This document shows positions 1 to 64,000 of a DNA stretch of 64,000 nucleotides, in pieces. Below the pieces are notes generated by a model, which saw only the letters and a list, made by a program, of their open reading frames with translations, was not told the DNA's origin and did not search any database. The DNA is from Halorarius litoreus (GTDB lineage Archaea > Halobacteriota > Halobacteria > Halobacteriales > Haloarculaceae). Location: the NCBI RefSeq assembly GCF_024362405.1, contig NZ_CP101454.1, forward strand, positions 3,782,001 to 3,846,000, written 5' to 3'. Each line of letters opens with the position of its first letter. The stretch's first letter is position 1. The position numbers were made by a program, and so were the translations under genes.

Positions 1-662
1 TCGGTCTCTTCGTCGTCCGGCGTCGACTCGACCTGCACGTTCTCCTCCTCGACGTCGACGGACGCCTCCTCCTCGGCGGCGACCTCTCGCGGGTGCGCCT
101 CGAGGCTGAGTTTCTGGACCTCGACCCGGCGGAGCGGGTAGATGGTCTTCGCGTCGGCGTAGATCGCCGACGAGAGTCGGCCCTCGACGATGCTCGAGAC
201 GAGCTCGTCGAAGGTGCGGTCGCGGGCGGCCTCGCGGACGATGCTGGTCATCGTCTTGCGGATGGCGCGCTCCTGGCTGTGGTCGGCCTTCTTCGTCGTG
301 AACGCGACGGGCTGAATCTGGACGCGGTAGTCGTCCTTCGTCAGGACCGTCACGAACGACTCGATCTTCGAGGAGCCGCGACGGACCATGCTGCGGAGGT
401 AGTCGCGGGTGAGTTCGTGCTGCACGAACTCGGTGTACGCGGCGTCGCTCCCGACGTCCGTGATACGGAACGTCAGCTTGCTGTTGTTCTCGCTGGCGTC
501 GTCGTTAATCTCGCCGAGCGTCGTCTGGACGGTTCGGTCGTAGAGCTGTTCGGGTTCGTCCGCGGGGGTCTCACCGAGTTCGGCCCGGTCGAACAGTTCG
601 GGGGCCATGACGGTGTACCACCGCTTCTCCTGTTTCCGCTTGGATACGCTTCGTTCGCTCAT
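1..662 (-). CDS. rps3ae: 30S ribosomal protein S3Ae (partial)
   Basis: Archaeal/eukaryotic-type small-subunit ribosomal protein S3Ae (S1e family). The start is the ATG at 660-662 and 220 codons are open to the left edge, so the acidic C-terminal tail runs off the window. The N-terminus MSERSVSKRKQEKRWYTVMA is followed by a segment on tRNA/mRNA-side folding typical of S3Ae, with TVQTTLGEINDDASENNSKL and a basic FTTKKADHSQERAIRKTM stretch. The visible end is Glu/Asp-rich, as expected for a halophile. It overlaps the upstream pcc1 stop by 4 nt, so the two are translationally coupled at the end of the rps15 operon. The identification is firm; only the C-terminal extent is unknown. Confidence 0.95.
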   Translation of the reverse strand, partial: MSERSVSKRKQEKRWYTVMAPELFDRAELGETPADEPEQLYDRTVQTTLGEINDDASENNSKLTFRITDVGSDAAYTEFVQHELTRDYLRSMVRRGSSKIESFVTVLTKDDYRVQIQPVAFTTKKADHSQERAIRKTMTSIVREAARDRTFDELVSSIVEGRLSSAIYADAKTIYPLRRVEVQKLSLEAHPREVAAEEEASVDVEEENVQVESTPDDEET

Positions 663-880
663 TGTGTGTTGGGTGTGTCGGTCATCTGCTGTGCTACCTG
701 CACGTTGCTCACGTAGTCGTCCACCGTCGCCCGGAGGCCGCTCGTCGTCTCCCGCTCGATGGTCGTGACCACCGAGCCGTCTTCGACGCGAGTCTGCATC
801 TCGGGCGTGTTGTCCGGGGCGAGCGCCGCCGCCACCACGTCAGGTGCGTCGTGCTCGGTCCGGATGACTGCCCGCCTCAT
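659..880 (-). CDS. pcc1: KEOPS complex subunit Pcc1
   Basis: A 73-residue protein of the Pcc1/Cgi121-size class. Pcc1 is the dimerising subunit of the KEOPS complex that makes the t6A37 modification of ANN-decoding tRNAs in the cytoplasm. It has the small alpha-beta fold pattern MRRAVIRTEHDAPDVVAAAL, then VEDGSVVTTIERETTSGLRA and a helical VDDYVSNVQVAQQM. It overlaps the RecJ-like gene upstream by 4 nt and rps3ae downstream by 4 nt. The order S15 - RecJ-like - Pcc1 - S3Ae is widespread in Euryarchaeota, which supports the call for so short a protein. No regulatory site of its own is visible, so it is presumably read from the rps15 promoter. Confidence 0.88.
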   Translation of the reverse strand: MRRAVIRTEHDAPDVVAAALAPDNTPEMQTRVEDGSVVTTIERETTSGLRATVDDYVSNVQVAQQMTDTPNTQ

Positions 881-1989
881 AGTGCCTCCCTGAGTGCGTC
901 GGTGAACGCGTCAGTCGAATCGATGTCTCGAACGTAGCCGGTCGTCTCGCGTCCCGTCGCCTGCGCACCGGTCGCTGCGGCCGCCTCCTGGGCGAGCGCG
1001 AACGCGCGGTCGCCGTGGACGGCTGCCTCGCCGCCGTCGTCGCCACCAAGCGCCACGACGAGTGGCTCCGGCGAGCGGTAGGCGTGGGCGAGGCGGGCGA
1101 CCGTCCCCAGCGGCACGTCCGTCGGGTCGGCCGCCACATGGACGACGAAGACGCCATCGTGGCGTGCCGTCTCCGCGTTCGCCAGCCCGTCGTGGGCGGC
1201 CGCGCCGTGGTCGCGCCACGCGTCGAGGACGCCGTCGGGCTCGTGCCCGAGCGCGAGCGCGACGCCGGTTCCCGGAACGACCCGCGAACAGGCGTCGAGC
1301 ACGTCGGCGTAGCCACCGAGCGTCTCGAACGGACCACCTGCATAGGGGCGGAGCGCGCGTTCGACGGCCTCGCCCGCGCGGTCGCTCGCGTTCTCGATGG
1401 CGCGGAGTGCGACCATCGACGCGAGCCGACGGTGCGCCGCGTCGTCGAGTTCCGGGGGCAGCCCCAGCTCTGCGAGCGCGGCGGTCGTCGCCTCCGTGTC
1501 ACCGGAGAAGCCCGCGTGAACGAGCGTCGTGTGCGCGAGCCCGTCCGCGAGGTCCGCGACGGGCAACGCGACGCCAGGCCGTCGGTCGAGTGTCGACTCG
1601 GCGGCCTCGTACAGCGGTGCGTCCTGTCCGGGTGTCGCGCCGCCGGCAACCGCACCGGCGAGCGCGAGCAGCGGGTCCGGGTCGTCTCCGAGTTCCTGCG
1701 CCGCCTCGAACGCCGTGACCGAGAGCGGTCCCTCGGTCAGCGACACGTCCCCGGTCACGGTGCCGACGCCGACTACTACGTCGGCCTCGGTCGCGCTGTC
1801 ACGGGGGAACCGTGAGACGGACGCCTGGAACGGGATGTCGGCCGTGCGGAACGCGCGTGCCAGCACCCCGACGGCCGCGAGGGCGTCGCCGTCAGCCGTG
1901 CCCGCGAGCCGGACGAAGCCGGCGTCGCGGACGGCAGCAGCAAGGCTCTCGGCGGGGGCGGACGCGTTCTGCCGACCGGCCGTGGACAT
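877..1989 (-). CDS. RecJ-like DHH-family protein, degenerate
   Basis: A 370-residue protein between rps15 and pcc1. In archaea this slot holds a short RecJ/DHH-superfamily protein often annotated as an exonuclease. The first conserved segment, residues 24-46 (FVRLAGTADGDALAAVG), corresponds to the RecJ motif I region, where active enzymes have SHxDxDG. A second metal-site-like segment is EADVVVGVG near residue 70. I see no DHH triad, so catalytic activity is doubtful. The C-terminus (LVVALGGDDGGEAAVHGDR onward) fits a DHHA1-type nucleic-acid-binding domain. Its first base follows directly on the rps15 stop, and it overlaps pcc1 by 4 nt. A structural or regulatory partner of replication or KEOPS/ribosome functions is possible, but that is inference. 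Confidence 0.75.
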   Translation of the reverse strand: MSTAGRQNASAPAESLAAAVRDAGFVRLAGTADGDALAAVGVLARAFRTADIPFQASVSRFPRDSATEADVVVGVGTVTGDVSLTEGPLSVTAFEAAQELGDDPDPLLALAGAVAGGATPGQDAPLYEAAESTLDRRPGVALPVADLADGLAHTTLVHAGFSGDTEATTAALAELGLPPELDDAAHRRLASMVALRAIENASDRAGEAVERALRPYAGGPFETLGGYADVLDACSRVVPGTGVALALGHEPDGVLDAWRDHGAAAHDGLANAETARHDGVFVVHVAADPTDVPLGTVARLAHAYRSPEPLVVALGGDDGGEAAVHGDRAFALAQEAAAATGAQATGRETTGYVRDIDSTDAFTDALREAL

Positions 1990-2454
1990 CTATTCGGTGA
2001 GTCGCTTGGCGACGTCGTACGAGTACTTGAAGTCCTCGGCGAGTTCGTCGCCGCGGTAGTAGTTCGCGAGCCGGCGGATCTTCGACTCCGTGTTCTGGAG
2101 CGCGCGCTTGTTCTGGTAGTCCGTCTGGTTCGCGTTCATGTGCTCGCGAAGACGGACGGCGCGCTCGAGGAGGTTGTACAGGTCCTCCGGAACGTCGGGA
2201 GCCGCGTCGTTCTCGTCTAAGATCTCGGTGACCTTCTTGCCGGTCGCTGCCTTGACGTCGGGAATCGGGGTTCCCTGGACGCCCTCGTCACGGAGCTTCA
2301 TCCCGATCTGGGACGGGTCGTGCCCCTGCTCCGCGAGCTCGACGACGCGCTCTTCGATGGCGGCTTCGTCTACGTCGCTCCACTCCGGGGGTTCGTCTGT
2401 CGCGGGTTTGTCCGAGCCGGACGAGCCGCGACGGCGGGTGTGCATTCGTGCCAT
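1990..2454 (-). CDS. rps15: 30S ribosomal protein S15
   Basis: Archaeal S15 (uS15 family), 154 residues, first gene of the rps15 operon. The start at ATG 2452-2454 gives MARMHTRRRGSSGSDKP, the canonical archaeal N-terminus; the reading frame stays open upstream but codes nothing family-like. An archaeal N-terminal domain (WSDVDEAAIEERVVELAEQG, then LRDEGVQGTPIPDVK) precedes the universal four-helix rRNA-binding part, with a core of the type NLLERAVRLREHM and RALQNTESKIRRLANYYR. S15 binds 16S rRNA in the central platform. The next gene starts on the base after its stop, so the whole cluster is probably one transcript. Confidence 0.96.
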   Translation of the reverse strand: MARMHTRRRGSSGSDKPATDEPPEWSDVDEAAIEERVVELAEQGHDPSQIGMKLRDEGVQGTPIPDVKAATGKKVTEILDENDAAPDVPEDLYNLLERAVRLREHMNANQTDYQNKRALQNTESKIRRLANYYRGDELAEDFKYSYDVAKRLTE

Positions 2455-2685
2455 TGTTCTAAATTGGAACTGCACGAGCCGCTCGCGGTCGGCGCCGGAG
2501 GCGCCACGAACCGCTCGGCCGTCCGAGCGGTGTCGCACTACCACAATCCCAAGTCACCCAAGCGGATGACGATGTCAGACTTGCGGTCGTGCCGTTCCCA
2601 CCAGATTTCGGTGGGTCGGCCACTTAGGGGTTGCTACTCGACCGTCGAGCGTGTAACGCACCCGCATGCCCCGGTCGCTTCGATG

Positions 2686-2693
2686 GGTTTATG
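2686..2693 (+). promoter_or_regulatory. TATA-like box of tRNA-Ala
   Basis: The sequence GGTTTATG, with its centre about 36 nt before the mature tRNA 5' end, is a plausible haloarchaeal TATA element for the tRNA gene. It lies in the divergent gap between rps15 and tRNA-Ala. Assigned by position and composition only. Confidence 0.4.
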
Positions 2694-2725
2694 TCTGCCA
2701 GCGGGATACGATTGATTGCGTTCGC

Positions 2726-2797
2726 GGGCTCGTAGATCAGGGGTAGATCACTCCCTTGGCATGGGAGAGGCCCCGGGTTCAAATCCCGGCGAGTCCA
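2726..2797 (+). tRNA. tRNA-Ala (anticodon GGC)
   Basis: A full cloverleaf can be folded. The acceptor stem 2726-2732 pairs with 2790-2796 (one G-U), with discriminator A2797. The D stem is GATC/GATC. The anticodon stem CTCCC/GGGAG closes loop TTGGCAT with anticodon GGC at 2758-2760. The T arm CCGGG-TTCAAAT-CCCGG is perfect. CCA is not encoded and there is no intron. GGC reads GCC/GCU alanine codons. Confidence 0.96.
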
Positions 2798-2806
2798 TCG
2801 CAGAAA

Positions 2807-2811
2807 TTTTT
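2807..2811 (+). terminator. T-tract after tRNA-Ala
   Basis: A run of five T, 9 nt after the mature 3' end of tRNA-Ala, is the usual simple archaeal terminator signal for a tRNA gene. No hairpin precedes it. Confidence 0.5.
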
Positions 2812-2950
2812 CATTCGGCTATCTCTGTCCAGGGATTTCCAACAGTTCTGGTTCGAGTTCCCTCTTTGGATCCGAGTCCAGAATCGTGGACCACGGCCAA
2901 AGTTTCATCAGTCGGCCCGCTGGAGTGTCAGCCACTGGCCGGGAGACTCG

Positions 2951-3640
2951 ATGTGCGAACGATACCAGAACATTCGATGGCTCCAGAAGGTGTACATCGA
3001 TTTCGGGTGGACACAGACCAGAATCGCCGACGAATGTGATGTGTCAGTTCGGACGGTGGGAAATTGGCTGGATAAGTTCGGCCTCGTTCGCAACCGGCAC
3101 GACCGCGAGTGGCTGGCCGACAAGTACGTGAGAGAGCAGCTCTCCCAGCGAGAAATTGCGGACCTCTGTGACACCGGAAGTTCGACGATTGGCGACCAAC
3201 TACGGAAGTACGAGATTTCGCGTGACCGAAACTACCGGCAGGAAGACTGGCTCCGCGAGCGGTACGTCGAGCAAGAGCGTTCTATTCAGGAGGTATCAGA
3301 CCTGGTTGGCGTCGGTGCCTACGCGATCCGATACTGGCTCGTTCACCACGGAGTAGAGCGTCGGTCACAAGGGCCGGCTGGCCAAGACTCCACGACGGAT
3401 AGCACGCGACTAAAGCGATGGAGTCGGGCGATAAAAGAGCGCGATAATCACACGTGCGTCTCCTGTTCGAGTGGCCAGAACCTCCATGCCCATCACATCG
3501 TTCCACGGTACGAGGACAGGAGTGAGGAGATGGTCTACGGAATTGACAACGGAGAGACGCTCTGCCAGTCATGCCACGCGAAACGGCACCGAGACCGCGG
3601 CGACGAGCGGATTGCCACACTCATTCGACACCAACCGTAA
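2951..3640 (+). CDS. Triple-HTH HNH endonuclease-like protein
   Basis: A 229-residue protein. The open frame extends upstream across tRNA-Ala, so the first usable start after the tRNA is ATG 2951. Three HTH-like units follow one another: residues about 18-45 (WTQTRIADECDVSVRTVGNW), 54-90 (LSQREIADLCDTGSSTIGDQ) and 99-135 (SIQEVSDLVGVGAYAIRYWL). An HNH nuclease domain lies at about 160-213, with C169xxC172, H181-H182 and C205xxC208-H209. The HNH fold cleaves DNA with a single metal, and the HTH units probably recognise DNA. Codon use is more AT-tolerant than in flanking genes and no partner genes are present. It may be a homing-type or mobile nuclease captured beside the tRNA; no attachment repeat was found. 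Confidence 0.8.
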   Translation: MCERYQNIRWLQKVYIDFGWTQTRIADECDVSVRTVGNWLDKFGLVRNRHDREWLADKYVREQLSQREIADLCDTGSSTIGDQLRKYEISRDRNYRQEDWLRERYVEQERSIQEVSDLVGVGAYAIRYWLVHHGVERRSQGPAGQDSTTDSTRLKRWSRAIKERDNHTCVSCSSGQNLHAHHIVPRYEDRSEEMVYGIDNGETLCQSCHAKRHRDRGDERIATLIRHQP

Positions 3641-3711
3641 TCCGAACCCGCCGTTCACGTTGACTGGGTAGCTACCCATGATTTTTGTCCGAAGCCGTCG
3701 AACCCCTGTCC

Positions 3712-3939
3712 ATGAACCGGACCAGCAACGCGGTCGTCAACGCCCTCCTGAACTTCCTCGTCGGTTTCGCGCTCGGCTCGGCGCTGCGAGACAAGTCGAC
3801 AGGGATGAAACTCGGGCTCGTACTCGCGGCCATCGGTGGCGTCGTGGCGTTCGTCGTCTCCGGTCGGCTCGGCGGGGAGGACGACGACACCTTCTTCGGC
3901 ATCGACCGGGTGCGGACCACGGACGAGCTGGAGGCCTGA
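3712..3939 (+). CDS. Small two-helix membrane protein
   Basis: A 75-residue protein starting MNRTSNAVVNALLNFLVGFA; an in-frame TTG at 3685 would add nine residues, but ATG 3712 is preferred. Two hydrophobic helices (about 9-22 and 32-51, LVLAAIGGVVAFVV) are joined by a short basic turn (LRDKSTGMKLG), and an acidic tail follows (GGEDDDTFFGIDRVRTTDEL). The topology suggests a small integral membrane protein with both ends in the cytoplasm. I do not recognise a characterised family. It lies between the HNH gene and a convergent small gene with no operon partner. Confidence 0.6.
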   Translation: MNRTSNAVVNALLNFLVGFALGSALRDKSTGMKLGLVLAAIGGVVAFVVSGRLGGEDDDTFFGIDRVRTTDELEA

Positions 3940-3985
3940 CGAGGCTGTCGCTCCGCGAATAGGGTCGTCCAGAACAGAGACGCGA

Positions 3986-4096
3986 TTACTCCGCTTCTTC
4001 CGGCTTCTTGCCGCGCTCCCAGACGGCCGAGACCGGCTCGCCGTTCGGGGGGGTGTGACTGACGTCTTTCAGGGTCTGTCGCTGTTTGCCTGCCAT
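3986..4096 (-). CDS. 36-residue conserved-looking small protein
   Basis: ATG 4094-4096 opens a 36-residue basic/polar protein (MAGKQRQTLKDVSHTPPNGE, then VSAVWERGKKPEEAE). The ORF is open further upstream, but a TATA-like element (minus-strand TTAAGTA near 4120-4126) sits at the leaderless distance from this ATG, which decides the start. The composition is hydrophilic with one Trp, with no membrane segment and no cysteines. I have an impression of similar short proteins in other haloarchaea but cannot verify it. Function unknown. Confidence 0.55.
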   Translation of the reverse strand: MAGKQRQTLKDVSHTPPNGEPVSAVWERGKKPEEAE

Positions 4097-4338
4097 CGTG
4101 GGACACCGTAGCACTCCGGGACTACTTAACCGTTCCCGAAAACCTGTATTGAGTCTTAATAACATATTAATATTTGATGTCCCTACGGTTTCTCCCCTAT
4201 TACGGTGGTGGAACTGCTGGAGCACACATTCTACTATAGACTTTGTACGAAGCGATTATTCGGGTTCAGTGGGGAATCCTAGACGAATCGACCCTAGGTG
4301 GAGTGCCGACCGAAACGGCCCCGGAAATAGCCACGACG

Positions 4339-4344
4339 TTTATC
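4339..4344 (+). promoter_or_regulatory. TATA box of the orphan pilin-like gene
   Basis: TTTATC is centred about 27 nt before ATG 4369, the spacing for a leaderless haloarchaeal transcript. It supports the start chosen for the downstream gene over the longer open frame. Confidence 0.55.
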
Positions 4345-4368
4345 AGTGTGGCATCGGTTGGTAGCGTG

Positions 4369-5979
4369 ATGACTTCCGGGCGTGAGCGTGGGCAGTCCGA
4401 CCTGATCGGTGTGGTCCTCCTTCTCTCGTTGATTCTCATGGGTTCGACGGCTGTTGTCACCCTGGGTGCGACGGCAATCTCGGACACACAGGACAACTCA
4501 GAGATAGCTGCCGCGGAGCAGTCGATGACGCTCTTCGACTCACAGGCTGCGCAGGTCGCGCTCGGCGATGCTGCGGTGCAGAGTCTCTCGTTCGGGACCA
4601 ACGAGGGCACGATGGACGTTCGCCCGAACAGCGGCGAGATCTCCATCATCCAGCTCGACTGTGACAACAACGGCGTGAACGACGACGGGAACAACGTTGC
4701 TGGGGGTGCGGACTCGGACCCACTCACGACCGACGACGATGCGTACATCCTGCCGCCGACGACCCTCGGTTCGGTCGTGTACGACGGTGGGTCGAACGAA
4801 CTCGCGTACCAGGGTGGCGGTGTGTGGCGCAAGAGCGACAACGGAGGGTCCGTGATGGTTTCGCCCCCCGAGTTCCACTACCGCGGGGCCACGCTGACGC
4901 TCCCGATAGTCCTGACTCGCGGGAGCGGTGCCGTCTCCGGACCAGCCACCGCCCGAATCAGACAGACGACCGAACCGACAGATGTGTTCCCGAAAGCGGT
5001 CGAGTTCCCGGATCGCTGCTGGGAGACCGGTGACCCGGAGTCGTTCAACAACCCAGTGAACGACGGAACGGTCATCGTCCGTGTCGAGAGCGAGTATACC
5101 GACGGCTGGGTCGACTACTTTGAGGCCAGAACCGACGGCGACATCACCCAGCCGTCCTCGAACGTCGCCATCGTCGAACTCAAATCGCTGGAGCAGGTCG
5201 GCCCGTTCTCGATGCCCGGCGAGGGCGGCTCGGTCACCATCAGCGGCACCGAGGGCCACGCGACCAAGGACTTCTCCATCACGCTCAGATCGCCTGCGGA
5301 CGACTCCGCGCGCTTCGCTAACCTCCAGTGGTCAATGTACGTCGACGAGGGAGCAAAGCGGATGGAGATCCACGCCCGAGCGGACGGCGGAGACAAGGAC
5401 TGCAGCGACGGGACGACCGACTACGTCGTGGACCTCACGGTATACTATACACCGGACCGTGGCGACACGTATCAGGGCTGGCACAGCGACGGTGTCTATG
5501 ATATGGTGTGTGAGGACTTCGACGACGACGGTGTCGAAGAACTTCAGGCCACCTTGAGCTTCGTCGACGACGAAGACTCGGACACAACTTTCGTGGACGA
5601 CGAGAACCTCAACCTCGGTTCGGGCACCGATCCGAAACTCGAATACGTCGACAAAAGTGGGATGGACGACCTCGTCCACTTCAACATCGAGGGGGGAGAC
5701 GTCGCCCCGAGCACATACATGATGGACGGAGGGGCCGGGCACAATGACTGGGAGCCCAAGTCGTACGAGGTGAACGACGGCGATACCGAGACCGTTGACC
5801 GTGTCCTCATCCACTACTTCGGCGAGTTCGAGGGTGAGTTCGACCTCACCGTCGACGACAAGGGGAGCGACACGGTCAACGAGGGGGACTCTGAGGGGTT
5901 CGTCGAGACCGGTGGTGGCGACCGGTACGTCACCTTCATCCACGTCACGAAAAACGAGATCGAGGTCGAACTGGACTGA
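4369..5979 (+). CDS. Large pilin-like secreted protein, orphan
   Basis: A 536-residue protein. The N-terminus MTSGRERGQSDLIGVVLLLS carries an archaeal class III signal: a basic stretch, RGQ before the hydrophobic H-domain, and a helix through residue 38 (IGVVLLLSLILMGSTAVVTLG). PibD-type peptidase would cleave just ahead of QSDLIG. The rest is a large acidic, Asp/Gly/Ser/Thr-rich beta-type ectodomain. It contains calcium-site-like clusters (LDCDNNGVNDDGNN near residue 97; VCEDFDDDGVEELQ near 380) and four or more cysteines. It faces the pilB-pilC operon tail-to-tail, 7 nt apart. N-terminal signal and context suggest an extracellular pilus or surface subunit, perhaps an adhesin. The ectodomain matches nothing I recognise. 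Confidence 0.8.
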   Translation: MTSGRERGQSDLIGVVLLLSLILMGSTAVVTLGATAISDTQDNSEIAAAEQSMTLFDSQAAQVALGDAAVQSLSFGTNEGTMDVRPNSGEISIIQLDCDNNGVNDDGNNVAGGADSDPLTTDDDAYILPPTTLGSVVYDGGSNELAYQGGGVWRKSDNGGSVMVSPPEFHYRGATLTLPIVLTRGSGAVSGPATARIRQTTEPTDVFPKAVEFPDRCWETGDPESFNNPVNDGTVIVRVESEYTDGWVDYFEARTDGDITQPSSNVAIVELKSLEQVGPFSMPGEGGSVTISGTEGHATKDFSITLRSPADDSARFANLQWSMYVDEGAKRMEIHARADGGDKDCSDGTTDYVVDLTVYYTPDRGDTYQGWHSDGVYDMVCEDFDDDGVEELQATLSFVDDEDSDTTFVDDENLNLGSGTDPKLEYVDKSGMDDLVHFNIEGGDVAPSTYMMDGGAGHNDWEPKSYEVNDGDTETVDRVLIHYFGEFEGEFDLTVDDKGSDTVNEGDSEGFVETGGGDRYVTFIHVTKNEIEVELD

Positions 5980-5986
5980 CCCGCCC

Positions 5987-6787
5987 TCAATCCTCGATGT
6001 TCAGTTCGATCCGGGTTGCTGAGAAGAACAGCCGCTCGACCGAGATGGTACACTCGACGTTCGACGTGCCTGTCGGGACGTCACAGGGGTCGGAGACACC
6101 GTAAGCCCCCTCAATCTCCTCATCGAGGTACGCTTCCCAGAGCTCCGCCCGGACCGGCGTCGTCTCGACGACGATGTCGACGGAGTATCGCGGCGAGCCG
6201 CCCGTATCAACGGTTGGCGTCGTCCGCGAGACGAGGGTCTCCGAGACGACACGGGTCCCCCGGACGAGGATGGTGCCAGTACCGGATGCGTACTCCTCAT
6301 CGGACGACCGGGTCTGGACGATTGGGAGACTTGCGGTCCGAACCCCACCTGACTCTCGGAAGATTAATCCTGGTTCGTCAAGGAAGATAGCTCCGCCACG
6401 ATCCTCACGAATGCTCGCCCCCGCAGTGTAGACGAGTTCCGTAGCGCTGTCCTGCGGATCGTACACGAGCGGATACGTCGTGACACCGAACGTAGGGGCA
6501 GACCCGACGTTGGTAATCGTCATGGTTATCCGAGTTGGCTCGCCGAGATACATCCCGGCGTTGTACAATTTGAACTCCGTCGCTCGGTGTGGGGCCCTGT
6601 CCTGATGGAGGTCGTCGACGTTGTCGTCAAGAACGTCGAACGCACGCTCGGCGTTGTTGATCTGCTCCGCGCTCCGGGAATCCTCAAGACCGCTGAAGCC
6701 GACGACGTACACGCTCGCAACCGACGCCGCCATGAGCGAGAATACGAGAACGAACCCGAGGATTTCGCTCACGCCGCGCTCAGACAT
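5987..6787 (-). CDS. Pilin-like protein (DUF7289-type)
   Basis: A 266-residue protein, last gene of the seven-gene pilus operon. MSERGVSEILGFVLVFSLMA has the RG-V-S-E archaeal pilin motif (prepilin processing before V or S, E at mature +5-like position) and one hydrophobic helix to about residue 32. A globular, beta-rich extracellular part follows (LYNAGMYLGEPTRITMTITN; SGTGTILVRGTRVVSETLVS) with two cysteines near the C-terminus (SDPCDVPTGTSNVECTI). It overlaps the upstream gene by 8 nt. It fits the haloarchaeal family I remember as DUF7289 next to pilB/pilC genes. It is likely a minor pilin or pseudopilin assembled by the operon's own ATPase. Confidence 0.78.
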   Translation of the reverse strand: MSERGVSEILGFVLVFSLMAASVASVYVVGFSGLEDSRSAEQINNAERAFDVLDDNVDDLHQDRAPHRATEFKLYNAGMYLGEPTRITMTITNVGSAPTFGVTTYPLVYDPQDSATELVYTAGASIREDRGGAIFLDEPGLIFRESGGVRTASLPIVQTRSSDEEYASGTGTILVRGTRVVSETLVSRTTPTVDTGGSPRYSVDIVVETTPVRAELWEAYLDEEIEGAYGVSDPCDVPTGTSNVECTISVERLFFSATRIELNIED

Positions 6788-7217
6788 TACGAACCACCAG
6801 ATTGCCGCTCGATTCGACGAAGATCACATCACCACTGGAGACCGAACTGCTCGACACCGGAGTCTGTGTGCGGACTTGGACCTCCACGACGACGTTCGGG
6901 TCGCTGGTCGACAGCCGGATGACCGTCGGTGTGCCACCGACAACCTCTATTGTGTAGGGAATACCGGTCGCTTCGTTCGGTAGCGACCGTCTGACGCTGA
7001 CGGACTGTCCACCGTTCCGGACCAGTCGGTCCGCAGCAGAGAGGTCGGCTGCCAGTTGCTGGCCGAGGACCTCCAGCTCGTCATGGACGGTCTCGTGGCG
7101 CTGGTCGGATGCGAACCCACCCGTCGCCACGAGCAGTCCGATGACCAGCAACGAAGTTATACCGAGCGTCAGCGTGTACGCCAGCACCGCGGAGACACCA
7201 CGATTGTCTCCCATCAT
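6780..7217 (-). CDS. Pilin-like protein (DUF7266-type)
   Basis: A 145-residue protein of minor-pilin size. N-terminal MMGDNRGVSAVLAYTLTLGI is a class III signal with R-G before VSAV and a single hydrophobic helix to about residue 34. The short ectodomain has an amphipathic helix (ETVHDELEVLGQQLAADLSA) followed by beta-type sequence ending in a hydrophobic strand. This is the classical pseudopilin layout of long helix plus small sheet. It overlaps its neighbours by 4 nt upstream and 8 nt downstream, so it is translationally coupled. Probably a priming or tip component of the pilus-like filament. Confidence 0.75.
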   Translation of the reverse strand: MMGDNRGVSAVLAYTLTLGITSLLVIGLLVATGGFASDQRHETVHDELEVLGQQLAADLSAADRLVRNGGQSVSVRRSLPNEATGIPYTIEVVGGTPTVIRLSTSDPNVVVEVQVRTQTPVSSSSVSSGDVIFVESSGNLVVRNV

Positions 7218-8623
7218 GGTACACAGTCCCCGATGAACTCGTCGGTCGGATTCCCGTCATCGGCGTGTTGCTGGGTGACCGACCGACTGTTGCCGTTCCC
7301 GTCGTCGACGGTCAGGGTAATAACGTACGGTCCGGGGTCGTCTAACGTGTCGGCGTCGACTGTCACAGTCGTGGAACTCGGCCCTGGAGGACTGTACGTG
7401 CTGGTGACCGTCTCAACGTCCCCGTCCGGCTCCTCGACATCGATGGTGACATCAAGGGGGGTGTCACCGTTGGGATCTATCGCAGCCCACGACACCTCGA
7501 ACTGTTCGTCGTTGTCGCCCCCGTCTGCGACCGAGAACGAGGTCACCCTGGGTGTCTGGGGTTTTCCGCCGGGCTCGCTCGGCGCGACACGCTGCTGGCT
7601 GGTGTAGGTCACGTCTGGACTGTCGATGACGGTCTCGATGGTCGTCTCGTAGATGGCAGGGGACACTCGTGGCCAGTTGCTGCTGGTACCGTGATAGTAG
7701 GTCGGTCCCCCGCAGTGTGAGCCGTAGTTGATTGTGTCGACGGCATCGGTGAACGGACCCACTTCCGAGGTCTCGTCGTCGACGACTCGGTCGGCGATGA
7801 GCTCGTACTTGCCATCGACTAGGCCTCCGTAGTAGTAGCTGATGGTGTAGGTGCCGTCGAGTTCACCGACGAACGAGAGCGCCTTACAGTCGTCGCCACC
7901 GAACCTCTCCTCCGCGAACTCGATGACGACGGTCGCCAACGACGACGAACAGCTCTGGTACGAAGTGGTGCCGACCTTGGAGGACATGAGCCCCGTTCCG
8001 CTCCCGGTGTCGTACACTGTGACGCGCCACGTGTCGGTTCCGTCGGCGAACTCGACGGTCCACGCATTGGTGGGGGCAGTGGCTGGGTCATCGACCAGCG
8101 CTTCGGCGTCCCCGGTCGACAGACTCGTCAGCACCGACGCATCGACCTTGGCGTTGTACTCTCGGACCCGCACGTCGCTCGCAACGGTCCAGGAGAATCC
8201 ACTGAGTACCCCGCCCGAACGGGGTTCGAACGTACTCCCCGCTGGCTCTTTGTCGGCGATCCAAATTCCCTCGACGGTCGAACCAGTGACGTGGTTTATC
8301 TCGGTCACCCGTCCCTCCGAGGCGGAGTTACGGGCGGTCGACTGCTCAACCACGGCCAGCCCGTCAATGTACTCCGACTCGATGGTAGAGTACCCCTGGT
8401 CCGCGAACTCCTCGTTCGAGTAGCTCACAACACCGCCTGCGCCGACACGGGCGTCGTGTGTAAAGCCGATAGTGTCGCCGCTGGGGTTATCGTACCGGCT
8501 GGCTAGGTTGTGTGTGTAGATTGCAGAGTTCAACACCAGCGCGATGGCCACCAGTGTCACCGCGAGCGCCAGCGCCCCGATGAGTAGCAGTTGCCCGCGG
8601 TCCCGTTCGGTTACTGCCGCCAT
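7214..8623 (-). CDS. Large pilin-like protein (DUF7261-type)
   Basis: A 469-residue protein. MAAVTERDRGQLLLIGALAL shows D-R-G-Q ahead of a hydrophobic helix (residues 11-32), the TadE/pilin-type membrane anchor. The large ectodomain is rich in Ser, Thr, Asp and Gly. It includes an Ig/cadherin-like stretch at about residues 365-455 (TSFSVADGGDNDEQFEVSWA; DTPLDVTIDVEEPDGDVETV; DPGPYVITLTVDDGNGNSRS), a PKD-like beta domain pattern. It overlaps the upstream gene by 13 nt and the downstream gene by 4 nt. The PKD-like segment suggests cell-surface or surface-adhesion contact. Position and N-terminus tie it to the filament; substrate specificity is unknown. Confidence 0.76.
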   Translation of the reverse strand: MAAVTERDRGQLLLIGALALAVTLVAIALVLNSAIYTHNLASRYDNPSGDTIGFTHDARVGAGGVVSYSNEEFADQGYSTIESEYIDGLAVVEQSTARNSASEGRVTEINHVTGSTVEGIWIADKEPAGSTFEPRSGGVLSGFSWTVASDVRVREYNAKVDASVLTSLSTGDAEALVDDPATAPTNAWTVEFADGTDTWRVTVYDTGSGTGLMSSKVGTTSYQSCSSSLATVVIEFAEERFGGDDCKALSFVGELDGTYTISYYYGGLVDGKYELIADRVVDDETSEVGPFTDAVDTINYGSHCGGPTYYHGTSSNWPRVSPAIYETTIETVIDSPDVTYTSQQRVAPSEPGGKPQTPRVTSFSVADGGDNDEQFEVSWAAIDPNGDTPLDVTIDVEEPDGDVETVTSTYSPPGPSSTTVTVDADTLDDPGPYVITLTVDDGNGNSRSVTQQHADDGNPTDEFIGDCVP

Positions 8624-9213
8624 GCGATCACCTCCACCTCGACGACGTTGTAGACGCCGCTCGATGGGTGAGCATCCGGCGCATAGAACTCTGCCGTGCC
8701 GCCCAAAGTCGTCGTCAGCGGTGACTCGTCTTTCCCGTACAGTACGTCGTCGTCGAAGAGGACGAGCGTCTTGGTCGCCGAGACCGCGTTGTCGCTCGGC
8801 TCCCCACGGTACACCAGCCGCTGGGCACGTTTACCTCCGTTCTCCGCCTCGTACCGAACGTAGACGTTGTAGACGATGCGCCGAGGTTCCATCGAGCGAT
8901 CGATGATTCGGCCGAACTCGTTCTCCGGTGCCTGTCGGGTGTAGTACACGTCGCGGTCGTCCGTCCGGTTCGGGACCTCGTAGAACGTCAGCGAGCTGGT
9001 GTTCCAGTTCAACACCGCCACTCTGATCTCGTCCTGCTCTGCCGCCGTGGCGAGTGCCCCCTGTGCGATGGACTGGTGCTGGTTCTCTAGATGTTGGCTG
9101 GACGTACTGGCCGACAACGGCGTCACTGCCGTCACCTGCAGCGCGAACACGAGCCCGCCGATGAGCAACAGGCTCGCAGTCACCGCTTCGAGCGTGTGTG
9201 CCTGTCCCCGCAT
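8611..9213 (-). CDS. Pilin-like protein (DUF7288-type)
   Basis: A 200-residue protein starting at ATG 9211-9213 (MRGQAHTLEAVTASLLLIGG). The frame is open upstream but lies inside the neighbouring gene. R-G-Q-A-H-T-L-E is a near-ideal prepilin motif with Glu at mature position 5 or 6, followed by a helix (SLLLIGGLVFALQV). The ectodomain has no cysteine, an alpha-helical start (ENQHQSIAQGALATAAEQDE) and beta strands (RIVYNVYVRYEAENGGKRAQ). It begins 1 nt after the preceding stop and overlaps the next gene by 13 nt. Likely a pseudopilin of the same filament. Confidence 0.77.
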   Translation of the reverse strand: MRGQAHTLEAVTASLLLIGGLVFALQVTAVTPLSASTSSQHLENQHQSIAQGALATAAEQDEIRVAVLNWNTSSLTFYEVPNRTDDRDVYYTRQAPENEFGRIIDRSMEPRRIVYNVYVRYEAENGGKRAQRLVYRGEPSDNAVSATKTLVLFDDDVLYGKDESPLTTTLGGTAEFYAPDAHPSSGVYNVVEVEVIAWRQ

Positions 9214-9214
9214 C

Positions 9215-9889
9215 TCACCACACCTCCACGATGAGCCGTGCGTCGTGTGTTCCGTCGGCGAACCCGCCCTCCAGATGGACGGTCCGTACGGACACGACGA
9301 CGGACCCGACGGACTCCGGGGGGTCGCCGCCGATGTCGAACAGGAGGTCCGCCTCCGACCCTGTGAGGTCACACTGCCGCGTGGGCCCCGGATCGTTCGC
9401 CTCCACGATTCGAGGGTCGGGACCGTTCGGGTCGGACTCGTCGACACACAGCGTATCGATCTCGTCGTCGTCTCCGCCCATGTCGCCGTCGGGGTCGTCC
9501 GCCTCTACGGTCGTCAGGTCTCGGACGAGTCGGAGCCGGATGTTTAGTGGTTCGCTCAGGCTGAGCCGCTCCGGAAGCGAGTCGGTGGCTGGGAAGTTAC
9601 AGTCAGCACCGACTGGATACGACGTACTCATCGTGCCGTCGTCGTCGTTGTTCTCGGGCGCGAAGAACGCCAGCGTGCATTCACGGTCCAGCACGAACGG
9701 GCTGTTCACGTCTTCGACTAGCACGTCGGTCACGAGCTGATCTGCGATGCGGTCTGCGGCGGCGGTTTCCTGCTGGGTGCTGGCCTCAAACGGCTGTAAC
9801 ATCCCCGGAACGAACGCGAGGACGAACGCGACGACGATGATGAATATGCTCGTGCCGATGGCGAAGTCGAGGGTGGTCTGGGCTCTCAT
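9215..9889 (-). CDS. Pilin-like protein (DUF7287-type)
   Basis: A 224-residue protein, first of the five pilin-like genes after pilC. MRAQTTLDFAIGTSIFIIVV has the short basic leader R-A-Q-T-T-L-D-F and a hydrophobic helix to about residue 28 (VVAFVLAFVPGML). The ectodomain is very acidic with four cysteines (near residues 70, 94, 148 and 174), so one or two disulfides are possible outside the cell. It overlaps the pilC stop by 4 nt. The strong coupling implies balanced synthesis with PilC. Role inferred as minor pilin; the family name is from memory. Confidence 0.77.
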   Translation of the reverse strand: MRAQTTLDFAIGTSIFIIVVAFVLAFVPGMLQPFEASTQQETAAADRIADQLVTDVLVEDVNSPFVLDRECTLAFFAPENNDDDGTMSTSYPVGADCNFPATDSLPERLSLSEPLNIRLRLVRDLTTVEADDPDGDMGGDDDEIDTLCVDESDPNGPDPRIVEANDPGPTRQCDLTGSEADLLFDIGGDPPESVGSVVVSVRTVHLEGGFADGTHDARLIVEVW

Positions 9890-11901
9890 ATGAACATGAA
9901 GACGATGAGTGCGAGCGTTGGCAGGATGACCGCGAACTTCAGCCCGGCCATGATGGACACGTCGCGGATGTAACCCGCGATGAACCCGGAGATGATGGCC
10001 TGTAGCGTGACGGCGTGGAAGAACAGCAGCGTCAACAGCTCGGTGTCGACGCCACCGCCGAAGCTCCCGCCACCGTCACCCGAGGCCTGCGAGGCGAGCC
10101 CGGCCATCACGTCGAGGAACTTCACCTTCAGGATGGCCATGACCCCGAGGAGGGTGATGTACGTCATGATGATGATGACGACCTGCATCCGGGTGCGCGA
10201 CTTCCGGTCGCGGAGGATGTCGTCCTGGTTCTCCGACGCCTGCGCGGCCGTCGAGAGAACCGCCGTAATCTGCGAGGAGGCCTCCTGTGCCTTCGAGATG
10301 AGCTTGATGGTACGGGCGAGCCGCGGGATGTGGTACTTGTTGTTGAACTCCCGGAGCGCCGTCTTCAGACTCGTCCCGTAGTTCACTTTCGCGTACATCG
10401 TCTCGAACTCGTCCGCGAGCTTGCCCGATGAGGTGTCGGCGACGATCTTGATGGATTCCAGCAGCGTCATCCCGGTGTCGTTCGCCGACGAGAGCTTCCG
10501 GAGGTTGTCCGAGAGCCCCTTCGTGATGCCCGTCCGCGAGCGGACGTTCCACTCGTAGAACACCATCAGCGGGATGCCGTTGACGTACAGCGGGAGGTAG
10601 AGCCAGAAGAACGACCCCCCGATGGGGTTGCTCTTCAGCCCGTCGAACCCCGCGGGGGCGAGCCCGCCGGCGACCGAGAAGCCCAGGAGGACGAGCGTCA
10701 TCGGCACCGTGAGCGCGAGAACCGTCACCGGGTGGTCACGGAAGAAGTGGTGTGGCTGCTTGAGCAGTTGTTTCGTCTCGTAGTTCCCCTCCCGAGATTT
10801 GATGCGGTCGAAGATGCCGTAGCGGCCGGTGTAGTTCTCGACCAGCCCGAGGTCGAACATCTTGTTGGACTCGGTGGCGAACTCGCCCTCACCCTCGGCC
10901 CGGAGGTAGCCGTCGCCAACCTCGTCCTGGACGACCGTCGAGACGAGCACGAGGAAGCCGCCGCCGATGAGCGGAATGAGACCGTAGACGGTCCCGTACA
11001 GCAGGAACGTCTGGGCCTCGCCGAGCATCGACATGATGACGAGGATGATGATGAGCAGCAGGGGGAACAGCGAGAGCGTCATGAACATCTCGCCGAACAG
11101 TTCGAGCGTCTCGAGCACCATCTCCTGCTCCTGTTTCGAGGTCCGCATGTGCTTCTCCTTCTGGTCCTCGAGGAAGCTCTCCATGTCCCCACCGGAGTTG
11201 ATGATCGAGAGCATGTCCGTGAGGAACTGGCTCAGCTCGTCGGAGGGCGTCTGGAGCGCCTGGTTTCGGATGGCCGTCCGGTAGTCGGTATCGAAGTAGT
11301 CCGTCTCGAGGACGATGGACTGGAACTCGCGGGCGACCTCGCCGTAGGTGTCGTCGGCCTTCGCCATCGCCTGCAGGATCTCGAGCTGGTTGAGCCCACC
11401 CACGGAGAGCGCGTACATGAACGAGACCGAATCCGAGAGCAGGACGTTGATCTCGCGTTTGCGCGCATCGGAGCGGAAGTACGGCACCGAGACCATCGAG
11501 CCGAAGCCGACGCCGAAGCCGATGGAGCCGAACACGAGGCCGGTAACCGCGATGAGCGCCGGCACCTTGATGCTCTCGAGGAACGCGATGACCGGCGACG
11601 ACAGCGGAAGGTTGAGCAGGTTCGGCGGCTCGGTGATGAAGAGCTCGAAGATGAGCCAGCCGACGCCGGTGCCGAGCAGCCAGAGGACGGCGCCCGCGAT
11701 GACGCCGATTGCGAGCGCCCGCGAGAGGTAGATCTCGACGGTCTCGGGCATCCGTGATTCGGCCAACTTCTGCTCGATGTTGTTCACGAAGTCGCCGTCG
11801 TCGTCGAACAGCCGCTGGTACAGCGGGTAGAATGCGTCCGAGAGCGAGTCGGAGTCGCCGCTGAAGCCGCTCGCTGCGCTGTCGGGGGTCTGGAGGCTCA
11901 T
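9886..11901 (-). CDS. pilC: Pilus assembly membrane core protein PilC/TadC-like
   Basis: A 671-residue integral membrane protein with two type II secretion F domains, each a helical bundle between transmembrane segments. About nine TM helices are visible, among them residues 63-90, 112-137, a pair around 255-310, and three at the C-terminus ending FAVILPTLALIVFMFI. The conserved F-domain signatures are SDSVSFMYALSVGGLNQLEI in the first half and LRKLSSANDTGMTLLESIKI in the second. In archaeal type IV pili this platform converts ATPase movement into pilin extraction from the membrane. It overlaps pilB by 4 nt upstream and the first pilin gene by 4 nt downstream. Length and double-domain layout match haloarchaeal PilC proteins. 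Confidence 0.92.
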   Translation of the reverse strand: MSLQTPDSAASGFSGDSDSLSDAFYPLYQRLFDDDGDFVNNIEQKLAESRMPETVEIYLSRALAIGVIAGAVLWLLGTGVGWLIFELFITEPPNLLNLPLSSPVIAFLESIKVPALIAVTGLVFGSIGFGVGFGSMVSVPYFRSDARKREINVLLSDSVSFMYALSVGGLNQLEILQAMAKADDTYGEVAREFQSIVLETDYFDTDYRTAIRNQALQTPSDELSQFLTDMLSIINSGGDMESFLEDQKEKHMRTSKQEQEMVLETLELFGEMFMTLSLFPLLLIIILVIMSMLGEAQTFLLYGTVYGLIPLIGGGFLVLVSTVVQDEVGDGYLRAEGEGEFATESNKMFDLGLVENYTGRYGIFDRIKSREGNYETKQLLKQPHHFFRDHPVTVLALTVPMTLVLLGFSVAGGLAPAGFDGLKSNPIGGSFFWLYLPLYVNGIPLMVFYEWNVRSRTGITKGLSDNLRKLSSANDTGMTLLESIKIVADTSSGKLADEFETMYAKVNYGTSLKTALREFNNKYHIPRLARTIKLISKAQEASSQITAVLSTAAQASENQDDILRDRKSRTRMQVVIIIMTYITLLGVMAILKVKFLDVMAGLASQASGDGGGSFGGGVDTELLTLLFFHAVTLQAIISGFIAGYIRDVSIMAGLKFAVILPTLALIVFMFI

Positions 11902-14222
11902 GTGCCGCCCTCGAAGTCGAAGCCCCCGAAGTCGACCTCGTCCTCACCCGCCCCCGCGCTCGACGCCGCGTCGAGGTCGAGCGCGCCGGCGATGCCGTCG
12001 GCATCCGCGCCCCGGAACTCGTCCAGGAGGTCCTCCCCACGAGCCATGATGCCCTTCGTCTCGTCGAGCATCTCCTGGTTGGGGTCGGGCCGCGGCACCA
12101 TCTCCTCCTTCTCGGGGTCGATGTCGATGGAGACCGACTCCATCTCACGGAGGTCCTCTAGCGAGCGTTCGAGCCCGCCGTTGGCGATGAGCGTCAGTAT
12201 CGACTCCTGGTCGTTGATGAACGCCTGGAGGGTCGCGGCGACCTGCGTGTACGTGTTCAGCCCGTTCTGGATGAGGTACGCGAGGACGATTTCACGCTCG
12301 AAGATCTCGCGTTCGACCTCCGCTGGCGTCCAACCGCGGTCGAACATGATGTCCTCGACGGTGTTCGACTGCCCCATCTTCAGGAACTCGTCGGTCTCCG
12401 CCTGCCACTGGTAGACGTCCTGCACGTTGATTTCGTCGTTCTCCGGGTCGTAGTGGTTGATCTCGGTGATCGACTTGTTCCGGCGGACCTTCCGTCCCTC
12501 GACGCGCGTCGAGGTCTGGATGGAGACGAGGTCGAGGGCGGTGAACATCGTCTTCGAGACGTTAATCGGCTCGGTGGTGAACCGCTTGATGACCTCGCCC
12601 ACCGAGTCGGCGTGGAACGTCGTAAGGGTGGTGTGGCCGGTCGACATGACCTGGAACAGCGTCCGGCCCTCCTCCCCACGAATCTCACCCATGACGATGT
12701 ACTCGGGCCGCTGCCGGAGTGCGGCCTCCAGCAGGTCGAACTCGTCGACGTCGCCCTTGTCGTCGTCGGAGAACGACGGGCGCGTCACGCTCGCGATCCA
12801 GTTCCGCTGGGGGAGTTCGACCTCACGGGTGTCCTCGATGGAGACGATCTTCGCCTTCGACGGGATGAACAGCGACACCGCGTTCAGCGACGTCGTCTTC
12901 CCCGACGCCGTGCCGCCGGCGAAGATGAGCGACTTGTGGTTCTCGATGCAGAGCCAGAGGAACGCCATCTCCTCCAGGCTGAAGGTCTTCCAGTTGATGA
13001 GGTCGATAGGCGTGAACGGGACGTCCTTGAACTGCCGGATGGTGTAGTTCGTGCCGTGGTCCGACACTTCCCGGCCGAGCGTGAGCTGTGACCGCGAGCC
13101 GTCGGGGAGCGTCGCGTCGACCTGTGGTGAGCGCTTCGAGATCCCCTTCCCCGACCGCTGGGCGAGCTTCACGACGAACTCGTCCAGCTCTTCCTCGCCG
13201 TGGTAGACGTTCGAGATGATCTGCTCGTAGTCGGAGTGGTAGACGAACACCGGCGAGTTGTAGCCGTCACACGAGATGTCCTCGACGTTGATGTCGTGTT
13301 TGATGCCGTCGATGCGCTCGAACCCGATGAAGTCGCGCTTGAGGAGGTAGAGGATCTTCTCGACCTGGTACTCCGAGAGCGTCTTCTTGTCCTCCTCGAT
13401 GAGTTCGGGTTCGGGGCGGGCCTCCAGGCCGGTGAGCCGTCGCGACACCTCGCTCGTATCGCCGTTGGACTCGGCCATGCCGACCATCCCCTTGAGCCGG
13501 TTCACGAACCCGCCCGTGTCGCCGTTCCCCCCCGAGGCCGACCCTCCCTCGTAGAGGTCGTAGCGGTCGAGCAGGTTGCGCGTCTCGCGTTCGATGACGC
13601 CCGCACGGGCGTCTTCGCTGCCCTCGACGACGACCTCGTCGCTGGAGTACTTGATGGCGGTCTTCAGTTTGCCCGAGAGGTACTCGCGGAGGTCCCGCTC
13701 GATGGGGTTGAGGTACGGCTCGATGAGGTAGTACTTCTTCTCGTTCTCCTTCTCGGAGTGGAAGATGATGACGAACGCGTACGGCTTGTTCACCCAGTAG
13801 CGGTCGACCTCGCGGAAGTGCGACTTCTTCGCCTGGGGGACTGCCTTCTCGAGGTCGTAGCGGTTGACGACCGTGGGGTTGCCGTCCGGGTCCGAGAAGA
13901 ACGCGTCCTCGTCGAGTTCCTCGCTGACCCGGACGGTCTTTCGGTCGCGGATCTCGTCGACGAACGTGCCCATGCTCGCCGCGTTCGAAATCACGTCGCC
14001 GATGTCCTCGGGCTCGAACCCGAGGTAGTCGGCGGGGTCGAACGGCTCCGTACTGGCGTCACCGTCCCGGTGAACGTCCGTCTCGAAGTCGTCCCACGTG
14101 TACTCGCCACGAACCGCGCCGTCCGAAGGCTCCCCCTGTGCCTCGGACATCGACTCGGAGTCGGAGTCCGGTATGGGGCTGGCGGTACCGGATTCTCCGC
14201 TATCCGCGTCTTCGATAGCCAT
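11898..14222 (-). CDS. pilB: Type II/IV secretion-type ATPase PilB
   Basis: A 774-residue VirB11/GspE-type hexameric ATPase that powers pilin polymerisation at the cytoplasmic face of PilC. From the chosen start (ATG 14222), Walker A is GGTASGKTT at 436-444 and the Walker B-like YIVMGEIRGEE at 508-518. The Asp/His boxes follow: IEDTRE at 462-467 and STGHTTLTTFHADS at 527-540. The first about 150 residues are an acidic, low-complexity haloarchaeal extension. A TTG at 14276 extends the frame and a GTG lies at 14228; a Shine-Dalgarno-like GGAGG (14240-14244) fits the GTG slightly better than the ATG. First gene of the seven-gene operon. Confidence 0.92.
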   Translation of the reverse strand: MAIEDADSGESGTASPIPDSDSESMSEAQGEPSDGAVRGEYTWDDFETDVHRDGDASTEPFDPADYLGFEPEDIGDVISNAASMGTFVDEIRDRKTVRVSEELDEDAFFSDPDGNPTVVNRYDLEKAVPQAKKSHFREVDRYWVNKPYAFVIIFHSEKENEKKYYLIEPYLNPIERDLREYLSGKLKTAIKYSSDEVVVEGSEDARAGVIERETRNLLDRYDLYEGGSASGGNGDTGGFVNRLKGMVGMAESNGDTSEVSRRLTGLEARPEPELIEEDKKTLSEYQVEKILYLLKRDFIGFERIDGIKHDINVEDISCDGYNSPVFVYHSDYEQIISNVYHGEEELDEFVVKLAQRSGKGISKRSPQVDATLPDGSRSQLTLGREVSDHGTNYTIRQFKDVPFTPIDLINWKTFSLEEMAFLWLCIENHKSLIFAGGTASGKTTSLNAVSLFIPSKAKIVSIEDTREVELPQRNWIASVTRPSFSDDDKGDVDEFDLLEAALRQRPEYIVMGEIRGEEGRTLFQVMSTGHTTLTTFHADSVGEVIKRFTTEPINVSKTMFTALDLVSIQTSTRVEGRKVRRNKSITEINHYDPENDEINVQDVYQWQAETDEFLKMGQSNTVEDIMFDRGWTPAEVEREIFEREIVLAYLIQNGLNTYTQVAATLQAFINDQESILTLIANGGLERSLEDLREMESVSIDIDPEKEEMVPRPDPNQEMLDETKGIMARGEDLLDEFRGADADGIAGALDLDAASSAGAGEDEVDFGGFDFEGGT

Positions 14223-14283
14223 TACCACGCCATTCGAGGCCTCCGGAAAAAGGGTTGCGCTCGTTTCGGCGAACAAACATAGA

Positions 14284-14292
14284 CATATTTAC
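14284..14292 (-). promoter_or_regulatory. Promoter of the pilus operon
   Basis: Minus-strand GTAAATATG is TATA-like and would start transcription near 14260, giving a leader of about 35-40 nt before the pilB ATG, with a GGAGG at 14240-14244 inside it. This is a leadered transcript, unlike most genes here. Confidence 0.45.
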
Positions 14293-14374
14293 ACGAGGTA
14301 ACGACTGCATAACTACCAGACAGGACAGGCTTACTCGAAGTCACGATCGGACCGGAACGACGGCCCGAACTCCG

Positions 14375-15535
14375 TTACTTGACGAACCGTTCGAGACGGT
14401 CCATCGCGACGCGCAGGTCGTCGAGGCCGGTGGCGTACGACATCCGGAGGTGCGTCTCCCCGCCGGCCCCGAACGCGTCGCCGGGGACGACCGCCACCTG
14501 TTCGGCCTCAAGGAGGTCCTCGGCGAACTGCGCGGGGTCGCCGGTCGGGCACTCCGGGAAGACGTAGAACGCGCCTGTCGCCTCGAAGCAGTCGACGCCC
14601 ATCTCCTCGAGTCGAGCGAGCACGAACCGTCGACGGCGGTCGTACTGGCTCGTCATCTCGTCGACGTCCGACCCGCAGGAGTCGAGCGCCTCCAGCGCGG
14701 CGTGCTGGGCTGTCGTGGGGGCCGACAGCATCGTGTACTGGTGGACGCGGTTCATCGCCCCGATGACGCCCGGCGGGCCGAGCGCGTAGCCCAGCCGCAG
14801 GCCAGTCATCGCGTACGCCTTCGAGAAGCCGTTGAACACCACGGTCCGCTCGCGCATCCCGGGGAGCGTCGCGATGGAGGTGTGCTCGCCCTCGTAGGTG
14901 AGTGCGGCGTAGATCTCGTCGGCGAGGACCGCGAGGTCGTGGTCGCGGCAGAACGCGGCGACCGCCTCCATGTCCTCGCGGTCCATCGTCGCGCCCGTTG
15001 GGTTGTTCGGGTAGCAGTACACGAGCAGGTCGGCCTCGTCGGCGCCCGCCTCGTACAGCGTCTCGGGCGTGAGTTTGAACTGGTCCTTCGCGTGCGTGGG
15101 GACACGGCAGACCTCGCCGCCGGCGAAGACGACGCCCGGCTCGTACGAGACGTACGACGGCTGGGCGACAGCCACCGTGTCGCCGGGGTCGACCAGCGCC
15201 CGGAAGGCGACGTCGAGCGCCTCGCTCGCGCCCGCCGTGACGAGAATCTCCTCGGCGGGGTCGTACGAGAGGTCGTACCGCTCGACGTGGTCGGCGATGG
15301 CTTCGCGGAGTTCGAGCATCCCGCGGTTGGCGGTGTAGGAGGTCTGCCCGCGTTCCAGCGAGGTGATGGCGGCCTCTCTCGCGCGATAGGGGGCGGCGAA
15401 GTCGGGTTCGCCCACGCCGAGCGAGATGACGTCGTCCATCTCCGCGGCGAGCTCGAAGAACTTCCGGATGCCCGACGGCGGCACCGACTGCACGCGCTGT
15501 GAGGGTTCGAGGGGGTGGCTCGTCTCCTCGCTCAT
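14375..15535 (-). CDS. PLP-dependent class I/II aminotransferase
   Basis: A 386-residue fold-type I aminotransferase, aspartate/alanine aminotransferase-like, transferring amino groups between an amino acid and a 2-oxo acid in the cytoplasm. The PLP lysine is K239 in NGFSKAYAMTGLRLGY. Other marks are the substrate-side GVGEPDF (41-47), the phosphate-cup ASEAL (103-107), NNPTG (177-181) and DEIY (206-209). Full family length. It overlaps the upstream Lrp regulator by 4 nt, so the two form an operon. Lrp/AsnC-type proteins commonly control the amino-acid enzymes beside them. The exact substrate cannot be read from the sequence. Confidence 0.92.
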   Translation of the reverse strand: MSEETSHPLEPSQRVQSVPPSGIRKFFELAAEMDDVISLGVGEPDFAAPYRAREAAITSLERGQTSYTANRGMLELREAIADHVERYDLSYDPAEEILVTAGASEALDVAFRALVDPGDTVAVAQPSYVSYEPGVVFAGGEVCRVPTHAKDQFKLTPETLYEAGADEADLLVYCYPNNPTGATMDREDMEAVAAFCRDHDLAVLADEIYAALTYEGEHTSIATLPGMRERTVVFNGFSKAYAMTGLRLGYALGPPGVIGAMNRVHQYTMLSAPTTAQHAALEALDSCGSDVDEMTSQYDRRRRFVLARLEEMGVDCFEATGAFYVFPECPTGDPAQFAEDLLEAEQVAVVPGDAFGAGGETHLRMSYATGLDDLRVAMDRLERFVK

Positions 15536-16020
15536 GGTGAGTACGAGAGCCGGTCGTCGTCCCGGACCTCGTCGAACCGGTGGCCGTTCGTCTTGTACGT
15601 CTCCATGATGTAGTGGGTGACCGTCTGCGTGATCTCGGGGACGGGAGCCACCTTCTCGGAGACGAACCGCGACACCTCGCCCATCGTGTCGGCCTCGACT
15701 TCGAGCGCGAAGTCGTAGTCCCCCGAGACGAGTCGGAGCGACTTGACCTCGGGGAACCCCGCGAGCCGGTCGGCGATGTCGTCGTAGGAGGTCTCACGGT
15801 CGAGCGTCACGTTACACTCGACGTGCGCCTGTACGGGCTCGTCGTCGAGCTTTGCGGGGTCGACGACGGCCTGATAGCCGACGACGACACCGTCCGATTC
15901 GAGTGCGGCGATGGCCGCTTCCACTGCGGCTTCGTCTGCGCCCGTCATGCGCGCGAGGTCGGCGGTCGAATAGCGGGCGTTCTCGCGGAGCAACTCGAGG
16001 ATCTCACCGCGCTCGTCCAT
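15532..16020 (-). CDS. Lrp/AsnC family transcriptional regulator
   Basis: A 162-residue protein. An N-terminal AsnC-type winged HTH (ILELLRENARYSTADLARMT, then VEAAIAALESDGVVVGY) is followed by the RAM/ligand-binding ferredoxin-like domain (VQAHVECNVTLDRETSYDDI; VKSLRLVSGDYDFALEVEAD). The GDYD motif is typical of Lrp effector domains. First gene of a two-gene operon with the aminotransferase, which it probably regulates in response to an amino acid. The start ATG 16018-16020 has a GTTAAC-type AT-rich element about 27 nt upstream on the minus strand, fitting a leaderless mRNA. Confidence 0.93.
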   Translation of the reverse strand: MDERGEILELLRENARYSTADLARMTGADEAAVEAAIAALESDGVVVGYQAVVDPAKLDDEPVQAHVECNVTLDRETSYDDIADRLAGFPEVKSLRLVSGDYDFALEVEADTMGEVSRFVSEKVAPVPEITQTVTHYIMETYKTNGHRFDEVRDDDRLSYSP

Positions 16021-16201
16021 ATTCGTTCCCGGAGCAGGCCGGAGTTAACGCTTGCGACGACGGCGGGGTTTTCGACCGCGGCTGTTGTTCACGTATGATC
16101 ATGTATAACCATCGCGTCGATCCCTTCCTCGTCAACGGCTGTCTTGGTGTGATATATAATCTCACGATATTCTTATTATCCATCCCTATCGAAGGGTGAG
16201 T

Positions 16202-16390
16202 ATGCACCAGCACGCGTTGGAAACGGCGCTGTCACTCTACGAAAGCGGAACCTACACACTGGAGATGGCCGCTCGCCAGGCGGGCGTCGAAGAGTCCCGC
16301 CTGCTCGACTCCATCGCCCGACGTGGCATCGAGGCCGGCGAGCACCTCCCCGAGGGCGTCCGCGAGCGGCGCCGCGTCGCCGCCGACTGA
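16202..16390 (+). CDS. Small HTH protein (UPF0175-like)
   Basis: A 62-residue protein, MHQHALETALSLYESGTYTL, then EMAARQAGVEESRLLDSIAR and a basic C-terminus. The helix-turn-helix core (TLEMAARQAGVEESRLL) resembles UPF0175-type small DNA-binding proteins, some of which are antitoxins. No toxin-like ORF lies next to it, so I do not call a toxin-antitoxin pair. ATG 16202 is preferred over the in-frame GTG 16196 because AT-rich elements near 16171-16180 lie at leaderless distance. It precedes the MFS gene by 34 nt and has its own promoter region. Confidence 0.65.
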   Translation: MHQHALETALSLYESGTYTLEMAARQAGVEESRLLDSIARRGIEAGEHLPEGVRERRRVAAD

Positions 16391-16395
16391 CAGCG

Positions 16396-16400
16396 TTTAG
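16396..16400 (+). promoter_or_regulatory. TATA-like box of the MFS gene
   Basis: TTTAG within GCGTTTAGG lies 27 nt before the GTG at 16425, supporting a leaderless GTG start for the transporter. Confidence 0.45.
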
Positions 16401-16424
16401 GTTCCCCGGGCCGAACACCCGGGT

Positions 16425-17699
16425 GTGGCATCCGACTCCGCGCGCGTCGTGGGACTCGTTGCCGGGTCCCACCTGGTAAACCACGCGTACCTCATCCTTC
16501 TCCCGCCAGCGTTCCCGTTCCTCGCGAGCGACTTCGCCGTCTCGACCGCCCAGCTCGGGCTCGCAGTCGGCGTGTTGGGTGCCGTCGTCACCGCTCTCCA
16601 GCTCCCGCTCGGCTACGTCTCGGACACGTACTCGCGACGACTCGTTCTCGGCCTCTCGCTCGTCGTCGGCGCCATCGGCTGTGCGATGGCCGCGCTCGCC
16701 CCCTCCTTCGAGTGGCTACTTCTGGCGCAGGTCGTGATGGGCATCGGCGTCGCCGGTCACCATCCGGCGCACTACCCACTGCTGTCGGCAGCGACCGAGG
16801 AGTCGAAACGTGGGCGCGCCTACTCGGTCCACGGCTTCACGGGTGCAATCGGACTCGCCGCCCCGTTCGCGGTCGTCCCACTCGCGACCCTCCTCGGCTA
16901 CGACTGGCGCGTGGCGTTTGGCGCTGTCGCCGCGGCCGGCGCGCTGTACGCCGTCGGCTGTCTCGCCGCGTTCCGCTCGGTCCCGCGCCACATCACGCAC
17001 CCCCCGAACCACAAACCGCTCCCCCGACCCGCAGACATCTCTGCCGGCCACCTCAACGGCGTCGCCGAGCGCGTCGCCGGTGGCGTCCGCGCTCAGGTCC
17101 AGGGATTCCGGGCGACCCCCGTGATTCCGGTACTGACGGCGCTCTGGTTCGTCAACAGCGTCGCAGCGTGGGGCGTCCGGACGTATGCGCCCACGCTCCT
17201 CGCCGACGGCTACGGGCTCGACCCGGCGACGGCAAGCCTCGTCGGCTCGGCGATGCTCGGGGTCGGCGCGCTGTTCATCCTCGTCGGCGGCTACCTGACC
17301 GACGGACTCGGCGCGCTCACCACGATGCTCACCGGCTATGGCGTGCTCGTCGCGCTCGCCGCGGGGCTCGCGACGACCGCCCTCCCGCTCGTCCTCGCCG
17401 TCGGTGCTGTGCTGGTGCTCTCCTCGACCGTCGACGTCTCCCGGCCCGCGCGGTCGATGCTCACGGACGCGGCCTCCGCCCGCGGTGACGTGGGCAAGAA
17501 CTTCGCGCTGATGACCATCGGCATCTCGGCCGGGGGGGCGGTCGCCCCTCCCGTGTTCGGCTTCCTCATCGAGCGGGTCGGCGTCGACACGGCGTTCTAC
17601 GGCGTCGCGGCCACCGCGCTCGTGGCGTTCGGGCTCGCGGTCGGCGTGCGTGCCGTCGGGCTCGGGTCCGCGACCGAAACCGCGGCCGCGGCAGACTAG
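16425..17699 (+). CDS. MFS transporter
   Basis: A 424-residue major facilitator with about twelve TM helices in two six-helix halves. The loop 2-3 motif A region is LGYVSDTYSRRLVLGLSLVV, and the helix 4 region is QVVMGIGVAGHHPAHYPLLS. The long central cytoplasmic loop (about 180-225) carries HITHPPNHKPLPRPADI. Full length for the family. The GTG start is supported by the TATA position. It ends exactly one base before the convergent LEA-type gene, so termination must occur within that gene. The substrate is unknown; the sequence alone does not separate drug, sugar or organic-acid carriers. Confidence 0.88.
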   Translation: MASDSARVVGLVAGSHLVNHAYLILLPPAFPFLASDFAVSTAQLGLAVGVLGAVVTALQLPLGYVSDTYSRRLVLGLSLVVGAIGCAMAALAPSFEWLLLAQVVMGIGVAGHHPAHYPLLSAATEESKRGRAYSVHGFTGAIGLAAPFAVVPLATLLGYDWRVAFGAVAAAGALYAVGCLAAFRSVPRHITHPPNHKPLPRPADISAGHLNGVAERVAGGVRAQVQGFRATPVIPVLTALWFVNSVAAWGVRTYAPTLLADGYGLDPATASLVGSAMLGVGALFILVGGYLTDGLGALTTMLTGYGVLVALAAGLATTALPLVLAVGAVLVLSSTVDVSRPARSMLTDAASARGDVGKNFALMTIGISAGGAVAPPVFGFLIERVGVDTAFYGVAATALVAFGLAVGVRAVGLGSATETAAAAD

Positions 17700-19511
17700 T
17701 CAGAAGACGTCCGTAGTGACCGTCTGGTTGCCCGAGAAGGAGTCGACCTTCACGCGCTTCTCTCCGAGCGGCGACGACACGGTGAGATACACCTCGGTCT
17801 CCAGCGTCGAGGACTCGCCGTTCCGGACGTGCGTCGGCCACCACGCAGCCATCTTGGAGTTGTCGAGGACGAACGTCGGGTCGATGGTGCGGGTGGAGAG
17901 CGGGGCAATCTGGTAGCGTTCGTCGACCGTCCGGTTGGCCGCGAGGACGACGCCGTTCAGCTGCACCGTGTACGTGATGTCCTCGATGGTGATGGAACGC
18001 GTGCGCTCGTTGCGTATCGTCACGGCGCTCTGGATGGGCGCACGCTGTTCGGTCGCCTTCCCCCACGCGGCCCGCGTCTCGGTGATGGTCGCGACCTGGC
18101 GACCGTTCTGTTCGACCGCTCGATTGCTCGTGTCGTTGAAGTCGGCGAGTAGGTCGGTCTCCAGTGTGCGCTCGCGGTCCTCCGTCGGCGCATCGAGCGT
18201 CGTCACGCCCACGTCGACGGCGGCATCGGTCTGCGTGACCACCGTCGAGACCTCGTCGCGATTCAGGTGGCGCGCCCACCACGCCGGCACGGTCGAGTGC
18301 CGGAACTCGCTCGTCAGCGTGAACTCGTTCGTCCCGGAGTCGAGCGTTCCCGTCGTCGTCGAGCCGTTCGCCACCGCCACGTCGTTGATGGTCGTCTGCT
18401 GGTCGAGCTGGAGCCGCAGGAGCTGGCCCACCTCGCCGTCGTTCGGGTTGTCGACCACCAGTCGACTCTCGATGTCGGTCGTTCGCTCGCCAACCGTCCC
18501 CCAGTCGCTCTCGGTGCCGACGAGGACGGGCTCGCGGAACGAGAGCGACTCGTCACTGGTCTCGACCGGCTCGACCGTCGTGTTGCCGTCGCCGAGGAAC
18601 GCACTCTGGATGCGTGCCTCGCGCTCGAACACCGAGACGGGGACGCGCTGCCGATCGCCGTCCCGCTCGACGACGCCGTACACCTCGACCGAGAGCCGCG
18701 TCGTCTGGTTGTTCTGGAGGTGGCTCACCCACCACGCCTGCATCCGGGGGGTGTCGATGGCCGGGCGAACCGTGTACGCCGTCGACTCGCCGGGCTGGAG
18801 GACGAACCCCTCGTCGGTGGTGCCGTTGCCCACGACGACGCCGTTCATCTCGATGCGGTACTCGGTGCCGTCGAGCCGAACGAGCTCGTCGTGGCGGTTC
18901 TCGACTCGACTCGTGACGACGATGGGACTCCGTTCGAGGTCGGCGTCGCCCCACCGCGCCGTCTGGTTCGAGACGACGAGGAGTGTCCGGTCGTCGATGG
19001 CGACCGCACGGGGCTCCTCCCGGCTGAACGACCCGAGCAGGTCCGTCGTGATGGTCCGGTTCTGCGGCGGGAGGTCGCTGCCGACGGGGACGCCCGTCAC
19101 CGACACCGACGGCGCGATGGAGAGCACCGTTCGCTCGTCGTTGTTGACGTGCGTCACCCACCACGCCGGCACCTTCTCGTTGTCGAGTTCGGCGGTGATG
19201 TTGATCTCGTTTCGGCCGGGCGCCAGCCCGACGCCCCCCTTCGACCCCTCGGCCATCGTGACGCGGTTCATCCGCACCTCGTACTGGACTGCCGCCGCGC
19301 CCGGTATCGACTCGTTGTTCGGGTTGTAGACGACGACGTGTGACTGGACGGCCGTCGTCTCGGCGGTCACCGCACCGAACTCGGTTTCGACCGCACGAAG
19401 CTCCGGCTGCTCGAAGTTCGAGCCGAGCTGGTAGACGTACAGTCCCCCGACTGCCCCGACGAGCAACAGGAGCGCCGCCCCTACTTTCAGTGCCGTCGCG
19501 CGTTCGACCAT
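17700..19511 (-). CDS. Membrane-anchored protein with four LEA/WHy repeats
   Basis: A 603-residue protein: one N-terminal helix (residues 8-27, VGAALLLLVGAVGGLYVYQL), then an extracellular region of four tandem LEA-2/WHy-type beta domains. Each domain has an NPN/VxNxxxxxI start and closes with a Trp-Trp motif: WWVTHVNN at 117-124, WWVSHLQN at 260-267, WWARHLNR at 411-418 and WWPTHVRN at 557-564. Each WW motif is followed by an acidic strand. WHy domains are water-stress/hypersensitive-response type folds. The family is seen as LEA type 2 proteins in haloarchaea; function not established. A two-repeat paralogue lies at 33250-34413. It stands alone and is convergent with the MFS gene. Confidence 0.82.
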   Translation of the reverse strand: MVERATALKVGAALLLLVGAVGGLYVYQLGSNFEQPELRAVETEFGAVTAETTAVQSHVVVYNPNNESIPGAAAVQYEVRMNRVTMAEGSKGGVGLAPGRNEINITAELDNEKVPAWWVTHVNNDERTVLSIAPSVSVTGVPVGSDLPPQNRTITTDLLGSFSREEPRAVAIDDRTLLVVSNQTARWGDADLERSPIVVTSRVENRHDELVRLDGTEYRIEMNGVVVGNGTTDEGFVLQPGESTAYTVRPAIDTPRMQAWWVSHLQNNQTTRLSVEVYGVVERDGDRQRVPVSVFEREARIQSAFLGDGNTTVEPVETSDESLSFREPVLVGTESDWGTVGERTTDIESRLVVDNPNDGEVGQLLRLQLDQQTTINDVAVANGSTTTGTLDSGTNEFTLTSEFRHSTVPAWWARHLNRDEVSTVVTQTDAAVDVGVTTLDAPTEDRERTLETDLLADFNDTSNRAVEQNGRQVATITETRAAWGKATEQRAPIQSAVTIRNERTRSITIEDITYTVQLNGVVLAANRTVDERYQIAPLSTRTIDPTFVLDNSKMAAWWPTHVRNGESSTLETEVYLTVSSPLGEKRVKVDSFSGNQTVTTDVF

Positions 19512-19626
19512 TCACTGCCGGCTACGAACGCAATGCCTCTAAATACGGGGGACGGTTCGTGACTCGATTCACCCCATCGCGGAGGACGAGGACAACGCCT
19601 TTTCCGCCGCCCCCCATACACGAGGT

Positions 19627-20199
19627 ATGGTCCAGATGGAATCCGACTCGGAGCTGACGCGCGGCGACACCGCGCCTGACTTCTCGCTGGTCGGCGCGGA
19701 CGGGGCGATGTACTCGCTCGACTCCTTCGCGGACAACGACGCGCTGCTCGTCGTGTTCACGTGTAACCACTGCCCGTACGCGAAGGCGAAGTTCGAGACG
19801 CTCAACGACATCGCCGCCGACTACGACGACTGCGCAGTCGTCGGCATCAACCCGAACGACGCCGAGAACTATCCGGACGACAGCTACGAGCGGATGTGCG
19901 AGCTCGTCGACGACGGCACCGTCGCCTACGATGCGTACCTCTACGACGAGACACAGGACGTCGCCCGCGCGTACGGTGCGGTCTGCACCCCCGACCCGTT
20001 CCTCTTCGAGCGAGACGACGAGGCGTGGACGCTGGCGTACCACGGCCGACTCGACGACGCGATGAACCCCGAAGACTCGCCCTCTGGTGAGCCCGGATTC
20101 GAGGTTCGGCAGGCGATCGACGCCGTGCTCGCGGGGGAGACCGTCTCGCTCGACGACACCCCCTCGCGGGGCTGTTCGATCAAGTGGAAATCGGAGTAA
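19627..20199 (+). CDS. Thioredoxin-fold redoxin
   Basis: A 190-residue AhpC/TSA-Redoxin-family protein with TRGDTAPDFSLVGADGAMYS at the N-terminus and the redox motif C46-NHC49 in FTCNHCPYAKAK. Mid-chain ATPDPFLF-like sequence (AVCTPDPFLFERDDE) carries the cis-Pro-type TPD and a third Cys. This is the haloarchaeal thioredoxin-domain subgroup near TlpA/ResA, but with no signal peptide or membrane helix, so it is cytoplasmic. It probably reduces a protein disulfide or a peroxide. A final C-S-I-K-W-K tail adds a fourth Cys. Single gene with its own upstream AT-rich box. Confidence 0.88.
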   Translation: MVQMESDSELTRGDTAPDFSLVGADGAMYSLDSFADNDALLVVFTCNHCPYAKAKFETLNDIAADYDDCAVVGINPNDAENYPDDSYERMCELVDDGTVAYDAYLYDETQDVARAYGAVCTPDPFLFERDDEAWTLAYHGRLDDAMNPEDSPSGEPGFEVRQAIDAVLAGETVSLDDTPSRGCSIKWKSE

Positions 20200-20220
20200 C
20201 TGTCGTCGGTCGCGGCGTCG

Positions 20221-20427
20221 CTATTTCTCGACGCGGTCGGGCGTGCCCGTCCACGTGCGCGTACCGCCGACGAGGTCGACGGTCCAGACGGTGAACGCGG
20301 TGACGAGCACCAGCGCGAACGCGAGGATGCCGACCGAGCTTATCAGGATGCTATCCAGCAGACCGCCGGCGGCCGTGACGAGCAGGCTGAGCGCCCACAC
20401 GGCCGTGAACGACTCGATGTGTTCCAT
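20221..20427 (-). CDS. Small two-helix membrane protein
   Basis: A 68-residue protein starting MEHIESFTAVWALSLLVTAA; the open frame goes 12 codons further but ATG 20427 is chosen. Two hydrophobic stretches (about 8-24 and 30-48, SVGILAFALVLVTAFTVW) are joined by GGLLDSILI, with a polar tail GGTRTWTGTPDRVEK. No recognised domain. It lies between the redoxin gene and the permease gene, separated from both by usable gaps. Confidence 0.55.
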   Translation of the reverse strand: MEHIESFTAVWALSLLVTAAGGLLDSILISSVGILAFALVLVTAFTVWTVDLVGGTRTWTGTPDRVEK

Positions 20428-20520
20428 GCCTGTACAGGCGGCGTACAGACGGATAAACGGCACGCGAGACGGGATAGCGTGGGCCGCACTGTCGTGGGGC
20501 AGCGGCCGAAACGCGCCGAA

Positions 20521-22074
20521 TCAGTCGTCCGCGCTGTCGGGCGTCGGTCGGTTCCTCCGACTGGTCAGCCGCTCGACGAACGTCTGGAACTCGTCGTCGC
20601 CCTCCGCGATGCGCTCCCAGTCGGTGAGCCCCCGTTCCTCGCGGGTTCCGGCGACGGTGTTGTCGAGGACGAACGCGACGAAGCCGCCGACGGCCATCTG
20701 GACGCCGCCGACGATGAATATGGTTCGCGCGACCCCTTCGAGACCGAGGACGGGGCCGAGGACGGGCACCGCCGCGAACCCCTGCTGAAGCGCGGTGTAC
20801 CCCTCGAGGCTCCCGATGTACTGCGGGATCGCCATCCCGGCGAACAGCGCGATGCCGATGATGAAGATGTTGCGCGAGGAGTCGAGGTCGACGTACTTCA
20901 GGTTCGACAGGCCGACCGCGACGATCTGGCCGAACATCGCGATGTAGAGCCCACCGACGATGGGGGCGGGGATGGTGGCGATGAGCTGGCCGAAGTAGCC
21001 GACGAACCCCGCGAACAGCATCACGACGGCACCGATCTGGACGACGTACCGCGAGGCGACGCCCGTGATGCCGATGGCGCCGATGTTCTCGGAGTAGGAG
21101 GTGGAGCCGCCGGTACCCATCAGCCCCGAGAACACGTTCATCAGCCCCTCCATCCCGATGCCGTGGTTGATGCGCTTCGCCGAGGGGGCGCCCGCGCCGG
21201 ACATCCGGGCGACTGCGTGGTAGTCGGCGAACGACTCGACGATGGACGCGAGCACACCGGCGAACATCCCGACGATGAACGACGCCTCGAACTGCGGCAT
21301 CCCCCACTGGAGCGGGTAGATGAGGAAGACGGGGTCGGTGTTCGTCACCTGCGCGAGATTGATGTAGCCGGGGTCACCCTGCGGGATGACGCCCACGAGT
21401 GGGTGTGACAGGACGGCGGCGAGGATCCACGCCGTCGCGATGCCGAGCAGGATGGGGAACAGCCCGAACAGCCGCGAGCGGTCGCCGAGATACTGCGAGA
21501 ACACGACGATGAGCCCGAGCGTCAGCAGCAGCAGGTACCAGTTGTTCGTCGTGCTCGTGATCTGCGGCGCAGAGAACAGCGACAGCCCGATGAGTGCGAC
21601 GACCGGTGCGACGACGACCGGCGAGAGGTACTCGCGGATCTTCCCCACGAGACCGAAGTAGCCGATGGCGACCTCCGCGAGCGCCGCGGTGATGATAGCG
21701 CCCTGGAGGAAGAGGAGTTTCGCGTTCCAGTCGGGGACGCCGGCGAGTGCCACCTCGCTGGTGACGATGGCGATGCCGGGGGCGAGCATCGAGAACGGCG
21801 CGCCCTGTACGATCGGATAGCGGTTCCCGATGGTCGTCTGCGCGAGCGTCGCGAGCCCCGAGACGACGAAGAACGTGCCCACGAACTTCGCGGTCACGGC
21901 CGTCGGCATCCCCATCAGCCCCGCGAGGATGAGCGGGACGGCGATGTTCGCGCCGATCATCGTCAGGTAGTGCTGGACACCGAGCAGGACGGACTCGCCC
22001 AGCGGTGGTTTGTCGTCGATGCCGTACTCCACGAGCGCGTCACTCTCGCCCGAGGGTGCCTCTGAGTCTGCCAT
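20521..22074 (-). CDS. NCS2 family uracil/xanthine permease
   Basis: A 517-residue nucleobase transporter with about 14 TM helices. ATG 22074 gives MADSEAPSGESDALVEYGID, a soluble acidic N-terminus; the frame reaches 22134 but nothing family-like is added. NCS2 signatures seen: LGVQHYLTMIGANIAVPLIL at helix 1, GNRYPIVQGAPFSMLAPGIA at helix 3, FADYHAVARMSGAGAPSAKR at helix 8-9 and the STSYSENIGAIGITG region (GxxxTSYSENxG) that binds the base. It imports uracil or xanthine with protons or sodium. No purine enzyme lies next to it; purA is 3.6 kb away, so no operon link. Confidence 0.92.
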   Translation of the reverse strand: MADSEAPSGESDALVEYGIDDKPPLGESVLLGVQHYLTMIGANIAVPLILAGLMGMPTAVTAKFVGTFFVVSGLATLAQTTIGNRYPIVQGAPFSMLAPGIAIVTSEVALAGVPDWNAKLLFLQGAIITAALAEVAIGYFGLVGKIREYLSPVVVAPVVALIGLSLFSAPQITSTTNNWYLLLLTLGLIVVFSQYLGDRSRLFGLFPILLGIATAWILAAVLSHPLVGVIPQGDPGYINLAQVTNTDPVFLIYPLQWGMPQFEASFIVGMFAGVLASIVESFADYHAVARMSGAGAPSAKRINHGIGMEGLMNVFSGLMGTGGSTSYSENIGAIGITGVASRYVVQIGAVVMLFAGFVGYFGQLIATIPAPIVGGLYIAMFGQIVAVGLSNLKYVDLDSSRNIFIIGIALFAGMAIPQYIGSLEGYTALQQGFAAVPVLGPVLGLEGVARTIFIVGGVQMAVGGFVAFVLDNTVAGTREERGLTDWERIAEGDDEFQTFVERLTSRRNRPTPDSADD

Positions 22075-22166
22075 GTTCGCACGTCGGTGCCCAGAGTCGG
22101 TAGATAAATCTCCCGGTCGCACAGCCCAACGCAACCTTTTCGCCGAGGGGCCCCGACTCCTCGAAC

Positions 22167-23117
22167 GTGAAACGGCTCGGCTACCTCTCGCTTCTCCTCG
22201 CCGCGGTCGCCACCCTACTCGCGCGACTCGTCGGGCAACTGGACCCGCTCGGGACGCTGTACGCCGGGCTCACGGTGAACTTCGTCGCCGGTAAGCTCCT
22301 CTCGCTTCTGGCCGTCGTGTTCGCCACCTACGGCCTCTACATCGTCCTCTCGCGCGTCATCATCGCGCGGGCGGCGGACAAACGCCGAAAACACGACATC
22401 AGGAACGTCGTCCGCCTGCTGTTCATCGTGGTCGGCCTCGTCGCGGTGTTCGGCGTCCTCACCGAGCAGTGGGTCGGCGTGCTGTTCTCGCTCGGCGTCG
22501 TCGGCTTCGCCGTCACGTTCGCGCTCCAGCAGCCGCTGTTCTCGCTCATCGGCTGGTTCTACATCATGCTCAAACGCCCCTACCAGGTGGGTGACCGCGT
22601 CGCCATCGAGGGGTCGAAAGGCGACGTCGTGGAGGTCGACTTCCTCGTGACGACGCTCTGGGAGATAAACGGCGATCTCGTCTCCTCGAACCAGCCGTCG
22701 GGGCGCATCGTCACGCTCCCGAACTCGGTGGTGCTCTCCTCGCACGTCCACAACTACTCGTGGGAGGGGTTCCCGTACGTCTGGAACGAACTCTCGGTGC
22801 AGGTCGCCTACGAGACCGACCTCGCCTTCGCCCGTGAACTGATGGTCGAGACCGCGGACGACTACCTCGGCGACGAGATGGCAGGCCACATCGCCGACTA
22901 CCGGATGCGGCTCGACGAGACGCCGGTCGAACTCGAGGTCGGTGAACGCCCCTCCGTCAACGTGGTCCAGAAGGAGTCGTGGGTCGAGCTCAAGCTCCGG
23001 TATCTGGTCAGCCCGCGCGAGGGAACGCGGGTCCGAAACGAGCTGTACACCCGCATCCTCGAGAAGATGAACGACGCGCCGGACAGGGTGGCGTTCCCGG
23101 TGAGCCGGAACCGGTAA
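22167..23117 (+). CDS. MscS family mechanosensitive channel
   Basis: A 316-residue protein starting at GTG 22167 (MKRLGYLSLLLAAVATLLAR). Three or four N-terminal helices lead into the pore helix (LGVVGFAVTFALQQPLFSLI). The beta domain follows (YQVGDRVAIEGSKGDVVEVD, VxxIN-type), with the MscS signature P-N-S near residue 190 (IVTLPNSVVLSSHVHNYS). A cytoplasmic alpha-beta cage ends the protein. The channel opens under membrane tension and releases solutes on osmotic downshift, which matters for a haloarchaeon. It has a divergent arrangement with the permease. Confidence 0.92.
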   Translation: MKRLGYLSLLLAAVATLLARLVGQLDPLGTLYAGLTVNFVAGKLLSLLAVVFATYGLYIVLSRVIIARAADKRRKHDIRNVVRLLFIVVGLVAVFGVLTEQWVGVLFSLGVVGFAVTFALQQPLFSLIGWFYIMLKRPYQVGDRVAIEGSKGDVVEVDFLVTTLWEINGDLVSSNQPSGRIVTLPNSVVLSSHVHNYSWEGFPYVWNELSVQVAYETDLAFARELMVETADDYLGDEMAGHIADYRMRLDETPVELEVGERPSVNVVQKESWVELKLRYLVSPREGTRVRNELYTRILEKMNDAPDRVAFPVSRNR

Positions 23118-23200
23118 GCTGTCACGCGTCGTCGCCACGGGGCGGACAGCGTGGGGTCGCTGTCGGCGCGTGTCCATTTTCCCCCCCGAAGAGGCCGGAA

Positions 23201-23208
23201 CTTATTTG
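23201..23208 (+). promoter_or_regulatory. TATA box of the 662-residue gene
   Basis: CTTATTTG is centred 28 nt before ATG 23233, supporting this start and a leaderless mRNA rather than the longer open frame from 23170. Confidence 0.55.
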
Positions 23209-23232
23209 CTCGCGGTGGCGCTGGTCCGGGGT

Positions 23233-25221
23233 ATGGAGACTTGGGTCGACGAGATAGAGGGCTGGGACGACCGGCCCTTCTCAGGTGGGTACGACGGCCT
23301 GCACGACCTCGCAGCCACCGACTTCTCCGGCGCGGTGTCGGCCGGCGGGACGTGGCTGTTCATGGTGAACGGCCGCGTCGTCGCCGTGGTCCAGTACCGA
23401 CAGACCCGCGCCGGTTCCGAAGTGGTCGACGCCGACATCGACCGGTTCGAGGACGCGTCGGGAACGGCCTACGCCGCGCCGGATCCGTCGATTCCGCTGC
23501 TCGTCGCGATGAAGACCCGCGACGGCGACTCGCGCGGGCGCTACTACTCGGTGAAGACCCCCATCGACGAGGTGGCGGCCACCCTCGAAGACGGCGGGTT
23601 CACCGGCTACATCGAGCTCTCGGAGAACGTCCTCTCGGGCGACTACTACTCGGTGTATCAGGCCGGGCGCTCGATGGACCTCGCGTTCATCGGGAACGCT
23701 CGTCGGCTCAAGACCGGTGAGGACGCCCACGAGCGGATGGTCGACGAGGTAGGCATCTACGAGGTGATCGCCGTCGACCTCGACGTCGTGGACATCCCCG
23801 GGGACTCGACGGGGGCGGAAGCGGCAGGCGCGGGAGCGGGCGCAGGAGCAGGAGCAGCGGGAGCAGCGGGCGCGGGGGCTATGGACGCTGAATCGACCGT
23901 CGAGTCGAACGGGGGCACCGACACCGCTCCGGCCGACCCGACGGAGAGCGAGCCCGTCACGGACCCGGCCGCCGAGCCCACGGAGCCCGAGGCCGCCATC
24001 GAGACCGTCGAGGAGCACGACGACCCGGCGACGGACAACGCCGACGAAGAGACAGAGACAGCACAGCCCGGGGAGGCTGCCACCGAGCCCGACGACGCCA
24101 CCGAGCCGGGCGAGCCAACCCAGCCTGAACCGGAGGCAGATGACCCCGACCCGGTCACGGACCCCACGCCGCCGGCCGACGAGTCCGCCATGTCAGCCAC
24201 CGACCAGCTCGCCACCCGGTCGGTGCCGTCGCTCGACCCGGCGAACTCCTCCAGCGGCGAACCGGCAGCGACCCCGTCCACGTCGTCACAGCCCGAGCCC
24301 GCGCCGGCGACGCCATCGACCGAGCCACAGTCGACGACCCAGCACGCCGACCCGGACGAGCTGGCCGACCTCCGCGAGGAGCTTCGTGAGGCGCGTGCGG
24401 AACTCGCGTCGACCCGCGAAGAGCGGGACGAGCTCGCCGCGACCGTCGAACAGCTCCGGGCGCGCATCCGTGAACTGGAGGCCAGTGCCGGCGGCGGTGG
24501 CGGTCCGTCGCTCACGCCCACGGAGGCGTTCGCGGGCACGAACCTGTTCGTGCGGTACGGCTCGAAGGGGGCGCTCACCGTCGAGGACGTCCACGACGGC
24601 GACGGCGACCTCGATGCGCTGCTGTCGAACCTACAACTGACACACCACACGCAGTTCGACGCAGCCGCTGCGACCGTCGATGGGCGGCCGTTCGACGACT
24701 GGCTCTCGAGCACCCAGCGGTACCGGTTCGCCCGTTGGCTCGTGACCGCACTCGTCCTCGAGATCCGCGAGACGGGCGCCGTCGACGGGATGCGCGACCT
24801 CTACGACGCGCTGCCGGAGCTCGACCGCGTCGAGTTCGACGGGAGCGTGACCGCCACGGACGAGGAGGGCGAGCGGTCGGTCGAGTTCGACATCGTCTGT
24901 CGGAACCGGATGGGCGAGCCGCTCGCCGTCGCCCGCCTCGAATCCTCGCGGGAGCCCGTCTCGGAGACCACCATGGGAGCGTTCGTCACCGACGCGACCG
25001 ACGTGGTCCAGCGCCACGAGTCGCTCGTCGGAGCGTGTTACGTCACGTCGGCGTTCTTCGCACCGGAGGCACTGGAGACGGCACGTGAGGCGACGAGCGG
25101 AAGTCTGCTGTCGCGAGACAGGCGCAAGAGCTACGTGAAGATCTCACGGAACCGAGGGTACCACCTAGCGCTGGTGGAATCGAGAGAGGAGAACTTCCAC
25201 CTATCGGTGCCGGACCTCTAG
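23233..25221 (+). CDS. Large haloarchaeal protein with coiled coil (DUF7527-like)
   Basis: A 662-residue protein starting METWVDEIEGWDDRPFSGGY. Residues 1-200 form a compact domain (GLHDLAATDFSGAVSAGGTW; LSGDYYSVYQAGRSMDLAFI). A pure Ala/Gly linker runs through about 200-220, followed by a long Pro/Glu/Asp/Thr-rich disordered region to about 375. A coiled coil lies at about 380-425 (LREELREARAELASTREERD). A C-terminal alpha/beta domain from about 437 (LFVRYGSKGALTVEDVHDGD; RFARWLVTALVLEIRETGAV) ends with LVESREENFHLSVPDL. No membrane segment. I remember a similar haloarchaeal family as DUF7527; function unknown. The TAG stop shares CTAG with the convergent gene. Confidence 0.72.
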   Translation: METWVDEIEGWDDRPFSGGYDGLHDLAATDFSGAVSAGGTWLFMVNGRVVAVVQYRQTRAGSEVVDADIDRFEDASGTAYAAPDPSIPLLVAMKTRDGDSRGRYYSVKTPIDEVAATLEDGGFTGYIELSENVLSGDYYSVYQAGRSMDLAFIGNARRLKTGEDAHERMVDEVGIYEVIAVDLDVVDIPGDSTGAEAAGAGAGAGAGAAGAAGAGAMDAESTVESNGGTDTAPADPTESEPVTDPAAEPTEPEAAIETVEEHDDPATDNADEETETAQPGEAATEPDDATEPGEPTQPEPEADDPDPVTDPTPPADESAMSATDQLATRSVPSLDPANSSSGEPAATPSTSSQPEPAPATPSTEPQSTTQHADPDELADLREELREARAELASTREERDELAATVEQLRARIRELEASAGGGGGPSLTPTEAFAGTNLFVRYGSKGALTVEDVHDGDGDLDALLSNLQLTHHTQFDAAAATVDGRPFDDWLSSTQRYRFARWLVTALVLEIRETGAVDGMRDLYDALPELDRVEFDGSVTATDEEGERSVEFDIVCRNRMGEPLAVARLESSREPVSETTMGAFVTDATDVVQRHESLVGACYVTSAFFAPEALETAREATSGSLLSRDRRKSYVKISRNRGYHLALVESREENFHLSVPDL

Positions 25222-25523
25222 GACTGGATCTCGGGGACGTCGTCGATCTTCATCCCCTCGAGTTTGTCGATGATGTCGTTGATCTTGCCGTCGAGGTCAC
25301 CGACGAACTCCGCGGTCGTCTCGGTGGTTATCGCGCCCTGGCTGGACGGCTCGATGAGGTTCTCCTCTTCGAGCACGCGCAGCGAGTACCGGACCTTGTG
25401 GTGGGGGTAGCCGGTCTCGTTGGACATCTTCACGATTCCGATAGGCTCGTTCTCGATGACCATCTTCAGAACCTGGAGATGGCGCTCGAGCATATCGACT
25501 TCCTTCTCAAGCCTGTCTATCAT
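25218..25523 (-). CDS. Small winged-helix regulator
   Basis: A 101-residue protein starting MIDRLEKEVDMLERHLQVLK, a coiled-coil helix followed by a winged HTH (PIGIVKMSNETGYPHHKVRY, then LRVLEEENLIEPSSQGAITT). The C-terminal helix NDIIDKLEGMKIDDVPEIQS completes it. ATG 25523 is chosen because a strong TATA-like TTTAAAAG lies about 28 nt upstream on the minus strand; the frame extends to 25748. No ligand domain, so a DNA-binding regulator or chromatin-associated protein is likely. It is divergent from purA, with 172 nt between the start codons, and could control purA, but there is no direct evidence. Confidence 0.78.
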   Translation of the reverse strand: MIDRLEKEVDMLERHLQVLKMVIENEPIGIVKMSNETGYPHHKVRYSLRVLEEENLIEPSSQGAITTETTAEFVGDLDGKINDIIDKLEGMKIDDVPEIQS

Positions 25524-25695
25524 GGCATTTGTTAACTTGTGTTGGTTGCTTTTAAAGGTTGCCCTAACGGAGGGTAGAATGGGAGTCTGAGCAGGCGTTC
25601 TCGACCGAGCTTTATGTACCTTGTGGCACGTTACCGGGCGTTCGCGGCTCCGGTATCGAAATCGGTTTACCCCGATGGTCGGATTCTCCGACGTA

Positions 25696-27075
25696 ATGAC
25701 CGTCACCATCGTCGGTGCGCAACTCGGCGACGAAGGGAAAGGTGGCATCGTCGACGTCTACGGCGAGGCTGCCGACGTGGTCGTCCGCTATCAGGGCGGC
25801 GACAACGCCGGACACACCGTCGTCCACGAGGGCGAGACGTACAAGCTCTCGCTCACCCCCTCCGGAGCGATTCGGGGCAAACAGGGGATTCTGGGCAACG
25901 GCTGTGTCGTGAATCCGAACACGCTGTTCGACGAGATCGACGCGCTCCGCGAGCGCGGACTCGACCCCGACGTCCGCGTCGCCGAGCGCGCCCACGTCAT
26001 CCTCCCGTATCATCGCGTCCTCGACGGCATCGAGGAACGTGCGAAGAGCGAGAGCGACGACGAGATCGGCACCACGGGCCGCGGCATCGGCCCGACGTAC
26101 GAGGACAAGGCCGGCCGTCGCGGCGTTCGCGTCGGCGACCTCCTCGCGCCTGAGGTGCTCCGGAACCGTCTCGAACGCGTGATTCCGCAGAAGCGCGCCA
26201 TCGTCGCGGAGGTGTTCGACATCGACGTCGACGACCTCGACCGCCCCGAAGCGTTCGACGTCGACGCGATGTACGAGCAGGCCCGCGCCTACGGCGAGCG
26301 ACTCGCCGAGGAGGACATGGTCGTCAACGCCAGCGCGTTCCTCGCAGACGCCCGCGAGGCCGGCCAGAACATCATGTTCGAGGGCGCACAGGGCACCATC
26401 ATCGACATCGACCACGGCAACTACCCGTTCGTCACCTCGTCGAACCCGACTGCGGGCGGCGCGGCCGTCGGCTCGGGCGTCAGCCCCGGCGTCGTCGGCT
26501 CCGGCGAGATCGTCGGCATCGTGAAGGGGTATCTCACCCGCGTCGGGAGCGGCCCGATGCCCACCGAACTCGGGGGCGTCGTCGGCGACACGCCCGGGTA
26601 CGACGAGCAGGGCGCCGGCGAGAACGAGGAACTCGCCACGCACATCCGCGAGGAGGGTGGCGAGTACGGCACCGTCACCGGCCGTCCGCGTCGCGTGGGC
26701 TGGCTCGACCTCCCGATGCTGCGCCACTCCGCGCGGGTCAACGGCTTCACGGGGCTCGCCGTCAACCACATCGACACCCTCGCCGGCCTCGACGAGGTGA
26801 AGGTCGGCTACTCGTACACGCTCGACGGCGAGGAACTCATGACGATGCCCGCGACGACCGAGAAGTGGGCCCGCTGTGAGGCGAACCTCCGGACGTTCGA
26901 CGGCTGGCCGGCGTTCGACGCCGCGACCGTCGCCGAGGAGGGCTACGAAGCGCTCCCCGAGAACGCCCGCGAGTACCTGGAGTTCCTGAGCGACGAGCTC
27001 GACGCGCCCATCTTCTGTGTCGGGGTCGGCCCCGGCCGCGGCGAGACCGTCGTCGTCGAAGACGTCTGGGAATAG
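25696..27075 (+). CDS. purA: Adenylosuccinate synthase
   Basis: A 459-residue enzyme catalysing IMP + Asp + GTP to adenylosuccinate, the first committed step of AMP synthesis. ATG 25696 gives MTVTIVGAQL, with the GTP-binding QLGDEGKGG (9-17). Also seen: GGDNAGHTV (near 37), the switch loop around SLTPSGAIRGKQGILGNGCV, GTTGRGIGPTYEDKAGRRG and the IMP-side GAQGTIIDIDHGNYPFVTSS. Longer than bacterial PurA because of an archaeal insertion. A TATA-like TTTACC at about 25666-25671 puts transcription at the ATG. It is followed closely by the Trm112-like gene, and may be co-transcribed with it. Confidence 0.96.
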   Translation: MTVTIVGAQLGDEGKGGIVDVYGEAADVVVRYQGGDNAGHTVVHEGETYKLSLTPSGAIRGKQGILGNGCVVNPNTLFDEIDALRERGLDPDVRVAERAHVILPYHRVLDGIEERAKSESDDEIGTTGRGIGPTYEDKAGRRGVRVGDLLAPEVLRNRLERVIPQKRAIVAEVFDIDVDDLDRPEAFDVDAMYEQARAYGERLAEEDMVVNASAFLADAREAGQNIMFEGAQGTIIDIDHGNYPFVTSSNPTAGGAAVGSGVSPGVVGSGEIVGIVKGYLTRVGSGPMPTELGGVVGDTPGYDEQGAGENEELATHIREEGGEYGTVTGRPRRVGWLDLPMLRHSARVNGFTGLAVNHIDTLAGLDEVKVGYSYTLDGEELMTMPATTEKWARCEANLRTFDGWPAFDAATVAEEGYEALPENAREYLEFLSDELDAPIFCVGVGPGRGETVVVEDVWE

Positions 27076-27120
27076 GTCGGCTCCGGCACGCTTTTGCCGG
27101 GCCCGCTCTCAGTTCGACGC

Positions 27121-27315
27121 ATGAAGGAGGACCTGATGGACATCATCTGCTGTCCGCTGGACAAGTCGGAGCTCGACCTCGAGGTCATCCAGCGCGACGA
27201 CGACGGCGAGATTCTGGAGGGCCGGCTCGTCTGCACCGAGTGCGGCGAGGAGTACCCCATCGAGGACGGCATCCCGAACCTCCTCCCGCCGGACATGCGG
27301 GAGGCCAGCGCGTAA
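27121..27315 (+). CDS. Trm112-like methyltransferase activator
   Basis: A 64-residue zinc-binding protein with C11P and C38xxC41 in the pattern CCPLDKSELDL and RLVCTECGEEYPIEDGIPNL. This is the Trm112/YcaR fold. Trm112 is a hub that stabilises tRNA, rRNA and translation-factor methyltransferases. Its length matches the minimal archaeal form. It lies 45 nt after purA and 42 nt before the next gene. A partner methyltransferase is not in the immediate neighbourhood. Confidence 0.88.
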   Translation: MKEDLMDIICCPLDKSELDLEVIQRDDDGEILEGRLVCTECGEEYPIEDGIPNLLPPDMREASA

Positions 27316-27357
27316 CCGAGCGAACGCTTTTTACCGAACCCACGCGAGCCTCCGGGC

Positions 27358-27912
27358 GTGACGGACACGCTCGTCGCCGAGATCAACCGCCAGCGACTCC
27401 ACTCACTCGAGGTCCCCGAGTCGTTCGAGACCGGCGGCTCGTTCGTCGTCGAGTTGCGCAACCGCGGCGAGTCCACGCACGTCCACCTCCACCTCGACGA
27501 CTCGCTGTCGGCGGTCGCACGACTCGAAGCCAACAACCACTACGTCCGGGCGGAGGCAACCCGCCGGGTCAGAATCGAGGTCGACGCCCCCGAGGACACC
27601 GAAATCACGGGGCGACTCAAAGTCGTCACGGCCTACGGCGCCGAGACGCGCTACGTGACGGTGACCGTCGACAACACGCCCCCGAACTCCGTGCAGGTCG
27701 ACCCCGAACTCGGGAAGCCCAAACCGCGCGACGAGGAGTCCTCGCCGCTCGCGGGGCTCGACCCAGCGTTGCTCGGCGTGGGACTGCTCGGCATCGTCGC
27801 CGTCGTCCTCGCGGTGGGAGCGGTGTTCGCAGCCGACGGCCTCAACATCATCCTCGGCGTCCTGGCAGTCCTCGCGGGGATCGTCGCCGCCGGACTGCTC
27901 ACGATTCGGTAG
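27358..27912 (+). CDS. Membrane-anchored beta-domain protein, unknown
   Basis: A 184-residue protein with GTG start 27358 (MTDTLVAEINRQRLHSLEVP); a TTTTTACC element at 27328-27334 lies about 27 nt before the GTG. The soluble N-terminal part looks like an Ig-type beta sandwich (SFVVELRNRGESTHVHLHLD; ARLEANNHYVRAEATRRVRI; TEITGRLKVVTAYGAETRYV), as in CARDB-like domains. Two C-terminal TM helices follow (about 140-157 and 165-181). The beta domain would sit on one side of the membrane; which side is unclear. Its stop TAG directly abuts the stop of the convergent DR2241-type gene. Confidence 0.65.
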   Translation: MTDTLVAEINRQRLHSLEVPESFETGGSFVVELRNRGESTHVHLHLDDSLSAVARLEANNHYVRAEATRRVRIEVDAPEDTEITGRLKVVTAYGAETRYVTVTVDNTPPNSVQVDPELGKPKPRDEESSPLAGLDPALLGVGLLGIVAVVLAVGAVFAADGLNIILGVLAVLAGIVAAGLLTIR

Positions 27913-29001
27913 CTACTCCTCGGTGGCGCGGTCGGTCGGCACGCCACAGAGGTTGCCGTCGTCGTCCATCAGCTTCGCGCGGAGGAACCGCGCGCGGTAG
28001 CGGTTCGCGCCCTCGTTCACGTCGGCTTCTCGAATCTCGTCCGTGCGGTCGTCCGCAACCGCATCCACGATGTCCTCGAGCTGTTCCTTCTCGGAGGGCG
28101 TGAGCTCGAACGAGTACGTCTGGGGTTCTTCGCCCTCGAGGCGGGTCCACTTGCGGGCGGCCGCGATGACGAGCGAACACGGCTCGCGACACGGGAACAC
28201 GCCGTCGCCACCGTCGACGTCGAGGTCGGTCTCGTCGTCGTACTGCCACTCGCGGCGCTTCAGACACTGCGAGTCGTCGCAGCACGCTTCGGCGACCCAG
28301 TTGACGTGCTCGTGGCTCTCCCCGCGGTTCCACGTCTTGACGACGCCGTAGATGCCGGTCTGGCGCTCGATGGCCTCCGCCCAGTGGTCGACGTCGAGTT
28401 CACCCTCGCGTTCGAGGTGCCAGTTGGTGATCGTCGCCGGATAGACGAGGTCGACGGCGCGCGTACACTCCCGGCCGTCGAGGTCGGTGAACGCCCAGCC
28501 GTGCGGGAGCGTCGGCGCAGTTTTCAGGGGGCGGTACCGGCCCTTGTCGTCGTGTTTGACGAGCCGACGGGCATCGAGCGGGTCGTCGTGGACCTCGAGG
28601 TCATCGAGCGGCACGTCGGCGTCGTCCTCGTGCCGGAGGTGATAGCGGCGCTCGCCGTCACCGGCGCGTTCGGCCGTGACCAGCACCTCGCCCCAGCTCC
28701 GCGAAACCCCGGTTTCGAGCGCCTCGTAACGCTCGACGAGGGGCCGGTCCTCGGCCCCCTCGACCCACCGGAGGAACGCGCGGTCGGCGTCACTCCGGAT
28801 GTGCGACCAGTAGTGCCAGTTCGAGACGTATCGAGGGTGGTCGTTCGCCACGTCGTCGAACTCGGCGGCGGAGAGCCCGTCGTGGCTCGCCTCGGGGGTC
28901 TCGAATCGGTATCCGTCGTCGTCGTAGTCGACGACGAGGCCGTCGTAGTCGACGCCCGATGCGGCAGCCTCACGCAGGGCGACGAGCTGTGGTTCGTGCA
29001 T
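27913..29001 (-). CDS. DR2241-type Fe-S protein partner of CbiX
   Basis: A 362-residue protein. The C-terminal half carries five cysteines in a cluster-like pattern: C240-C241, C246, C271 and C275 (EACCDDSQC...FPCREPC), consistent with a 4Fe-4S site. The N-terminal half is alpha-beta, with Trp-rich YVSNWHYWSHIRSDADRAFL. I recognise the DR2241 family, which accompanies CbiX in haloarchaea and Deinococcus. It overlaps cbiX by 1 nt, so it is co-expressed and probably helps the chelatase in siroheme or cobalamin synthesis. The role as stabiliser or redox partner is inference. Confidence 0.8.
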   Translation of the reverse strand: MHEPQLVALREAAASGVDYDGLVVDYDDDGYRFETPEASHDGLSAAEFDDVANDHPRYVSNWHYWSHIRSDADRAFLRWVEGAEDRPLVERYEALETGVSRSWGEVLVTAERAGDGERRYHLRHEDDADVPLDDLEVHDDPLDARRLVKHDDKGRYRPLKTAPTLPHGWAFTDLDGRECTRAVDLVYPATITNWHLEREGELDVDHWAEAIERQTGIYGVVKTWNRGESHEHVNWVAEACCDDSQCLKRREWQYDDETDLDVDGGDGVFPCREPCSLVIAAARKWTRLEGEEPQTYSFELTPSEKEQLEDIVDAVADDRTDEIREADVNEGANRYRARFLRAKLMDDDGNLCGVPTDRATEE

Positions 29002-29867
29002 CAGTTCGCCACCCGAGTTCGTTCCCGCACCTGCTCGATTGCATCACCCACCTCGGCACCGGCGTCGCGAGCGCGTTCGAGCACCACGTCGGCCATCAGG
29101 TCCTCGGTGCCCACGGCCCCGGCGTACCAGATGCGGTGGCCGTCGACTTCGGCGGGGACGTCGTAGCCCTCGCGGTAGTCGTCGGTGAGGCCCATGTCCT
29201 CCGGGATGTCCTCCTGCGTGTGGAAGCCGTCGGCGATGAACAGGGGGACGACGACGATATCCGGGCTCTCGAAGTGGTCCGTCACGTCGTCGACTTCGGG
29301 CTCCTCGTCCATGTAGAGTGGCTTCACCTCGTCGAACCGCCCCCGCTCGCGGATGCGGTCGGCGTGGTACTGGATGGCCTTCGCGCTGTTCTCGTTGCGC
29401 TCGGTGCCGTGGCCGACCACCGCCAGCCCGAACCCCGGGCCGACGTCGGGGTCGCCGGTCACCGTCTCGGCACGGCGCACGATGACGTCGGTCATCGCGT
29501 CGTGGGTGCCGACCGGCCCGCAGTAGTGGACGGTCTTGCCCGGAACGTCGCTCGCGGTGAGCGTCACGGAGTCGGCGCTGGTCCCGTCGGAGTCCCAGTC
29601 GTCGACGTCCCAGCCCTCCAGCCGGAGTTCGCGGGGGATGACCTGCTCGGTGAAGTAGCCCTCCGAGATGAACATCGGGACGACGTACACCTCGTCCGAT
29701 TCGAGCGTGCGGAGCACCTCCCGGACGTGCGGCTCCTCCTTCCAGAACGCCGTACGCACTTCGTCGAACACGCCGGCCGCGCGGATGGTGTCGGCGTGGC
29801 GGTACGTCGGCGTCGAGGAGTCCGGGTTCAGGTGTGACCCGTGGGCGACGATGACGAGCGCCTGCAT
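29001..29867 (-). CDS. cbiX: Sirohydrochlorin cobaltochelatase CbiX
   Basis: A 288-residue type II chelatase with two CbiX-fold halves, long form. The metal/catalytic His regions are VIVAHGSHLNPDSSTPTYRH (H9, H12) and, in the second half, AVVGHGTERNENSAKAIQYH. The conserved switch strands are YVVPMFISEGYFTEQVIPRE and VVPLFIADGFHTQEDIPEDM. It inserts Co2+ (or Fe2+ in siroheme synthesis) into sirohydrochlorin in the anaerobic-type B12 route. First gene of the cbiX-DR2241 operon. A B12-dependent mutase subunit lies 20 kb away. Divergent from the Gfo/Idh/MocA gene. Confidence 0.93.
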   Translation of the reverse strand: MQALVIVAHGSHLNPDSSTPTYRHADTIRAAGVFDEVRTAFWKEEPHVREVLRTLESDEVYVVPMFISEGYFTEQVIPRELRLEGWDVDDWDSDGTSADSVTLTASDVPGKTVHYCGPVGTHDAMTDVIVRRAETVTGDPDVGPGFGLAVVGHGTERNENSAKAIQYHADRIRERGRFDEVKPLYMDEEPEVDDVTDHFESPDIVVVPLFIADGFHTQEDIPEDMGLTDDYREGYDVPAEVDGHRIWYAGAVGTEDLMADVVLERARDAGAEVGDAIEQVRERTRVAN

Positions 29868-29954
29868 ACCCGAAGCGAGGAGCGAACCCCGTTTAGGGAT
29901 ATCGGAGGCGGAACACCCCCGGCAGTTTTCTATCGCAGGACAGAACGTGTCGGC

Positions 29955-31004
29955 ATGTCACTCGACGCCTTCTTCGAGTTCGAGCCTCGCGACTGGGACA
30001 CCGCCCCCGACGGGACGGTTCGCTTCGCCGTGGTCGGCTGTGGTGGCTTCGCTCGAGACGTGGTTCTCCCGGCACTGGACGCCGCCGACTACTGCGAGCC
30101 GACCGTCGCCGTCTCCGGGACAGACGCGACCCGCACCGCCCTCGCAGACCGGTACGACACTGTTGGCATCGACTACGACGCGTACGCGGCGGGTGAGGCC
30201 ACCGACGCGTACGACGCCGTCTACCTCGCGACCCCGAACCGACTCCACCTGCCGCACGCCGAAACGGCCGCACGGCTCGGAAAACCCGTCGTTTCGGAGA
30301 AGCCGCTCGAAGCGACCGTCGAGCGCGCCGAGCGGATGGTGGACGCCTGTGCCGACGCCGGCGTCCTGCTGGCGACGGCCTACCGGATGCAGTCCGACCC
30401 CGCGGTGCTGGCGCTCCGTGACTTCCTCCAGCGCGGTGGTGTGGGAGACGTGACGGCTCTCGCTGGGGATTTCACCGTCGACGCGCTCGCAGAGGACCGT
30501 GGCCCGGACCAGTGGCGACTCGACCCGGAGCTCGCCGGCGGAGGCGCGCTGATGGACCTCGGTGTCTACCCGCTGAACCTCGCCCGGTTCCTCCTCGGCA
30601 CCGAGCCGGAGTGGGTCGACGGTCACACCCGCGGGTCGGGGCCGTACGCCGACGTGGACGAGCACGTGGCGTTCCACGTCGGCTTCCCGGACGCGTTCGG
30701 GTCGTTCTCCGCGTCGTTCACCGGACAGACGAACGCGAGCTTCCGGGTGCAGGGAACGGAGGGAAACGTCGTGGTCCGCGATGCGTTCCAGCCGAACCGC
30801 CCCCGAACGATGGTCGTCGAACGGGGCGACGAGCGGGTGACGTTCGACGGGCGCGGCGGTGGCGAGGTCCGCGAGATGTGCGACCGGGTCGCGCACGCGG
30901 TGCTGACCGGCGAGTCCGTCGGTTTCGACGGGGCCGACGGGCTCGCGGACGTGCGACTCATGGCACAGGTGTACGCGGCCGCCGAAGGCGAGAGGGGGGA
31001 GTGA
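29955..31004 (+). CDS. Gfo/Idh/MocA oxidoreductase, D-xylose dehydrogenase-like
   Basis: A 349-residue NAD(P)-dependent dehydrogenase. ATG 29955 gives MSLDAFFEFEPRDWDTAPDG. The Rossmann motif VVGCGGFARDVVLPAL begins near residue 24, followed by the family EKPLEATVERAERM region (about residue 115; EKP carries the catalytic Lys), YRMQSDPAVLAL and DQWRLDPELAGGGALMDLGV with the conserved GGGxLxDxG. The pattern closely follows the haloarchaeal Gfo6 D-xylose 1-dehydrogenase, the first step of oxidative pentose degradation, though sugar specificity is inference. No other sugar gene is next to it. It is followed by a hairpin at 31026-31050. Confidence 0.85.
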   Translation: MSLDAFFEFEPRDWDTAPDGTVRFAVVGCGGFARDVVLPALDAADYCEPTVAVSGTDATRTALADRYDTVGIDYDAYAAGEATDAYDAVYLATPNRLHLPHAETAARLGKPVVSEKPLEATVERAERMVDACADAGVLLATAYRMQSDPAVLALRDFLQRGGVGDVTALAGDFTVDALAEDRGPDQWRLDPELAGGGALMDLGVYPLNLARFLLGTEPEWVDGHTRGSGPYADVDEHVAFHVGFPDAFGSFSASFTGQTNASFRVQGTEGNVVVRDAFQPNRPRTMVVERGDERVTFDGRGGGEVREMCDRVAHAVLTGESVGFDGADGLADVRLMAQVYAAAEGERGE

Positions 31005-31025
31005 TCCCCGAGGCGGGCGGTGGGT

Positions 31026-31050
31026 GGTCGGGTGCCGGGCTCACCCGACC
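31026..31050 (+). terminator. 9-bp hairpin after the dehydrogenase
   Basis: GGTCGGGTG (31026-31034) and CACCCGACC (31042-31050) form a perfect 9-bp stem with a 7-nt loop, 21 nt after the stop of the Gfo/Idh/MocA gene. No T-run follows, so it may stabilise the 3' end rather than terminate. Confidence 0.4.
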
Positions 31051-31141
31051 GGGTGGGCGATGTGTGGCCGTATCTGCTTCAGCGACGAGAAAAGCGTCGC
31101 ATCAGCAATGAATAGTTCGGCCGCCTCACGGATAAACGTTC

Positions 31142-31162
31142 GTTTCCGTCAGACACGGAAAC
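31142..31162. repeat. 8-bp inverted repeat
   Basis: GTTTCCGT (31142-31149) and ACGGAAAC (31155-31162) are perfectly complementary around 5 nt. It lies in the convergent gap and may end transcripts arriving from either side. Confidence 0.4.
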
Positions 31163-31229
31163 CGTGTGACGTGAGAGCGGTTGTCTCGACCTCCAGGAGT
31201 GGCGAGACAGCCAGTTTGGCCCGGTCGCG

Positions 31230-31380
31230 CAGTCCGTTGCGCTCCCTGCTCGCGGACCTGGGGCCCGCTCGCTCGAACGTGGCCTCACTCACGTTCGGCC
31301 ACGCGCCGGTCGCGCAGCGCGGCTCACGGCTCACTCTGTTCGCCGTTCGCTCAGTCCGTTGCGCTCCCTTCGGTCGCGCA
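31230..31380. repeat. Short CG-rich repeats overlapping a CDS end
   Basis: Two copies of CAGTCCGTTGCGCTCCCT (31230-31247 and 31352-31369, 122 nt apart) are interleaved with copies of CGGTCGCGCA (31222, 31307, 31371). The second group forms the last about 15 codons of the nitrilase-family gene, whose C-terminus reads RDRRERNGLSERRTE. Confidence 0.6.
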
Positions 31381-32158
31381 ACGCGGGGAACTCCTCACGG
31401 ACGCGCTCGACGCGCTCGGGGTGGATGTCAGCTACCACGAGCGTCGGGTCGTCGCCCGAAGAGGCGAGTACCGTGCCCCACGGGTCGTACACCGACGACC
31501 GACCCAGGAGGTCGGCGTCGTCGAACGACCCCGAGCCGTTCGCGGCGGCGACGTAACACTGGTTCTCGACTGCCCGGGCACGCGGGAGGAGTGTCCAGTG
31601 TTCGACGCGCGGGTAGGGCCACGCACTGGGTACGCAAACGAGCGTGACGCCGGCGTCGACCAGTTCGCGGTAGAGTTCGGGGAACCGCAGGTCGTAGCAG
31701 GTCGTCATCCCTACGGAGAACCCCTCGAAGTCGGCGATACCGAGCGATTCGCCGGCCGTCAACAGCTTCGACTCCGCGCTCTGGTAGCCGAACAGGTGGT
31801 GTTTCCGGTAGGTGGCGAGCCGGTCGCCCGACCGGTCGAACAGGACCGCAGTGTTGGCGAGCCCCTCGTCGACCGGCCCCTCACCGCTGGCCGCGAGGTC
31901 CTCGACGATGGAGCCCGCGAGCACGCCCACCTCGTGGTCGCGAGCCGTCTCGCGGATCCGGGTGAGCGTCGGCCCGTCGAGCGGTTCCGCCTCCCGTGCG
32001 TACAGGTCGAACGCGAAGTAGCCGACGTTGAACAGCTCAGGGAGGACGACGAGGTCCGCGCCGTCGTCGGCCGCCGTCTCGATGGCGGTCACGGCGCGGT
32101 CGACGTTCCGCGCCACCTGACCGGACTCGATGGCGAGTTGCGCGAGTGCGAGTCTCAT
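31331..32158 (-). CDS. Carbon-nitrogen hydrolase (nitrilase superfamily)
   Basis: A 275-residue amidase-type nitrilase. The catalytic triad is E41 (LVVLPELFNVGYF), K119 (YRKHHLFGYQ) and C154 (GMTTCYDLRFPELYREL). The family-typical RARAVENQCYVAAAN and DPWGTVLAS follow. It hydrolyses a small amide or carbamoyl compound in the cytoplasm; the closest functional branch (omega-amidase, carbamoyl-putrescine type) is not resolved. The final residues come from a short CG-rich repeat, so the C-terminus is atypical. It overlaps the upstream SRPBCC gene by 4 nt. Confidence 0.9.
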   Translation of the reverse strand: MRLALAQLAIESGQVARNVDRAVTAIETAADDGADLVVLPELFNVGYFAFDLYAREAEPLDGPTLTRIRETARDHEVGVLAGSIVEDLAASGEGPVDEGLANTAVLFDRSGDRLATYRKHHLFGYQSAESKLLTAGESLGIADFEGFSVGMTTCYDLRFPELYRELVDAGVTLVCVPSAWPYPRVEHWTLLPRARAVENQCYVAAANGSGSFDDADLLGRSSVYDPWGTVLASSGDDPTLVVADIHPERVERVREEFPALRDRRERNGLSERRTE

Positions 32159-32583
32159 GTATCGAGGCCGAGGTCCTTCCGGATGGCGGCTTCGAGGTTG
32201 TCGAGCTCGCCGTCGAGGTTCTTCTTGAAGAACCGCTCGACGCCGGGAACGCGCCCGTCGACGACGAACCGGTTGATGAGCCGCGTTCGCCCGTCTATCG
32301 ACTCGACGGTGTGTTCACCCTGCACGCGCATCACCTTCGACTTCCCGATGAACCGGACGTACTCCCCCTCTCGCTTCTCCACGTCCTCGGTCTCGACGGC
32401 GATCGTCCGGTCGATGAAGCGGATGGGAATCTCGACGTGCCAGATGGCGGTGCCCGGTCCCGTGAGTTCGAACTCCGAGACGACGCTGATGAACTGGGCG
32501 CGCCGCTCCGGGTCGGCGATGAACGCCCAGACCGCCGCGGGTTCGGCGTCAAGTTCGAACGTCCGCTCGACCCGTACTGTCAT
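32155..32583 (-). CDS. SRPBCC family protein
   Basis: A 142-residue START/Bet v1-like protein: MTVRVERTFELDAEPAAVWA, then FIADPERRAQFISVVSEFEL, with a C-terminal long helix (ERFFKKNLDGELDNLEAAIR). The SRPBCC fold has a deep hydrophobic ligand pocket; members are cyclases, coenzyme-Q-like binders or stress proteins. Ligand unknown. First of a two-gene operon with the nitrilase-type amidase, since the stop and the next ATG overlap by 4 nt. A second SRPBCC protein lies at 40406-40849 without obvious close similarity. Confidence 0.85.
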   Translation of the reverse strand: MTVRVERTFELDAEPAAVWAFIADPERRAQFISVVSEFELTGPGTAIWHVEIPIRFIDRTIAVETEDVEKREGEYVRFIGKSKVMRVQGEHTVESIDGRTRLINRFVVDGRVPGVERFFKKNLDGELDNLEAAIRKDLGLDT

Positions 32584-32637
32584 ACCCGATGCTCGGGCGG
32601 CCGTGAGTTAAACCCCTGTCCCCGTCCCCGCGTCACC

Positions 32638-32862
32638 TTACTGTGGCGTGACACGCCACGTCGTCGAGCGCGCGCGCCCCCACTTCTCGATCTCGACGTC
32701 CTCGGACTCCTCAGCCAGTCGCGGCAGTCGCGCGCCGACCTGTTTTGCGGTCAGACCGATGGCATCGGCGATGTGTTTCGCGCGGAAGTAGCGGTCTCCC
32801 CCTGCTGCTCTGTCACGAAGATACGCGAGGATTCGCTCGTCCGGGCTGTCCGTCTCGTCCAT
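32638..32862 (-). CDS. Small winged-HTH protein (DUF7123-like)
   Basis: A 74-residue protein, MDETDSPDERILAYLRDRAA, then RYFRAKHIADAIGLTAKQVG and RLPRLAEESEDVEIEKWGRA. This is a winged HTH of DNA-binding size with a terminal wing ending WRVTPQ. A TATA-like TTTAAG on the minus strand at 32887-32892 stands 27 nt before the ATG, so the mRNA is leaderless. I remember the haloarchaeal family as DUF7123. Autonomous gene; target unknown. Confidence 0.75.
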   Translation of the reverse strand: MDETDSPDERILAYLRDRAAGGDRYFRAKHIADAIGLTAKQVGARLPRLAEESEDVEIEKWGRARSTTWRVTPQ

Positions 32863-32910
32863 GGGTTCTTGTAGTCGAGTATCGAACTTAAACCTGCGCC
32901 GTCTTGGCAG

Positions 32911-33099
32911 TCAGTCGTACAGGTGGAGCGCGGCGACGAGCAGCGTCGCGAACAGCATGGCGCCGGCGAACCCCCAACCGGAGAGGAGCTGTTGGTCGCC
33001 GAGCGCAGCCACGAACATCACGAACGCACCGGCCAGCCCGAGCACGCCGAACAGCGCAGCGAGGCCGACCCGACGGTCGGTTGCGGATGCAGTTTCCAT
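32911..33099 (-). CDS. Small two-helix membrane protein
   Basis: A 62-residue protein with METASATDRRVGLAALFGVL at the start and two hydrophobic helices (about 11-32 and 39-58, GFAGAMLFATLLVAALHLYD). Both termini are short and polar, so it is a compact integral membrane hairpin. No recognised function (a haloarchaeal DUF7525-like protein, from memory). It precedes the LEA-type gene head to head; a promoter region of 150 nt lies between. Confidence 0.6.
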   Translation of the reverse strand: METASATDRRVGLAALFGVLGLAGAFVMFVAALGDQQLLSGWGFAGAMLFATLLVAALHLYD

Positions 33100-33218
33100 A
33101 CTCCTCCGTTCCGACGACGCCTACTTAATCCCCGCGTTACCGGTCGACGCGGTAGACTGGACCTGCCCCGTCCTCACTGACCGTCGGTCGCGGATTGTTC
33201 GATGATTCAGTCAGAAAG

Positions 33219-33225
33219 CATATAG
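33219..33225 (+). promoter_or_regulatory. TATA box of the two-repeat LEA gene
   Basis: CATATAG is centred 28 nt before ATG 33250, a strong haloarchaeal TATA element giving a leaderless mRNA. Confidence 0.6.
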
Positions 33226-33249
33226 ACGGCCGTTCCATCGCCTCTGGCA

Positions 33250-34413
33250 ATGGCAGCACGGTCGTTACTACTCGGCAGCAAACTGAAAATTGTGGTAACG
33301 GCGCTCGGCGTCATGGTAGCCAGCGTCGGTGGCGCGTTCGCGCTCGGCGTCGTCGGCGCCCCAGCCGTCGTCGACGTCGAGAACCGCTTCGGCCCGGTCT
33401 CACAGGAGACGACCGTCATCGAGACCGACCTCGTCGTGAACAACCCGAACCCCATCGGCGTCCAGCTCGGCGGGACGACGGTGAACTACACCGTCAACAT
33501 GAACGACGTCGGCATCGCCGCCGGCCAGAAGGAGGGGCTCGACGTCGAGACGGGCAACTCGACGCTGAACTTCTCCACCGAGATGGAGAACTCGAAGATC
33601 CCCGAGTGGTGGGTCACCCACGTCAGGAACGGCGAGGTGACGAACGTCACCATCGACGCACAGGTCCAGACCTCGCTGCTCGGTGGCCAGGAGTTCAACC
33701 TCGAACAGAACAAACAGGTCGAGACGGACATCATCGGCCAGTTCAACTCCGACGAGACGCGGCCCGTCAACGGCCCGGAGAGTCCGCTCTACTCGAACCC
33801 GGTGCTCTACATCAACGAGACATCCGGCGAGTGGGGGTCGGTCACCGACGCGGAGACGCCCATCGACATGGGGTTCACCGTCTACAACCCGCAGGCGAAG
33901 CCCTACACCATCACCGAAGTCGGCTACGAGATCACGATGAACGGCATCAAGGTCGGTGAGGGCGCGACCGACCGGACGTACATCATCCCCGGCGGGGCGA
34001 CCGAGACCATCGAGACCCAGCCGGCCATCCAGAACCAGCGACTCGACGACTGGTGGGTGAGTCACCTGGAGAACGATCAGGTGACGCAGCTGAAGATCGA
34101 CTTCTACGCGAAGATCGAGCTGCCAACCGGCAACCAGATTCGCGTCCCGCTCGACAAGCTGACCTACGAGAAGACCATCGAGACGGACATCTTCGGGACG
34201 AAGGAGTCGAGCGACGGCGCGTCGAACGGCGAGGCGACCCCAACGCAGACCGACTCTGGCGACGAACCCACGGATTCGCCGGTAGATTCACCCGTCGACT
34301 CGCCCGTCGAGTCCCCGGCTGACTCCCCGACCGGGTCGCCGCTCCCGACGGACAGCCCGAGCGACGACGGGACAGCGACGGACGATGGCATCCTCGAACT
34401 GCCGGCCGTGTAG
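33250..34413 (+). CDS. Membrane-anchored protein with two LEA/WHy repeats
   Basis: A 387-residue paralogue of the four-repeat protein at 17700-19511. An N-terminal helix (residues 13-35, IVVTALGVMVASVGGAFALG) is followed by two WHy-type beta domains, closing with WWVTHVRN at 120-127 and WWVSHLEN at 268-275. A C-terminal linker rich in Ser-Pro-Asp/Thr repeats (336-375, PTDSPVDSPVDSPVESPADS) is followed by a short hydrophobic end. Such a linker resembles the wall-spanning stalk of haloarchaeal surface proteins. NPN-type repeat starts and the WW motif fix the family. Function unknown; water-stress or envelope roles are inference. Confidence 0.85.
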   Translation: MAARSLLLGSKLKIVVTALGVMVASVGGAFALGVVGAPAVVDVENRFGPVSQETTVIETDLVVNNPNPIGVQLGGTTVNYTVNMNDVGIAAGQKEGLDVETGNSTLNFSTEMENSKIPEWWVTHVRNGEVTNVTIDAQVQTSLLGGQEFNLEQNKQVETDIIGQFNSDETRPVNGPESPLYSNPVLYINETSGEWGSVTDAETPIDMGFTVYNPQAKPYTITEVGYEITMNGIKVGEGATDRTYIIPGGATETIETQPAIQNQRLDDWWVSHLENDQVTQLKIDFYAKIELPTGNQIRVPLDKLTYEKTIETDIFGTKESSDGASNGEATPTQTDSGDEPTDSPVDSPVDSPVESPADSPTGSPLPTDSPSDDGTATDDGILELPAV

Positions 34414-34478
34414 CCCACGGACCGAGTCCCCGAGCGCGCCGATAGGGTTTTGATGGTGCCGGCACAACGACCGACTGT

Positions 34479-34520
34479 ATGAACCGGAGTGCCACCGCTC
34501 CTGGTCGAGTTCTCCCGTGA
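34479..34520 (+). other. Possible 13-codon upstream ORF
   Basis: ATG 34479 starts MNRSATAPGRVLP and stops at TGA 34518-34520. It lies in a different frame from, and 10 nt before, the GTG start of the 158-residue gene. A weak TATA-like GGGTTTTG sits about 30 nt upstream, the leaderless distance for this ATG and not for the GTG. It could be a regulatory leader peptide or a misread. Confidence 0.3.
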
Positions 34521-34965
34521 GGAGCCAGTAGCGACGACGGACGACGGATCGATTCTGATTACGATAGACGGCCACGAGCATCGGCTGTCGCGTGCGGCGG
34601 CCCGTGACCTACAGGCGGCCATCGGCGACGTGATGGTTGACCGCCGCGAGTTCCTGCACACGAGCGGCGAACACCGCGAGGACGGCAGCTACGTCGTCGC
34701 GCGCCGTGGGGCCGACAGCGCGGGCAACGCGAAGGTGTTCGACTCGTTCGCTCGGGTCGAACGGCTGTACGAGCGCCTGCCCGACGAGTTCACCGCCGAC
34801 GCGGTGAGTCGCACCGGCATCACCGGCTCGCGCCGGCACATGCTGGTGCGCCACTTCGCGGAACACCCAGCGTTCGACTGCTCGATAACGAGACGGAATC
34901 CACTGACCGTCGAGAAGGCCGAAAGGACGACGGAGACGGAGGTGCCCGCAGCGACGGCCGACTGA
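34489..34965 (+). CDS. Haloarchaeal protein, unknown (DUF7528-like)
   Basis: A 158-residue protein from GTG 34489 (MPPLLVEFSREEPVATTDDG). A central basic helix-rich core (EHRLSRAAARDLQAAIGDVM; VDRREFLHTSGEHREDGSYV; RTGITGSRRHMLVRHFAEHP) suggests nucleic-acid or phosphate contact, but no known motif is clear. I remember a haloarchaeal family DUF7528 with this pattern. No Cys pair, no TM. No in-frame ATG precedes the GTG, so this start is the only reasonable one; an out-of-frame ATG overlaps it upstream. Confidence 0.65.
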   Translation: MPPLLVEFSREEPVATTDDGSILITIDGHEHRLSRAAARDLQAAIGDVMVDRREFLHTSGEHREDGSYVVARRGADSAGNAKVFDSFARVERLYERLPDEFTADAVSRTGITGSRRHMLVRHFAEHPAFDCSITRRNPLTVEKAERTTETEVPAATAD

Positions 34966-35012
34966 CGCCGCGGTCAGATCTCTGTACTTCGAAGAAACAC
35001 GCGTCCCCGAGG

Positions 35013-36047
35013 CTACGAGATGGTGACGTACTCGCTGTCCTCGTTGAGTGCGAGGTTCGTCGCGATCTCGGCGTTTCGGACCGCGTACTGTGCGGTCTGC
35101 TGGAGTGAGACCAGCACCTCACGGACGCGCAGGAGGTCCTCGTTCGACATCTCGGGGAGGTCCATCAGGATGTCGCGCTGTCGGTCCTCGATCTCACGGA
35201 ACAGCCGCCGCGTCTCGATGGCGGTGTCGTAGTCGCGGTCGACGGCCGAGCGGACGCCCTTCTCGGTGACTTCGTTGACGGAGTCGGTGAACTCGCGGAT
35301 GCGCCGCATCGTCGCGTCGTCGACGTTGAGGGTGTGGCCCTCGGTCTCGAGAACAATCTCCGCGATGTCCTCGGCGTTATCGGCCGTCAGTTCGAGGTTC
35401 TTCGCGATGGAGCGGTAGCCGATGAGCGGGAAGCCCGAGTCGAGCCCCACGGCGCGGGCGAGGTTCGGGTTCTGGTACGCCGTGAAGATGAGGCGAAGCA
35501 GGAGGACGAAGATCTTGTTCGCCTGTCGCTCGCGGTTCAGGGCACGCTGCGCGAGGTCCGGGTTGCCGTGCGCGAGCGCCTTGACCGCCTCGTTGCGCAT
35601 CGTCGACCCGGTCGACTCCAAGCGTTCGAGCAGGTTGTCGAGCGTGAAGTCCTCGGGGTCAACACTGCAGCGGATGGCGATGCGCTCGGGCGTCTCCTCG
35701 ATGACACCAAGGCCCATCAGCTGGGTCTCCGCGTTGTAGACGGCGTTGATGGTCTGGGAGTCGAGGGTACCGCCCTCCTCAACCTCGACCTGGATGACGC
35801 GCCGGCCGAGCACGTACTGTGCGAGGATGGCACGCTCGACGGCGTCCGCCTCCAGTTCGTCGGCGTGGATGATGGCCTCCGACTCCTCCTGCTGGACCGA
35901 TTCGGGCATGACGGTGAGCGTCCCCTTCCCACCGATGCGCAGCGAGACCTCGTCGCCCTTCTCGACGTTCTGTGCCTTCGCCCATTCAGCCGGAAGGGTC
36001 ATGGCGAGCGTCGAGGGGCCGAGTCGCTGGACTTTGCGTGTCTCCAT
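35013..36047 (-). CDS. PhoU family regulator with AbrB domain
   Basis: A 344-residue protein. The N-terminal SpoVT/AbrB swapped-hairpin DNA-binding domain (METRKVQRLGPSTLAMTLPA, EWAKAQNVEKGDEVSLRIGG) occupies about 1-50. Two PhoU helical bundles follow (about 105-210 and 215-320), including YRSIAKNLELTADNAEDIAE and RLFREIEDRQRDILMDLPEM. PhoU proteins sense phosphate status and in haloarchaea are fused to AbrB, giving a direct transcriptional link. No pst or phosphate transporter gene lies near, so it probably acts in trans. Clear haloarchaeal fusion. Confidence 0.9.
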   Translation of the reverse strand: METRKVQRLGPSTLAMTLPAEWAKAQNVEKGDEVSLRIGGKGTLTVMPESVQQEESEAIIHADELEADAVERAILAQYVLGRRVIQVEVEEGGTLDSQTINAVYNAETQLMGLGVIEETPERIAIRCSVDPEDFTLDNLLERLESTGSTMRNEAVKALAHGNPDLAQRALNRERQANKIFVLLLRLIFTAYQNPNLARAVGLDSGFPLIGYRSIAKNLELTADNAEDIAEIVLETEGHTLNVDDATMRRIREFTDSVNEVTEKGVRSAVDRDYDTAIETRRLFREIEDRQRDILMDLPEMSNEDLLRVREVLVSLQQTAQYAVRNAEIATNLALNEDSEYVTIS

Positions 36048-36164
36048 ATAGCCTCCCCTCTGCTTTGCATGACCTTAATCTTCACTAATGAGGGCATACA
36101 TCTCCGCTCGTGACTAACCACGACAGTAGATGATGAAGGACCGGGCGACCCCGGCTCCGCGAGC

Positions 36165-37238
36165 TCAGACGACTTTCAGCAGTCGGCGCTCGAACTTGCC
36201 GACGCGGACCCGTTGCCACCCTCTGAGGTCCTCGTCGAGTTCCGGGTCGCCCGTGTCGACGCGCAGGACGCCGATGTCGTCGATTTTCTTGCGGGAGGCG
36301 ACGACTTCCACGTCGGACTGCCGGATGACCGCCGGCGAGATCTGGGGGTTGCCACGCCCGAAGATGAACCCCTGGCCCCCGATGGGCGAGACGATGATGG
36401 TGTTCTGCTCGCCGAGGTTCGCGAGGATGTCGGACTCGGTGGCGTCGTGGGCAAGTAGCTCACCGTCGCGCCAGACGTCGACGCCGAGCGGCGCGCCGTC
36501 GAAGCCCAGTTCGGTCTTGACCGCGTCGAGCGTCGACCCCGGCCCGAGCACGAACGTCGTCTCGTGCTCGTCGGTGCAGTCGTACGCGACGGCCTCGGCG
36601 AGCTGTTCGACCGTGCCGCCCCCGATTTGCTTGGAGGACTGGAGGTCCTCGCCGACGGGCACCGGCCGAATGGCCTTCAGCTCGGTGTTGACGTCTCCCC
36701 CCCGAAAGGCGTCCTCGTCGATGTCGTTGACCTCTCTGGTGGCGGTCCGGTCGAAGGAGACGGCGAGCCGGCCCGCTGCACGCGGCGTGACTGCGAACAC
36801 CGAGGAGTACACCTTGACGCCCGCGGGTACACCGAGCATCGGTGTGTCGGTCTCGAGTTCGTCGAGCGTCTCGGCCACGTCGACGGCGGTGCCGTCACCG
36901 CCGACGAACAGCACGAGGTCCACGTCGTTCAAAACGAACTGCCGGACGGCCTCCCTCGTGTCCTCGCGGGAGGTGTCCTCGTCGCCGGGATGGCCGACGA
37001 CCTCGGGCTCGTAGCCCGCCTCGCGGCACTCGTCGGCGCCCATCACACCGCCGTACGCGAGCAGTTCGACCTCGACCCCCTGCTGGCGCATGTGTTCGAG
37101 CGCCTGCACCGCGCGGTCGGGGGCCCGGGGCTCGGCCCCGCGGCGGCGCGCCTCCTCGACCTTGTTGTCGGTTCCCTTGAGCCCGACGCGGCCGCCCATA
37201 CCGGCGATGGGGTTGACGACCACCCCGATTCGTCGCAT
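36165..37238 (-). CDS. ATP-NAD kinase family protein
   Basis: A 357-residue protein. It has the NAD kinase core: RRIGVVVNPIAGMGG (1-16), DLVLFVGGDGTAVDVAETL with GGDGT at 113-117, and the substrate-loop PAGVKVYSSVFAVTPRAAG. The sequence PIGGQGFIFGRGNPQISPAV is the C-terminal signature of the archaeal ATP-NAD/AcoX kinase branch. It may phosphorylate NAD or another metabolite; the branch is distinct from canonical NadK, so the substrate is not certain. Stand-alone gene, with a 117-nt gap before PhoU. Long gene in relation to family mean because of inserts near 20-50. Confidence 0.82.
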   Translation of the reverse strand: MRRIGVVVNPIAGMGGRVGLKGTDNKVEEARRRGAEPRAPDRAVQALEHMRQQGVEVELLAYGGVMGADECREAGYEPEVVGHPGDEDTSREDTREAVRQFVLNDVDLVLFVGGDGTAVDVAETLDELETDTPMLGVPAGVKVYSSVFAVTPRAAGRLAVSFDRTATREVNDIDEDAFRGGDVNTELKAIRPVPVGEDLQSSKQIGGGTVEQLAEAVAYDCTDEHETTFVLGPGSTLDAVKTELGFDGAPLGVDVWRDGELLAHDATESDILANLGEQNTIIVSPIGGQGFIFGRGNPQISPAVIRQSDVEVVASRKKIDDIGVLRVDTGDPELDEDLRGWQRVRVGKFERRLLKVV

Positions 37239-37374
37239 GGGTTCGCGTAGCGGGGGGCGGGACTAAAGCGACCCGGTCACGAGTTTGCACGCACCGAGCC
37301 GTGCGCTGAGAGACCGTGTCGGGACCACCGCTGTCGTGTCCGTTCGTCCCGCAGATAGCAATCGCCGTTCGGAC

Positions 37375-37623
37375 TCACGCGAGCGAGAACGCGAACAGGA
37401 TGAGGAAGCCGAAGTAGACGAGCACGAGCAGGCCGAGCGCCTTGTAGCGGAACAGCCGGAGCTGTTCCTCCTCCGCCGCGAGCGCCGCCTCGTATCGCTC
37501 GCGCTCCGCGTCGGTCAGGTCGCCCGCGTGGTCGACCCCGAGGTGCAGGTCGCGATAGTCGTCACGGGCGAACCGTCGGTCGCAGTGCGGGCAGGTCGCG
37601 TCGTCGGGGGTGGCATCGGGCAT
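37375..37623 (-). CDS. Zinc-finger membrane-tethered protein
   Basis: An 82-residue protein from ATG 37623: MPDATPDDATCPHCDRRFAR has CxxC (11, 14), and H27/H32 in YRDLHLGVDHAGDL complete a C2H2 finger. A coiled amphipathic helix follows (ERERYEAALAAEEEQLRLFR), then one C-terminal TM helix (KALGLLVLVYFGFLILFAFS). The finger would sit in the cytoplasm, anchored by the tail. It starts 2 nt after the stop of the upstream 456-residue membrane protein, so they form an operon. Function unknown; a DUF7410-like family by memory. Confidence 0.75.
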   Translation of the reverse strand: MPDATPDDATCPHCDRRFARDDYRDLHLGVDHAGDLTDAERERYEAALAAEEEQLRLFRYKALGLLVLVYFGFLILFAFSLA

Positions 37624-37625
37624 GG

Positions 37626-38996
37626 TCAGACGAAGGGGGGAGCCGCGTACGGTCGGGAGACGATCCACAGCGACGTCATCGTGTAGAACACCATCACGAG
37701 CGTGAGCGCGTACTGGGAGCGAATCGCCTGCATTCGGGAGGGGAACAGTTCGTAGGCGACGGCGTGGGCGACCCACACTGCGAGAACGTGCCCGAGCAGG
37801 ACGAACGCGAGCGAGAGGCCGCCGAACCACCCCGGGAGGACGAGCGTGTAGGCCTGCCCCGGCGAGAGCGGGTCGACGAGTGCACCCACGAGTGCCGGGG
37901 AGAGCGAGAGGAAGTAGCCGAGGTAGTGGGCGAGGTGATAGCCCGCAGCGATGGCGAGCAGCGAGGGGGCGAACCGCCGGGCGAGCGTGGCCTCGTCGAG
38001 GCGCGTCTCCGCGTACCGGGCCCCGTATCTGACCGCGACGACGTACGCGGCGAAGAACACCCCGAACCCGACGAGCAGGGCGGCCGGATAGAGCAGGGCG
38101 GCGGGTACGCCGGCCCCGACCACGGCCCGGGCGACGTTGGCCCACGGTGGCGTCGCGACGAGCCCGTCGAACGTCGTCCCCCACAGCAGCGCAATCACGA
38201 ACGCCACGTCCCCGGACCCGTCGAGGATGTCGTCGTCGAGGCCCGTTCCGGGCAGGCGGAGCCGGACACCGTCGGGGCCGCGCTCGACCGGGGCGACGGC
38301 CCCGTAATAGCGGAACACCCGCGAGACGGGGTCGACCGTCTCGAAGTAGGCGTCACCGAGGAGGCCGTACCCCGCGAGGGCCACGGCTGAGTAGCCGACC
38401 ACAACGACGGCGAGCAGTCGAGGGGCGTCTGCGAGCGGACTCACCACTTCGAGCCAGACGAGCGCCAGCAGCCCGACCGTCGAGAGCCACGCGCCGTCGA
38501 CCCGGAGCGGCCGGTTGCGAGTGGGGAGGAAGCGGGCGAGTGTGCGCCACGGGTTCAAGACCGGCCACGCGTTTCCGACGAGGTACGCCGTCATGGCCAG
38601 CCCGGCCCACCAGCCAGCCCACACCACGAGCACGGCGGCGTTGCGAAGGGGGTCGGTGGGGCCGAGAAAGCCGACCGCGACCACGCCGACGAGTCCGAGC
38701 ACGCCGAGGACGCGACCGGCGGACACCACGAGCGTGCGGACCGGGACGGTGAGCGCGCGTTGGCGCGCGTGGACCTGCTGGATGAACGCGCGGTCGGTGG
38801 CGAACGAGGAGAGCAGGAAGGAGGCGCCGACGACACCGCCCCCCGTAGCGAGGAACAACCACGTCGGGATGTCGAGCGAGCGACCCGCGCTCCCACCGAG
38901 GCTCCCACCGTGGGCGAGCGCCCGGCCCACGACCGGGAGCGCGAGGAGCGCCGGCACGAGGACGAGCGCGCGAACGAGGCGGCGGCGGGCCGTCAT
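37626..38996 (-). CDS. Polytopic membrane protein, unknown
   Basis: A 456-residue protein with about ten or eleven hydrophobic helices. It starts MTARRRLVRALVLVPALLAL with a possible signal-like helix, and GRALAHGGSLGGSAGRSLDI follows. Several conserved aromatic/Pro loops (GNAWPVLNPWRTLARFLPTR; YYGAVAPVERGPDGVRLRLP) and His residues in late helices (AGYHLAHYLGYFLSLSP; LLGHVLAVWVAHAVAYELFP) could bind metal or heme. In an operon with the zinc-finger protein, and next to the oxidase genes, so a role in respiratory or metal assembly is possible. No family name assigned. Confidence 0.7.
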   Translation of the reverse strand: MTARRRLVRALVLVPALLALPVVGRALAHGGSLGGSAGRSLDIPTWLFLATGGGVVGASFLLSSFATDRAFIQQVHARQRALTVPVRTLVVSAGRVLGVLGLVGVVAVGFLGPTDPLRNAAVLVVWAGWWAGLAMTAYLVGNAWPVLNPWRTLARFLPTRNRPLRVDGAWLSTVGLLALVWLEVVSPLADAPRLLAVVVVGYSAVALAGYGLLGDAYFETVDPVSRVFRYYGAVAPVERGPDGVRLRLPGTGLDDDILDGSGDVAFVIALLWGTTFDGLVATPPWANVARAVVGAGVPAALLYPAALLVGFGVFFAAYVVAVRYGARYAETRLDEATLARRFAPSLLAIAAGYHLAHYLGYFLSLSPALVGALVDPLSPGQAYTLVLPGWFGGLSLAFVLLGHVLAVWVAHAVAYELFPSRMQAIRSQYALTLVMVFYTMTSLWIVSRPYAAPPFV

Positions 38997-39115
38997 CGTC
39001 GGCGCTAGGGACCGGACGAAAGTATAGCCGTCGAAGCCGTCACCGGCAAGAATCGCAGGGCGACGGGCGAGCGAGAGTAGGAGGGTTTTTGCCGATCGAC
39101 TCGCTAGCGGCGCGT

Positions 39116-39976
39116 ATGAGTCACGCGGACGAATCCGACGACCACAGCCACCACCTCCCCGCGGTCGACGACTGGCCGAAGGGGTTCGGTGAGGCCTCGT
39201 GGTGGCCGTTCATCACCGCCTTCGGTGCGGCGGGGTTCTACATCGGTGCGAGCCTGTACGTGCTGTCCACGGGCGACAGTCCGATCGTTCCCTCGCTGTA
39301 CGGCCCCGCGGTGTTCATCGCCAGCACGTTCGTCTTCCTCACCGGCCTGTACGGCTGGGTGTACCACGCGTTCGTCAAGTCCTACTGGAGCGGCGAGGGC
39401 CACAGCGTCGGCCTGAAGCTCGGAATGTTAGCGTTCCTCGGTAGCGAAGTCGCCACGTTCGGCGCCGGCTTCGTCTACTACTTCTTCGTCCGGTCCGACG
39501 TCTGGGGCGAGAACCTCCCGCACCTCGTCGAGAGCGGTTCCATCTTCTCGAGCCTCGTCATCATCAACACGGTCATCCTCATCATCTCCTCGGTCACGCT
39601 CCACTACGCGCACGTCGCGCTCCGAAAGGGCGACCACAGCCGCTTCAAGAACCTGCTCGGCGTCACGCTGCTGCTCGGGATCATCTTCCTCGGTGGGCAG
39701 GTGTACGAGTACTACGAGTTCATCGTCCACGAGAACTTCACCATCCTTGACGGCGCGTACGCCTCGGCGTTCTACGGCCTGACGGGCCTCCACGGCCTCC
39801 ACGTCAGTCTCGGGGCGGTGCTGCTCGGCATCGTGTTCGTCCGGGCGCTCTACGGCCAGTACTCCGCGGAGAAACACACGTCCGTCTCGACGGTCTCGAT
39901 GTACTGGCACTTCGTCGACGTCGTCTGGGTCTTCCTCGTCGTCGTGCTGTACGTCGGCGCCATCGTCGAGCTGTAG
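39116..39976 (+). CDS. coxC: Heme-copper oxidase subunit III
   Basis: A 286-residue protein with seven TM helices of the subunit III family. ATG 39116 gives MSHADESDDHSHHLPAVDDW, an acidic His-rich cytoplasmic head. Signatures include FGEASWWPFITAFGAAGFYI (helix 1), SEVATFGAGFVYYFFVRSDV (helix 3, with the conserved E), and GLTGLHGLHVSLGAVLLGIV (helix 6) with YWHFVDVVWVFLVVVLYVGA (helix 7, HFVDxVW). It is part of a terminal oxidase reducing O2 at the membrane. Subunit II is at 41045-41944 on the opposite strand; subunit I is not in the window. Confidence 0.93.
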   Translation: MSHADESDDHSHHLPAVDDWPKGFGEASWWPFITAFGAAGFYIGASLYVLSTGDSPIVPSLYGPAVFIASTFVFLTGLYGWVYHAFVKSYWSGEGHSVGLKLGMLAFLGSEVATFGAGFVYYFFVRSDVWGENLPHLVESGSIFSSLVIINTVILIISSVTLHYAHVALRKGDHSRFKNLLGVTLLLGIIFLGGQVYEYYEFIVHENFTILDGAYASAFYGLTGLHGLHVSLGAVLLGIVFVRALYGQYSAEKHTSVSTVSMYWHFVDVVWVFLVVVLYVGAIVEL

Positions 39977-40041
39977 CCCGTCACTCAAACGCCTGTTTTC
40001 GTCTCCCGAATCGTTTTCCGTTCGGCCCCGGTCGCGACCGT

Positions 40042-40404
40042 ATGGACACCAGCGTCGCCGAACCGGCATTCGGCATCGTGCTCGCGGTCGCAATCGGCGT
40101 CCCCGTCGTTGCCGCCGTCTTGGGGCTGTTCCTCCAGCCGCTCCAGTCGCTGCTCCTCGGCGGGGCGCTGGTCGTCACCGCGGCCGCGGCGCTCCGAGAT
40201 GGCGTCGACCGCCTGCTCGCGGCGGTGCTGGGGGTCGTCGCCGTCCTCTTGGGCGGTGGCGGCGTCCCCATCGTCGTGATACGGATGTTCCGTCCGGGGG
40301 CGGTGCCCGAAGTCGTGGCCCTGCTCACCACCGTCGTCTTCCTCGTGACGATGCTCGCGCTCCACGTCACCGCGTTCGCCGCCCGACCCACCACGGAACT
40401 GTGA
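40042..40404 (+). CDS. Small membrane protein (DUF7541-like)
   Basis: A 120-residue protein with four hydrophobic helices (about 10-30, 34-48, 57-76, 88-112). MDTSVAEPAFGIVLAVAIGV begins with a polar leader, and VIRMFRPGAVPEVVALLTTV is a polar break. It follows coxC by 65 nt in the same direction and may be co-transcribed with it as an accessory membrane subunit. No family confidently recognised. The stop lies 1 nt from the stop of the convergent SRPBCC gene. Confidence 0.62.
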   Translation: MDTSVAEPAFGIVLAVAIGVPVVAAVLGLFLQPLQSLLLGGALVVTAAAALRDGVDRLLAAVLGVVAVLLGGGGVPIVVIRMFRPGAVPEVVALLTTVVFLVTMLALHVTAFAARPTTEL

Positions 40405-40405
40405 C

Positions 40406-40849
40406 CTACGTCGTCGCGTCGGGCGCCACGCGCTCTACCCGCTCCGCGAGCGCCCGGTTCATCTTCTCGTAGTCGACCTCGGGCTCGTCGGTGACGACCA
40501 TCCCGCCGAGGACGCCACGCACCTCCTCGCGGTTGACCAGTCGCGTTCGGCCGTCGTCGAGCGGTTCGAGCTCGTAGACGTGCCGGCCCTCGAACAGGAG
40601 CGGCGAGAGGACGCGCCCGACCCACGCCAGCTTCCGCTCCGGGTCCAGGTCCGTGACGGTGACGCGCATCGACCGGTCGCGGACCCCCTCCCGGCGGACC
40701 GTGATGTCGAGCCTCGAGCCGACGGCGAGGTCGCCGTGTGCCTCGACGACGTGCGGGTTCCACGCGGGGTACGCGTCCGTCTCGGTGAGGGCCTGCCACA
40801 CGTCCGCGGGCGGGGCGTCGACGACGATCTCGGTTCGAATGGCTCGCAT
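40406..40849 (-). CDS. SRPBCC family protein
   Basis: A 147-residue Bet v1-like protein starting MRAIRTEIVVDAPPADVWQA, then LTETDAYPAWNPHVVEAHGD. The middle RMRVTVTDLDPERKLAWVGRV-like run carries the sheet, and a C-terminal helix DYEKMNRALAERVERVAPDA closes the pocket. The polyketide-cyclase/START-type core is complete. Ligand unknown. The frame upstream to 40960 adds no fold element, so ATG 40849 is used. It lies between coxC/DUF and coxB, on the coxB strand, but has no visible functional link. Confidence 0.85.
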   Translation of the reverse strand: MRAIRTEIVVDAPPADVWQALTETDAYPAWNPHVVEAHGDLAVGSRLDITVRREGVRDRSMRVTVTDLDPERKLAWVGRVLSPLLFEGRHVYELEPLDDGRTRLVNREEVRGVLGGMVVTDEPEVDYEKMNRALAERVERVAPDATT

Positions 40850-40946
40850 GGCCGCAGGTACGCTGGCGAAGGAGATGAACACGCACTGTCGTGTGCGAGC
40901 ACCCCGGAAAACGGCAGTTTGACGCCGGGCGGACACACCCGACCGT

Positions 40947-41048
40947 ATGGACGCCGCCACGCTCGAAGCCCGACGGGCGCACTGCTGGTGGAGACAGAGG
41001 ACGGAACGGGTGACGGAAGACGACTGCGAGAAGCTACGCCGCGATTAG
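40947..41048 (+). CDS. 33-residue small protein, tentative
   Basis: ATG 40947 opens MDAATLEARRAHCWWRQRTE, then RVTEDDCEKLRRD and stop TAG 41046-41048. The composition is charged and helical (two Trp, two Cys). Its stop overlaps the coxB stop by 4 nt in convergent orientation. A weak AT-rich box (CAGTTTGA) lies near -30. No homologue recognised; the evidence is only an intact frame, codon composition and position. Confidence 0.4.
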   Translation: MDAATLEARRAHCWWRQRTERVTEDDCEKLRRD

Positions 41049-41944
41049 GCCGCGAGGGCCGCCGGCGGGGCGACCGCGCTCTGGTTGCCGGAGCTCTCGT
41101 TGCCCGAACTCTCGTTGCCCGAACTCTCGTTGCCAGAGGACTCGGACTCGGTCATGCCGGCCTTCTGCTCGTCGAGCCAGTTCTGGTACTCCTCCTGCGA
41201 GACGACCTGCACCTTCCCGAGCATCGCGGAGTGGCCGACGCCACAGTACTCCGCACAGTAGAGCTGGTAGGTGCCCGTCTTGTACGCCTCCGTCGAGATG
41301 GTGTTGTACTTATCGGGGAACGCGTCCTGCTTCAGCGCGAGTTTCGGGACGTGGAACGCGTGGAGCCAGTCGATGGAGGTGACGTGGAGATAGACGGTCG
41401 TGTTCGCGGGCATCACCATCGTCCCAGTGTTGGAGACGTACCGTGACTCGTTGCCGTTGACCGTCTCCTCGGGGTAGTTGAACACCCAGAAGTACTTCTG
41501 GGCGACGACCTCGATCTCGACGACGTTGTCGGCCTCACCCTGCGGCGGCCCGACGGCTCCGGGGAAGTCGTGGGTCGTCGCTGGTTCGACGGCGTTCGGA
41601 TTCGAGGCGGCGGTGACGCCCCCGATGGCCGTCACGCCGAGCAGCTGGTAGGCGGCGAAGCCGACGAACAGGAGGATGATGGCCGTCGCGACCGTCCAGG
41701 TGATCTCGAGTCGGCGGTTCTCCTTGGTGGGCTTGGCCTCGTCGCTGTCCTTGAACTTGATGACCGTGTAGATGAGGATGACCTCGACGAGGACGGCGAT
41801 GGGGATGGCGACGTACAGGAGTTTCAGGTTCAGCCCCGTGATGAGGTCTTCGTTCAGCGAGGTCTGAGCCGCGGCCGGGTCGACTGCCAGTGCGAGCAGT
41901 GCGAACAGCCCGGCGACCAGCCCAGCGGTACGCTTCCGTATCAT
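41045..41944 (-). CDS. coxB: Heme-copper oxidase subunit II (CuA)
   Basis: A 299-residue protein. A signal-like N-terminal helix ends A-A-A-Q (MIRKRTAGLVAGLFALLALA through residue 27), followed by two TM helices (41-63 and 84-105) and a periplasm-side cupredoxin domain. CuA ligands: H195 in the IDWLHAFHVP segment, then C230, E232, C234, H238, M241 in YCAEYCGVGHSAM. A C-terminal ESSGN repeat (268-287) is a low-complexity stalk. It passes electrons from a donor to subunit I. The upstream gap 41945-42167 to the divergent ctaB has room for two promoters. Confidence 0.95.
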   Translation of the reverse strand: MIRKRTAGLVAGLFALLALAVDPAAAQTSLNEDLITGLNLKLLYVAIPIAVLVEVILIYTVIKFKDSDEAKPTKENRRLEITWTVATAIILLFVGFAAYQLLGVTAIGGVTAASNPNAVEPATTHDFPGAVGPPQGEADNVVEIEVVAQKYFWVFNYPEETVNGNESRYVSNTGTMVMPANTTVYLHVTSIDWLHAFHVPKLALKQDAFPDKYNTISTEAYKTGTYQLYCAEYCGVGHSAMLGKVQVVSQEEYQNWLDEQKAGMTESESSGNESSGNESSGNESSGNQSAVAPPAALAA

Positions 41945-42167
41945 TACTCGCGGCTTAGGATTGCCCCCTCATTAACCCCGCGATGCACGTGCGTGGTGGC
42001 GGTATTACGTGCCGCAATCGGTAGGCGCTACCGGAGCGTGAGTCGAGGCGGGTGACTGGAGACGAACGCCGGTCGCATGGACGATGGGCCAAGCAGGGGC
42101 GGACACATGAATACCCCTAAAGCGGGGGGCCTAAGTACGGGCACGCCTACGTCCAACTATACCCGAA

Positions 42168-43532
42168 ATGTCCCGCCCGAAGGTCACGACGCTACTCGCC
42201 GGTGCGGTCGTCGGCGTCTACCTGCTGGTCGTCGCCGGGGCGACCGCGACCGTCGCGGACGCTGCGGCCGCCTGCGGGACGTGGCCGCTGTGTGCGCCCA
42301 CCTCGACGGCCGCACTCGTTGGCCTCACCCATCGCGCGATCGCCGCGCTCGTCGGCCTACTCGTCGTCGCGACGGCCGTCGTCGGCTGGCCCGAGTTCGA
42401 GCGCCGCGTGCGGGCCGCGCTCGCACTCGCCATCGTGCTCTACCCGGTGCAGGTCGTCGTCGGGGCGGCCGTCGCCACCTCCGCCGGGGAGACGGTTCCC
42501 GGCGTCCACCTCGGCGTCGGGATGGCCATCTTCGCCGCGCTCACGCTCGCGCTGGCGTGGCAACTCGAAGCCGAAACCGGCAGCGACGACATGCCCACCG
42601 AACGGCCCGAGCCGGACCTCCCGGACGAGCCTGCGGGCGACCTCCCGACGTTCGACTCCCCGCTCGCCCGCCTGCAGGCGACCGCGAGCGCCTACTTCCG
42701 ACTGATGAAGCCCCGGCTGATGTGGCTGCTCGCGCTCGTCGCGGCGGCGGGGATGGCACTCGCCTCGGGCCCCGGGCTGGCCATCGACACGGTCGTCTAC
42801 ACGCTCGGCGGCGGCGTCCTCGCTATCGGTGCCTCGGGTACCTTCAACCACGTCCTCGAACGTGACATCGACCGGAAGATGAAGCGGACGAGCGACCGGC
42901 CGCTCGCGACCGAACTCGTCCCCGTCCGCAACGCCGTCGCGTTCGGGCTCGCGCTCGCGGCGCTCGCGCTCGTGGCGTTCCTGCAGGTGAACGTGCTGGC
43001 AGCCGCGCTCGGCCTCGGTGCCATCGTGTTCTACTCGGTCGTCTACACCCTCGTGCTCAAGCCGAACACCGTCCAGAACACCGTCATCGGCGGCGCGGCG
43101 GGCGCGCTCCCCGCACTCATCGGCTGGGCCGCGGTCACCGGCGACATCGGCCTGCCGGGCGTCGTGCTCGCTGGCGTGATCTTCCTGTGGACGCCGGCGC
43201 ACTTCTACAACCTCGCGCTCGCGTACAAGGACGACTATGCCCGCGGCGGCTTCCCGATGATGCCGGTCGTCCGGGGGGAGACCGTCACCCGCAAGCACAT
43301 CCTCTGGTACCTCGCGGCGACGCTCGCCGCGGCAGGTGCGCTGGTCGCGCTCACGAACCTCGGTGAGCTGTTCGCGGTCACGACCGTCCTGTTCGGCGCC
43401 GTGTTCCTGTGGGCAGTCGTCCGCCTCCACCACGAGCAGACCACCGACGCTGCCTTCAGAGCGTTCCACGCCTCGAACGCCTACCTCGGGATGCTCCTGC
43501 TCGCGGTCGTCGTCGACTCCCTCGCACTATGA
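42168..43532 (+). CDS. ctaB: Heme O synthase with CtaA-like N-terminal half
   Basis: A 454-residue protein. The C-terminal 290 residues are a UbiA-superfamily protoheme IX farnesyltransferase with NHVLERDIDRKMKRTSDRPL (prenyl-PP/Mg site, about 226-245), the second Asp-rich region around LAYKDDYARGGFPMMPVVRG, and about nine TM helices. The first 135 residues form four TM helices like half of a heme A synthase (CtaA/Cox15). They carry a Cys pair CGTWPLC, THRAIAALVGLLVVATAVVG (His) and GVHLGVGMAIFAALTLALAW (His). The fusion may couple heme O synthesis to a CtaA function. First gene of a five-gene plus-strand group; a weak TATA-like CCTAAGTACG is at 42130-42139. Confidence 0.92.
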   Translation: MSRPKVTTLLAGAVVGVYLLVVAGATATVADAAAACGTWPLCAPTSTAALVGLTHRAIAALVGLLVVATAVVGWPEFERRVRAALALAIVLYPVQVVVGAAVATSAGETVPGVHLGVGMAIFAALTLALAWQLEAETGSDDMPTERPEPDLPDEPAGDLPTFDSPLARLQATASAYFRLMKPRLMWLLALVAAAGMALASGPGLAIDTVVYTLGGGVLAIGASGTFNHVLERDIDRKMKRTSDRPLATELVPVRNAVAFGLALAALALVAFLQVNVLAAALGLGAIVFYSVVYTLVLKPNTVQNTVIGGAAGALPALIGWAAVTGDIGLPGVVLAGVIFLWTPAHFYNLALAYKDDYARGGFPMMPVVRGETVTRKHILWYLAATLAAAGALVALTNLGELFAVTTVLFGAVFLWAVVRLHHEQTTDAAFRAFHASNAYLGMLLLAVVVDSLAL

Positions 43533-44227
43533 GCACCGTCGACGTCACCCGCTACCGCCCGGACCGCGAGACCCTCGTCTACTGGTCCGCCATCGTCAAC
43601 GCCGAACTGCTCGTCCTCCTGCTGTACTTCCTGTTCGTCACCGGGCCGCCGTCGTCGCTCGGGTTCGTCCTGCTCGTCAGCTACCCGTTCGTCTGGCTCA
43701 ACGTCTCGTGGTGGGCCTATCGGAACACCGAGCCGGCGACGGCGTCCACGCGTCGGAAACTGCTCGCCGGTGGCGTCGCCGCGGGCTACTTCCTCCTGCT
43801 CGCGTACGTCGGTGGCCTCCTGCTCCCGGGCATCGGCGACCTCGCCACGGGCCTCCGCGTCGTGACGTTCCAGGTTCCGCCGGGCTTCGCTCCGGCCGTG
43901 CTCTACAGCGGGCAGTTAATAGTCGTGAACATCATCCCATACCAGCTGGTGGGTTACCTGACCCTCGCGTACCTCGTGTACGTGACCGCCATCGACGTGT
44001 CGGGCAACCTCGCGGCGGGCGTCGTCGGGCTGTTCTCCTGTGTCTCGTGCACGTTTCCGGTCATCGCCGCCGTCGTCTCCGGAATCACGGGCTCGGCGAC
44101 GTTCGCCGCGACCATCACCCAGCAGTCCTACGGCCTCTCGACGGTCGTGTTCGTCGTGACGGTCCTCTTGCTCCGGTGGCGGCCGGATATGGGCGACCTC
44201 GCACAGCTCCGCACGCGCTGGGGCTGA
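43529..44227 (+). CDS. Polytopic membrane protein (DUF7546-like) with CxxC
   Basis: A 232-residue protein with about six TM helices, starting MSTVDVTRYRPDRETLVYWS. It overlaps the ctaB stop by 4 nt (ATGA), so it is co-translated. Helix 5-6 region: VVGLFSCVSCTFPVIAAVVS holds a CxxC within the membrane, suited to metal or heme handling. The first cytoplasmic loop carries YRNTEPATASTRRKLLAGGV. I remember DUF7546 as its haloarchaeal label. Its place between ctaB and an ABC transporter suggests heme or copper delivery to the oxidase; inference. Confidence 0.75.
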   Translation: MSTVDVTRYRPDRETLVYWSAIVNAELLVLLLYFLFVTGPPSSLGFVLLVSYPFVWLNVSWWAYRNTEPATASTRRKLLAGGVAAGYFLLLAYVGGLLLPGIGDLATGLRVVTFQVPPGFAPAVLYSGQLIVVNIIPYQLVGYLTLAYLVYVTAIDVSGNLAAGVVGLFSCVSCTFPVIAAVVSGITGSATFAATITQQSYGLSTVVFVVTVLLLRWRPDMGDLAQLRTRWG

Positions 44228-44267
44228 AACCGCAGATAGCATACCGGACGGCTTCGAACCCCCACGT

Positions 44268-44498
44268 ATGACCGAAGTCGAGATCGAGTACTGCGTGCCG
44301 TGTGGCTATCTTGACCGCGCTATCGACCTTCAGCGCGGTGTCTTGACGAACTTCGGCCAGTCAGTCGACCGTGTCGCGCTCGTGACAGGTGACCACGGCG
44401 TCCTTCAGGTGCGTGTCGACGACGACGTGGTGTGGGATACGGCCGACGACGCGTACGACGTCGACGAGGTCGTCCGCCGGGTGAAGGCCGCGCTATGA
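44268..44498 (+). CDS. Rdx family thioredoxin-fold protein
   Basis: A 76-residue protein of the Rdx/SelW-SelT-SelH class: MTEVEIEYCVPCGYLDRAID places the redox CxxC at 9-12 (CVPC), and the C-terminal VDEVVRRVKAAL helix closes the fold. The family is linked to thiol redox; selenoproteins in other organisms use Sec at this site, but here the codon is Cys. Its last codon/stop overlaps the ABC ATPase start by 4 nt (ATGA), so it is translated with that transporter. Confidence 0.85.
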   Translation: MTEVEIEYCVPCGYLDRAIDLQRGVLTNFGQSVDRVALVTGDHGVLQVRVDDDVVWDTADDAYDVDEVVRRVKAAL

Positions 44499-45418
44499 GC
44501 GTCATCACCGCGAGAGACGTCCGGCGAACGTACGGGGAGACGGTGGCGCTCGACGGCGTCTCGCTCGCCATCGACGCGGGCGAGGTGTACGGGCTCATCG
44601 GCCCGAACGGGGCGGGCAAGACGACGCTCGTCCGCGCGCTCACCGGGACGACCACGCCCGAGGGCGAGGTCGAGTTGCTCGGCGCTCGGCCGGAGGACGC
44701 CGACCCCGAGCGCGTGAGCCTCCTGCCACAGGAGTTCTCGCCGCCCGAACGCCTCACAGCTCGCGAACTCGTCGACTACTACGGCGGGCTGTACGACGAC
44801 ACACGCGAGACCGACGGTGTGCTCGACGACGTGGGGCTCGCCGACGACGCCGACACCTACTACGAGAACCTCTCGGGCGGGCAGAAGCGCCGCGCCTGCG
44901 TCGGTACCGCGCTCGTCAACGACCCGGACGTCCTCTTTCTGGACGAGCCGACGACGGGTATCGACCCCCAGGGTCGACGCGACGTGTGGGGACTGGTCGA
45001 GCGACTGGCCGAGGCGGGCACGACCGTCCTGCTGACCACCCACTACATGCAGGAGGCCGAACGGCTCTGTGACCGGGTGGGGCTGCTCGCGGACGGCACC
45101 CTCGTCGCCGAGGGCTCCCCGGAGGACCTCGTCTCTCGCTATGGGGGTGCGCCCCGCGTCGAGGTCCGGGTCGACGACGAGGAAGCGGCCGCCCGCGCGC
45201 TGGAGGCCGCGGGCTACCAGCTCGTTCCGGACGAACGCCGCCTGCTCGTCGACGACGTCTCGCCCGAGGACATCGGTGCCGTGGCCGACACGCTCGCCGA
45301 CGCAGGTGTGAGCTACGACGGTCTGCTCTGGCGGCAGCCGGACCTCGAAGAGGTGTACCTCCAGTTGACCGGCCAGACCGTCGGCTCGGGTGGCGACCCG
45401 CGGGAGGTGGGAGAATGA
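44495..45418 (+). CDS. ABC transporter ATP-binding protein
   Basis: A 307-residue ATPase. Walker A GPNGAGKTT at 36-44, Q-loop LLPQEFSPPERLTARELVDY around 77-96, signature LSGGQ at 126-130, Walker B LFLDEP at 147-152 and the His switch LTTHY near 182. The C-terminal extension (about 225-300, VEVRVDDEEAAARALEAAGY) resembles DrrA/NatA-type exporters. It works with the permease at 45415-46182 (ATGA overlap). In this position between heme genes it could export heme, copper or lipid; inference only. Confidence 0.93.
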   Translation: MSVITARDVRRTYGETVALDGVSLAIDAGEVYGLIGPNGAGKTTLVRALTGTTTPEGEVELLGARPEDADPERVSLLPQEFSPPERLTARELVDYYGGLYDDTRETDGVLDDVGLADDADTYYENLSGGQKRRACVGTALVNDPDVLFLDEPTTGIDPQGRRDVWGLVERLAEAGTTVLLTTHYMQEAERLCDRVGLLADGTLVAEGSPEDLVSRYGGAPRVEVRVDDEEAAARALEAAGYQLVPDERRLLVDDVSPEDIGAVADTLADAGVSYDGLLWRQPDLEEVYLQLTGQTVGSGGDPREVGE

Positions 45419-46182
45419 CCCGAACCCGCCGCATCCGGTCGGAGGTCGTCGCCGCGGGCAAGGCGTTCCTGCGCCGCCGCACCGCGGTGTTCTTCACGTT
45501 CTTCTTCCCCGCCATCATCATCCTCATCTTCGGGGCCCTGATTCAGACCGCGGGGGGGTCCGGCGGGCTGTTCACGGAGCCGGCGGGCTACTACGTCCCG
45601 GGCTACCTCGCCGTCGTCGTGCTGTTCACGCCCCTTTCACGGGTGGGGAGCGAGGTGGCACGCCACCGCGAGGGGAACCGGTTCGAGAAGCTGGCGACGA
45701 CGCCGCTCCGCCGGTGGGAGTGGCTGCTCGGCCAGACGCTCGTCAACGTCGGCATCATCGGCGCGGCGGCGGTGGGCATCCTCGTGCTCGTCACGCTCGT
45801 CACCGACGCCGCCATCACGTTCGCGCCAGTGCTGGTCCCCTACATCGCGCTCGGGGTCGCGCTGTTCTGCGGGCTCGGAGCCATCCTCGGGCGGCTCTCG
45901 GACTCGCAGGACGGCGTCATCGCGGCGTCGAACGGTATCGCCCTGCCGCTCCTGTTCCTCTCGGAGACGTTCGTCCCGCCGTCGCTGCTGCCGGAGTGGC
46001 TCCCCCTCTGGGTGTCGCCGCTGACGTACTTCTCGCGAGGGGTACGCGCGGCGACGTTCGCGGGGAGCGAAGGCGCCGCCGTCGGCCCCCTCGGACCGGT
46101 GGCCGGGAACCTCGTCGTGCTCACCGTGCTGGCAGTCGCGTTCTTCGCCGTCGGCGCCGCCGCGCTCCCGCGGACCGACTAG
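45415..46182 (+). CDS. ABC-2 type transporter permease
   Basis: A 255-residue protein with about six TM helices of the ABC-2 permease family (NodJ/DrrB). The N-terminal FLRRRTAVFFTFFFPAIIIL has the RRR-before-helix pattern and then IFGALIQTAGGSGGL. A helix-loop RVGSEVARHREGNRFEKLAT (cytoplasmic coupling helix) is typical. It overlaps the ATPase gene by 4 nt. The stop shares CTAG with the stop of the convergent membrane gene at 46179. Confidence 0.9.
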   Translation: MTRTRRIRSEVVAAGKAFLRRRTAVFFTFFFPAIIILIFGALIQTAGGSGGLFTEPAGYYVPGYLAVVVLFTPLSRVGSEVARHREGNRFEKLATTPLRRWEWLLGQTLVNVGIIGAAAVGILVLVTLVTDAAITFAPVLVPYIALGVALFCGLGAILGRLSDSQDGVIAASNGIALPLLFLSETFVPPSLLPEWLPLWVSPLTYFSRGVRAATFAGSEGAAVGPLGPVAGNLVVLTVLAVAFFAVGAAALPRTD

Positions 46183-47126
46183 CGAACTCGCCGGTAGAGC
46201 ACCGCGAGCGCGAGCAGCGAGACGAGGACGACCGAGGCGAACCCGAGGTACCGCGGGGGGTCGAGATCGACGTCCAGCAGCGGGAACGCGTAGGCGGCGA
46301 CCGCGCCCAGGAGGTAGAGGACGACCCCCACGCCGAACAGTCGCTCGACGACCGCCTCGGAGTCGACGATGCCGACGGCGAACACGCCGACGGTCGCCAT
46401 CAGCCCGAGGAACGGAATCGCGAGGACGCTCTCGGGCGGGATGATACCCCAGGCGCGCTGGAACGCGGTGCCGGAGGCGACGCGGAACGGTCCCCAGCCG
46501 GAGACGACGAACAGCAGCCACGCCGTGACCGTGAGCGTCGCCCGCGACACCGGCAGGTCGTCGAGCCCCGGGTACTCGTCACGGAACCCCGGCTTTCGAC
46601 GGCGCGCGGTGAGATACGGCGGCAGCGCCGCGACGACGCCGACTGCGGCGGCCGTGAGCGTCTCCAGTTCGGGCTCGGGAACGCCAGCGACCCACCGGAG
46701 GAGCGTGTTCGCGACCACCGGCCCCGCGACGGCCACCACCGCTGCGCCGAGCACGTACGGGCCGCGGTCGGCCGCTCGGCTCGACGCACCGAGCGAGAAC
46801 GCCGCCGGGATGGGTGCGAGCACGAGCAACAGGGGAAGGCGCGCGAACGCCGCTTCGGGCAGCGGGAGCTGGGGGGACTGGAGCACCGTGACGGCGACGA
46901 ACCCCGTGTAGACGACGAGGTGGCTGTTGAGTGCGGCGAGCGTCCCGCGGACGGGCCGTGCACCGTTGAGACCTGCGTACCCCGCGAGCAGGAGGAGCTC
47001 CGCGCCGACGAAGGTACCGAGCGCGCCCGGCGCGAGCCCCGGCGCGAGTGGGTCGGCGAGGAGCCAGGAACCGAGGAGACAGACCGCCCCGACGAACCCG
47101 AGGAGACGGTAGCGCGTCCAGAGCAT
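46179..47126 (-). CDS. Polytopic membrane protein, unknown
   Basis: A 315-residue protein with nine or ten hydrophobic helices, starting MLWTRYRLLGFVGAVCLLGS. A polar central loop (RRKPGFRDEYPGLDDLPVSR) is cytoplasmic if the N-terminus is cytoplasmic. No known domain motif is visible. It is convergent with the ABC permease; its stop overlaps by 4 nt. No functional link to its neighbours is evident, and the small hypothetical gene at 47207 starts 80 nt from its start, on the other strand. Confidence 0.6.
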   Translation of the reverse strand: MLWTRYRLLGFVGAVCLLGSWLLADPLAPGLAPGALGTFVGAELLLLAGYAGLNGARPVRGTLAALNSHLVVYTGFVAVTVLQSPQLPLPEAAFARLPLLLVLAPIPAAFSLGASSRAADRGPYVLGAAVVAVAGPVVANTLLRWVAGVPEPELETLTAAAVGVVAALPPYLTARRRKPGFRDEYPGLDDLPVSRATLTVTAWLLFVVSGWGPFRVASGTAFQRAWGIIPPESVLAIPFLGLMATVGVFAVGIVDSEAVVERLFGVGVVLYLLGAVAAYAFPLLDVDLDPPRYLGFASVVLVSLLALAVLYRRVR

Positions 47127-47206
47127 GACGTGGCCGAACGCTCGGCGACCTGATTACTGTTGTGCCGGACCGTCAGGCGTTTCTCGGTGCAGCCGCCACA
47201 GCAGGT

Positions 47207-47569
47207 ATGCAGCTCTCGTCGCTCCCGTCGCGCCCGCTCGAACTCGCGGAACTCCGCGAGTTGAACGACAGCGGCCGCTTCCGTGCGGTGTTTCCCGCAG
47301 CCGTGTTCGATATCGAGGACAGCGACTACAAGCTCGTCCCGGTGGCCGTTCTCGTGACCGACGGAACCGTCGTCGGCGTCGGCTACGATGCCGACGAGGG
47401 ATGGACGCGCGTCTCGACCGAGACTGCGAGCGAAACCGACGACGAACTCAAAGAACAGGTCGAAGCCGCGAACCGCGAACTCCAGCAGTGGGCCAGGGAG
47501 ACCGAGCAGCAGTGGGCGGAACCCGACGGGGCGAGCGCGTTGCTGGCGGCGTTCGAAGCCGGGGCGTGA
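47207..47569 (+). CDS. Soluble acidic protein, unknown
   Basis: A 120-residue protein starting MQLSSLPSRPLELAELRELN; the frame extends to 47162 but the ATG at 47207 is better placed. Middle region AAVFDIEDSDYKLVPVAVLV is beta-like, and the C-terminal EQVEAANRELQQWARETEQQ is a coiled helix. No membrane segment, no Cys. No recognised family. Its TGA stop abuts the convergent HtrA-type stop without spacing. Confidence 0.55.
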   Translation: MQLSSLPSRPLELAELRELNDSGRFRAVFPAAVFDIEDSDYKLVPVAVLVTDGTVVGVGYDADEGWTRVSTETASETDDELKEQVEAANRELQQWARETEQQWAEPDGASALLAAFEAGA

Positions 47570-48559
47570 CTACCGGACGGGGATGTGGGTGCCGCCGCGC
47601 CCGCGGCGGTCGGGGTGCGGGCGCTCGGCGAGCGTGACCGTCTCGGTCACCTCGGCCCCCCGGCGGAGCAGGTCGAGTTCGACCGCGTGGCCCGGCTTCG
47701 TCTCCAGCAGCAGGTGCCGCATGAGCCCCTCGTGGGAGTTCACGGGCGTGCCGTCGACCGCGACGATGATGTCGCCGCCGACGGGCACGTCGATGCCGTT
47801 GATGCGTCGGGTGTCGGTCGACTCACGGAGGAGCCCCCTGGAGGGGCCGCGCGCGACGTCGACGACGAGCACGCCGCGGGTGTCGTCGAGGCCGTTCGCG
47901 CGCGCCACCGACGGCGAGACGTCGAGCGTGCGAATCTTGAGATACGGGTGTTCGTAGTGGCCCCGCTCGACGAGCGAGGGGACGACGCGGGCGACGACCG
48001 CCGCGGAGATGGCGAAACCGATGTTGTCACCACCGCGTGCCCGGTTGACGCCGACGACCTCGCCGTCCGCGGTGACGAGCGGCCCGCCGGAGTTCCCGGG
48101 GTTGATGGGCGCGTCCGTCTGGACCGTGTCGGGGATGGTGAACCCGTTGCCGGTCGGCATCGAGCGGTTCGAGCCGCTGACAACCCCCACGGAGATGCTC
48201 CCTTCCAGTCCCATCGGGTTGCCGAGCGCAGCCACCGGAACGCCCGGCGCGGGCGCTGCCTCGGCGAGTGACAGGGGGGTCGCGTACGCGGGGAGGTCCT
48301 CGACCTCGACGACGGCGAGGTCGGTGTACCGGTCGGAGCCGACGACGCGGCCGACGCGCCAGTCCTCCTCGCTGAACCGGAGTTCGACCTCGGCCGAGTC
48401 GCCGACGACGTGGTGGTTCGTCACGACGTGTGACTCGTCGTAGACGAACCCGGAGCCGGCGCCACGGCGGCGCCCGTGGTCGTCGGCCGTCACGTAGATG
48501 GAGACGACCGACGGGATGATCTCGCGGTACAGTGCCTCGTAGTCCGGTGTGTGCGTCAT
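47570..48559 (-). CDS. HtrA-type S1C serine protease
   Basis: A 329-residue protease: catalytic H50 (VVTNHHVV), D80 (RYTDLAVVEV) and S157 (INPGNSGGPLV) make the triad, and residues about 235-320 form a PDZ-like domain (IRTLDVSPSVARANGLDDTR; GDIIVAVDGTPVNSHEGLMR). ATG 48559 (MTHTPDYEALYREIIPSVVS) is preferred because a TATA-like element (GGTTAGTG, minus strand, near 48588-48595) stands at leaderless distance. No signal peptide is obvious at this start, so localisation is uncertain; a lipobox-like region was not seen. Degrades or chaperones misfolded proteins. Confidence 0.9.
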   Translation of the reverse strand: MTHTPDYEALYREIIPSVVSIYVTADDHGRRRGAGSGFVYDESHVVTNHHVVGDSAEVELRFSEEDWRVGRVVGSDRYTDLAVVEVEDLPAYATPLSLAEAAPAPGVPVAALGNPMGLEGSISVGVVSGSNRSMPTGNGFTIPDTVQTDAPINPGNSGGPLVTADGEVVGVNRARGGDNIGFAISAAVVARVVPSLVERGHYEHPYLKIRTLDVSPSVARANGLDDTRGVLVVDVARGPSRGLLRESTDTRRINGIDVPVGGDIIVAVDGTPVNSHEGLMRHLLLETKPGHAVELDLLRRGAEVTETVTLAERPHPDRRGRGGTHIPVR

Positions 48560-48630
48560 GATGGTGCGAGTGTGACAGGTCGCCACACACTAACCAGAGG
48601 TAAGCGTCGAGGAGTATTTGAACCGAGCGG

Positions 48631-49236
48631 CTACACGAGGGAGACGACCGCCGGGACGAACTCGTAGTCGTAGACGTGGTTCAACAGGACGTACGCGACC
48701 ACGCCCAGCGAGAGCGAGAGGCTCCAGACCGCCACGGCGATGCGGCCGACGCGGGCGTGTGCCGTCTCACGAATCTTCTCCGTCGAGTGGGTGAGCCCGA
48801 CGACGATGTTGTAGAGCACGAGCGGGACCGAAAGCGCAGACAGCACGATGTGGATGCCGAGCATCACGAGATAGGCGTAGTACGCCGTCTGCGGGCCGAG
48901 GAAGTCCTTGCGGCCGCCACCGCCCGTTTTCAGGAGATACAGGACGAGGAACACCACGATGAGGCCGAACGCCGCGACCATCGCCGTCCGATGGCGCTCG
49001 ACGTCGCCGTCCTTGATGAGCTTATACCCCCACAGCAGGAGGGCGACGGTGACGGTGTTGATGACGGCGATTGCGTGCGACAGGAGGTTGACCGTCGCGA
49101 GTCCGATGTCCGGGTAGATGGGGAGGCCGACGTACAGCGTGCCGATGACGAGCGTGTAGCCGACGAGCGTGAGCGCGGCGACGACCGTCAGCGGATACTC
49201 CCTGACGAACTCTGGACCGGCGTCCGCGGTTGCCAT
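48631..49236 (-). CDS. DUF420 membrane protein (CtaM-like)
   Basis: A 201-residue protein with about six TM helices, starting MATADAGPEFVREYPLTVVA; the frame upstream to 49317 is discarded. Family pattern: GLATVNLLSHAIAVINTVTV, ERHRTAMVAAFGLIVVFLVL (H-R near helix 3) and YYAYLVMLGIHIVLSALSVP, with ARVGRIAVAVWSLSLSLGVV. DUF420 includes CtaM, needed for assembly of aa3-type oxidases in Bacillus-type bacteria. This fits the nearby coxB, coxC and ctaB. Its ancestral role as assembly factor here is inference. Confidence 0.82.
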   Translation of the reverse strand: MATADAGPEFVREYPLTVVAALTLVGYTLVIGTLYVGLPIYPDIGLATVNLLSHAIAVINTVTVALLLWGYKLIKDGDVERHRTAMVAAFGLIVVFLVLYLLKTGGGGRKDFLGPQTAYYAYLVMLGIHIVLSALSVPLVLYNIVVGLTHSTEKIRETAHARVGRIAVAVWSLSLSLGVVAYVLLNHVYDYEFVPAVVSLV

Positions 49237-49360
49237 ACCCGCCCTTGTGACGCGACTCACGTAGCGGTTCCGCTTCCGGTCGGTCACAACAAAGACATGT
49301 GTCAACATACACCACATCAGTTAACCTGGTTCCGAACCATGTAGTCTGCGGTGAAATGAG

Positions 49361-49801
49361 ATGGCTATCGCCTCCCCCACCGCCGAGAACATCGAGATGA
49401 GCGAGCGGTTCACCGCCGAGGTGTTCAACGAGCGCGACCTGGACGCCCTCGACGAGCTCTGTGCTGCTGACTGCGTCGTCCACGACGTACCTGGCGAGAC
49501 AGAGATCAAGGGTATCGACGCGTACCGTGCCTACATGAAGTCGGTCCTCGACGGTTTCTCCGACCTGAAGGCCGAGACGGCGTTCTGTTTCGGACAGGAC
49601 GACCTCGTCTGCACGCGGACGAACTTCAGCGGGACCCACGACGGCGAGTTCATGGGCATCCCCGCGACGGACAGGTCCGTCGAGATCTCCGGGACGACCA
49701 TCGCCCGCTACGAGGACGGCAAGATGGTCGAGAGCTGGTCCAACCTCGACACCCTCGGCCTGCTCACGCAGGTCGGCGTCGTCGACATGCCGAGCACCTG
49801 A
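49361..49801 (+). CDS. SnoaL-like ester cyclase
   Basis: A 146-residue NTF2-like fold protein of the SnoaL/ester cyclase family: MAIASPTAENIEMSERFTAE, VFNERDLDALDELCAADCVV and GIDAYRAYMKSVLDGFSDLK, then GEFMGIPATDRSVEISGTTI and ESWSNLDTLGLLTQVGVV. The family shape is a small alpha-beta cone with a ligand pocket; the physiological substrate in archaea is unknown. Two Cys occur near residue 35. Single gene; spacing to neighbours 124 nt upstream and 110 nt downstream. Confidence 0.88.
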   Translation: MAIASPTAENIEMSERFTAEVFNERDLDALDELCAADCVVHDVPGETEIKGIDAYRAYMKSVLDGFSDLKAETAFCFGQDDLVCTRTNFSGTHDGEFMGIPATDRSVEISGTTIARYEDGKMVESWSNLDTLGLLTQVGVVDMPST

Positions 49802-49911
49802 CCACACCCGAGTCCCGGGGGTGAGTAAAGGCCACTTGTTTTTGGACAATCGTAGTGAAGGACGCCGAACACTCCGTTAGAGTGAAAGTCAGTGGCACGG
49901 AAGAGGTGTGT

Positions 49912-50328
49912 ATGAGTACGGAACAGGAGGAACGGACCATCCGGTGTCTCGTCGCCAAGGTCGGGCTCGACGGCCACGACCGCGGCGCACACGTTATCGC
50001 CCGTGCCTTCCGGGACGCGGGGTTCGAGGTCATCTACTCCGGACTGCACAAGGCGCCCGACGAAATCGTACAGGCGGCAGTCCAGGAGGACGTCGACGTC
50101 ATCGGCATCTCGATTCTCTCGGGTGCGCACAACACGCTCGTCCCGAAGGTCATCGAGGGCCTGAAGGAGTACGACGCGTTCGACGACACGCTGCTCATCC
50201 TCGGCGGCATCATCCCCGAGGAGGACCGCGCTGCCCTTCGCGAGCAGGGCGTCGCCGAAATCTTCGGGCCGGGCGCGACGATGGAGGAGACCATCTCGTT
50301 CGTCCGCGGGCACGCCCCCGAGCGATGA
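49912..50328 (+). CDS. mcmA2: Methylmalonyl-CoA mutase B12-binding subunit
   Basis: A 138-residue cobalamin-binding domain, the stand-alone C-terminal subunit of a methylmalonyl-CoA mutase-type enzyme. DGHDRG at 20-25 carries the B12-coordinating H22. VIGISILSGAHNTLVPKVIE and ILGGIIPEEDRAALREQGVA are the S/GG elements of the DxHxxG...SxL...GG pattern. ATG 49912 (MSTEQEERTIRCLVAKVGLD) is chosen; an open frame precedes it. It overlaps meaB by 4 nt. The large mutase subunit is not in the window. The mutase interconverts methylmalonyl-CoA and succinyl-CoA. Confidence 0.9.
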   Translation: MSTEQEERTIRCLVAKVGLDGHDRGAHVIARAFRDAGFEVIYSGLHKAPDEIVQAAVQEDVDVIGISILSGAHNTLVPKVIEGLKEYDAFDDTLLILGGIIPEEDRAALREQGVAEIFGPGATMEETISFVRGHAPER

Positions 50329-51392
50329 CCGACGGCGGGGACGACCTGCTCGACGACCTGCTCGCTGGCAAACACCGGGCGCTCGCGCGGGTTATCACGA
50401 AGATCGAGAACCGGTCGCCGGGCTACCGCGAGCTCGTCAGCCGACTCCACGAACATACCGGCGACGCCGACGTCGTCGGTATCACGGGCTCGCCCGGCGC
50501 GGGCAAGTCGACGCTCGTCGACAAGATGGCCGCCATCTACCGCGAACGGGGCCACACCGTCGGCATCATCGCCATCGACCCCTCCTCGCCGTTCACCGGT
50601 GGGGCGGTGCTGGGTGACCGCATCCGGATGGCCTCGAACGTTGGCGACATGGACGTGTTCTTCCGCTCGATGTCCGCCCGTGGGACACTCGGCGGACTGT
50701 CGACCGCGACGACGGACGCCGTGAAGGCGCTCGACGCGTTCGGCAAGGACAAGATCATCATCGAGACGGTCGGGGCGGGACAGAACGAGGTGGACATCGT
50801 GAAGACCGCCGACACGGTCGCGGTGCTCGTCCCGCCGTCGTCGGGCGACGACGTGCAGATGCTGAAGGCGGGCATCCTCGAGATCGGCGACGTGTTCGTC
50901 GTCAACAAAGCCGACCTCGACGGCGCGGCGAGAACGGTCCAGGAGCTCCGCGAGATGATCCACATGCGCGACGCCTCCCCGCTCGCCGGTGGTGGGCACC
51001 ACGGCGTCGCCGTAAGCAGTTTCGGGGGCGACGACGAGGACGAACCGGAGGCCGACGACGCGGACGACGAGTGGCAGCCACCCGTCGTCGAGACGGTGGC
51101 GAACACCGGCGAGGGCGTCGAGGACTTCCTGGAGACGCTGGCGGACCACCGGACGTGGCTGGAGACGACCGGCGAACTCGACGCGAAGCTCCGGAGTCGC
51201 TACGCCGAGGAGATCCGCGCGCTGTTGCGCGAGGACACCGCCGACCTCATCCAGCAGGAGCTCGACGCTCGCGGCGGCATCGAGTCGTTCGTCGACAGCG
51301 TCCTCGCGAAGGAGACGGACCCCTACCAGGTCGCCGACGAGGTCATCGAGCCGCTCGCCGACTGCGTCGCCGGGGATCGCGACGACTCGTAG
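50325..51392 (+). CDS. meaB: MeaB/ArgK-type G3E GTPase, mutase chaperone
   Basis: A 355-residue GTPase with P-loop GSPGAGKS at 55-62, the G3E-type Walker B ETVGAGQNE and NKAD near 210. SARGTLGGLSTATTDAVKAL is the switch region. A halophile acidic insert (EDEPEADDADDE) lies near 240. MeaB loads and protects the B12 cofactor of methylmalonyl-CoA mutase. Its ATG overlaps the TGA of the B12-binding subunit gene, so the two are co-translated. The C-terminal helices (LDAKLRSRYAEEIRALLRED) are dimerisation elements. The stop abuts that of the convergent CoA-binding gene. Confidence 0.94.
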   Translation: MTDGGDDLLDDLLAGKHRALARVITKIENRSPGYRELVSRLHEHTGDADVVGITGSPGAGKSTLVDKMAAIYRERGHTVGIIAIDPSSPFTGGAVLGDRIRMASNVGDMDVFFRSMSARGTLGGLSTATTDAVKALDAFGKDKIIIETVGAGQNEVDIVKTADTVAVLVPPSSGDDVQMLKAGILEIGDVFVVNKADLDGAARTVQELREMIHMRDASPLAGGGHHGVAVSSFGGDDEDEPEADDADDEWQPPVVETVANTGEGVEDFLETLADHRTWLETTGELDAKLRSRYAEEIRALLREDTADLIQQELDARGGIESFVDSVLAKETDPYQVADEVIEPLADCVAGDRDDS

Positions 51393-51803
51393 CTACCCGC
51401 GGAGCCGCCGGTGTACGACTTTCAGGCACTTGTCCTGGACGAACGTCCGGCCCGACTCTCGGACGCGCTCGCCAGCCTCGTCGTGTCGAATGCCGAGCTG
51501 GAGCCACACCGTGTCCACGTCGTCGCGGCTGAGCACCTGGTCGACGATGCCCGGCGCCTCGTCGCTCGGTCGGAACACGTCCACGATGTCGATGTGCTCG
51601 TCGACCTCGTCGAGTGAGTCGTACGCTTCGATGCCGAACACCTCGTCGGCGTACGGGTTCACCGGGATGATGCGGTAGCCGTGGTCCTTCATGTACTTCG
51701 GGACACCGTGGGCCGCCTTGCCGGGCGTCGCCGAACAGCCCACGACGGCGATGGTCTCTGCGTCGAGTACCTCGTTCAGGTCGACGTCACTCGTGGATGC
51801 CAT
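51393..51803 (-). CDS. CoA-binding domain protein
   Basis: A 136-residue stand-alone CoA_binding (YccU-like) Rossmann protein: VVGCSATPGKAAHGVPKYMK at 20-39, RIIPVNPYADEVFGIEAYDS, and DIVDVFRPSDEAPGIVDQVL. This small fold binds CoA or an acyl-CoA. Convergent with meaB (stops touch); co-occurrence with mutase genes fits CoA-ester metabolism, though its own reaction is unknown. Six-residue Arg-rich end (HRRLRG). Single gene. Confidence 0.9.
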   Translation of the reverse strand: MASTSDVDLNEVLDAETIAVVGCSATPGKAAHGVPKYMKDHGYRIIPVNPYADEVFGIEAYDSLDEVDEHIDIVDVFRPSDEAPGIVDQVLSRDDVDTVWLQLGIRHDEAGERVRESGRTFVQDKCLKVVHRRLRG

Positions 51804-51875
51804 ACCGAACCGACGCGCGTGGAAGGGGAAAAGCCTGTGTGGTCGTGCGCACCTCGCGTCACGTTCGCCACCCGC

Positions 51876-52481
51876 TCACCGGAACCGAGCGGTGACCGAC
51901 CCGTCGGCGTCGACCTGCAGCATCCCGTCGAACAGGCGGGAGATGGTGGTCACCGTCTCGCTGTCGTGCACGCCCGCCTCGACGAGGAACAGCCCGATAG
52001 CATCGGTGTTCTCGATGCGGGCGGTGAGAACGTGGAGGAAGCGAAATACCGTCTGGAGCGTCGAGTAGTGGAGCAGCGTCGATACCGACGCGAACAGCAC
52101 GCGGTTGTGCGTCAGCCCCCGGTCGACGGAGAACTGCTCGATGAGCTGTGAGGACTTGATACCGATGCCCGTCATGTCCTCGGGCGAGGAGGCGTACTGC
52201 ACCAGTTCGGTGTCCGCGATGGTGCCGTAGCCCTGCAGTTTCGTGATACAGTCGACGACGCCGACCGGGGCATCGTGTTCGAACAGCGTGGGCGCGATCT
52301 GGCGAACCCGGTCGGCGCTGTTCGTGTTGGTGACGACGATGCTCCCCTCGCCAGCCATCGCACCGTGTTCGAGTGTCTCGTAACCTAACGCCTCCTTGCC
52401 GGAGAGCGGCGGCCCCGAGAGCAACAGGTTCGTCCCTGCCTCGACTGTCCGGCCGCCGAACGACCCGCCGAGGTCATACAT
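51876..52481 (-). CDS. RecA-like ATPase-fold protein (DUF7504-like)
   Basis: A 201-residue KaiC/RecA-superfamily protein: a P-loop-like GPPLSGKEALGYE at 23-35, then GEGSIVVTNTNSADRVRQIA. The Walker B-like NTDAIGLFLVEAGVHDSETV lies near 158, and LTHNRVLFASVSTLLHYSTL near 124. It lacks obvious catalytic Glu spacing of full KaiC, so ATP binding may be regulatory. I remember DUF7504/HTR-like labels for such haloarchaeal proteins. Single gene in front of the UbiA gene, no operon signal. Confidence 0.72.
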   Translation of the reverse strand: MYDLGGSFGGRTVEAGTNLLLSGPPLSGKEALGYETLEHGAMAGEGSIVVTNTNSADRVRQIAPTLFEHDAPVGVVDCITKLQGYGTIADTELVQYASSPEDMTGIGIKSSQLIEQFSVDRGLTHNRVLFASVSTLLHYSTLQTVFRFLHVLTARIENTDAIGLFLVEAGVHDSETVTTISRLFDGMLQVDADGSVTARFR

Positions 52482-52575
52482 CTGGGACCCTCGTGGGCGG
52501 CGCGAACGCTCGGAGCCACGGGCCAGGCATCGTCTCTAATGGACCGGGACGCGCATTTAGCGTTTGTGCTTGGCT

Positions 52576-53433
52576 CTACACCGTGAGCCGGCCGACGACG
52601 AACGCGACGGCCGCGAGCAGCTGGCCGTACTTGAGCCACGTCTGGCCCCGCGTCGGGTCGTCGAAGCTCCAGTAGGCGGCCGCGAGCATCACGGCGTCCG
52701 CCGGGAGGACGGCCGCGAGATACGCGAGCGGGAACGTTCCGAGGAGGTACGGCGCGGGACTGGCGAGCAGGGCGAGCCCGAGGGCGACCACGGCCACGAC
52801 CAACGCCGTCCGCTCACCGTAGGCGATGGGGAGCGTGTTGAGCCCCTCCTCGCGGTCGCCGGCCACGTCCTCGACGTCCTTCACGACCTCGCGAGCGAAC
52901 GTCGCGAGCGCGGCGAGCAGGAACAGCACGACGACCGGTTCGAGCCGGCCTCCCACCGCGGCCCCACCGAACAGGAACGTCGAGCCGCCGAGGTAGCCAA
53001 CGAGCGCGTTGCCGACGCCCGGCAGCCCCTTGAACAGCTCCGTGTACGCGACGAGCGCGAGGAGGTTCACGACCGCGATACCGATGGCCAGCGGCGTCAG
53101 CAGCAGGGCGAGCACGACCGCGAGCCCGAACAGCACGACGGCGAACGCGAGCGCCCCGCGAGGAGAGACTGCGCCCCGAGGGATGGGCCGGTCGGGCGCG
53201 TTGATGCGGTCGATCTCCCGGTCGAAGTAGTCGTTGATGGCGTTGCCCGCGCCGACGGCGAGCATCGTCGCGACGACGGCTGCGGCGGCCCGAATCTCGG
53301 GGGCGGTGTCGACGAGCAGCCCTCCGGCACCGGCGTCGAGCCCGGCGACGAACGCGCCGATGAACGTGAGCAGCCCCGAGAGGACGGCGTTGCCCGGGCG
53401 CGTGAGTTCGAGGAGTCCGCCGAGCCGTTGCAT
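52576..53433 (-). CDS. UbiA-family prenyltransferase (archaeal lipid)
   Basis: A 285-residue UbiA-superfamily enzyme with about nine TM helices, starting MQRLGGLLELTRPGNAVLSG. The first Asp-rich motif N67DYFDREID75 (NAINDYFDREIDRINAPDRP) and second D-rich DVEDVAGDREEG are present. Sequence pattern and size fit digeranylgeranylglyceryl phosphate synthase, the second ether-bond step of archaeal phospholipid synthesis. Other UbiA branches (menaquinone, heme) have different signature loops, so this is the best call, not proven. No operon partner; 86 nt before tRNA-Arg. Confidence 0.85.
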   Translation of the reverse strand: MQRLGGLLELTRPGNAVLSGLLTFIGAFVAGLDAGAGGLLVDTAPEIRAAAAVVATMLAVGAGNAINDYFDREIDRINAPDRPIPRGAVSPRGALAFAVVLFGLAVVLALLLTPLAIGIAVVNLLALVAYTELFKGLPGVGNALVGYLGGSTFLFGGAAVGGRLEPVVVLFLLAALATFAREVVKDVEDVAGDREEGLNTLPIAYGERTALVVAVVALGLALLASPAPYLLGTFPLAYLAAVLPADAVMLAAAYWSFDDPTRGQTWLKYGQLLAAVAFVVGRLTV

Positions 53434-53518
53434 GCCCCGGCGTGGTAGCGGGCGTGGCTTCAACGCGTCGGAATGGGGATGGAAGGGCTTTTGTCAGGGA
53501 CCGCACTACCCGACGATA

Positions 53519-53593
53519 GGGCCCTTAGCTCAGCCTGGACAGAGTGCGTGGCTTCGGACCACGTTGCCGGGGGTTCAAATCCCTCAGGGCTCG
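53519..53593 (+). tRNA. tRNA-Arg (anticodon TCG)
   Basis: A complete cloverleaf: acceptor stem GGGCCCT (53519-53525) with AGGGCTC (53586-53592; one G-U), discriminator G53593. The anticodon stem CGTGG/CCACG closes loop CTTCGGA, anticodon TCG at 53554-53556. The T arm is GGGGG-TTCAAAT-CCCTC with one wobble. No intron and no encoded CCA. It reads CGA and relatives. The 3' 22 nt recur nearby. Confidence 0.95.
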
Positions 53594-53630
53594 CTTCTTG
53601 CGAACGCACGTGAGCAAGAGCGACGTCCAC

Positions 53631-53640
53631 GGGATTTGAA
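53631..53640 (-). repeat. Inverted TTCAAATCCC
   Basis: GGGATTTGAA is the exact reverse complement of the TTCAAATCCC of the tRNA T arm at 53574-53583. With the copy at 53682, this 110-nt stretch has direct and inverted tRNA-like pieces. Confidence 0.5.
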
Positions 53641-53681
53641 GCAGGGAGGTCGCGCGCAGCGAAGCGAGCACGTCCGACCGT

Positions 53682-53703
53682 GGTTCAAATCCCGCATGGC
53701 TCG
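53682..53703 (+). repeat. Partial copy of the tRNA-Arg 3' end
   Basis: Twenty of 22 positions match tRNA-Arg 53572-53593 (differences at two sites, T to G and G to T). No remaining tRNA body precedes it. Spacing between the copies is exactly 110 nt. This is what an old integration at the tRNA 3' end, or a fragment duplication, leaves. Confidence 0.7.
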
Positions 53704-53786
53704 CGCCCCCTCCAGAGAAACCCCACACGACGTGCGCCCCCTCCAGAATGCACCTTTACACGCCCGCACATCCATTGAGTGGCGTC

Positions 53787-54434
53787 ATGGGACACCGGCG
53801 GCAGAGTCGCGTGGCACCGACCCACCACGAGCTCGTCTTACTCAAGAGAGAGCTCGAGATTGCACGGAAGGGCGAGCACATTCTCGAGCGGCGCCGTGAC
53901 GGGCTCGTCTTCATCCTCCTCGACCTGCTCGACCGGTTACAGACACTACAAGCACAACTCGAGACGGAGTTCGCGGCCGTCGTCTATCTCCACCGGTTGG
54001 GAGCAGAGCGGGAGGGAGAGATCGTCCTCAGAGAGCTCGCGAAGGCGAGAGCGACACGACCCGAGCTCATCGTCACCGAGACGGAACTGCTCGGGCTCGA
54101 GATTCCGTTCATTCTGAGCCACCACATCAGCACCCGCGTGGATGAGCGGGGGTATGGTCTCCTCGGGACGTCTTCGTTGGATGACGAAATCGCCCGCGCG
54201 TACGAACAGGTAGTTGAAGAGGTCGTCAGGCTCGCCGAGATGCGAGCCGTCATCGCACACCTACTCAGAGAGATTCGCCGTCTGCGTATCCGGGTCAACT
54301 ACCTCAACCACCGGCTGCTTCCGGAGCTCGAAGCCGAGAAACGGTACATCGAGGGGTACCTCGCAGAGCGTGAACGCGAGGAGCGCTACCGGCAACTCTG
54401 GATGAAGCGCCGCACAGAGGAAGACAACGAGTGA
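53787..54434 (+). CDS. Orphan A/V-type ATP synthase subunit D-like protein
   Basis: A 215-residue protein with the AtpD family pattern: VAPTHHELVLLKRELEIARK and ERRRDGLVFILLDLLDRLQT (long coiled first helix), then the conserved centre ISTRVDERGYGLLGTSSLDD and RRLRIRVNYLNHRLLPELEA, with C-terminal EKRYIEGYLAEREREERYRQ. Subunit D is the central rotor shaft of A-type ATP synthase. The genuine haloarchaeal AtpD sits in the atp operon; this divergent copy is alone beside tRNA-Arg. A second, partly specialised rotor or a regulatory homologue is possible. ATG 53787 (MGHRRQSRVAPTHHEL) is preferred over the longer frame. It may be acquired by transfer. Confidence 0.85.
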   Translation: MGHRRQSRVAPTHHELVLLKRELEIARKGEHILERRRDGLVFILLDLLDRLQTLQAQLETEFAAVVYLHRLGAEREGEIVLRELAKARATRPELIVTETELLGLEIPFILSHHISTRVDERGYGLLGTSSLDDEIARAYEQVVEEVVRLAEMRAVIAHLLREIRRLRIRVNYLNHRLLPELEAEKRYIEGYLAEREREERYRQLWMKRRTEEDNE

Positions 54435-54474
54435 ACACCGCGGCTCACAGCTCCGAATCCCGAGCCGTGGGACC

Positions 54475-54675
54475 TCAGTGTCGCGGTGGCGGGTGGAGGT
54501 TCGCCTCCCGGATGGCGAACGCGACGACACCCAACACCAGCAACAGGCCGACGAAGAACTCGACGGCCGGGAGCGTCCCCGAGTTTATCCAGACGAGGAC
54601 GTCTTCGAACGCCAGGATGGCGAACAGGAGGACCAGCAGGATCACACCGTGTCTGCCGATGTTGACCTCGACCAT
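54475..54675 (-). CDS. Small two-helix membrane protein
   Basis: A 66-residue protein, MVEVNIGRHGVILLVLLFAI, with two TM helices (about 10-26 and 35-55, AVEFFVGLLLVLGVVAFAIR), and a positively charged end. ATG 54675 is the start; the frame before it is open, but shadow-like. No characterised family. Divides the AtpD-like gene from the next small membrane gene; the two run in the same direction. Confidence 0.6.
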   Translation of the reverse strand: MVEVNIGRHGVILLVLLFAILAFEDVLVWINSGTLPAVEFFVGLLLVLGVVAFAIREANLHPPPRH

Positions 54676-54745
54676 AGCAGTCGGTACAGCCACCGCATAT
54701 AAGAACCCGGGGGAACGACCGGCAGTCGCGAGCACGACAGGCCCG

Positions 54746-54973
54746 CTATTCGGTGAGCGGCAGGACGATGCCGAATACGATCGGCGAGAGGAGGAACAGG
54801 AACAGCCCGAGGATGCCAACGTCGAACAGGAGGGTCTCCTCCCACGCCGGCAGCGTGTAGTGCAGCCCGTGTGCCAGAAGCTCGGTACCCATGGAGAGCA
54901 CGAGTAGCGCGAGGCCGAGCAGGAAGCCGTTTCGAGTCAGTTTCGGATAGTTGAGGTTACCGTACCGTCCCAT
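54746..54973 (-). CDS. Small membrane protein
   Basis: A 75-residue protein, MGRYGNLNYPKLTRNGFLLG, with two TM helices (16-34, 47-72 LFDVGILGLFLFLLSPIVFG). A minus-strand TATA-like CTTTTAG (about 54999-55005) stands 27-30 nt before the ATG, giving a leaderless mRNA; GTG 54979 is an alternative start two codons before. Function unknown. Confidence 0.62.
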   Translation of the reverse strand: MGRYGNLNYPKLTRNGFLLGLALLVLSMGTELLAHGLHYTLPAWEETLLFDVGILGLFLFLLSPIVFGIVLPLTE

Positions 54974-55074
54974 ACTCACTGAACGACCAGTATCAGGCTA
55001 AAAGATTGCGAGAGAGTGTGTGACTTGCTGCCACAGGGTCGTACGTTCGCCCGACTGAGATACACTCGACATCG

Positions 55075-55614
55075 TCACTCGGACTGCTGGAACGTGTCGA
55101 GGGCACCCGGTGGGATTCGAGCGGGCGAGAATATTTTCACGCGGTCGCCAGCTTTGAGGACCGTATTGCCCCGCGGAGTGAGGATGCGGTCACCGCGTTG
55201 GATAGCGATGACCAGCAGGTCCTCGTGGATGAGCCCCGCGCGGTTCGCCTCCTGGAGCGTCTGGTCGGCGACGGGGGCGTCCTCGGCGATGACCACGATC
55301 TCGTCGTTCGGCGTCGCCTCCATCTCCGTCCGGAGCGTCTCGTGGTCGTCGTCGGGACCGAAATCGTGGAACGGGTGGTGGTACTCCGCCTGGATGAACT
55401 CCTCGTCTTCGACGGCGAGCCCCAGATTCGTGAGTTTCCGGGCGATGTGGCTCAGTCCGCCAGTGTCGCTCGCGACGACCTTCACCTGCAGGTTCCCCTG
55501 CCCGCTCATGAGTTTCACCACCTCGATGACCCCGGGGATTCGGAGCGCCTGCTGGGCGAGGCGAACATCGTGGCGACCCCGACGACACCCACAGTCCAGA
55601 GAAACCGCCGTCAA
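55075..55614 (-). pseudogene. TrkA-C domain protein, N-terminally truncated
   Basis: The ORF starts with TTG 55614. The C-terminal part (EDLLVIAIQRGDRILTPRGN, TVLKAGDRVKIFSPA) is a RCK/TrkA-C ligand domain. The middle matches the RAM-type segment of Lrp/TrkA-C fusion proteins (LAQQALRIPGVIEVVKLMSG; IARKLTNLGLAVEDEEFIQA; YHHPFHDFG). Family members have about 60-80 residues of HTH before LAQQAL. Here the frame opens only 18 codons ahead and reads Cys/Arg-rich sequence, with a TAG just upstream. No ATG start or Shine-Dalgarno. It is most probably a truncated gene; a functional short form is possible. Confidence 0.6.
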
Positions 55615-55918
55615 GCGGTGGACGAACGTGAAACGGGCATGAGCGGCGGACGATGCACACCGAGGTTGCTATACACTCCGTTCGTGCAGTACGATGACCT
55701 ACTGGGAGCGAGCTGGCCCGTTTCAGGCGACCATCTATCGATTAGCCGTCAGTATCGCGGCGGTGGGGGGAAGGTCCCGTCCCAGCTGACGGACAGGAGG
55801 ACCAGCAGCAAACGGCTACGAGCTGCCCCCACCGCCACCGGTGGTAGTAGCCGCCGATAGAGGCCAGAGCGGCGTTCTATGGCCCATTACTAACATCCAG
55901 ACAGTGGAATCGTCCACC
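55615..55918. other. 304-nt gap, no gene seen
   Basis: Between the truncated TrkA-C gene and the VIT1 gene. I searched for the missing HTH of the truncated gene in all frames and found none. It holds a TATA-like GTGTATAGC (minus strand, near 55670), a GC-rich patch (55762-55860), and an AT-rich stretch before ATG 55919 that is the likely VIT1 promoter. Confidence 0.5.
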
Positions 55919-57049
55919 ATGTCGAGCACCGAAGACCTCGCGCGGTTCCGTCGCAACCGGCAGGACGAGGTCGACAGCGCCACGGTCTACGAGGCAATGG
56001 CCACCGCCGAGTCCCAGCCACAACTCGCCAGCGTCTATCGCCGGCTCGCCGAGACCGAGCGATACCACGCGACGTTCTGGGCGGCGAAACTGCGCGAGGC
56101 GGGGGCCGACGTTCCCGCAGCACGCCCGTCGTGGCGCGCACGTGTTCTCGCGTGGACGGCGCGCCGCTTCGGCCCGGAGGTCGTCGTCTCGACGATGCGT
56201 GCCGGCGAAGCGACCGGCGGGTCGGACTACGCGACGCAACCCGAGGTCGAGGGAACCGGGATGGCCGCCGACGAACGGTCGCACGACCGGTTGCTCGCGG
56301 CCATCGAGCAGACGCCCGGGCGTGGCGTCGAGGGGAGCGTCCTCGCCCGTCTCGAGGGCCGCCACCGAGCGACGAGCGGGAACGCGCTCCGGGCTGCCGT
56401 CCTCGGGGCGAACGACGGGCTCGTCTCGAACCTCAGCCTCGTGATGGGCGTGGCCGGCGCCGCCCTCGACACGACGGCCATCCTGATTACGGGGCTCGCC
56501 GGCCTACTCGCCGGTGCCGGGTCGATGGCGATGGGTGAGTGGCTCTCCGTGCAGAGCTCCCGGGAGCTGTATCAGCGACAGATCGCCATCGAAGCGAGCG
56601 AACTCGCGGCCGCGCCCGACGAGGAGCGGGACGAACTGGCGCTCATCTACGAGGCGAAGGGACTGTCGCGGGCGCAGGCCGAACAGCTCGCAGACCAGTT
56701 GAGTGCCGACGAGACGACGGCGCTCGACACGCTCGCTCGCGAAGAGCTCGGCATCGACCCCGAGGAGCTGGGCGGGTCCGCGTGGGAGGCAGCCGGCGCG
56801 TCGTTCGTCCTGTTCGCGCTCGGGGCCATCGTCCCCGTGGTGCCGTTCTTCGCGCTGAGCGGCCTCCTCGCCGTGGTGGTGAGCCTCGTGTTGAGCGCGG
56901 TAGCCCTGTTCGTCGTCGGTGCCGGGATCACCCTCCTGACGGGTCGAAGCCTGCTGTTCTCGGGTGGTCGGCAGGTCGCCATCGGGCTCGCCGCCGCCGC
57001 GCTCACGTACGGCGTGGGCTCGCTCATCGGGGTGTCGATCGTCGGCTGA
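55919..57049 (+). CDS. Ferritin-like domain fused to VIT1/CCC1 metal transporter
   Basis: A 376-residue protein. Residues 1-90 are a rubrerythrin-like four-helix domain: SATVYEAMATAESQPQLASV (E25) and RLAETERYHATFWAAKLREA (E47, H50) are ExxH metal ligands. Then comes a VIT1/CCC1 membrane part from about 150: NALRAAVLGANDGLVSNLSL and LLAGAGSMAMGEWLSVQSSR carry the family's DGL and MGEW motifs, followed by three further TM helices. The fusion resembles membrane ferritin MbfA-type iron exporters. It takes iron or manganese from the cytoplasm out through the membrane. ATG 55919 chosen; earlier open frame ignored. Confidence 0.9.
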   Translation: MSSTEDLARFRRNRQDEVDSATVYEAMATAESQPQLASVYRRLAETERYHATFWAAKLREAGADVPAARPSWRARVLAWTARRFGPEVVVSTMRAGEATGGSDYATQPEVEGTGMAADERSHDRLLAAIEQTPGRGVEGSVLARLEGRHRATSGNALRAAVLGANDGLVSNLSLVMGVAGAALDTTAILITGLAGLLAGAGSMAMGEWLSVQSSRELYQRQIAIEASELAAAPDEERDELALIYEAKGLSRAQAEQLADQLSADETTALDTLAREELGIDPEELGGSAWEAAGASFVLFALGAIVPVVPFFALSGLLAVVVSLVLSAVALFVVGAGITLLTGRSLLFSGGRQVAIGLAAAALTYGVGSLIGVSIVG

Positions 57050-57181
57050 GACCAGTCCCGGTGGCTAGTCGGCTGAGACGGGCCTGGGGGACTAACGGAC
57101 GTGATCGCTACACGTCTCACCCCGTAGTATCGTCGTGACTCGGTTCCAACAGCGTCACACGGCGAGCGGTCCGGGGCCGGC

Positions 57182-57448
57182 TCAGTACCGCCTGAGCTGC
57201 TCGCGCATCTGTCGAACGCCGAAGCCGAGCGCCGCGAGCGTCAGGAGCCCGAACGTCGCCTCACCGTACCAGCCCTCGTGGTGGAGGAAGCCGAACGCGG
57301 CGAGACCGAACGTGACGAGGGCGAAGCCCCACACCTGCCACTGGTCGAGTGCGGCCTGCAGGACGCTCTCCCAGTCGGTGGCCAGCGTCTCGATACGCGA
57401 GTGGTCGGCGGCGGCGTCGTGGAGGTCGGAGATCTGCGCTTCGCTCAT
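57182..57448 (-). CDS. Small membrane protein
   Basis: An 88-residue protein starting MSEAQISDLHDAAADHSRIE, an amphipathic helix, then two TM helices (about 37-53 and 60-76) and a basic tail RQMREQLRRY. Single gene with a minus-strand CTTTACC element (near 57484) about 36 nt before the ATG. No known family; probably a membrane-anchored adaptor. Confidence 0.6.
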   Translation of the reverse strand: MSEAQISDLHDAAADHSRIETLATDWESVLQAALDQWQVWGFALVTFGLAAFGFLHHEGWYGEATFGLLTLAALGFGVRQMREQLRRY

Positions 57449-57637
57449 CGGAACCACCTGTCCGGGTGCTGTGCCGGGAGTCGGGTAAAGGCGGCGTGGC
57501 ACTGAGTGTGGTGAAGCCGCTCGGAGGAAACGGCCGGGTGTCCCCGTGCCGTCGCCCACTTCTCGGGACTTCGTGGCCCGAAGTCGTGGGAGGGGACCGA
57601 CGACGGAGCCGTGCGCGCCGATGCCGCTATGAGAGAG

Positions 57638-57646
57638 CATTTAACC
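57638..57646 (+). promoter_or_regulatory. TATA box of the ferredoxin gene
   Basis: GCATTTAAC is centred about 26 nt before GTG 57668 and decides that start; the ATG-type start at 57611 lies before the TATA element and can be dismissed. Confidence 0.65.
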
Positions 57647-57667
57647 CGGAGATACCAATCCGAGAGC

Positions 57668-58318
57668 GTGGCGTCCCCGTTCGACGTTCTCGGACTCGAT
57701 CCCGATGCCGACGACCGGGCGGTAATCGAGGCGTACCGGGACCGGGTGAAGGAGGCGCACCCGGACCACGGCGGCTCGGCCGCCGAGTTCCAGCGCGTCA
57801 AAGCCGCCTACGAGGCCGTCCGCAACGGCGAGGTGGACGACGACGCGGGCACGGCACCCGAGACCGACCCCCAGCCGGAACCCAGAGAGCCGGAGGGCAC
57901 GCGCGTCGAGTACGTGAACTACGACGCGCTCGACGACCACGGCTGGTCGCTCGACGACCCGGAGCTGTTCGAGACGGCCGCCGAAGCCGAGCTCGACCCG
58001 GTCGACTACGGCCGACTCCTCGTCGAACCACGCGAGAGCCTGCTCGAAGGGGCGGAGAACCGCGGGTTCACGTGGCCGTACGCCTGTCGCGGCGGGGCGT
58101 GTGCGAACTGCGCCGTCGCGGTCGTCGAGGGCGAACTCGACCAGCCGCCGAACCACGTGCTCTCCCAGGAGATGCTCGACCGCGGCATCCGGCTGTCGTG
58201 TGTCGGGATGCCGATGACGGACGAACTCAAGGTCGTCTACAACGTCAAGCACCTCCCTGACCTCGACGAACTCCTCCTCCCCGCCAAGCGGTTCGGGCAG
58301 GTGAGCCCGAGCGAGTGA
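57668..58318 (+). CDS. fer: J-domain/2Fe-2S ferredoxin fusion
   Basis: A 216-residue protein with GTG start 57668 (MASPFDVLGLDPDADDRAVI). Residues 3-52 form a DnaJ-type domain with HPD at 31-33. An acidic linker spans about 55-78. The C-terminal plant-type 2Fe-2S ferredoxin holds cluster cysteines C140, C145, C148 and C178 (YACRGGACANC...LSC). Haloarchaeal ferredoxin Fer has an N-terminal extension of the same general order; here the extension is a J-domain with intact HPD, which would contact Hsp70. It donates electrons to 2-oxoacid:ferredoxin oxidoreductases and related enzymes. Cytoplasmic. Confidence 0.92.
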   Translation: MASPFDVLGLDPDADDRAVIEAYRDRVKEAHPDHGGSAAEFQRVKAAYEAVRNGEVDDDAGTAPETDPQPEPREPEGTRVEYVNYDALDDHGWSLDDPELFETAAEAELDPVDYGRLLVEPRESLLEGAENRGFTWPYACRGGACANCAVAVVEGELDQPPNHVLSQEMLDRGIRLSCVGMPMTDELKVVYNVKHLPDLDELLLPAKRFGQVSPSE

Positions 58319-58427
58319 ACGGCCGAAAATCAGCGCGTTCCAGCCGAATCGTCGCCGATTCTCACGGCGTGGGAACCTGCACTACGGTAATCATTCTGGC
58401 CTGCGTACCTCGATTCGAGAGGTACCC

Positions 58428-59051
58428 ATGTACGACAGAATCCTCGTCCCGATTGACGGCACGCCCGGCTCCGAACGCGCGGTTCGCAACGCGCTCGATA
58501 TCGCCAGCAAGTACGACGCGACGGTCTACGTCGTGTCGGTCGTCGACAACGGACCGCTGGGCCGCGACGGGGCCCGAGCCGACCGCGTCGAGCGGGCTGA
58601 GAAGGCACTCGAGAAGGCCCGCCGTGAGGCCGAGGACGCTGGCGTCGATCTCCAGGCCGAACTGCTCGAGGGGAAAGTCACCGCCCAGATCATGCAGTAC
58701 GTCGACAAACACGGCATCGACCTCGTCGTGATGGGGACCCACGGGCGGAAAGGGTTCGACCGGTTCGTCGTCGGGAGCGTCAGCGAGCAGGTCGTCCGCA
58801 ACGCCGACGTGCCGGTGTTGACCGTGAGTCTCGGAAGCGACACGGTGAAAGTCACGTCCGTCGAGCAGGCACACGAGATCGCCCGGGACGCGCTCGCGGC
58901 CCGGGGCTACGACGACATCACGCTCGAACAGGGCGCGTACGACGAACCCAGCGCGTACGTCGTGCAGGGCGTCGCCGACGGCACCCGGTGTAACGTTCAC
59001 GTCGAGAAAGGGACCGGGAGCCCCCACGTCGTCGAACTCGGCTCGGCGTGA
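58428..59051 (+). CDS. Universal stress protein with C-terminal extension
   Basis: A 207-residue protein. Residues 1-140 form a UspA domain: MYDRILVPIDGTPGSERAVR and ATP-binding VMGTHGRKGFDRFVVGSVSE (103-117 G-x2-G-x9-G-S pattern), VPVLTV end. A further 70-residue C-terminal module (VEQAHEIARDALAARGYDDI; YDEPSAYVVQGVADGTRCNV) is not a second Usp and is not recognised. The Usp binds ATP and acts in stress survival; the extension may mediate interactions. Single gene, 109 nt after the ferredoxin gene. Confidence 0.9.
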   Translation: MYDRILVPIDGTPGSERAVRNALDIASKYDATVYVVSVVDNGPLGRDGARADRVERAEKALEKARREAEDAGVDLQAELLEGKVTAQIMQYVDKHGIDLVVMGTHGRKGFDRFVVGSVSEQVVRNADVPVLTVSLGSDTVKVTSVEQAHEIARDALAARGYDDITLEQGAYDEPSAYVVQGVADGTRCNVHVEKGTGSPHVVELGSA

Positions 59052-59464
59052 ACTGGCGCTGTCGATACTGTTCTACTCGACGCCATTGAGAGATTCGACG
59101 TGTGAGAGATGTGACGTGCTGCATATAGAGCGTGTATGCAGCACGCGGTAGGTGTTCGTTCCATGCGACCTGGACTAATATAGCTGGGAGGTGGGTGTGC
59201 GTCTTACACGGCCAATGGTAGTGACATTGGCGGAAAAGTGACCTCCGCATATACCGATCGGAGGCCTCGAACTCCGAAAGTACACCGTGGGTATGGTTAT
59301 CACCTCGTTCGCCGGAAAGACGCACGAGATGCCACCGTACGTGTTCTTTACTACATTCACCCAGCAAGGGCGTTGAAAACGTACTAGACCGTCCCGAACG
59401 AACGGAGCACGCGAGAGAACTGGTCGAGTCTCTCGGTGGGACGTGACGGGACTTTTTCGTCACG
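59052..59464. other. 413-nt gap, lower GC, inverted repeat
   Basis: No convincing gene; a 61-residue minus-strand frame (59175-59360) lacks a family, start signal and coding bias. The gap contains the perfect 11-bp inverted repeat at 59115-59145, a 6-bp repeat CCTCCG/CGGAGG (59242-59264), and AT-rich tracts. Confidence 0.5.
59115..59145. repeat. Perfect 11-bp inverted repeat
   Basis: CGTGCTGCATA (59115-59125) and TATGCAGCACG (59135-59145) are exact reverse complements with a 9-nt loop. The inner GCTGCAT/ATGCAGC core recurs in the second large hairpin at 62216-62242. Either a regulator site or a folded RNA end of the universal stress gene, whose stop lies 64 nt upstream. Confidence 0.6.
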
Positions 59465-59608
59465 ATGAGCAGGTACGATGGCGTCGTCATCGACGAGTTG
59501 GCGGCTCAGGCCGCGCTCGCCCTCGCTGAAAGCGGTAACGTGACGACCGAGACGCTCCGAGCGTTCACGCTCGCCGAATTTCGCGACATCGTCGAAACCA
59601 TGTCGTAA
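59465..59608 (+). CDS. 47-residue small protein, tentative
   Basis: ATG 59465 opens MSRYDGVVIDELAAQAALAL, then AESGNVTTETLRAFTLAEFR and DIVETMS. Helical, acidic, with no Cys or TM. The compact HTH-like spacing suggests a small antitoxin or DNA-binding protein, but this is not established. It is convergent with the methyltransferase gene. No strong promoter lies upstream. Confidence 0.45.
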   Translation: MSRYDGVVIDELAAQAALALAESGNVTTETLRAFTLAEFRDIVETMS

Positions 59609-59665
59609 CCGACGGCCGGTGGCCGACCGACCACCACTCGTCGATCGGTACTCCCAACGATACGG

Positions 59666-60742
59666 TTACGGCTTCGCTTCAAAGACGAGGCTGGTCGGTG
59701 TCTCGGCCGCCCGGCGGAAGCGTGTGAACCCACCTTCGGTAACGACCTCGCGGGTCTGGTCCTCGCCAGCTTGGGCGCCGAGCCCATAACCGACATCCTG
59801 ACTGAGCGAGTTCGGAGTACAGGCCAGCGTCGAGATCGAATATCCAAGACGGCCAAACGGAGTGAGGTTGTTTTCGACCTGGTCATCGGCATACGGTTCG
59901 ACGATCATCCACGCACCGTCATCGGCCAACGTTTCCAGTACGTGAGCTGCCACACCGACCGGGTCGCCCATGTCATGGTAGCAATTGAACATCGTCACGA
60001 GGTCGTACTCGGTTCCTGAGTACTCTCTCGCGGTCGCCACTTCGAAGGTGACGCGGTCGGACACGCCCGCGGTCGCCGCCCGCTCGCGCGCCACTTCGAT
60101 TGATTTCTCGTGGTAGTCGATACCGACGACCGTCGAGTTGGGGTATGCTTCGGCCATGCGAATCGTCGGGGCTCCGTGACCACACCCCACGTCGACGATC
60201 TTCCCGCCTGCGTTCAGCCTGGCATCGATACCGTCGAGCGCTCCGATCCAGTCGAGTAGGAACGCCCCGTAGGATGGTCCGAAGAAGCGTTCCGTGCCGT
60301 GGAACACGTCGTCGTCGTGTTCGTGCCAGCCGATGCCCGCTCCCGTTCGGAAGGCATCCTCGAGTTCCGGGCCAATCTTGGCCACTGACCCGACCAGCTG
60401 GAAGGCACCCGGCATGAACACGGGGCTTTCCTCGTTGGCCAAGACGTGCGCCTGCTCTGGAGTGAGGTAGTAGCGGTTAGTGTCGGGGTCGTAGGTCACG
60501 TACCCGCCGGCGGCCTGCGAGCGCAGCCATTCACGGACGTAGCGTTCGTTGGTTTCGGTTTTCTCGGCGAGCTCAGCGGAGGTTAGTGGCCCTGCGTCAT
60601 CGAGTGCCGCGTACAGCCCGAGCTCGTCCCCGATGACGGCGAGTGCGGCGTGAACCGTTGCGCCGAGGTCGACGAGCGACGTCTCAACGAGTTCGCTCAG
60701 TTTCTCTTCGTTCAATCGATCCGATTGGGTGTCAGTTGACAT
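59666..60742 (-). CDS. SAM-dependent methyltransferase with N-terminal wHTH
   Basis: A 358-residue class I methyltransferase. An N-terminal winged-helix dimerisation segment (about 20-100, LTSAELAEKTETNERYVREW and YLTPEQAHVLANEESPVF) is of the O-methyltransferase type. Motif I VDVGCGHG is at 183-190, followed by VVGIDYHEKSIEVARERAAT (motif II), DLVTMFNCYHDMGDP and ETLADDGAWMIVEPYAD. Small-molecule O- or N-methylation is likely; substrate unknown. It lies 12 nt after the DUF1059 gene in one operon. Stands next to a CxxC-rich ArsR-like regulator that is divergent from the operon. Confidence 0.9.
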   Translation of the reverse strand: MSTDTQSDRLNEEKLSELVETSLVDLGATVHAALAVIGDELGLYAALDDAGPLTSAELAEKTETNERYVREWLRSQAAGGYVTYDPDTNRYYLTPEQAHVLANEESPVFMPGAFQLVGSVAKIGPELEDAFRTGAGIGWHEHDDDVFHGTERFFGPSYGAFLLDWIGALDGIDARLNAGGKIVDVGCGHGAPTIRMAEAYPNSTVVGIDYHEKSIEVARERAATAGVSDRVTFEVATAREYSGTEYDLVTMFNCYHDMGDPVGVAAHVLETLADDGAWMIVEPYADDQVENNLTPFGRLGYSISTLACTPNSLSQDVGYGLGAQAGEDQTREVVTEGGFTRFRRAAETPTSLVFEAKP

Positions 60743-60754
60743 CGTTTTACTTCC

Positions 60755-60928
60755 TCACACGATTTTTAGGTGTTTACTTCGGAGTTCTTCGGCTGTGTAG
60801 TCCTGGCCGTGGACGTCCCGCATGTGACGCTTGGCCAGTTCGATTGCCTCTGCCTCGTCTTCTGATTGGATGATGAACCGGCAGTCGGCCGCCGCTGCTT
60901 CACAATCGAGCTTGTGTGCTTGCGCCAC
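60755..60928 (-). CDS. DUF1059 small protein
   Basis: A 57-residue protein from GTG 60928: MAQAHKLDCEAAAADCRFII, then EAEAIELAKRHMRDVHGQDY, ending EELRSKHLKIV. The DUF1059 pattern is a C..C pair and AxxHxxDVHG. This GTG has a true Shine-Dalgarno GGAGGT (60937-60942, minus strand) 8 nt away, which settles the start and shows a leadered mRNA. It lies 12 nt before the methyltransferase gene in the same operon. The role of DUF1059 is not known; it is often found beside small redox or stress genes. Confidence 0.85.
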   Translation of the reverse strand: MAQAHKLDCEAAAADCRFIIQSEDEAEAIELAKRHMRDVHGQDYTAEELRSKHLKIV

Positions 60929-60989
60929 TGTTGATGACCTCCAGGCGTACCGTCTACTACCACCAAGATAAGCGTAATTAGAACGACAT

Positions 60990-61011
60990 TTCTATCGGGA
61001 TGTCGATAGAA
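60990..61011. promoter_or_regulatory. 8-bp inverted repeat, candidate operator
   Basis: TTCTATCG (60990-60997) and CGATAGAA (61004-61011) form a perfect dyad with a 6-nt centre. It lies upstream of the DUF1059-methyltransferase promoter region (TTCTAATTA, minus strand, about 60975-60984) and 149 nt before the divergent regulator's ATG. A natural target for the neighbouring ArsR-like regulator; no other copy was found. Confidence 0.55.
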
Positions 61012-61159
61012 TCCACCTTCTATAACGGAACTGACGTATGGGTCCTGGCCACGACATCTCCCTAGCAGACTCGGTGGCCATCGCTTCTCACAGGGTCTTC
61101 CAGTCCATGTGGTGTGGTACCAAGGGAAGAGTAATTACGAGTGTTCCCCTAGTACGGAT

Positions 61160-62131
61160 ATGTGTCCCCCCATTTCAGGCAATCGGGAACGGGCGGACCG
61201 ATCTACCGCGAACGAGGCGTTCAAGCTCCTCTCGGACGAGACTCGACTCGAAATCTTACAAGCCCTCTGGGAAGCCCAGGATCAAACGGACGAGACGCCG
61301 ATCCGGTTCGCCGACCTCCGTGAATGCATCGGCGTTGACGATCCCGGCCGCCTGAACTACCACCTGAACAAGCTCATGGAGACCTTCGTCCGGCGGACAG
61401 AGGACGGGTACGAGCTCATGGAATCGGGCAAGCGGATCGTCAGGATGGTACTCTCCGGCACCGCCATCGCCGATCCAGAGATCGAACCTGTCGCAGTCGA
61501 CATCTCGTGTTGGTACTGCGGGGGCCAACCCGTCTGGAGCTACCGGGAGGGCTGGCGCTATCTGGAATGTACCAACTGCGAGGCGCGGTGTGTCCGCTCG
61601 TTCCCACCCGGCGTGATCAGCAAGTCCGAATTCCCGCCGTCGGGGTTGCGCGGTCGGACGCCAAACGAGATCAACGAGGCGGATCGAATCTGGGGTGCTC
61701 ATCGACGAGCCTCGGTGATGGACGGGGTTTGCCCGGAGTGTGCGGGTGAAATGCCAGTCATCTCGGTCGATATCTGCGAAGATCACCAGCCGGATTGGGA
61801 TGCGTACCAGTTCTGTGAGCATTGTGGATCCATCTTCAAGATGCTCGTCTCGCACGTCTGTGAGGGGTGTAAGTATCGGTGGCGAATGCCGACGTTGTTC
61901 TACCCGTCACGACATCCGGCGGTGGTCGCGTTCTTCTACAACCACGGGATCGAGTTCGACCTCGCCACATACGAACAACGCGCCATCCTCCTCGATTTCG
62001 AGGAAGAACTCCTCTCAGAGGACCCTCTCCGCATCCGCATCTTGGTTTCGTTTGAGGACGAAGTGCTTGGGCTCACGTACGATGATCGGATGGAGCTAGT
62101 AGACGTGACTCGTGACGGAGTAGAGCACTGA
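61160..62131 (+). CDS. ArsR-like winged-HTH regulator with five CxxC pairs
   Basis: A 323-residue protein. ATG 61160 (MCPPISGNRERADRSTANEA) has an AGTAATTACG element about 27 nt before it. The N-terminal ArsR-type wHTH (FKLLSDETRLEILQALWEAQ, then DPGRLNYHLNKLMETFVRRT) takes up about 18-100. Five CxxC pairs follow: 117/120, 137/140, 191/194, 219/222 and 234/237, forming zinc ribbons or a metal/redox sensor. The C-terminus has a final alpha-beta domain. Paralogue at 62785-63747. I remember this type as DUF7351. It probably represses or activates the divergent DUF1059-methyltransferase operon. Confidence 0.85.
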   Translation: MCPPISGNRERADRSTANEAFKLLSDETRLEILQALWEAQDQTDETPIRFADLRECIGVDDPGRLNYHLNKLMETFVRRTEDGYELMESGKRIVRMVLSGTAIADPEIEPVAVDISCWYCGGQPVWSYREGWRYLECTNCEARCVRSFPPGVISKSEFPPSGLRGRTPNEINEADRIWGAHRRASVMDGVCPECAGEMPVISVDICEDHQPDWDAYQFCEHCGSIFKMLVSHVCEGCKYRWRMPTLFYPSRHPAVVAFFYNHGIEFDLATYEQRAILLDFEEELLSEDPLRIRILVSFEDEVLGLTYDDRMELVDVTRDGVEH

Positions 62132-62784
62132 TCTAAATACAGAACTGCTGATCTCTGCGCGGTTCTTACTGAGATTCCTGAATCGGTTATATCCGCAGAC
62201 GACCAATACTCTCTTTGCTGCATTCATCCTCTGAATGCAGCACGCTCGCAGAAACTTCACCCGTCCCTATCAGAAGCGGCGTGCGAGATATAGAGGCTGA
62301 GTTCGGCACGAGGTCATGGTGTGGTATGCGTTCAGATTCCATCTGATTTCCCGGGCGAACCGAACGCACCCGAGTCTATCAGCTTCAATTCGTGATGATG
62401 GCTGCAGCACGAAGTAGCGAAAACGGGGCCGAAGGTTGAGGAGGGGATGAAGTGGAATGCCAGATTAACAACTTCTCCCCATCTACACTACAACTGTCAC
62501 CACATAAAGCAATATTTACCGCTTGGACATCATTGAGAATTATCCGTGTAACAAGCCATGCGCCATTCATGGGCACTCGAGTAGGGAGTCATGGAAAGCC
62601 CCCATACCAGCGATACGGGGTCCCATCTATCGGTAGATACTCCCCCTGTATCGACCGGCCCGATCGCCTCGTAAGCGACCATCGCTCGTGACAGACTCGC
62701 GCCTTCTATTCAGCACGCCCGCGGAGTCCTACTCGAACTCTGTCAGTACCGCCCTGCGAGATACGGAGAGTGCAGTCATCACGA
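62132..62784. other. 653-nt gap with inverted repeat
   Basis: Low GC for this genome. Contains the 11-bp inverted repeat at 62216-62242, a related GCTGCAGCACG (62401-62411), a Shine-Dalgarno-preceded 29-codon frame (62447-62536) and a 63-residue minus-strand frame (62385-62576), none with a recognised family. It may be decayed mobile or regulator-linked DNA. No terminal repeats of an IS were seen. Confidence 0.55.
62216..62242. repeat. Perfect 11-bp inverted repeat
   Basis: TGCTGCATTCA (62216-62226) and TGAATGCAGCA (62232-62242) are exact reverse complements with a 5-nt loop, 85 nt after the regulator stop. It shares the GCTGCAT/ATGCAGC core, and TGCAGCACG directly after it, with the repeat at 59115-59145. 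No T-run follows. Confidence 0.6.
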
Positions 62785-63747
62785 TCAGGCCGACTCTGTC
62801 CCTCGTTCTCTCGTCACATCGACAACAGACACGTCCTCGTCGATCGTCAACGTCAGGGCGTCGTCGTCGACGGTGAACGTCAACGCCACCACGACGGGGT
62901 CAGTCGAGCGGATGTCCTCCTCGTAATCTCCGAGGGCACCGGGCGCCCGCTCGTGGGTCTCTGGGACGAGGGGATTGAGCCCGTGGTCGGTGAGAAACGC
63001 CAGCAGTTCCGTCTCCGCCAATAGACACAGGTTGGGAATGCCGCTCGAACTGTAGTGACAGGTCGAACACTCGACCTCGAACAGAGCCGCGTAGCGGCGG
63101 TCACAGTGGGCACAAACGCCCTCCGTGGCGTGGTCCTCACAGACCGTCATCGACTGCTGGATGGTGCCGGAGCAGCGTGGACACACGCCGGCGCTGAGTC
63201 CCAGGGACTCCAGATTCGACCAGACCACGGCGGCGTTGTGGAGCTCCGTGGGTGTCCGCCCCTGGACGCCCGCGGGAGGGAGGTAGATGTGCCCGAGTGT
63301 TCCGAACTCGGTGGCGAACTGCGGCCCCGACGCCTCCTGCCTGAAGAAGCCGGCACACTCCGTGCAGAAGAGTTCGACGCGCTCCTGTTGGTAACTCACC
63401 TCAACCGGTGCCCCACAGAAGGGACACGGCCGGTCGGTGGGTTTCCGGTGAACTATCGGATCTTCGGTCACAGTCCCCGAGAGAACGGCCTCGACGATCC
63501 GGCGGCCCGTCTGCCGGATCGCATAGCCCGCTTCGGTCCGACTGATGAAGTGCCCCGCGAGTTTGTCGAGATGATAGCTGAAGTTCGACCGGGTGTCGTA
63601 GTCGCTGCGCTCGAACAGCGTCGAAAAAGCCAGCGGCTCGTCCGCCCTGCTGAGCGTCCGCAGGATCCCGAGCCGCGTCTCGTCCGCGACGAGCGCGAAG
63701 GCCTCGTCCGGCGAGAGCCCCGACGTCGACGTGTCGTCGCCCACCAT
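62785..63747 (-). CDS. ArsR-like regulator with five CxxC pairs (paralogue)
   Basis: A 320-residue paralogue of the 61160-62131 protein. wHTH at about 12-85 (FALVADETRLGILRTLSRAD; NFSYHLDKLAGHFISRTEAG) and five CxxC pairs at 108/111, 128/131, 189/192, 212/215 and 227/230, in nearly the same spacing as the other copy. C-terminal domain ends VVVALTFTVDDDALTLTIDE. Convergent with its paralogue across a 653-nt gap, and divergent from the partial gene at 63880, with TATA-like boxes for both in 132 nt. A regulator for that partial gene is likely, by position. Confidence 0.88.
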   Translation of the reverse strand: MVGDDTSTSGLSPDEAFALVADETRLGILRTLSRADEPLAFSTLFERSDYDTRSNFSYHLDKLAGHFISRTEAGYAIRQTGRRIVEAVLSGTVTEDPIVHRKPTDRPCPFCGAPVEVSYQQERVELFCTECAGFFRQEASGPQFATEFGTLGHIYLPPAGVQGRTPTELHNAAVVWSNLESLGLSAGVCPRCSGTIQQSMTVCEDHATEGVCAHCDRRYAALFEVECSTCHYSSSGIPNLCLLAETELLAFLTDHGLNPLVPETHERAPGALGDYEEDIRSTDPVVVALTFTVDDDALTLTIDEDVSVVDVTRERGTESA

Positions 63748-63768
63748 ACCCGTGCTTGCGGGGAGAAC

Positions 63769-63778
63769 TATTTAAATA
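63769..63778 (-). promoter_or_regulatory. TATA box of the 62785-63747 regulator
   Basis: TATTTAAATA, symmetrical, is centred 27 nt before ATG 63747 on the minus strand; leaderless mRNA. It lies in the divergent region with the next gene. Confidence 0.6.
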
Positions 63779-63840
63779 TCGGTCCGAAACGGTGCTCACC
63801 CAGAACGTGTCAGCTGATTCCCTATAACATCATATAGCTG

Positions 63841-63849
63841 AAATATAAT
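63841..63849 (+). promoter_or_regulatory. TATA-like box of the partial right-edge gene
   Basis: AAATATAAT lies about 35 nt before ATG 63880. A G-rich stretch follows at 63857-63862. Confidence 0.5.
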
Positions 63850-63879
63850 TGGCCGCGGGGGGAGACGTCGAACGACACC

Positions 63880-64000
63880 ATGGGTTCTGATACGACGAAT
63901 CCGACGGAGGCCGCAACGAGCGTAGTACCCGGGAGCTCCGGGCTTTCGGACCTCACGACGTTCGGGAAGGTCCGGTTGGCCGCGTTCGCACTAGTCGTGC
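63880..64000 (+). CDS. Start of a probable membrane protein (partial)
   Basis: ATG 63880 opens MGSDTTNPTEAATSVVPGSS, then GLSDLTTFGKVRLAAFALVV, cut at the right edge after 40 codons. A polar N-terminal tail leads into a hydrophobic helix beginning VRLAAFALVV, as in many transport proteins. The family cannot be told from this fragment. Divergent from the CxxC regulator, which probably controls it. Confidence 0.6.
   Translation, partial: MGSDTTNPTEAATSVVPGSSGLSDLTTFGKVRLAAFALVV

Follow-up and report, generated by a model that had tools for sequence, protein, structure and literature searches.

The window analyzed here, a stretch of 64,000 nucleotides within the main contig of the two-contig, 4.17-Mb genome of Halorarius litoreus, carries atpD2, a gene for a divergent paralog of subunit D, the shaft of A/V-type ATP synthases. 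There is good support for the conclusion that the AtpD2 proteins form a distinct paralogous clade maintained by selection, that atpD2 is a stand-alone gene, and that it arrived in this genome laterally. As a rule, the genes for the rotor subunits of an ATP synthase are single-copy and stay within their operon.

A Subunit D Homolog outside the atp Operon

The product of atpD2 (table 1), 215 amino acids long, matches the Pfam subunit D family PF01813 (E-value 1.3e-33; 117 bits against a cut-off of 25.7) over positions 1–195 of the 196 of the profile, and also passes TIGR00309, the NCBIfam model of a broad subfamily (116.8 against 72.25). It reaches none of the NCBIfam equivalog cut-offs (best score 154 bits against 261), and AtpD2 thus belongs to the subunit D superfamily yet falls outside the functional AtpD equivalogs. 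The open frame extends 5' to 53748; the start at 53787 is supported by a methionine that is invariant among the orthologs, which are 48–65% identical to the window protein. The same genome encodes a canonical AtpD, only 33% identical to AtpD2, whose gene (C1:2237530) lies directly 3' of atpA and atpB and about 1.6 Mb from atpD2; the latter is not located in an atp operon with partner genes. The initial annotation, made from the letters alone, had spoken of an orphan, divergent subunit D away from any atp operon, and these results agree with it on each point.

Other candidate explanations were examined and set aside. A second central stalk was sought in the genome through AtpF only, and a single AtpF gene was found. 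No phage or PHROG match suggested a viral origin, and no PADLOC model for defense systems matched atpD2 or three of its neighbors. Two Haloferax-family genomes (G053 and G097) gave a weak second PF01813 match, which in both proved to be a short coiled-coil match under the cut-off.

Table 1. Features in and around atpD2, in Window Coordinates
Feature	Position	Strand	Basis or remark
tRNA-Arg(TCG), intact	53519..53594	+	ARAGORN; Rfam 57.9 bits; 3' end marks the limit of synteny with the sister species
att-like scar, a direct repeat of the terminal 23 nt of the tRNA	53682..53704	+	2 mismatches
TATA-like element (CCTTTACAC...)	53752..53762	+	about 30 nt 5' of the ATG; putative function
atpD2, stand-alone A/V-type ATP synthase subunit D paralog	53787..54434	+	PF01813, orthologs, invariant Met, dN/dS
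Small hydrophobic-protein ORF	54475..54819	-	convergent with atpD2; true start probably close to 54675
DUF7860 small membrane protein	54746..54979	-	convergent with atpD2; PF25259, E 3.5e-29

Phylogeny, Distribution, and Lateral Arrival

AtpD2 was searched for in whole genomes at a threshold of E ≤ 1e-45, canonical AtpD reaching only about 1e-30 to 1e-39. When the whole order was sampled, 5 of 394 genomes encoded the protein. In the family of Haloferax and Halogeometricum it is present in 10 of 171 genomes, and in the window's own family in one of 148, the 147 other members lacking it; the sister species (G001) has none. Two copies reside on plasmids, pSVX82-2 of H. lucentense and pBNX82-2 of H. 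alexandrinus, and no match was found in phage records. Because most haloarchaea lack it, AtpD2 is dispensable.

In an IQ-TREE phylogeny of 86 D proteins, the 13 AtpD2 sequences included form one clade with a support of 100/100, on a stem of 1.72 substitutions per site, which attaches within or next to haloarchaeal AtpD (support for the combined group, 97.3/79). The window protein clusters with that of Halogeometricum (84/88) and is 58–65% identical to most AtpD2 proteins of other genera. This tree refutes the idea that atpD2 arose by simple, recent duplication of the atpD of the same cell, an outcome that we regard as practically eliminated: although the two proteins share a family and a domain length, the window protein resembles most AtpD2 of other genera far more than the AtpD of its own genome (33% identity), and the clade has full support. 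Conservation in its own right is likewise apparent from orthologs across genera and from purifying selection (see below).

The divergence of AtpD2 is 7–28 times that of AtpD from the same genomes when genera of the Haloferax family are compared with one another, whereas between the window and these genera the ratio is only 3.8–7.9, or 12.8 for the outlying g82. The window AtpD2 is thus closer to the others than the age of the split between the families would allow, which, together with its absence from 147 relatives, indicates lateral acquisition. Judging from these sequence comparisons, the genome probably gained atpD2 from a relative, and the proposal that it was acquired is probably right.

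The tRNA-Arg Gene and the Synteny Break

According to blastn, positions 49872–53590 of the window are collinear with the sister species at 80% identity, and further blocks extend back to 44052. Collinearity ends at 53590, at the 3' end of the tRNA-Arg gene, and the matches of the right-hand part of the window sit elsewhere in the sister genome. The last 23 nucleotides of the tRNA are repeated about 110 bp downstream of the original, where no such repeat is expected by chance, and the repeat and the end of synteny together argue that the integration-type breakpoint is real. The initial annotation had described a disturbed tRNA with an integration-type scar; the scar stands, but ARAGORN and Rfam both recognize an intact tRNA.

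The genome G011, from a different genus within this family, displays a comparable 3'-end duplication at the same tRNA (L156, 6751 and 6865), followed by genes that differ from those of the window. The duplicated 3' end therefore looks like a recurrent integration site of this tRNA, not a scar specific to AtpD2. Association with a tRNA was rejected as a conserved feature of atpD2, as no ortholog studied adjoins a tRNA and the nearest one, at a single locus, is about 6 kb away.

Several other features of this region were observed. The roughly 100 bp between the two copies are also similar in the two genera (77% over 185 bp; window 53572–53704 and L156 6751–6887), and the sister species lacks the duplication. 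The acceptor stem of the window tRNA is altered relative to that of related species and still pairs. Past the same tRNA, the sister species has a variable region (L153, 11215–16001) with genes resembling Mre11, Rad50, and a NurA-like nuclease. On the plus strand of the window, 55841–57049 encodes a VIT1-family protein whose N-terminal part resembles rubrerythrin. In the sister species, about 1.2 Mb separate the homolog of this gene from the tRNA-Arg gene, and the window has therefore been rearranged, or has received an insertion, on its right side.

Neighbors, Probable Promoter, and Selection

The small membrane proteins that the initial annotation placed after atpD2 do exist as ORFs (table 1), but on the minus strand and convergent with it. 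Neither the ORF at 54475 nor the one at 54746 was found beside atpD2 at the other atpD2 loci, and an operon or module comprising the three genes was accordingly rejected; the notion of an acquired module fails because these neighbors have the opposite orientation and show no relation to atpD2 in other genomes. Farther downstream on the minus strand, 55075–55614 encodes a 179-amino-acid protein with a TrkA-C domain and an AsnC/Lrp-like ligand-binding stretch (weak, below the cut-off), for which 40 relatives offered no close ortholog (best identity 42%).

An A/T-rich element occurs at an equal distance from the start codon in most of nine divergent orthologs, whose upstream genes differ. Across these nine upstream regions the A/T fraction reaches 0.72 from −32 to −29, compared with about 0.35 in the surroundings, and the summed score of the TATA-like element has a P value of about 0.0004 relative to random positions. 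The element probably serves as the promoter of a transcript with a short leader or none and, since a TATA-like element with a very short leader fits an archaeal promoter, atpD2 appears to be a one-gene transcription unit.

Values of dN/dS are 0.17–0.28 in the better-resolved Haloferax pairs and 0.25–0.36 between genera, and substitutions are concentrated at third positions, which shows that atpD2 is under purifying selection. This selection and the presence of a probable promoter of its own argue that AtpD2 is a real product.

The rdfA/SMC Neighborhood in Haloferax

At all six Haloferax loci examined, atpD2 is followed immediately, in the same orientation, by rdfA and an SMC-like gene of an archaea-specific type. 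On both plasmids the gap after atpD2 is 64 bp. The pair was not found in the neighborhoods fetched around the window gene and those of four other genera. Conversely, many other haloarchaeal plasmids carry rdfA, and none of these yielded an AtpD2. In Halogeometricum pallidum, a 115-amino-acid ORF about 1 kb from atpD2 and on the other strand (L052, 7026–7373) matches the SMC-like C-terminus with 66% identity over 114 residues and is possibly a remnant of the SMC-like gene. In H. volcanii, RdfA and Sph3 are required for rod formation (PMC10869688); the genes beside Haloferax atpD2 are paralogs of the RdfA–Sph3 family, not necessarily the H. volcanii locus itself. At two loci from different genera (L049, 8698–10914; L055, 5832–7883), atpD2 is adjoined on the opposite strand by an ORF of about 700 amino acids that is 80% identical between them.

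Predicted Fold and Interface Residues

The AlphaFold2 model of AtpD2, built from an alignment of six sequences, shows two helices, 26–103 and 144–227, with a mean pLDDT of 74 and a low-confidence loop. This predicted structure has the antiparallel long-helix fold of the shaft, and its best Foldseek matches in the PDB are subunits D of the Thermus and Enterococcus hirae V/A-ATPases (E-value 4e-7). At about half of the 54 columns that are invariant across archaeal AtpD, the consensus residue of AtpD2 is different. Those kept include PT, G42, L46, RD50-51, G116/P120, RGYG, D146, E153, AE163-164, RVN182-184, P192, L205, R215, and K220, and those replaced include E149, E160, T162, R164, A168, E170, and K200. 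AtpD2 has moreover gained a basic N-terminus (RR.xxR) and a basic C-terminus. In Haloferax (L040, L046, and L072) the C-terminus ends in a charged, repetitive tail (REAERREAEQ...) whose length varies and which the other genera lack.

The invariant residues that are not retained include the arginine of the rotor–stator contact and, at the same interface, an alanine involved in packing; both positions have measured effects. Alignment with PDB sequences equates positions 181 and 185 of AtpD2 (in a 228-residue numbering) with R165 and A169 of E. hirae D. At the former, all 13 AtpD2 sequences have a hydrophobic residue (I/L/V) where 73 of 73 AtpD have arginine; at the latter, 12 of the 13 have tyrosine as opposed to alanine in all 73 AtpD. 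The equivalent of E. hirae R166 is kept in 13/13. In E. hirae, the R165A substitution raises the KD of DF for A3B3 from 1.6 to 6.5 nM, a binding about 4-fold weaker, and increases the initial ATPase activity to 121% (PMC3772951). The region aligned with the short helix of Thermus D (residues 73–80) also differs from AtpD throughout the AtpD2 clade. Thermus VoV1 complexes in which this helix is foreign or deleted assemble but are fully uncoupled (PMC4355294).

Possible Functions of AtpD2

We tentatively propose that AtpD2 may act as a second kind of shaft, one that is built into the common A-type ATP synthase and makes its coupling looser. AtpD2 would most likely enter the A3B3 ring of the single A-type ATP synthase and replace AtpD in a fraction of the complexes, sharing the existing partners because the genome has no second AtpF. 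Since the R165/A169 contact and the short helix keying to subunit C are both changed, altered coupling is to be expected, and such complexes might be weakly coupled or uncoupled, in which case AtpD2 could serve as a conditional regulator of, or brake on, the ATP synthase. The retained shaft fold and signature motifs, the single AtpF, and the altered contact and coupling elements fit this isoform reading best. On the other hand, the change of about half of the invariant columns and the long stem also fit the loss of the ATP synthase as a partner, and no co-occurrence of AtpD2 with atp genes was detected; that most haloarchaea do without AtpD2 also speaks against this reading.

Nearly as likely is a repurposed shaft, in which case AtpD2 would be the coiled-coil axle or adaptor of a different partner, such as another ring ATPase or the RdfA/SMC-like proteins. 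Such a role would account for the systematic replacement of invariant D residues and for the gain of basic ends, and is also suggested by the rdfA and SMC-like genes directly downstream at six of six Haloferax loci and by the SMC C-terminal piece in Halogeometricum pallidum; yet the rdfA link is confined to Haloferax, neither the window nor four other genera showing it in the neighborhoods fetched, plasmids devoid of detected AtpD2 commonly carry rdfA, and AtpD2 retains the GYG loop motifs that characterize a rotor shaft. It is improbable that atpD2 is an accessory passenger that moves laterally, with little or no benefit to its host, and persists by chance in the vicinity of a tRNA hot spot. 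Its very patchy distribution, its location on plasmids in two Haloferax, the tRNA-adjacent synteny break in the window, and its fast evolution relative to AtpD would suit a passenger, but selection (dN/dS of 0.17–0.36 across comparisons) disfavors a near-neutral gene, as do the intact frames at all loci, the conserved position of the probable promoter, and the invariant residues kept across genera. The little probability that remains belongs to explanations outside this list.

The favored alternative-shaft reading and the adaptor reading can each be pushed further: AtpD2 might be the first stand-alone, mobile decoy shaft, which would uncouple or park the A-type motor or would have moved to another machine such as an SMC/RdfA cytoskeletal complex. 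We consider this extension rather unlikely.

Relation to Known Systems

Compared with AtpD (PF01813, TIGR00309, PRK00373), AtpD2 is alike in its homology over the full length, its two long helices joined by a central loop, its motifs, and its PDB matches; it differs by its location outside the atp operon, scores under the equivalog cut-offs, lack of the arginine and alanine equivalent to R165 and A169, altered short helix, basic ends, and much faster evolution. FliJ/YscO, the stalk of the type III secretion ATPase, offers a precedent for a D/gamma-like coiled coil in a hexamer that is not an ATP synthase. YscO (4mh6) was a weak match in the fold search with the AtpD2 model (E-value 0.048), but there is no sequence match and AtpD2 is much closer to true D. 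To our knowledge, haloarchaea have no secretion ATPase of the FliJ/YscO type. The RdfA–Sph3 pair (PMC10869688) resembles our case insofar as Haloferax atpD2 is directly upstream of a pair of rdfA/SMC-like paralogs; it differs in that this pair is absent near atpD2 of the window and of other genera, bar one SMC remnant, and has no known homology to AtpD2. A literature search of incomplete coverage yielded nothing relevant on an orphan or duplicated archaeal subunit D or on the AtpD2 clade.

AtpD2 has been hidden by its annotation as an ordinary subunit D, public Haloferax records labeling it plainly "V-type ATP synthase subunit D." Among natural rotary motors, a shaft paralog that is laterally spread, selected, free of any operon, and rewired in its contacts makes for an unusual variant. 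As Haloferax is genetically tractable, the role of AtpD2 is open to testing, and it could reveal either a way in which a rotary enzyme is regulated or a shaft in the course of becoming something else, as proposed for FliJ.
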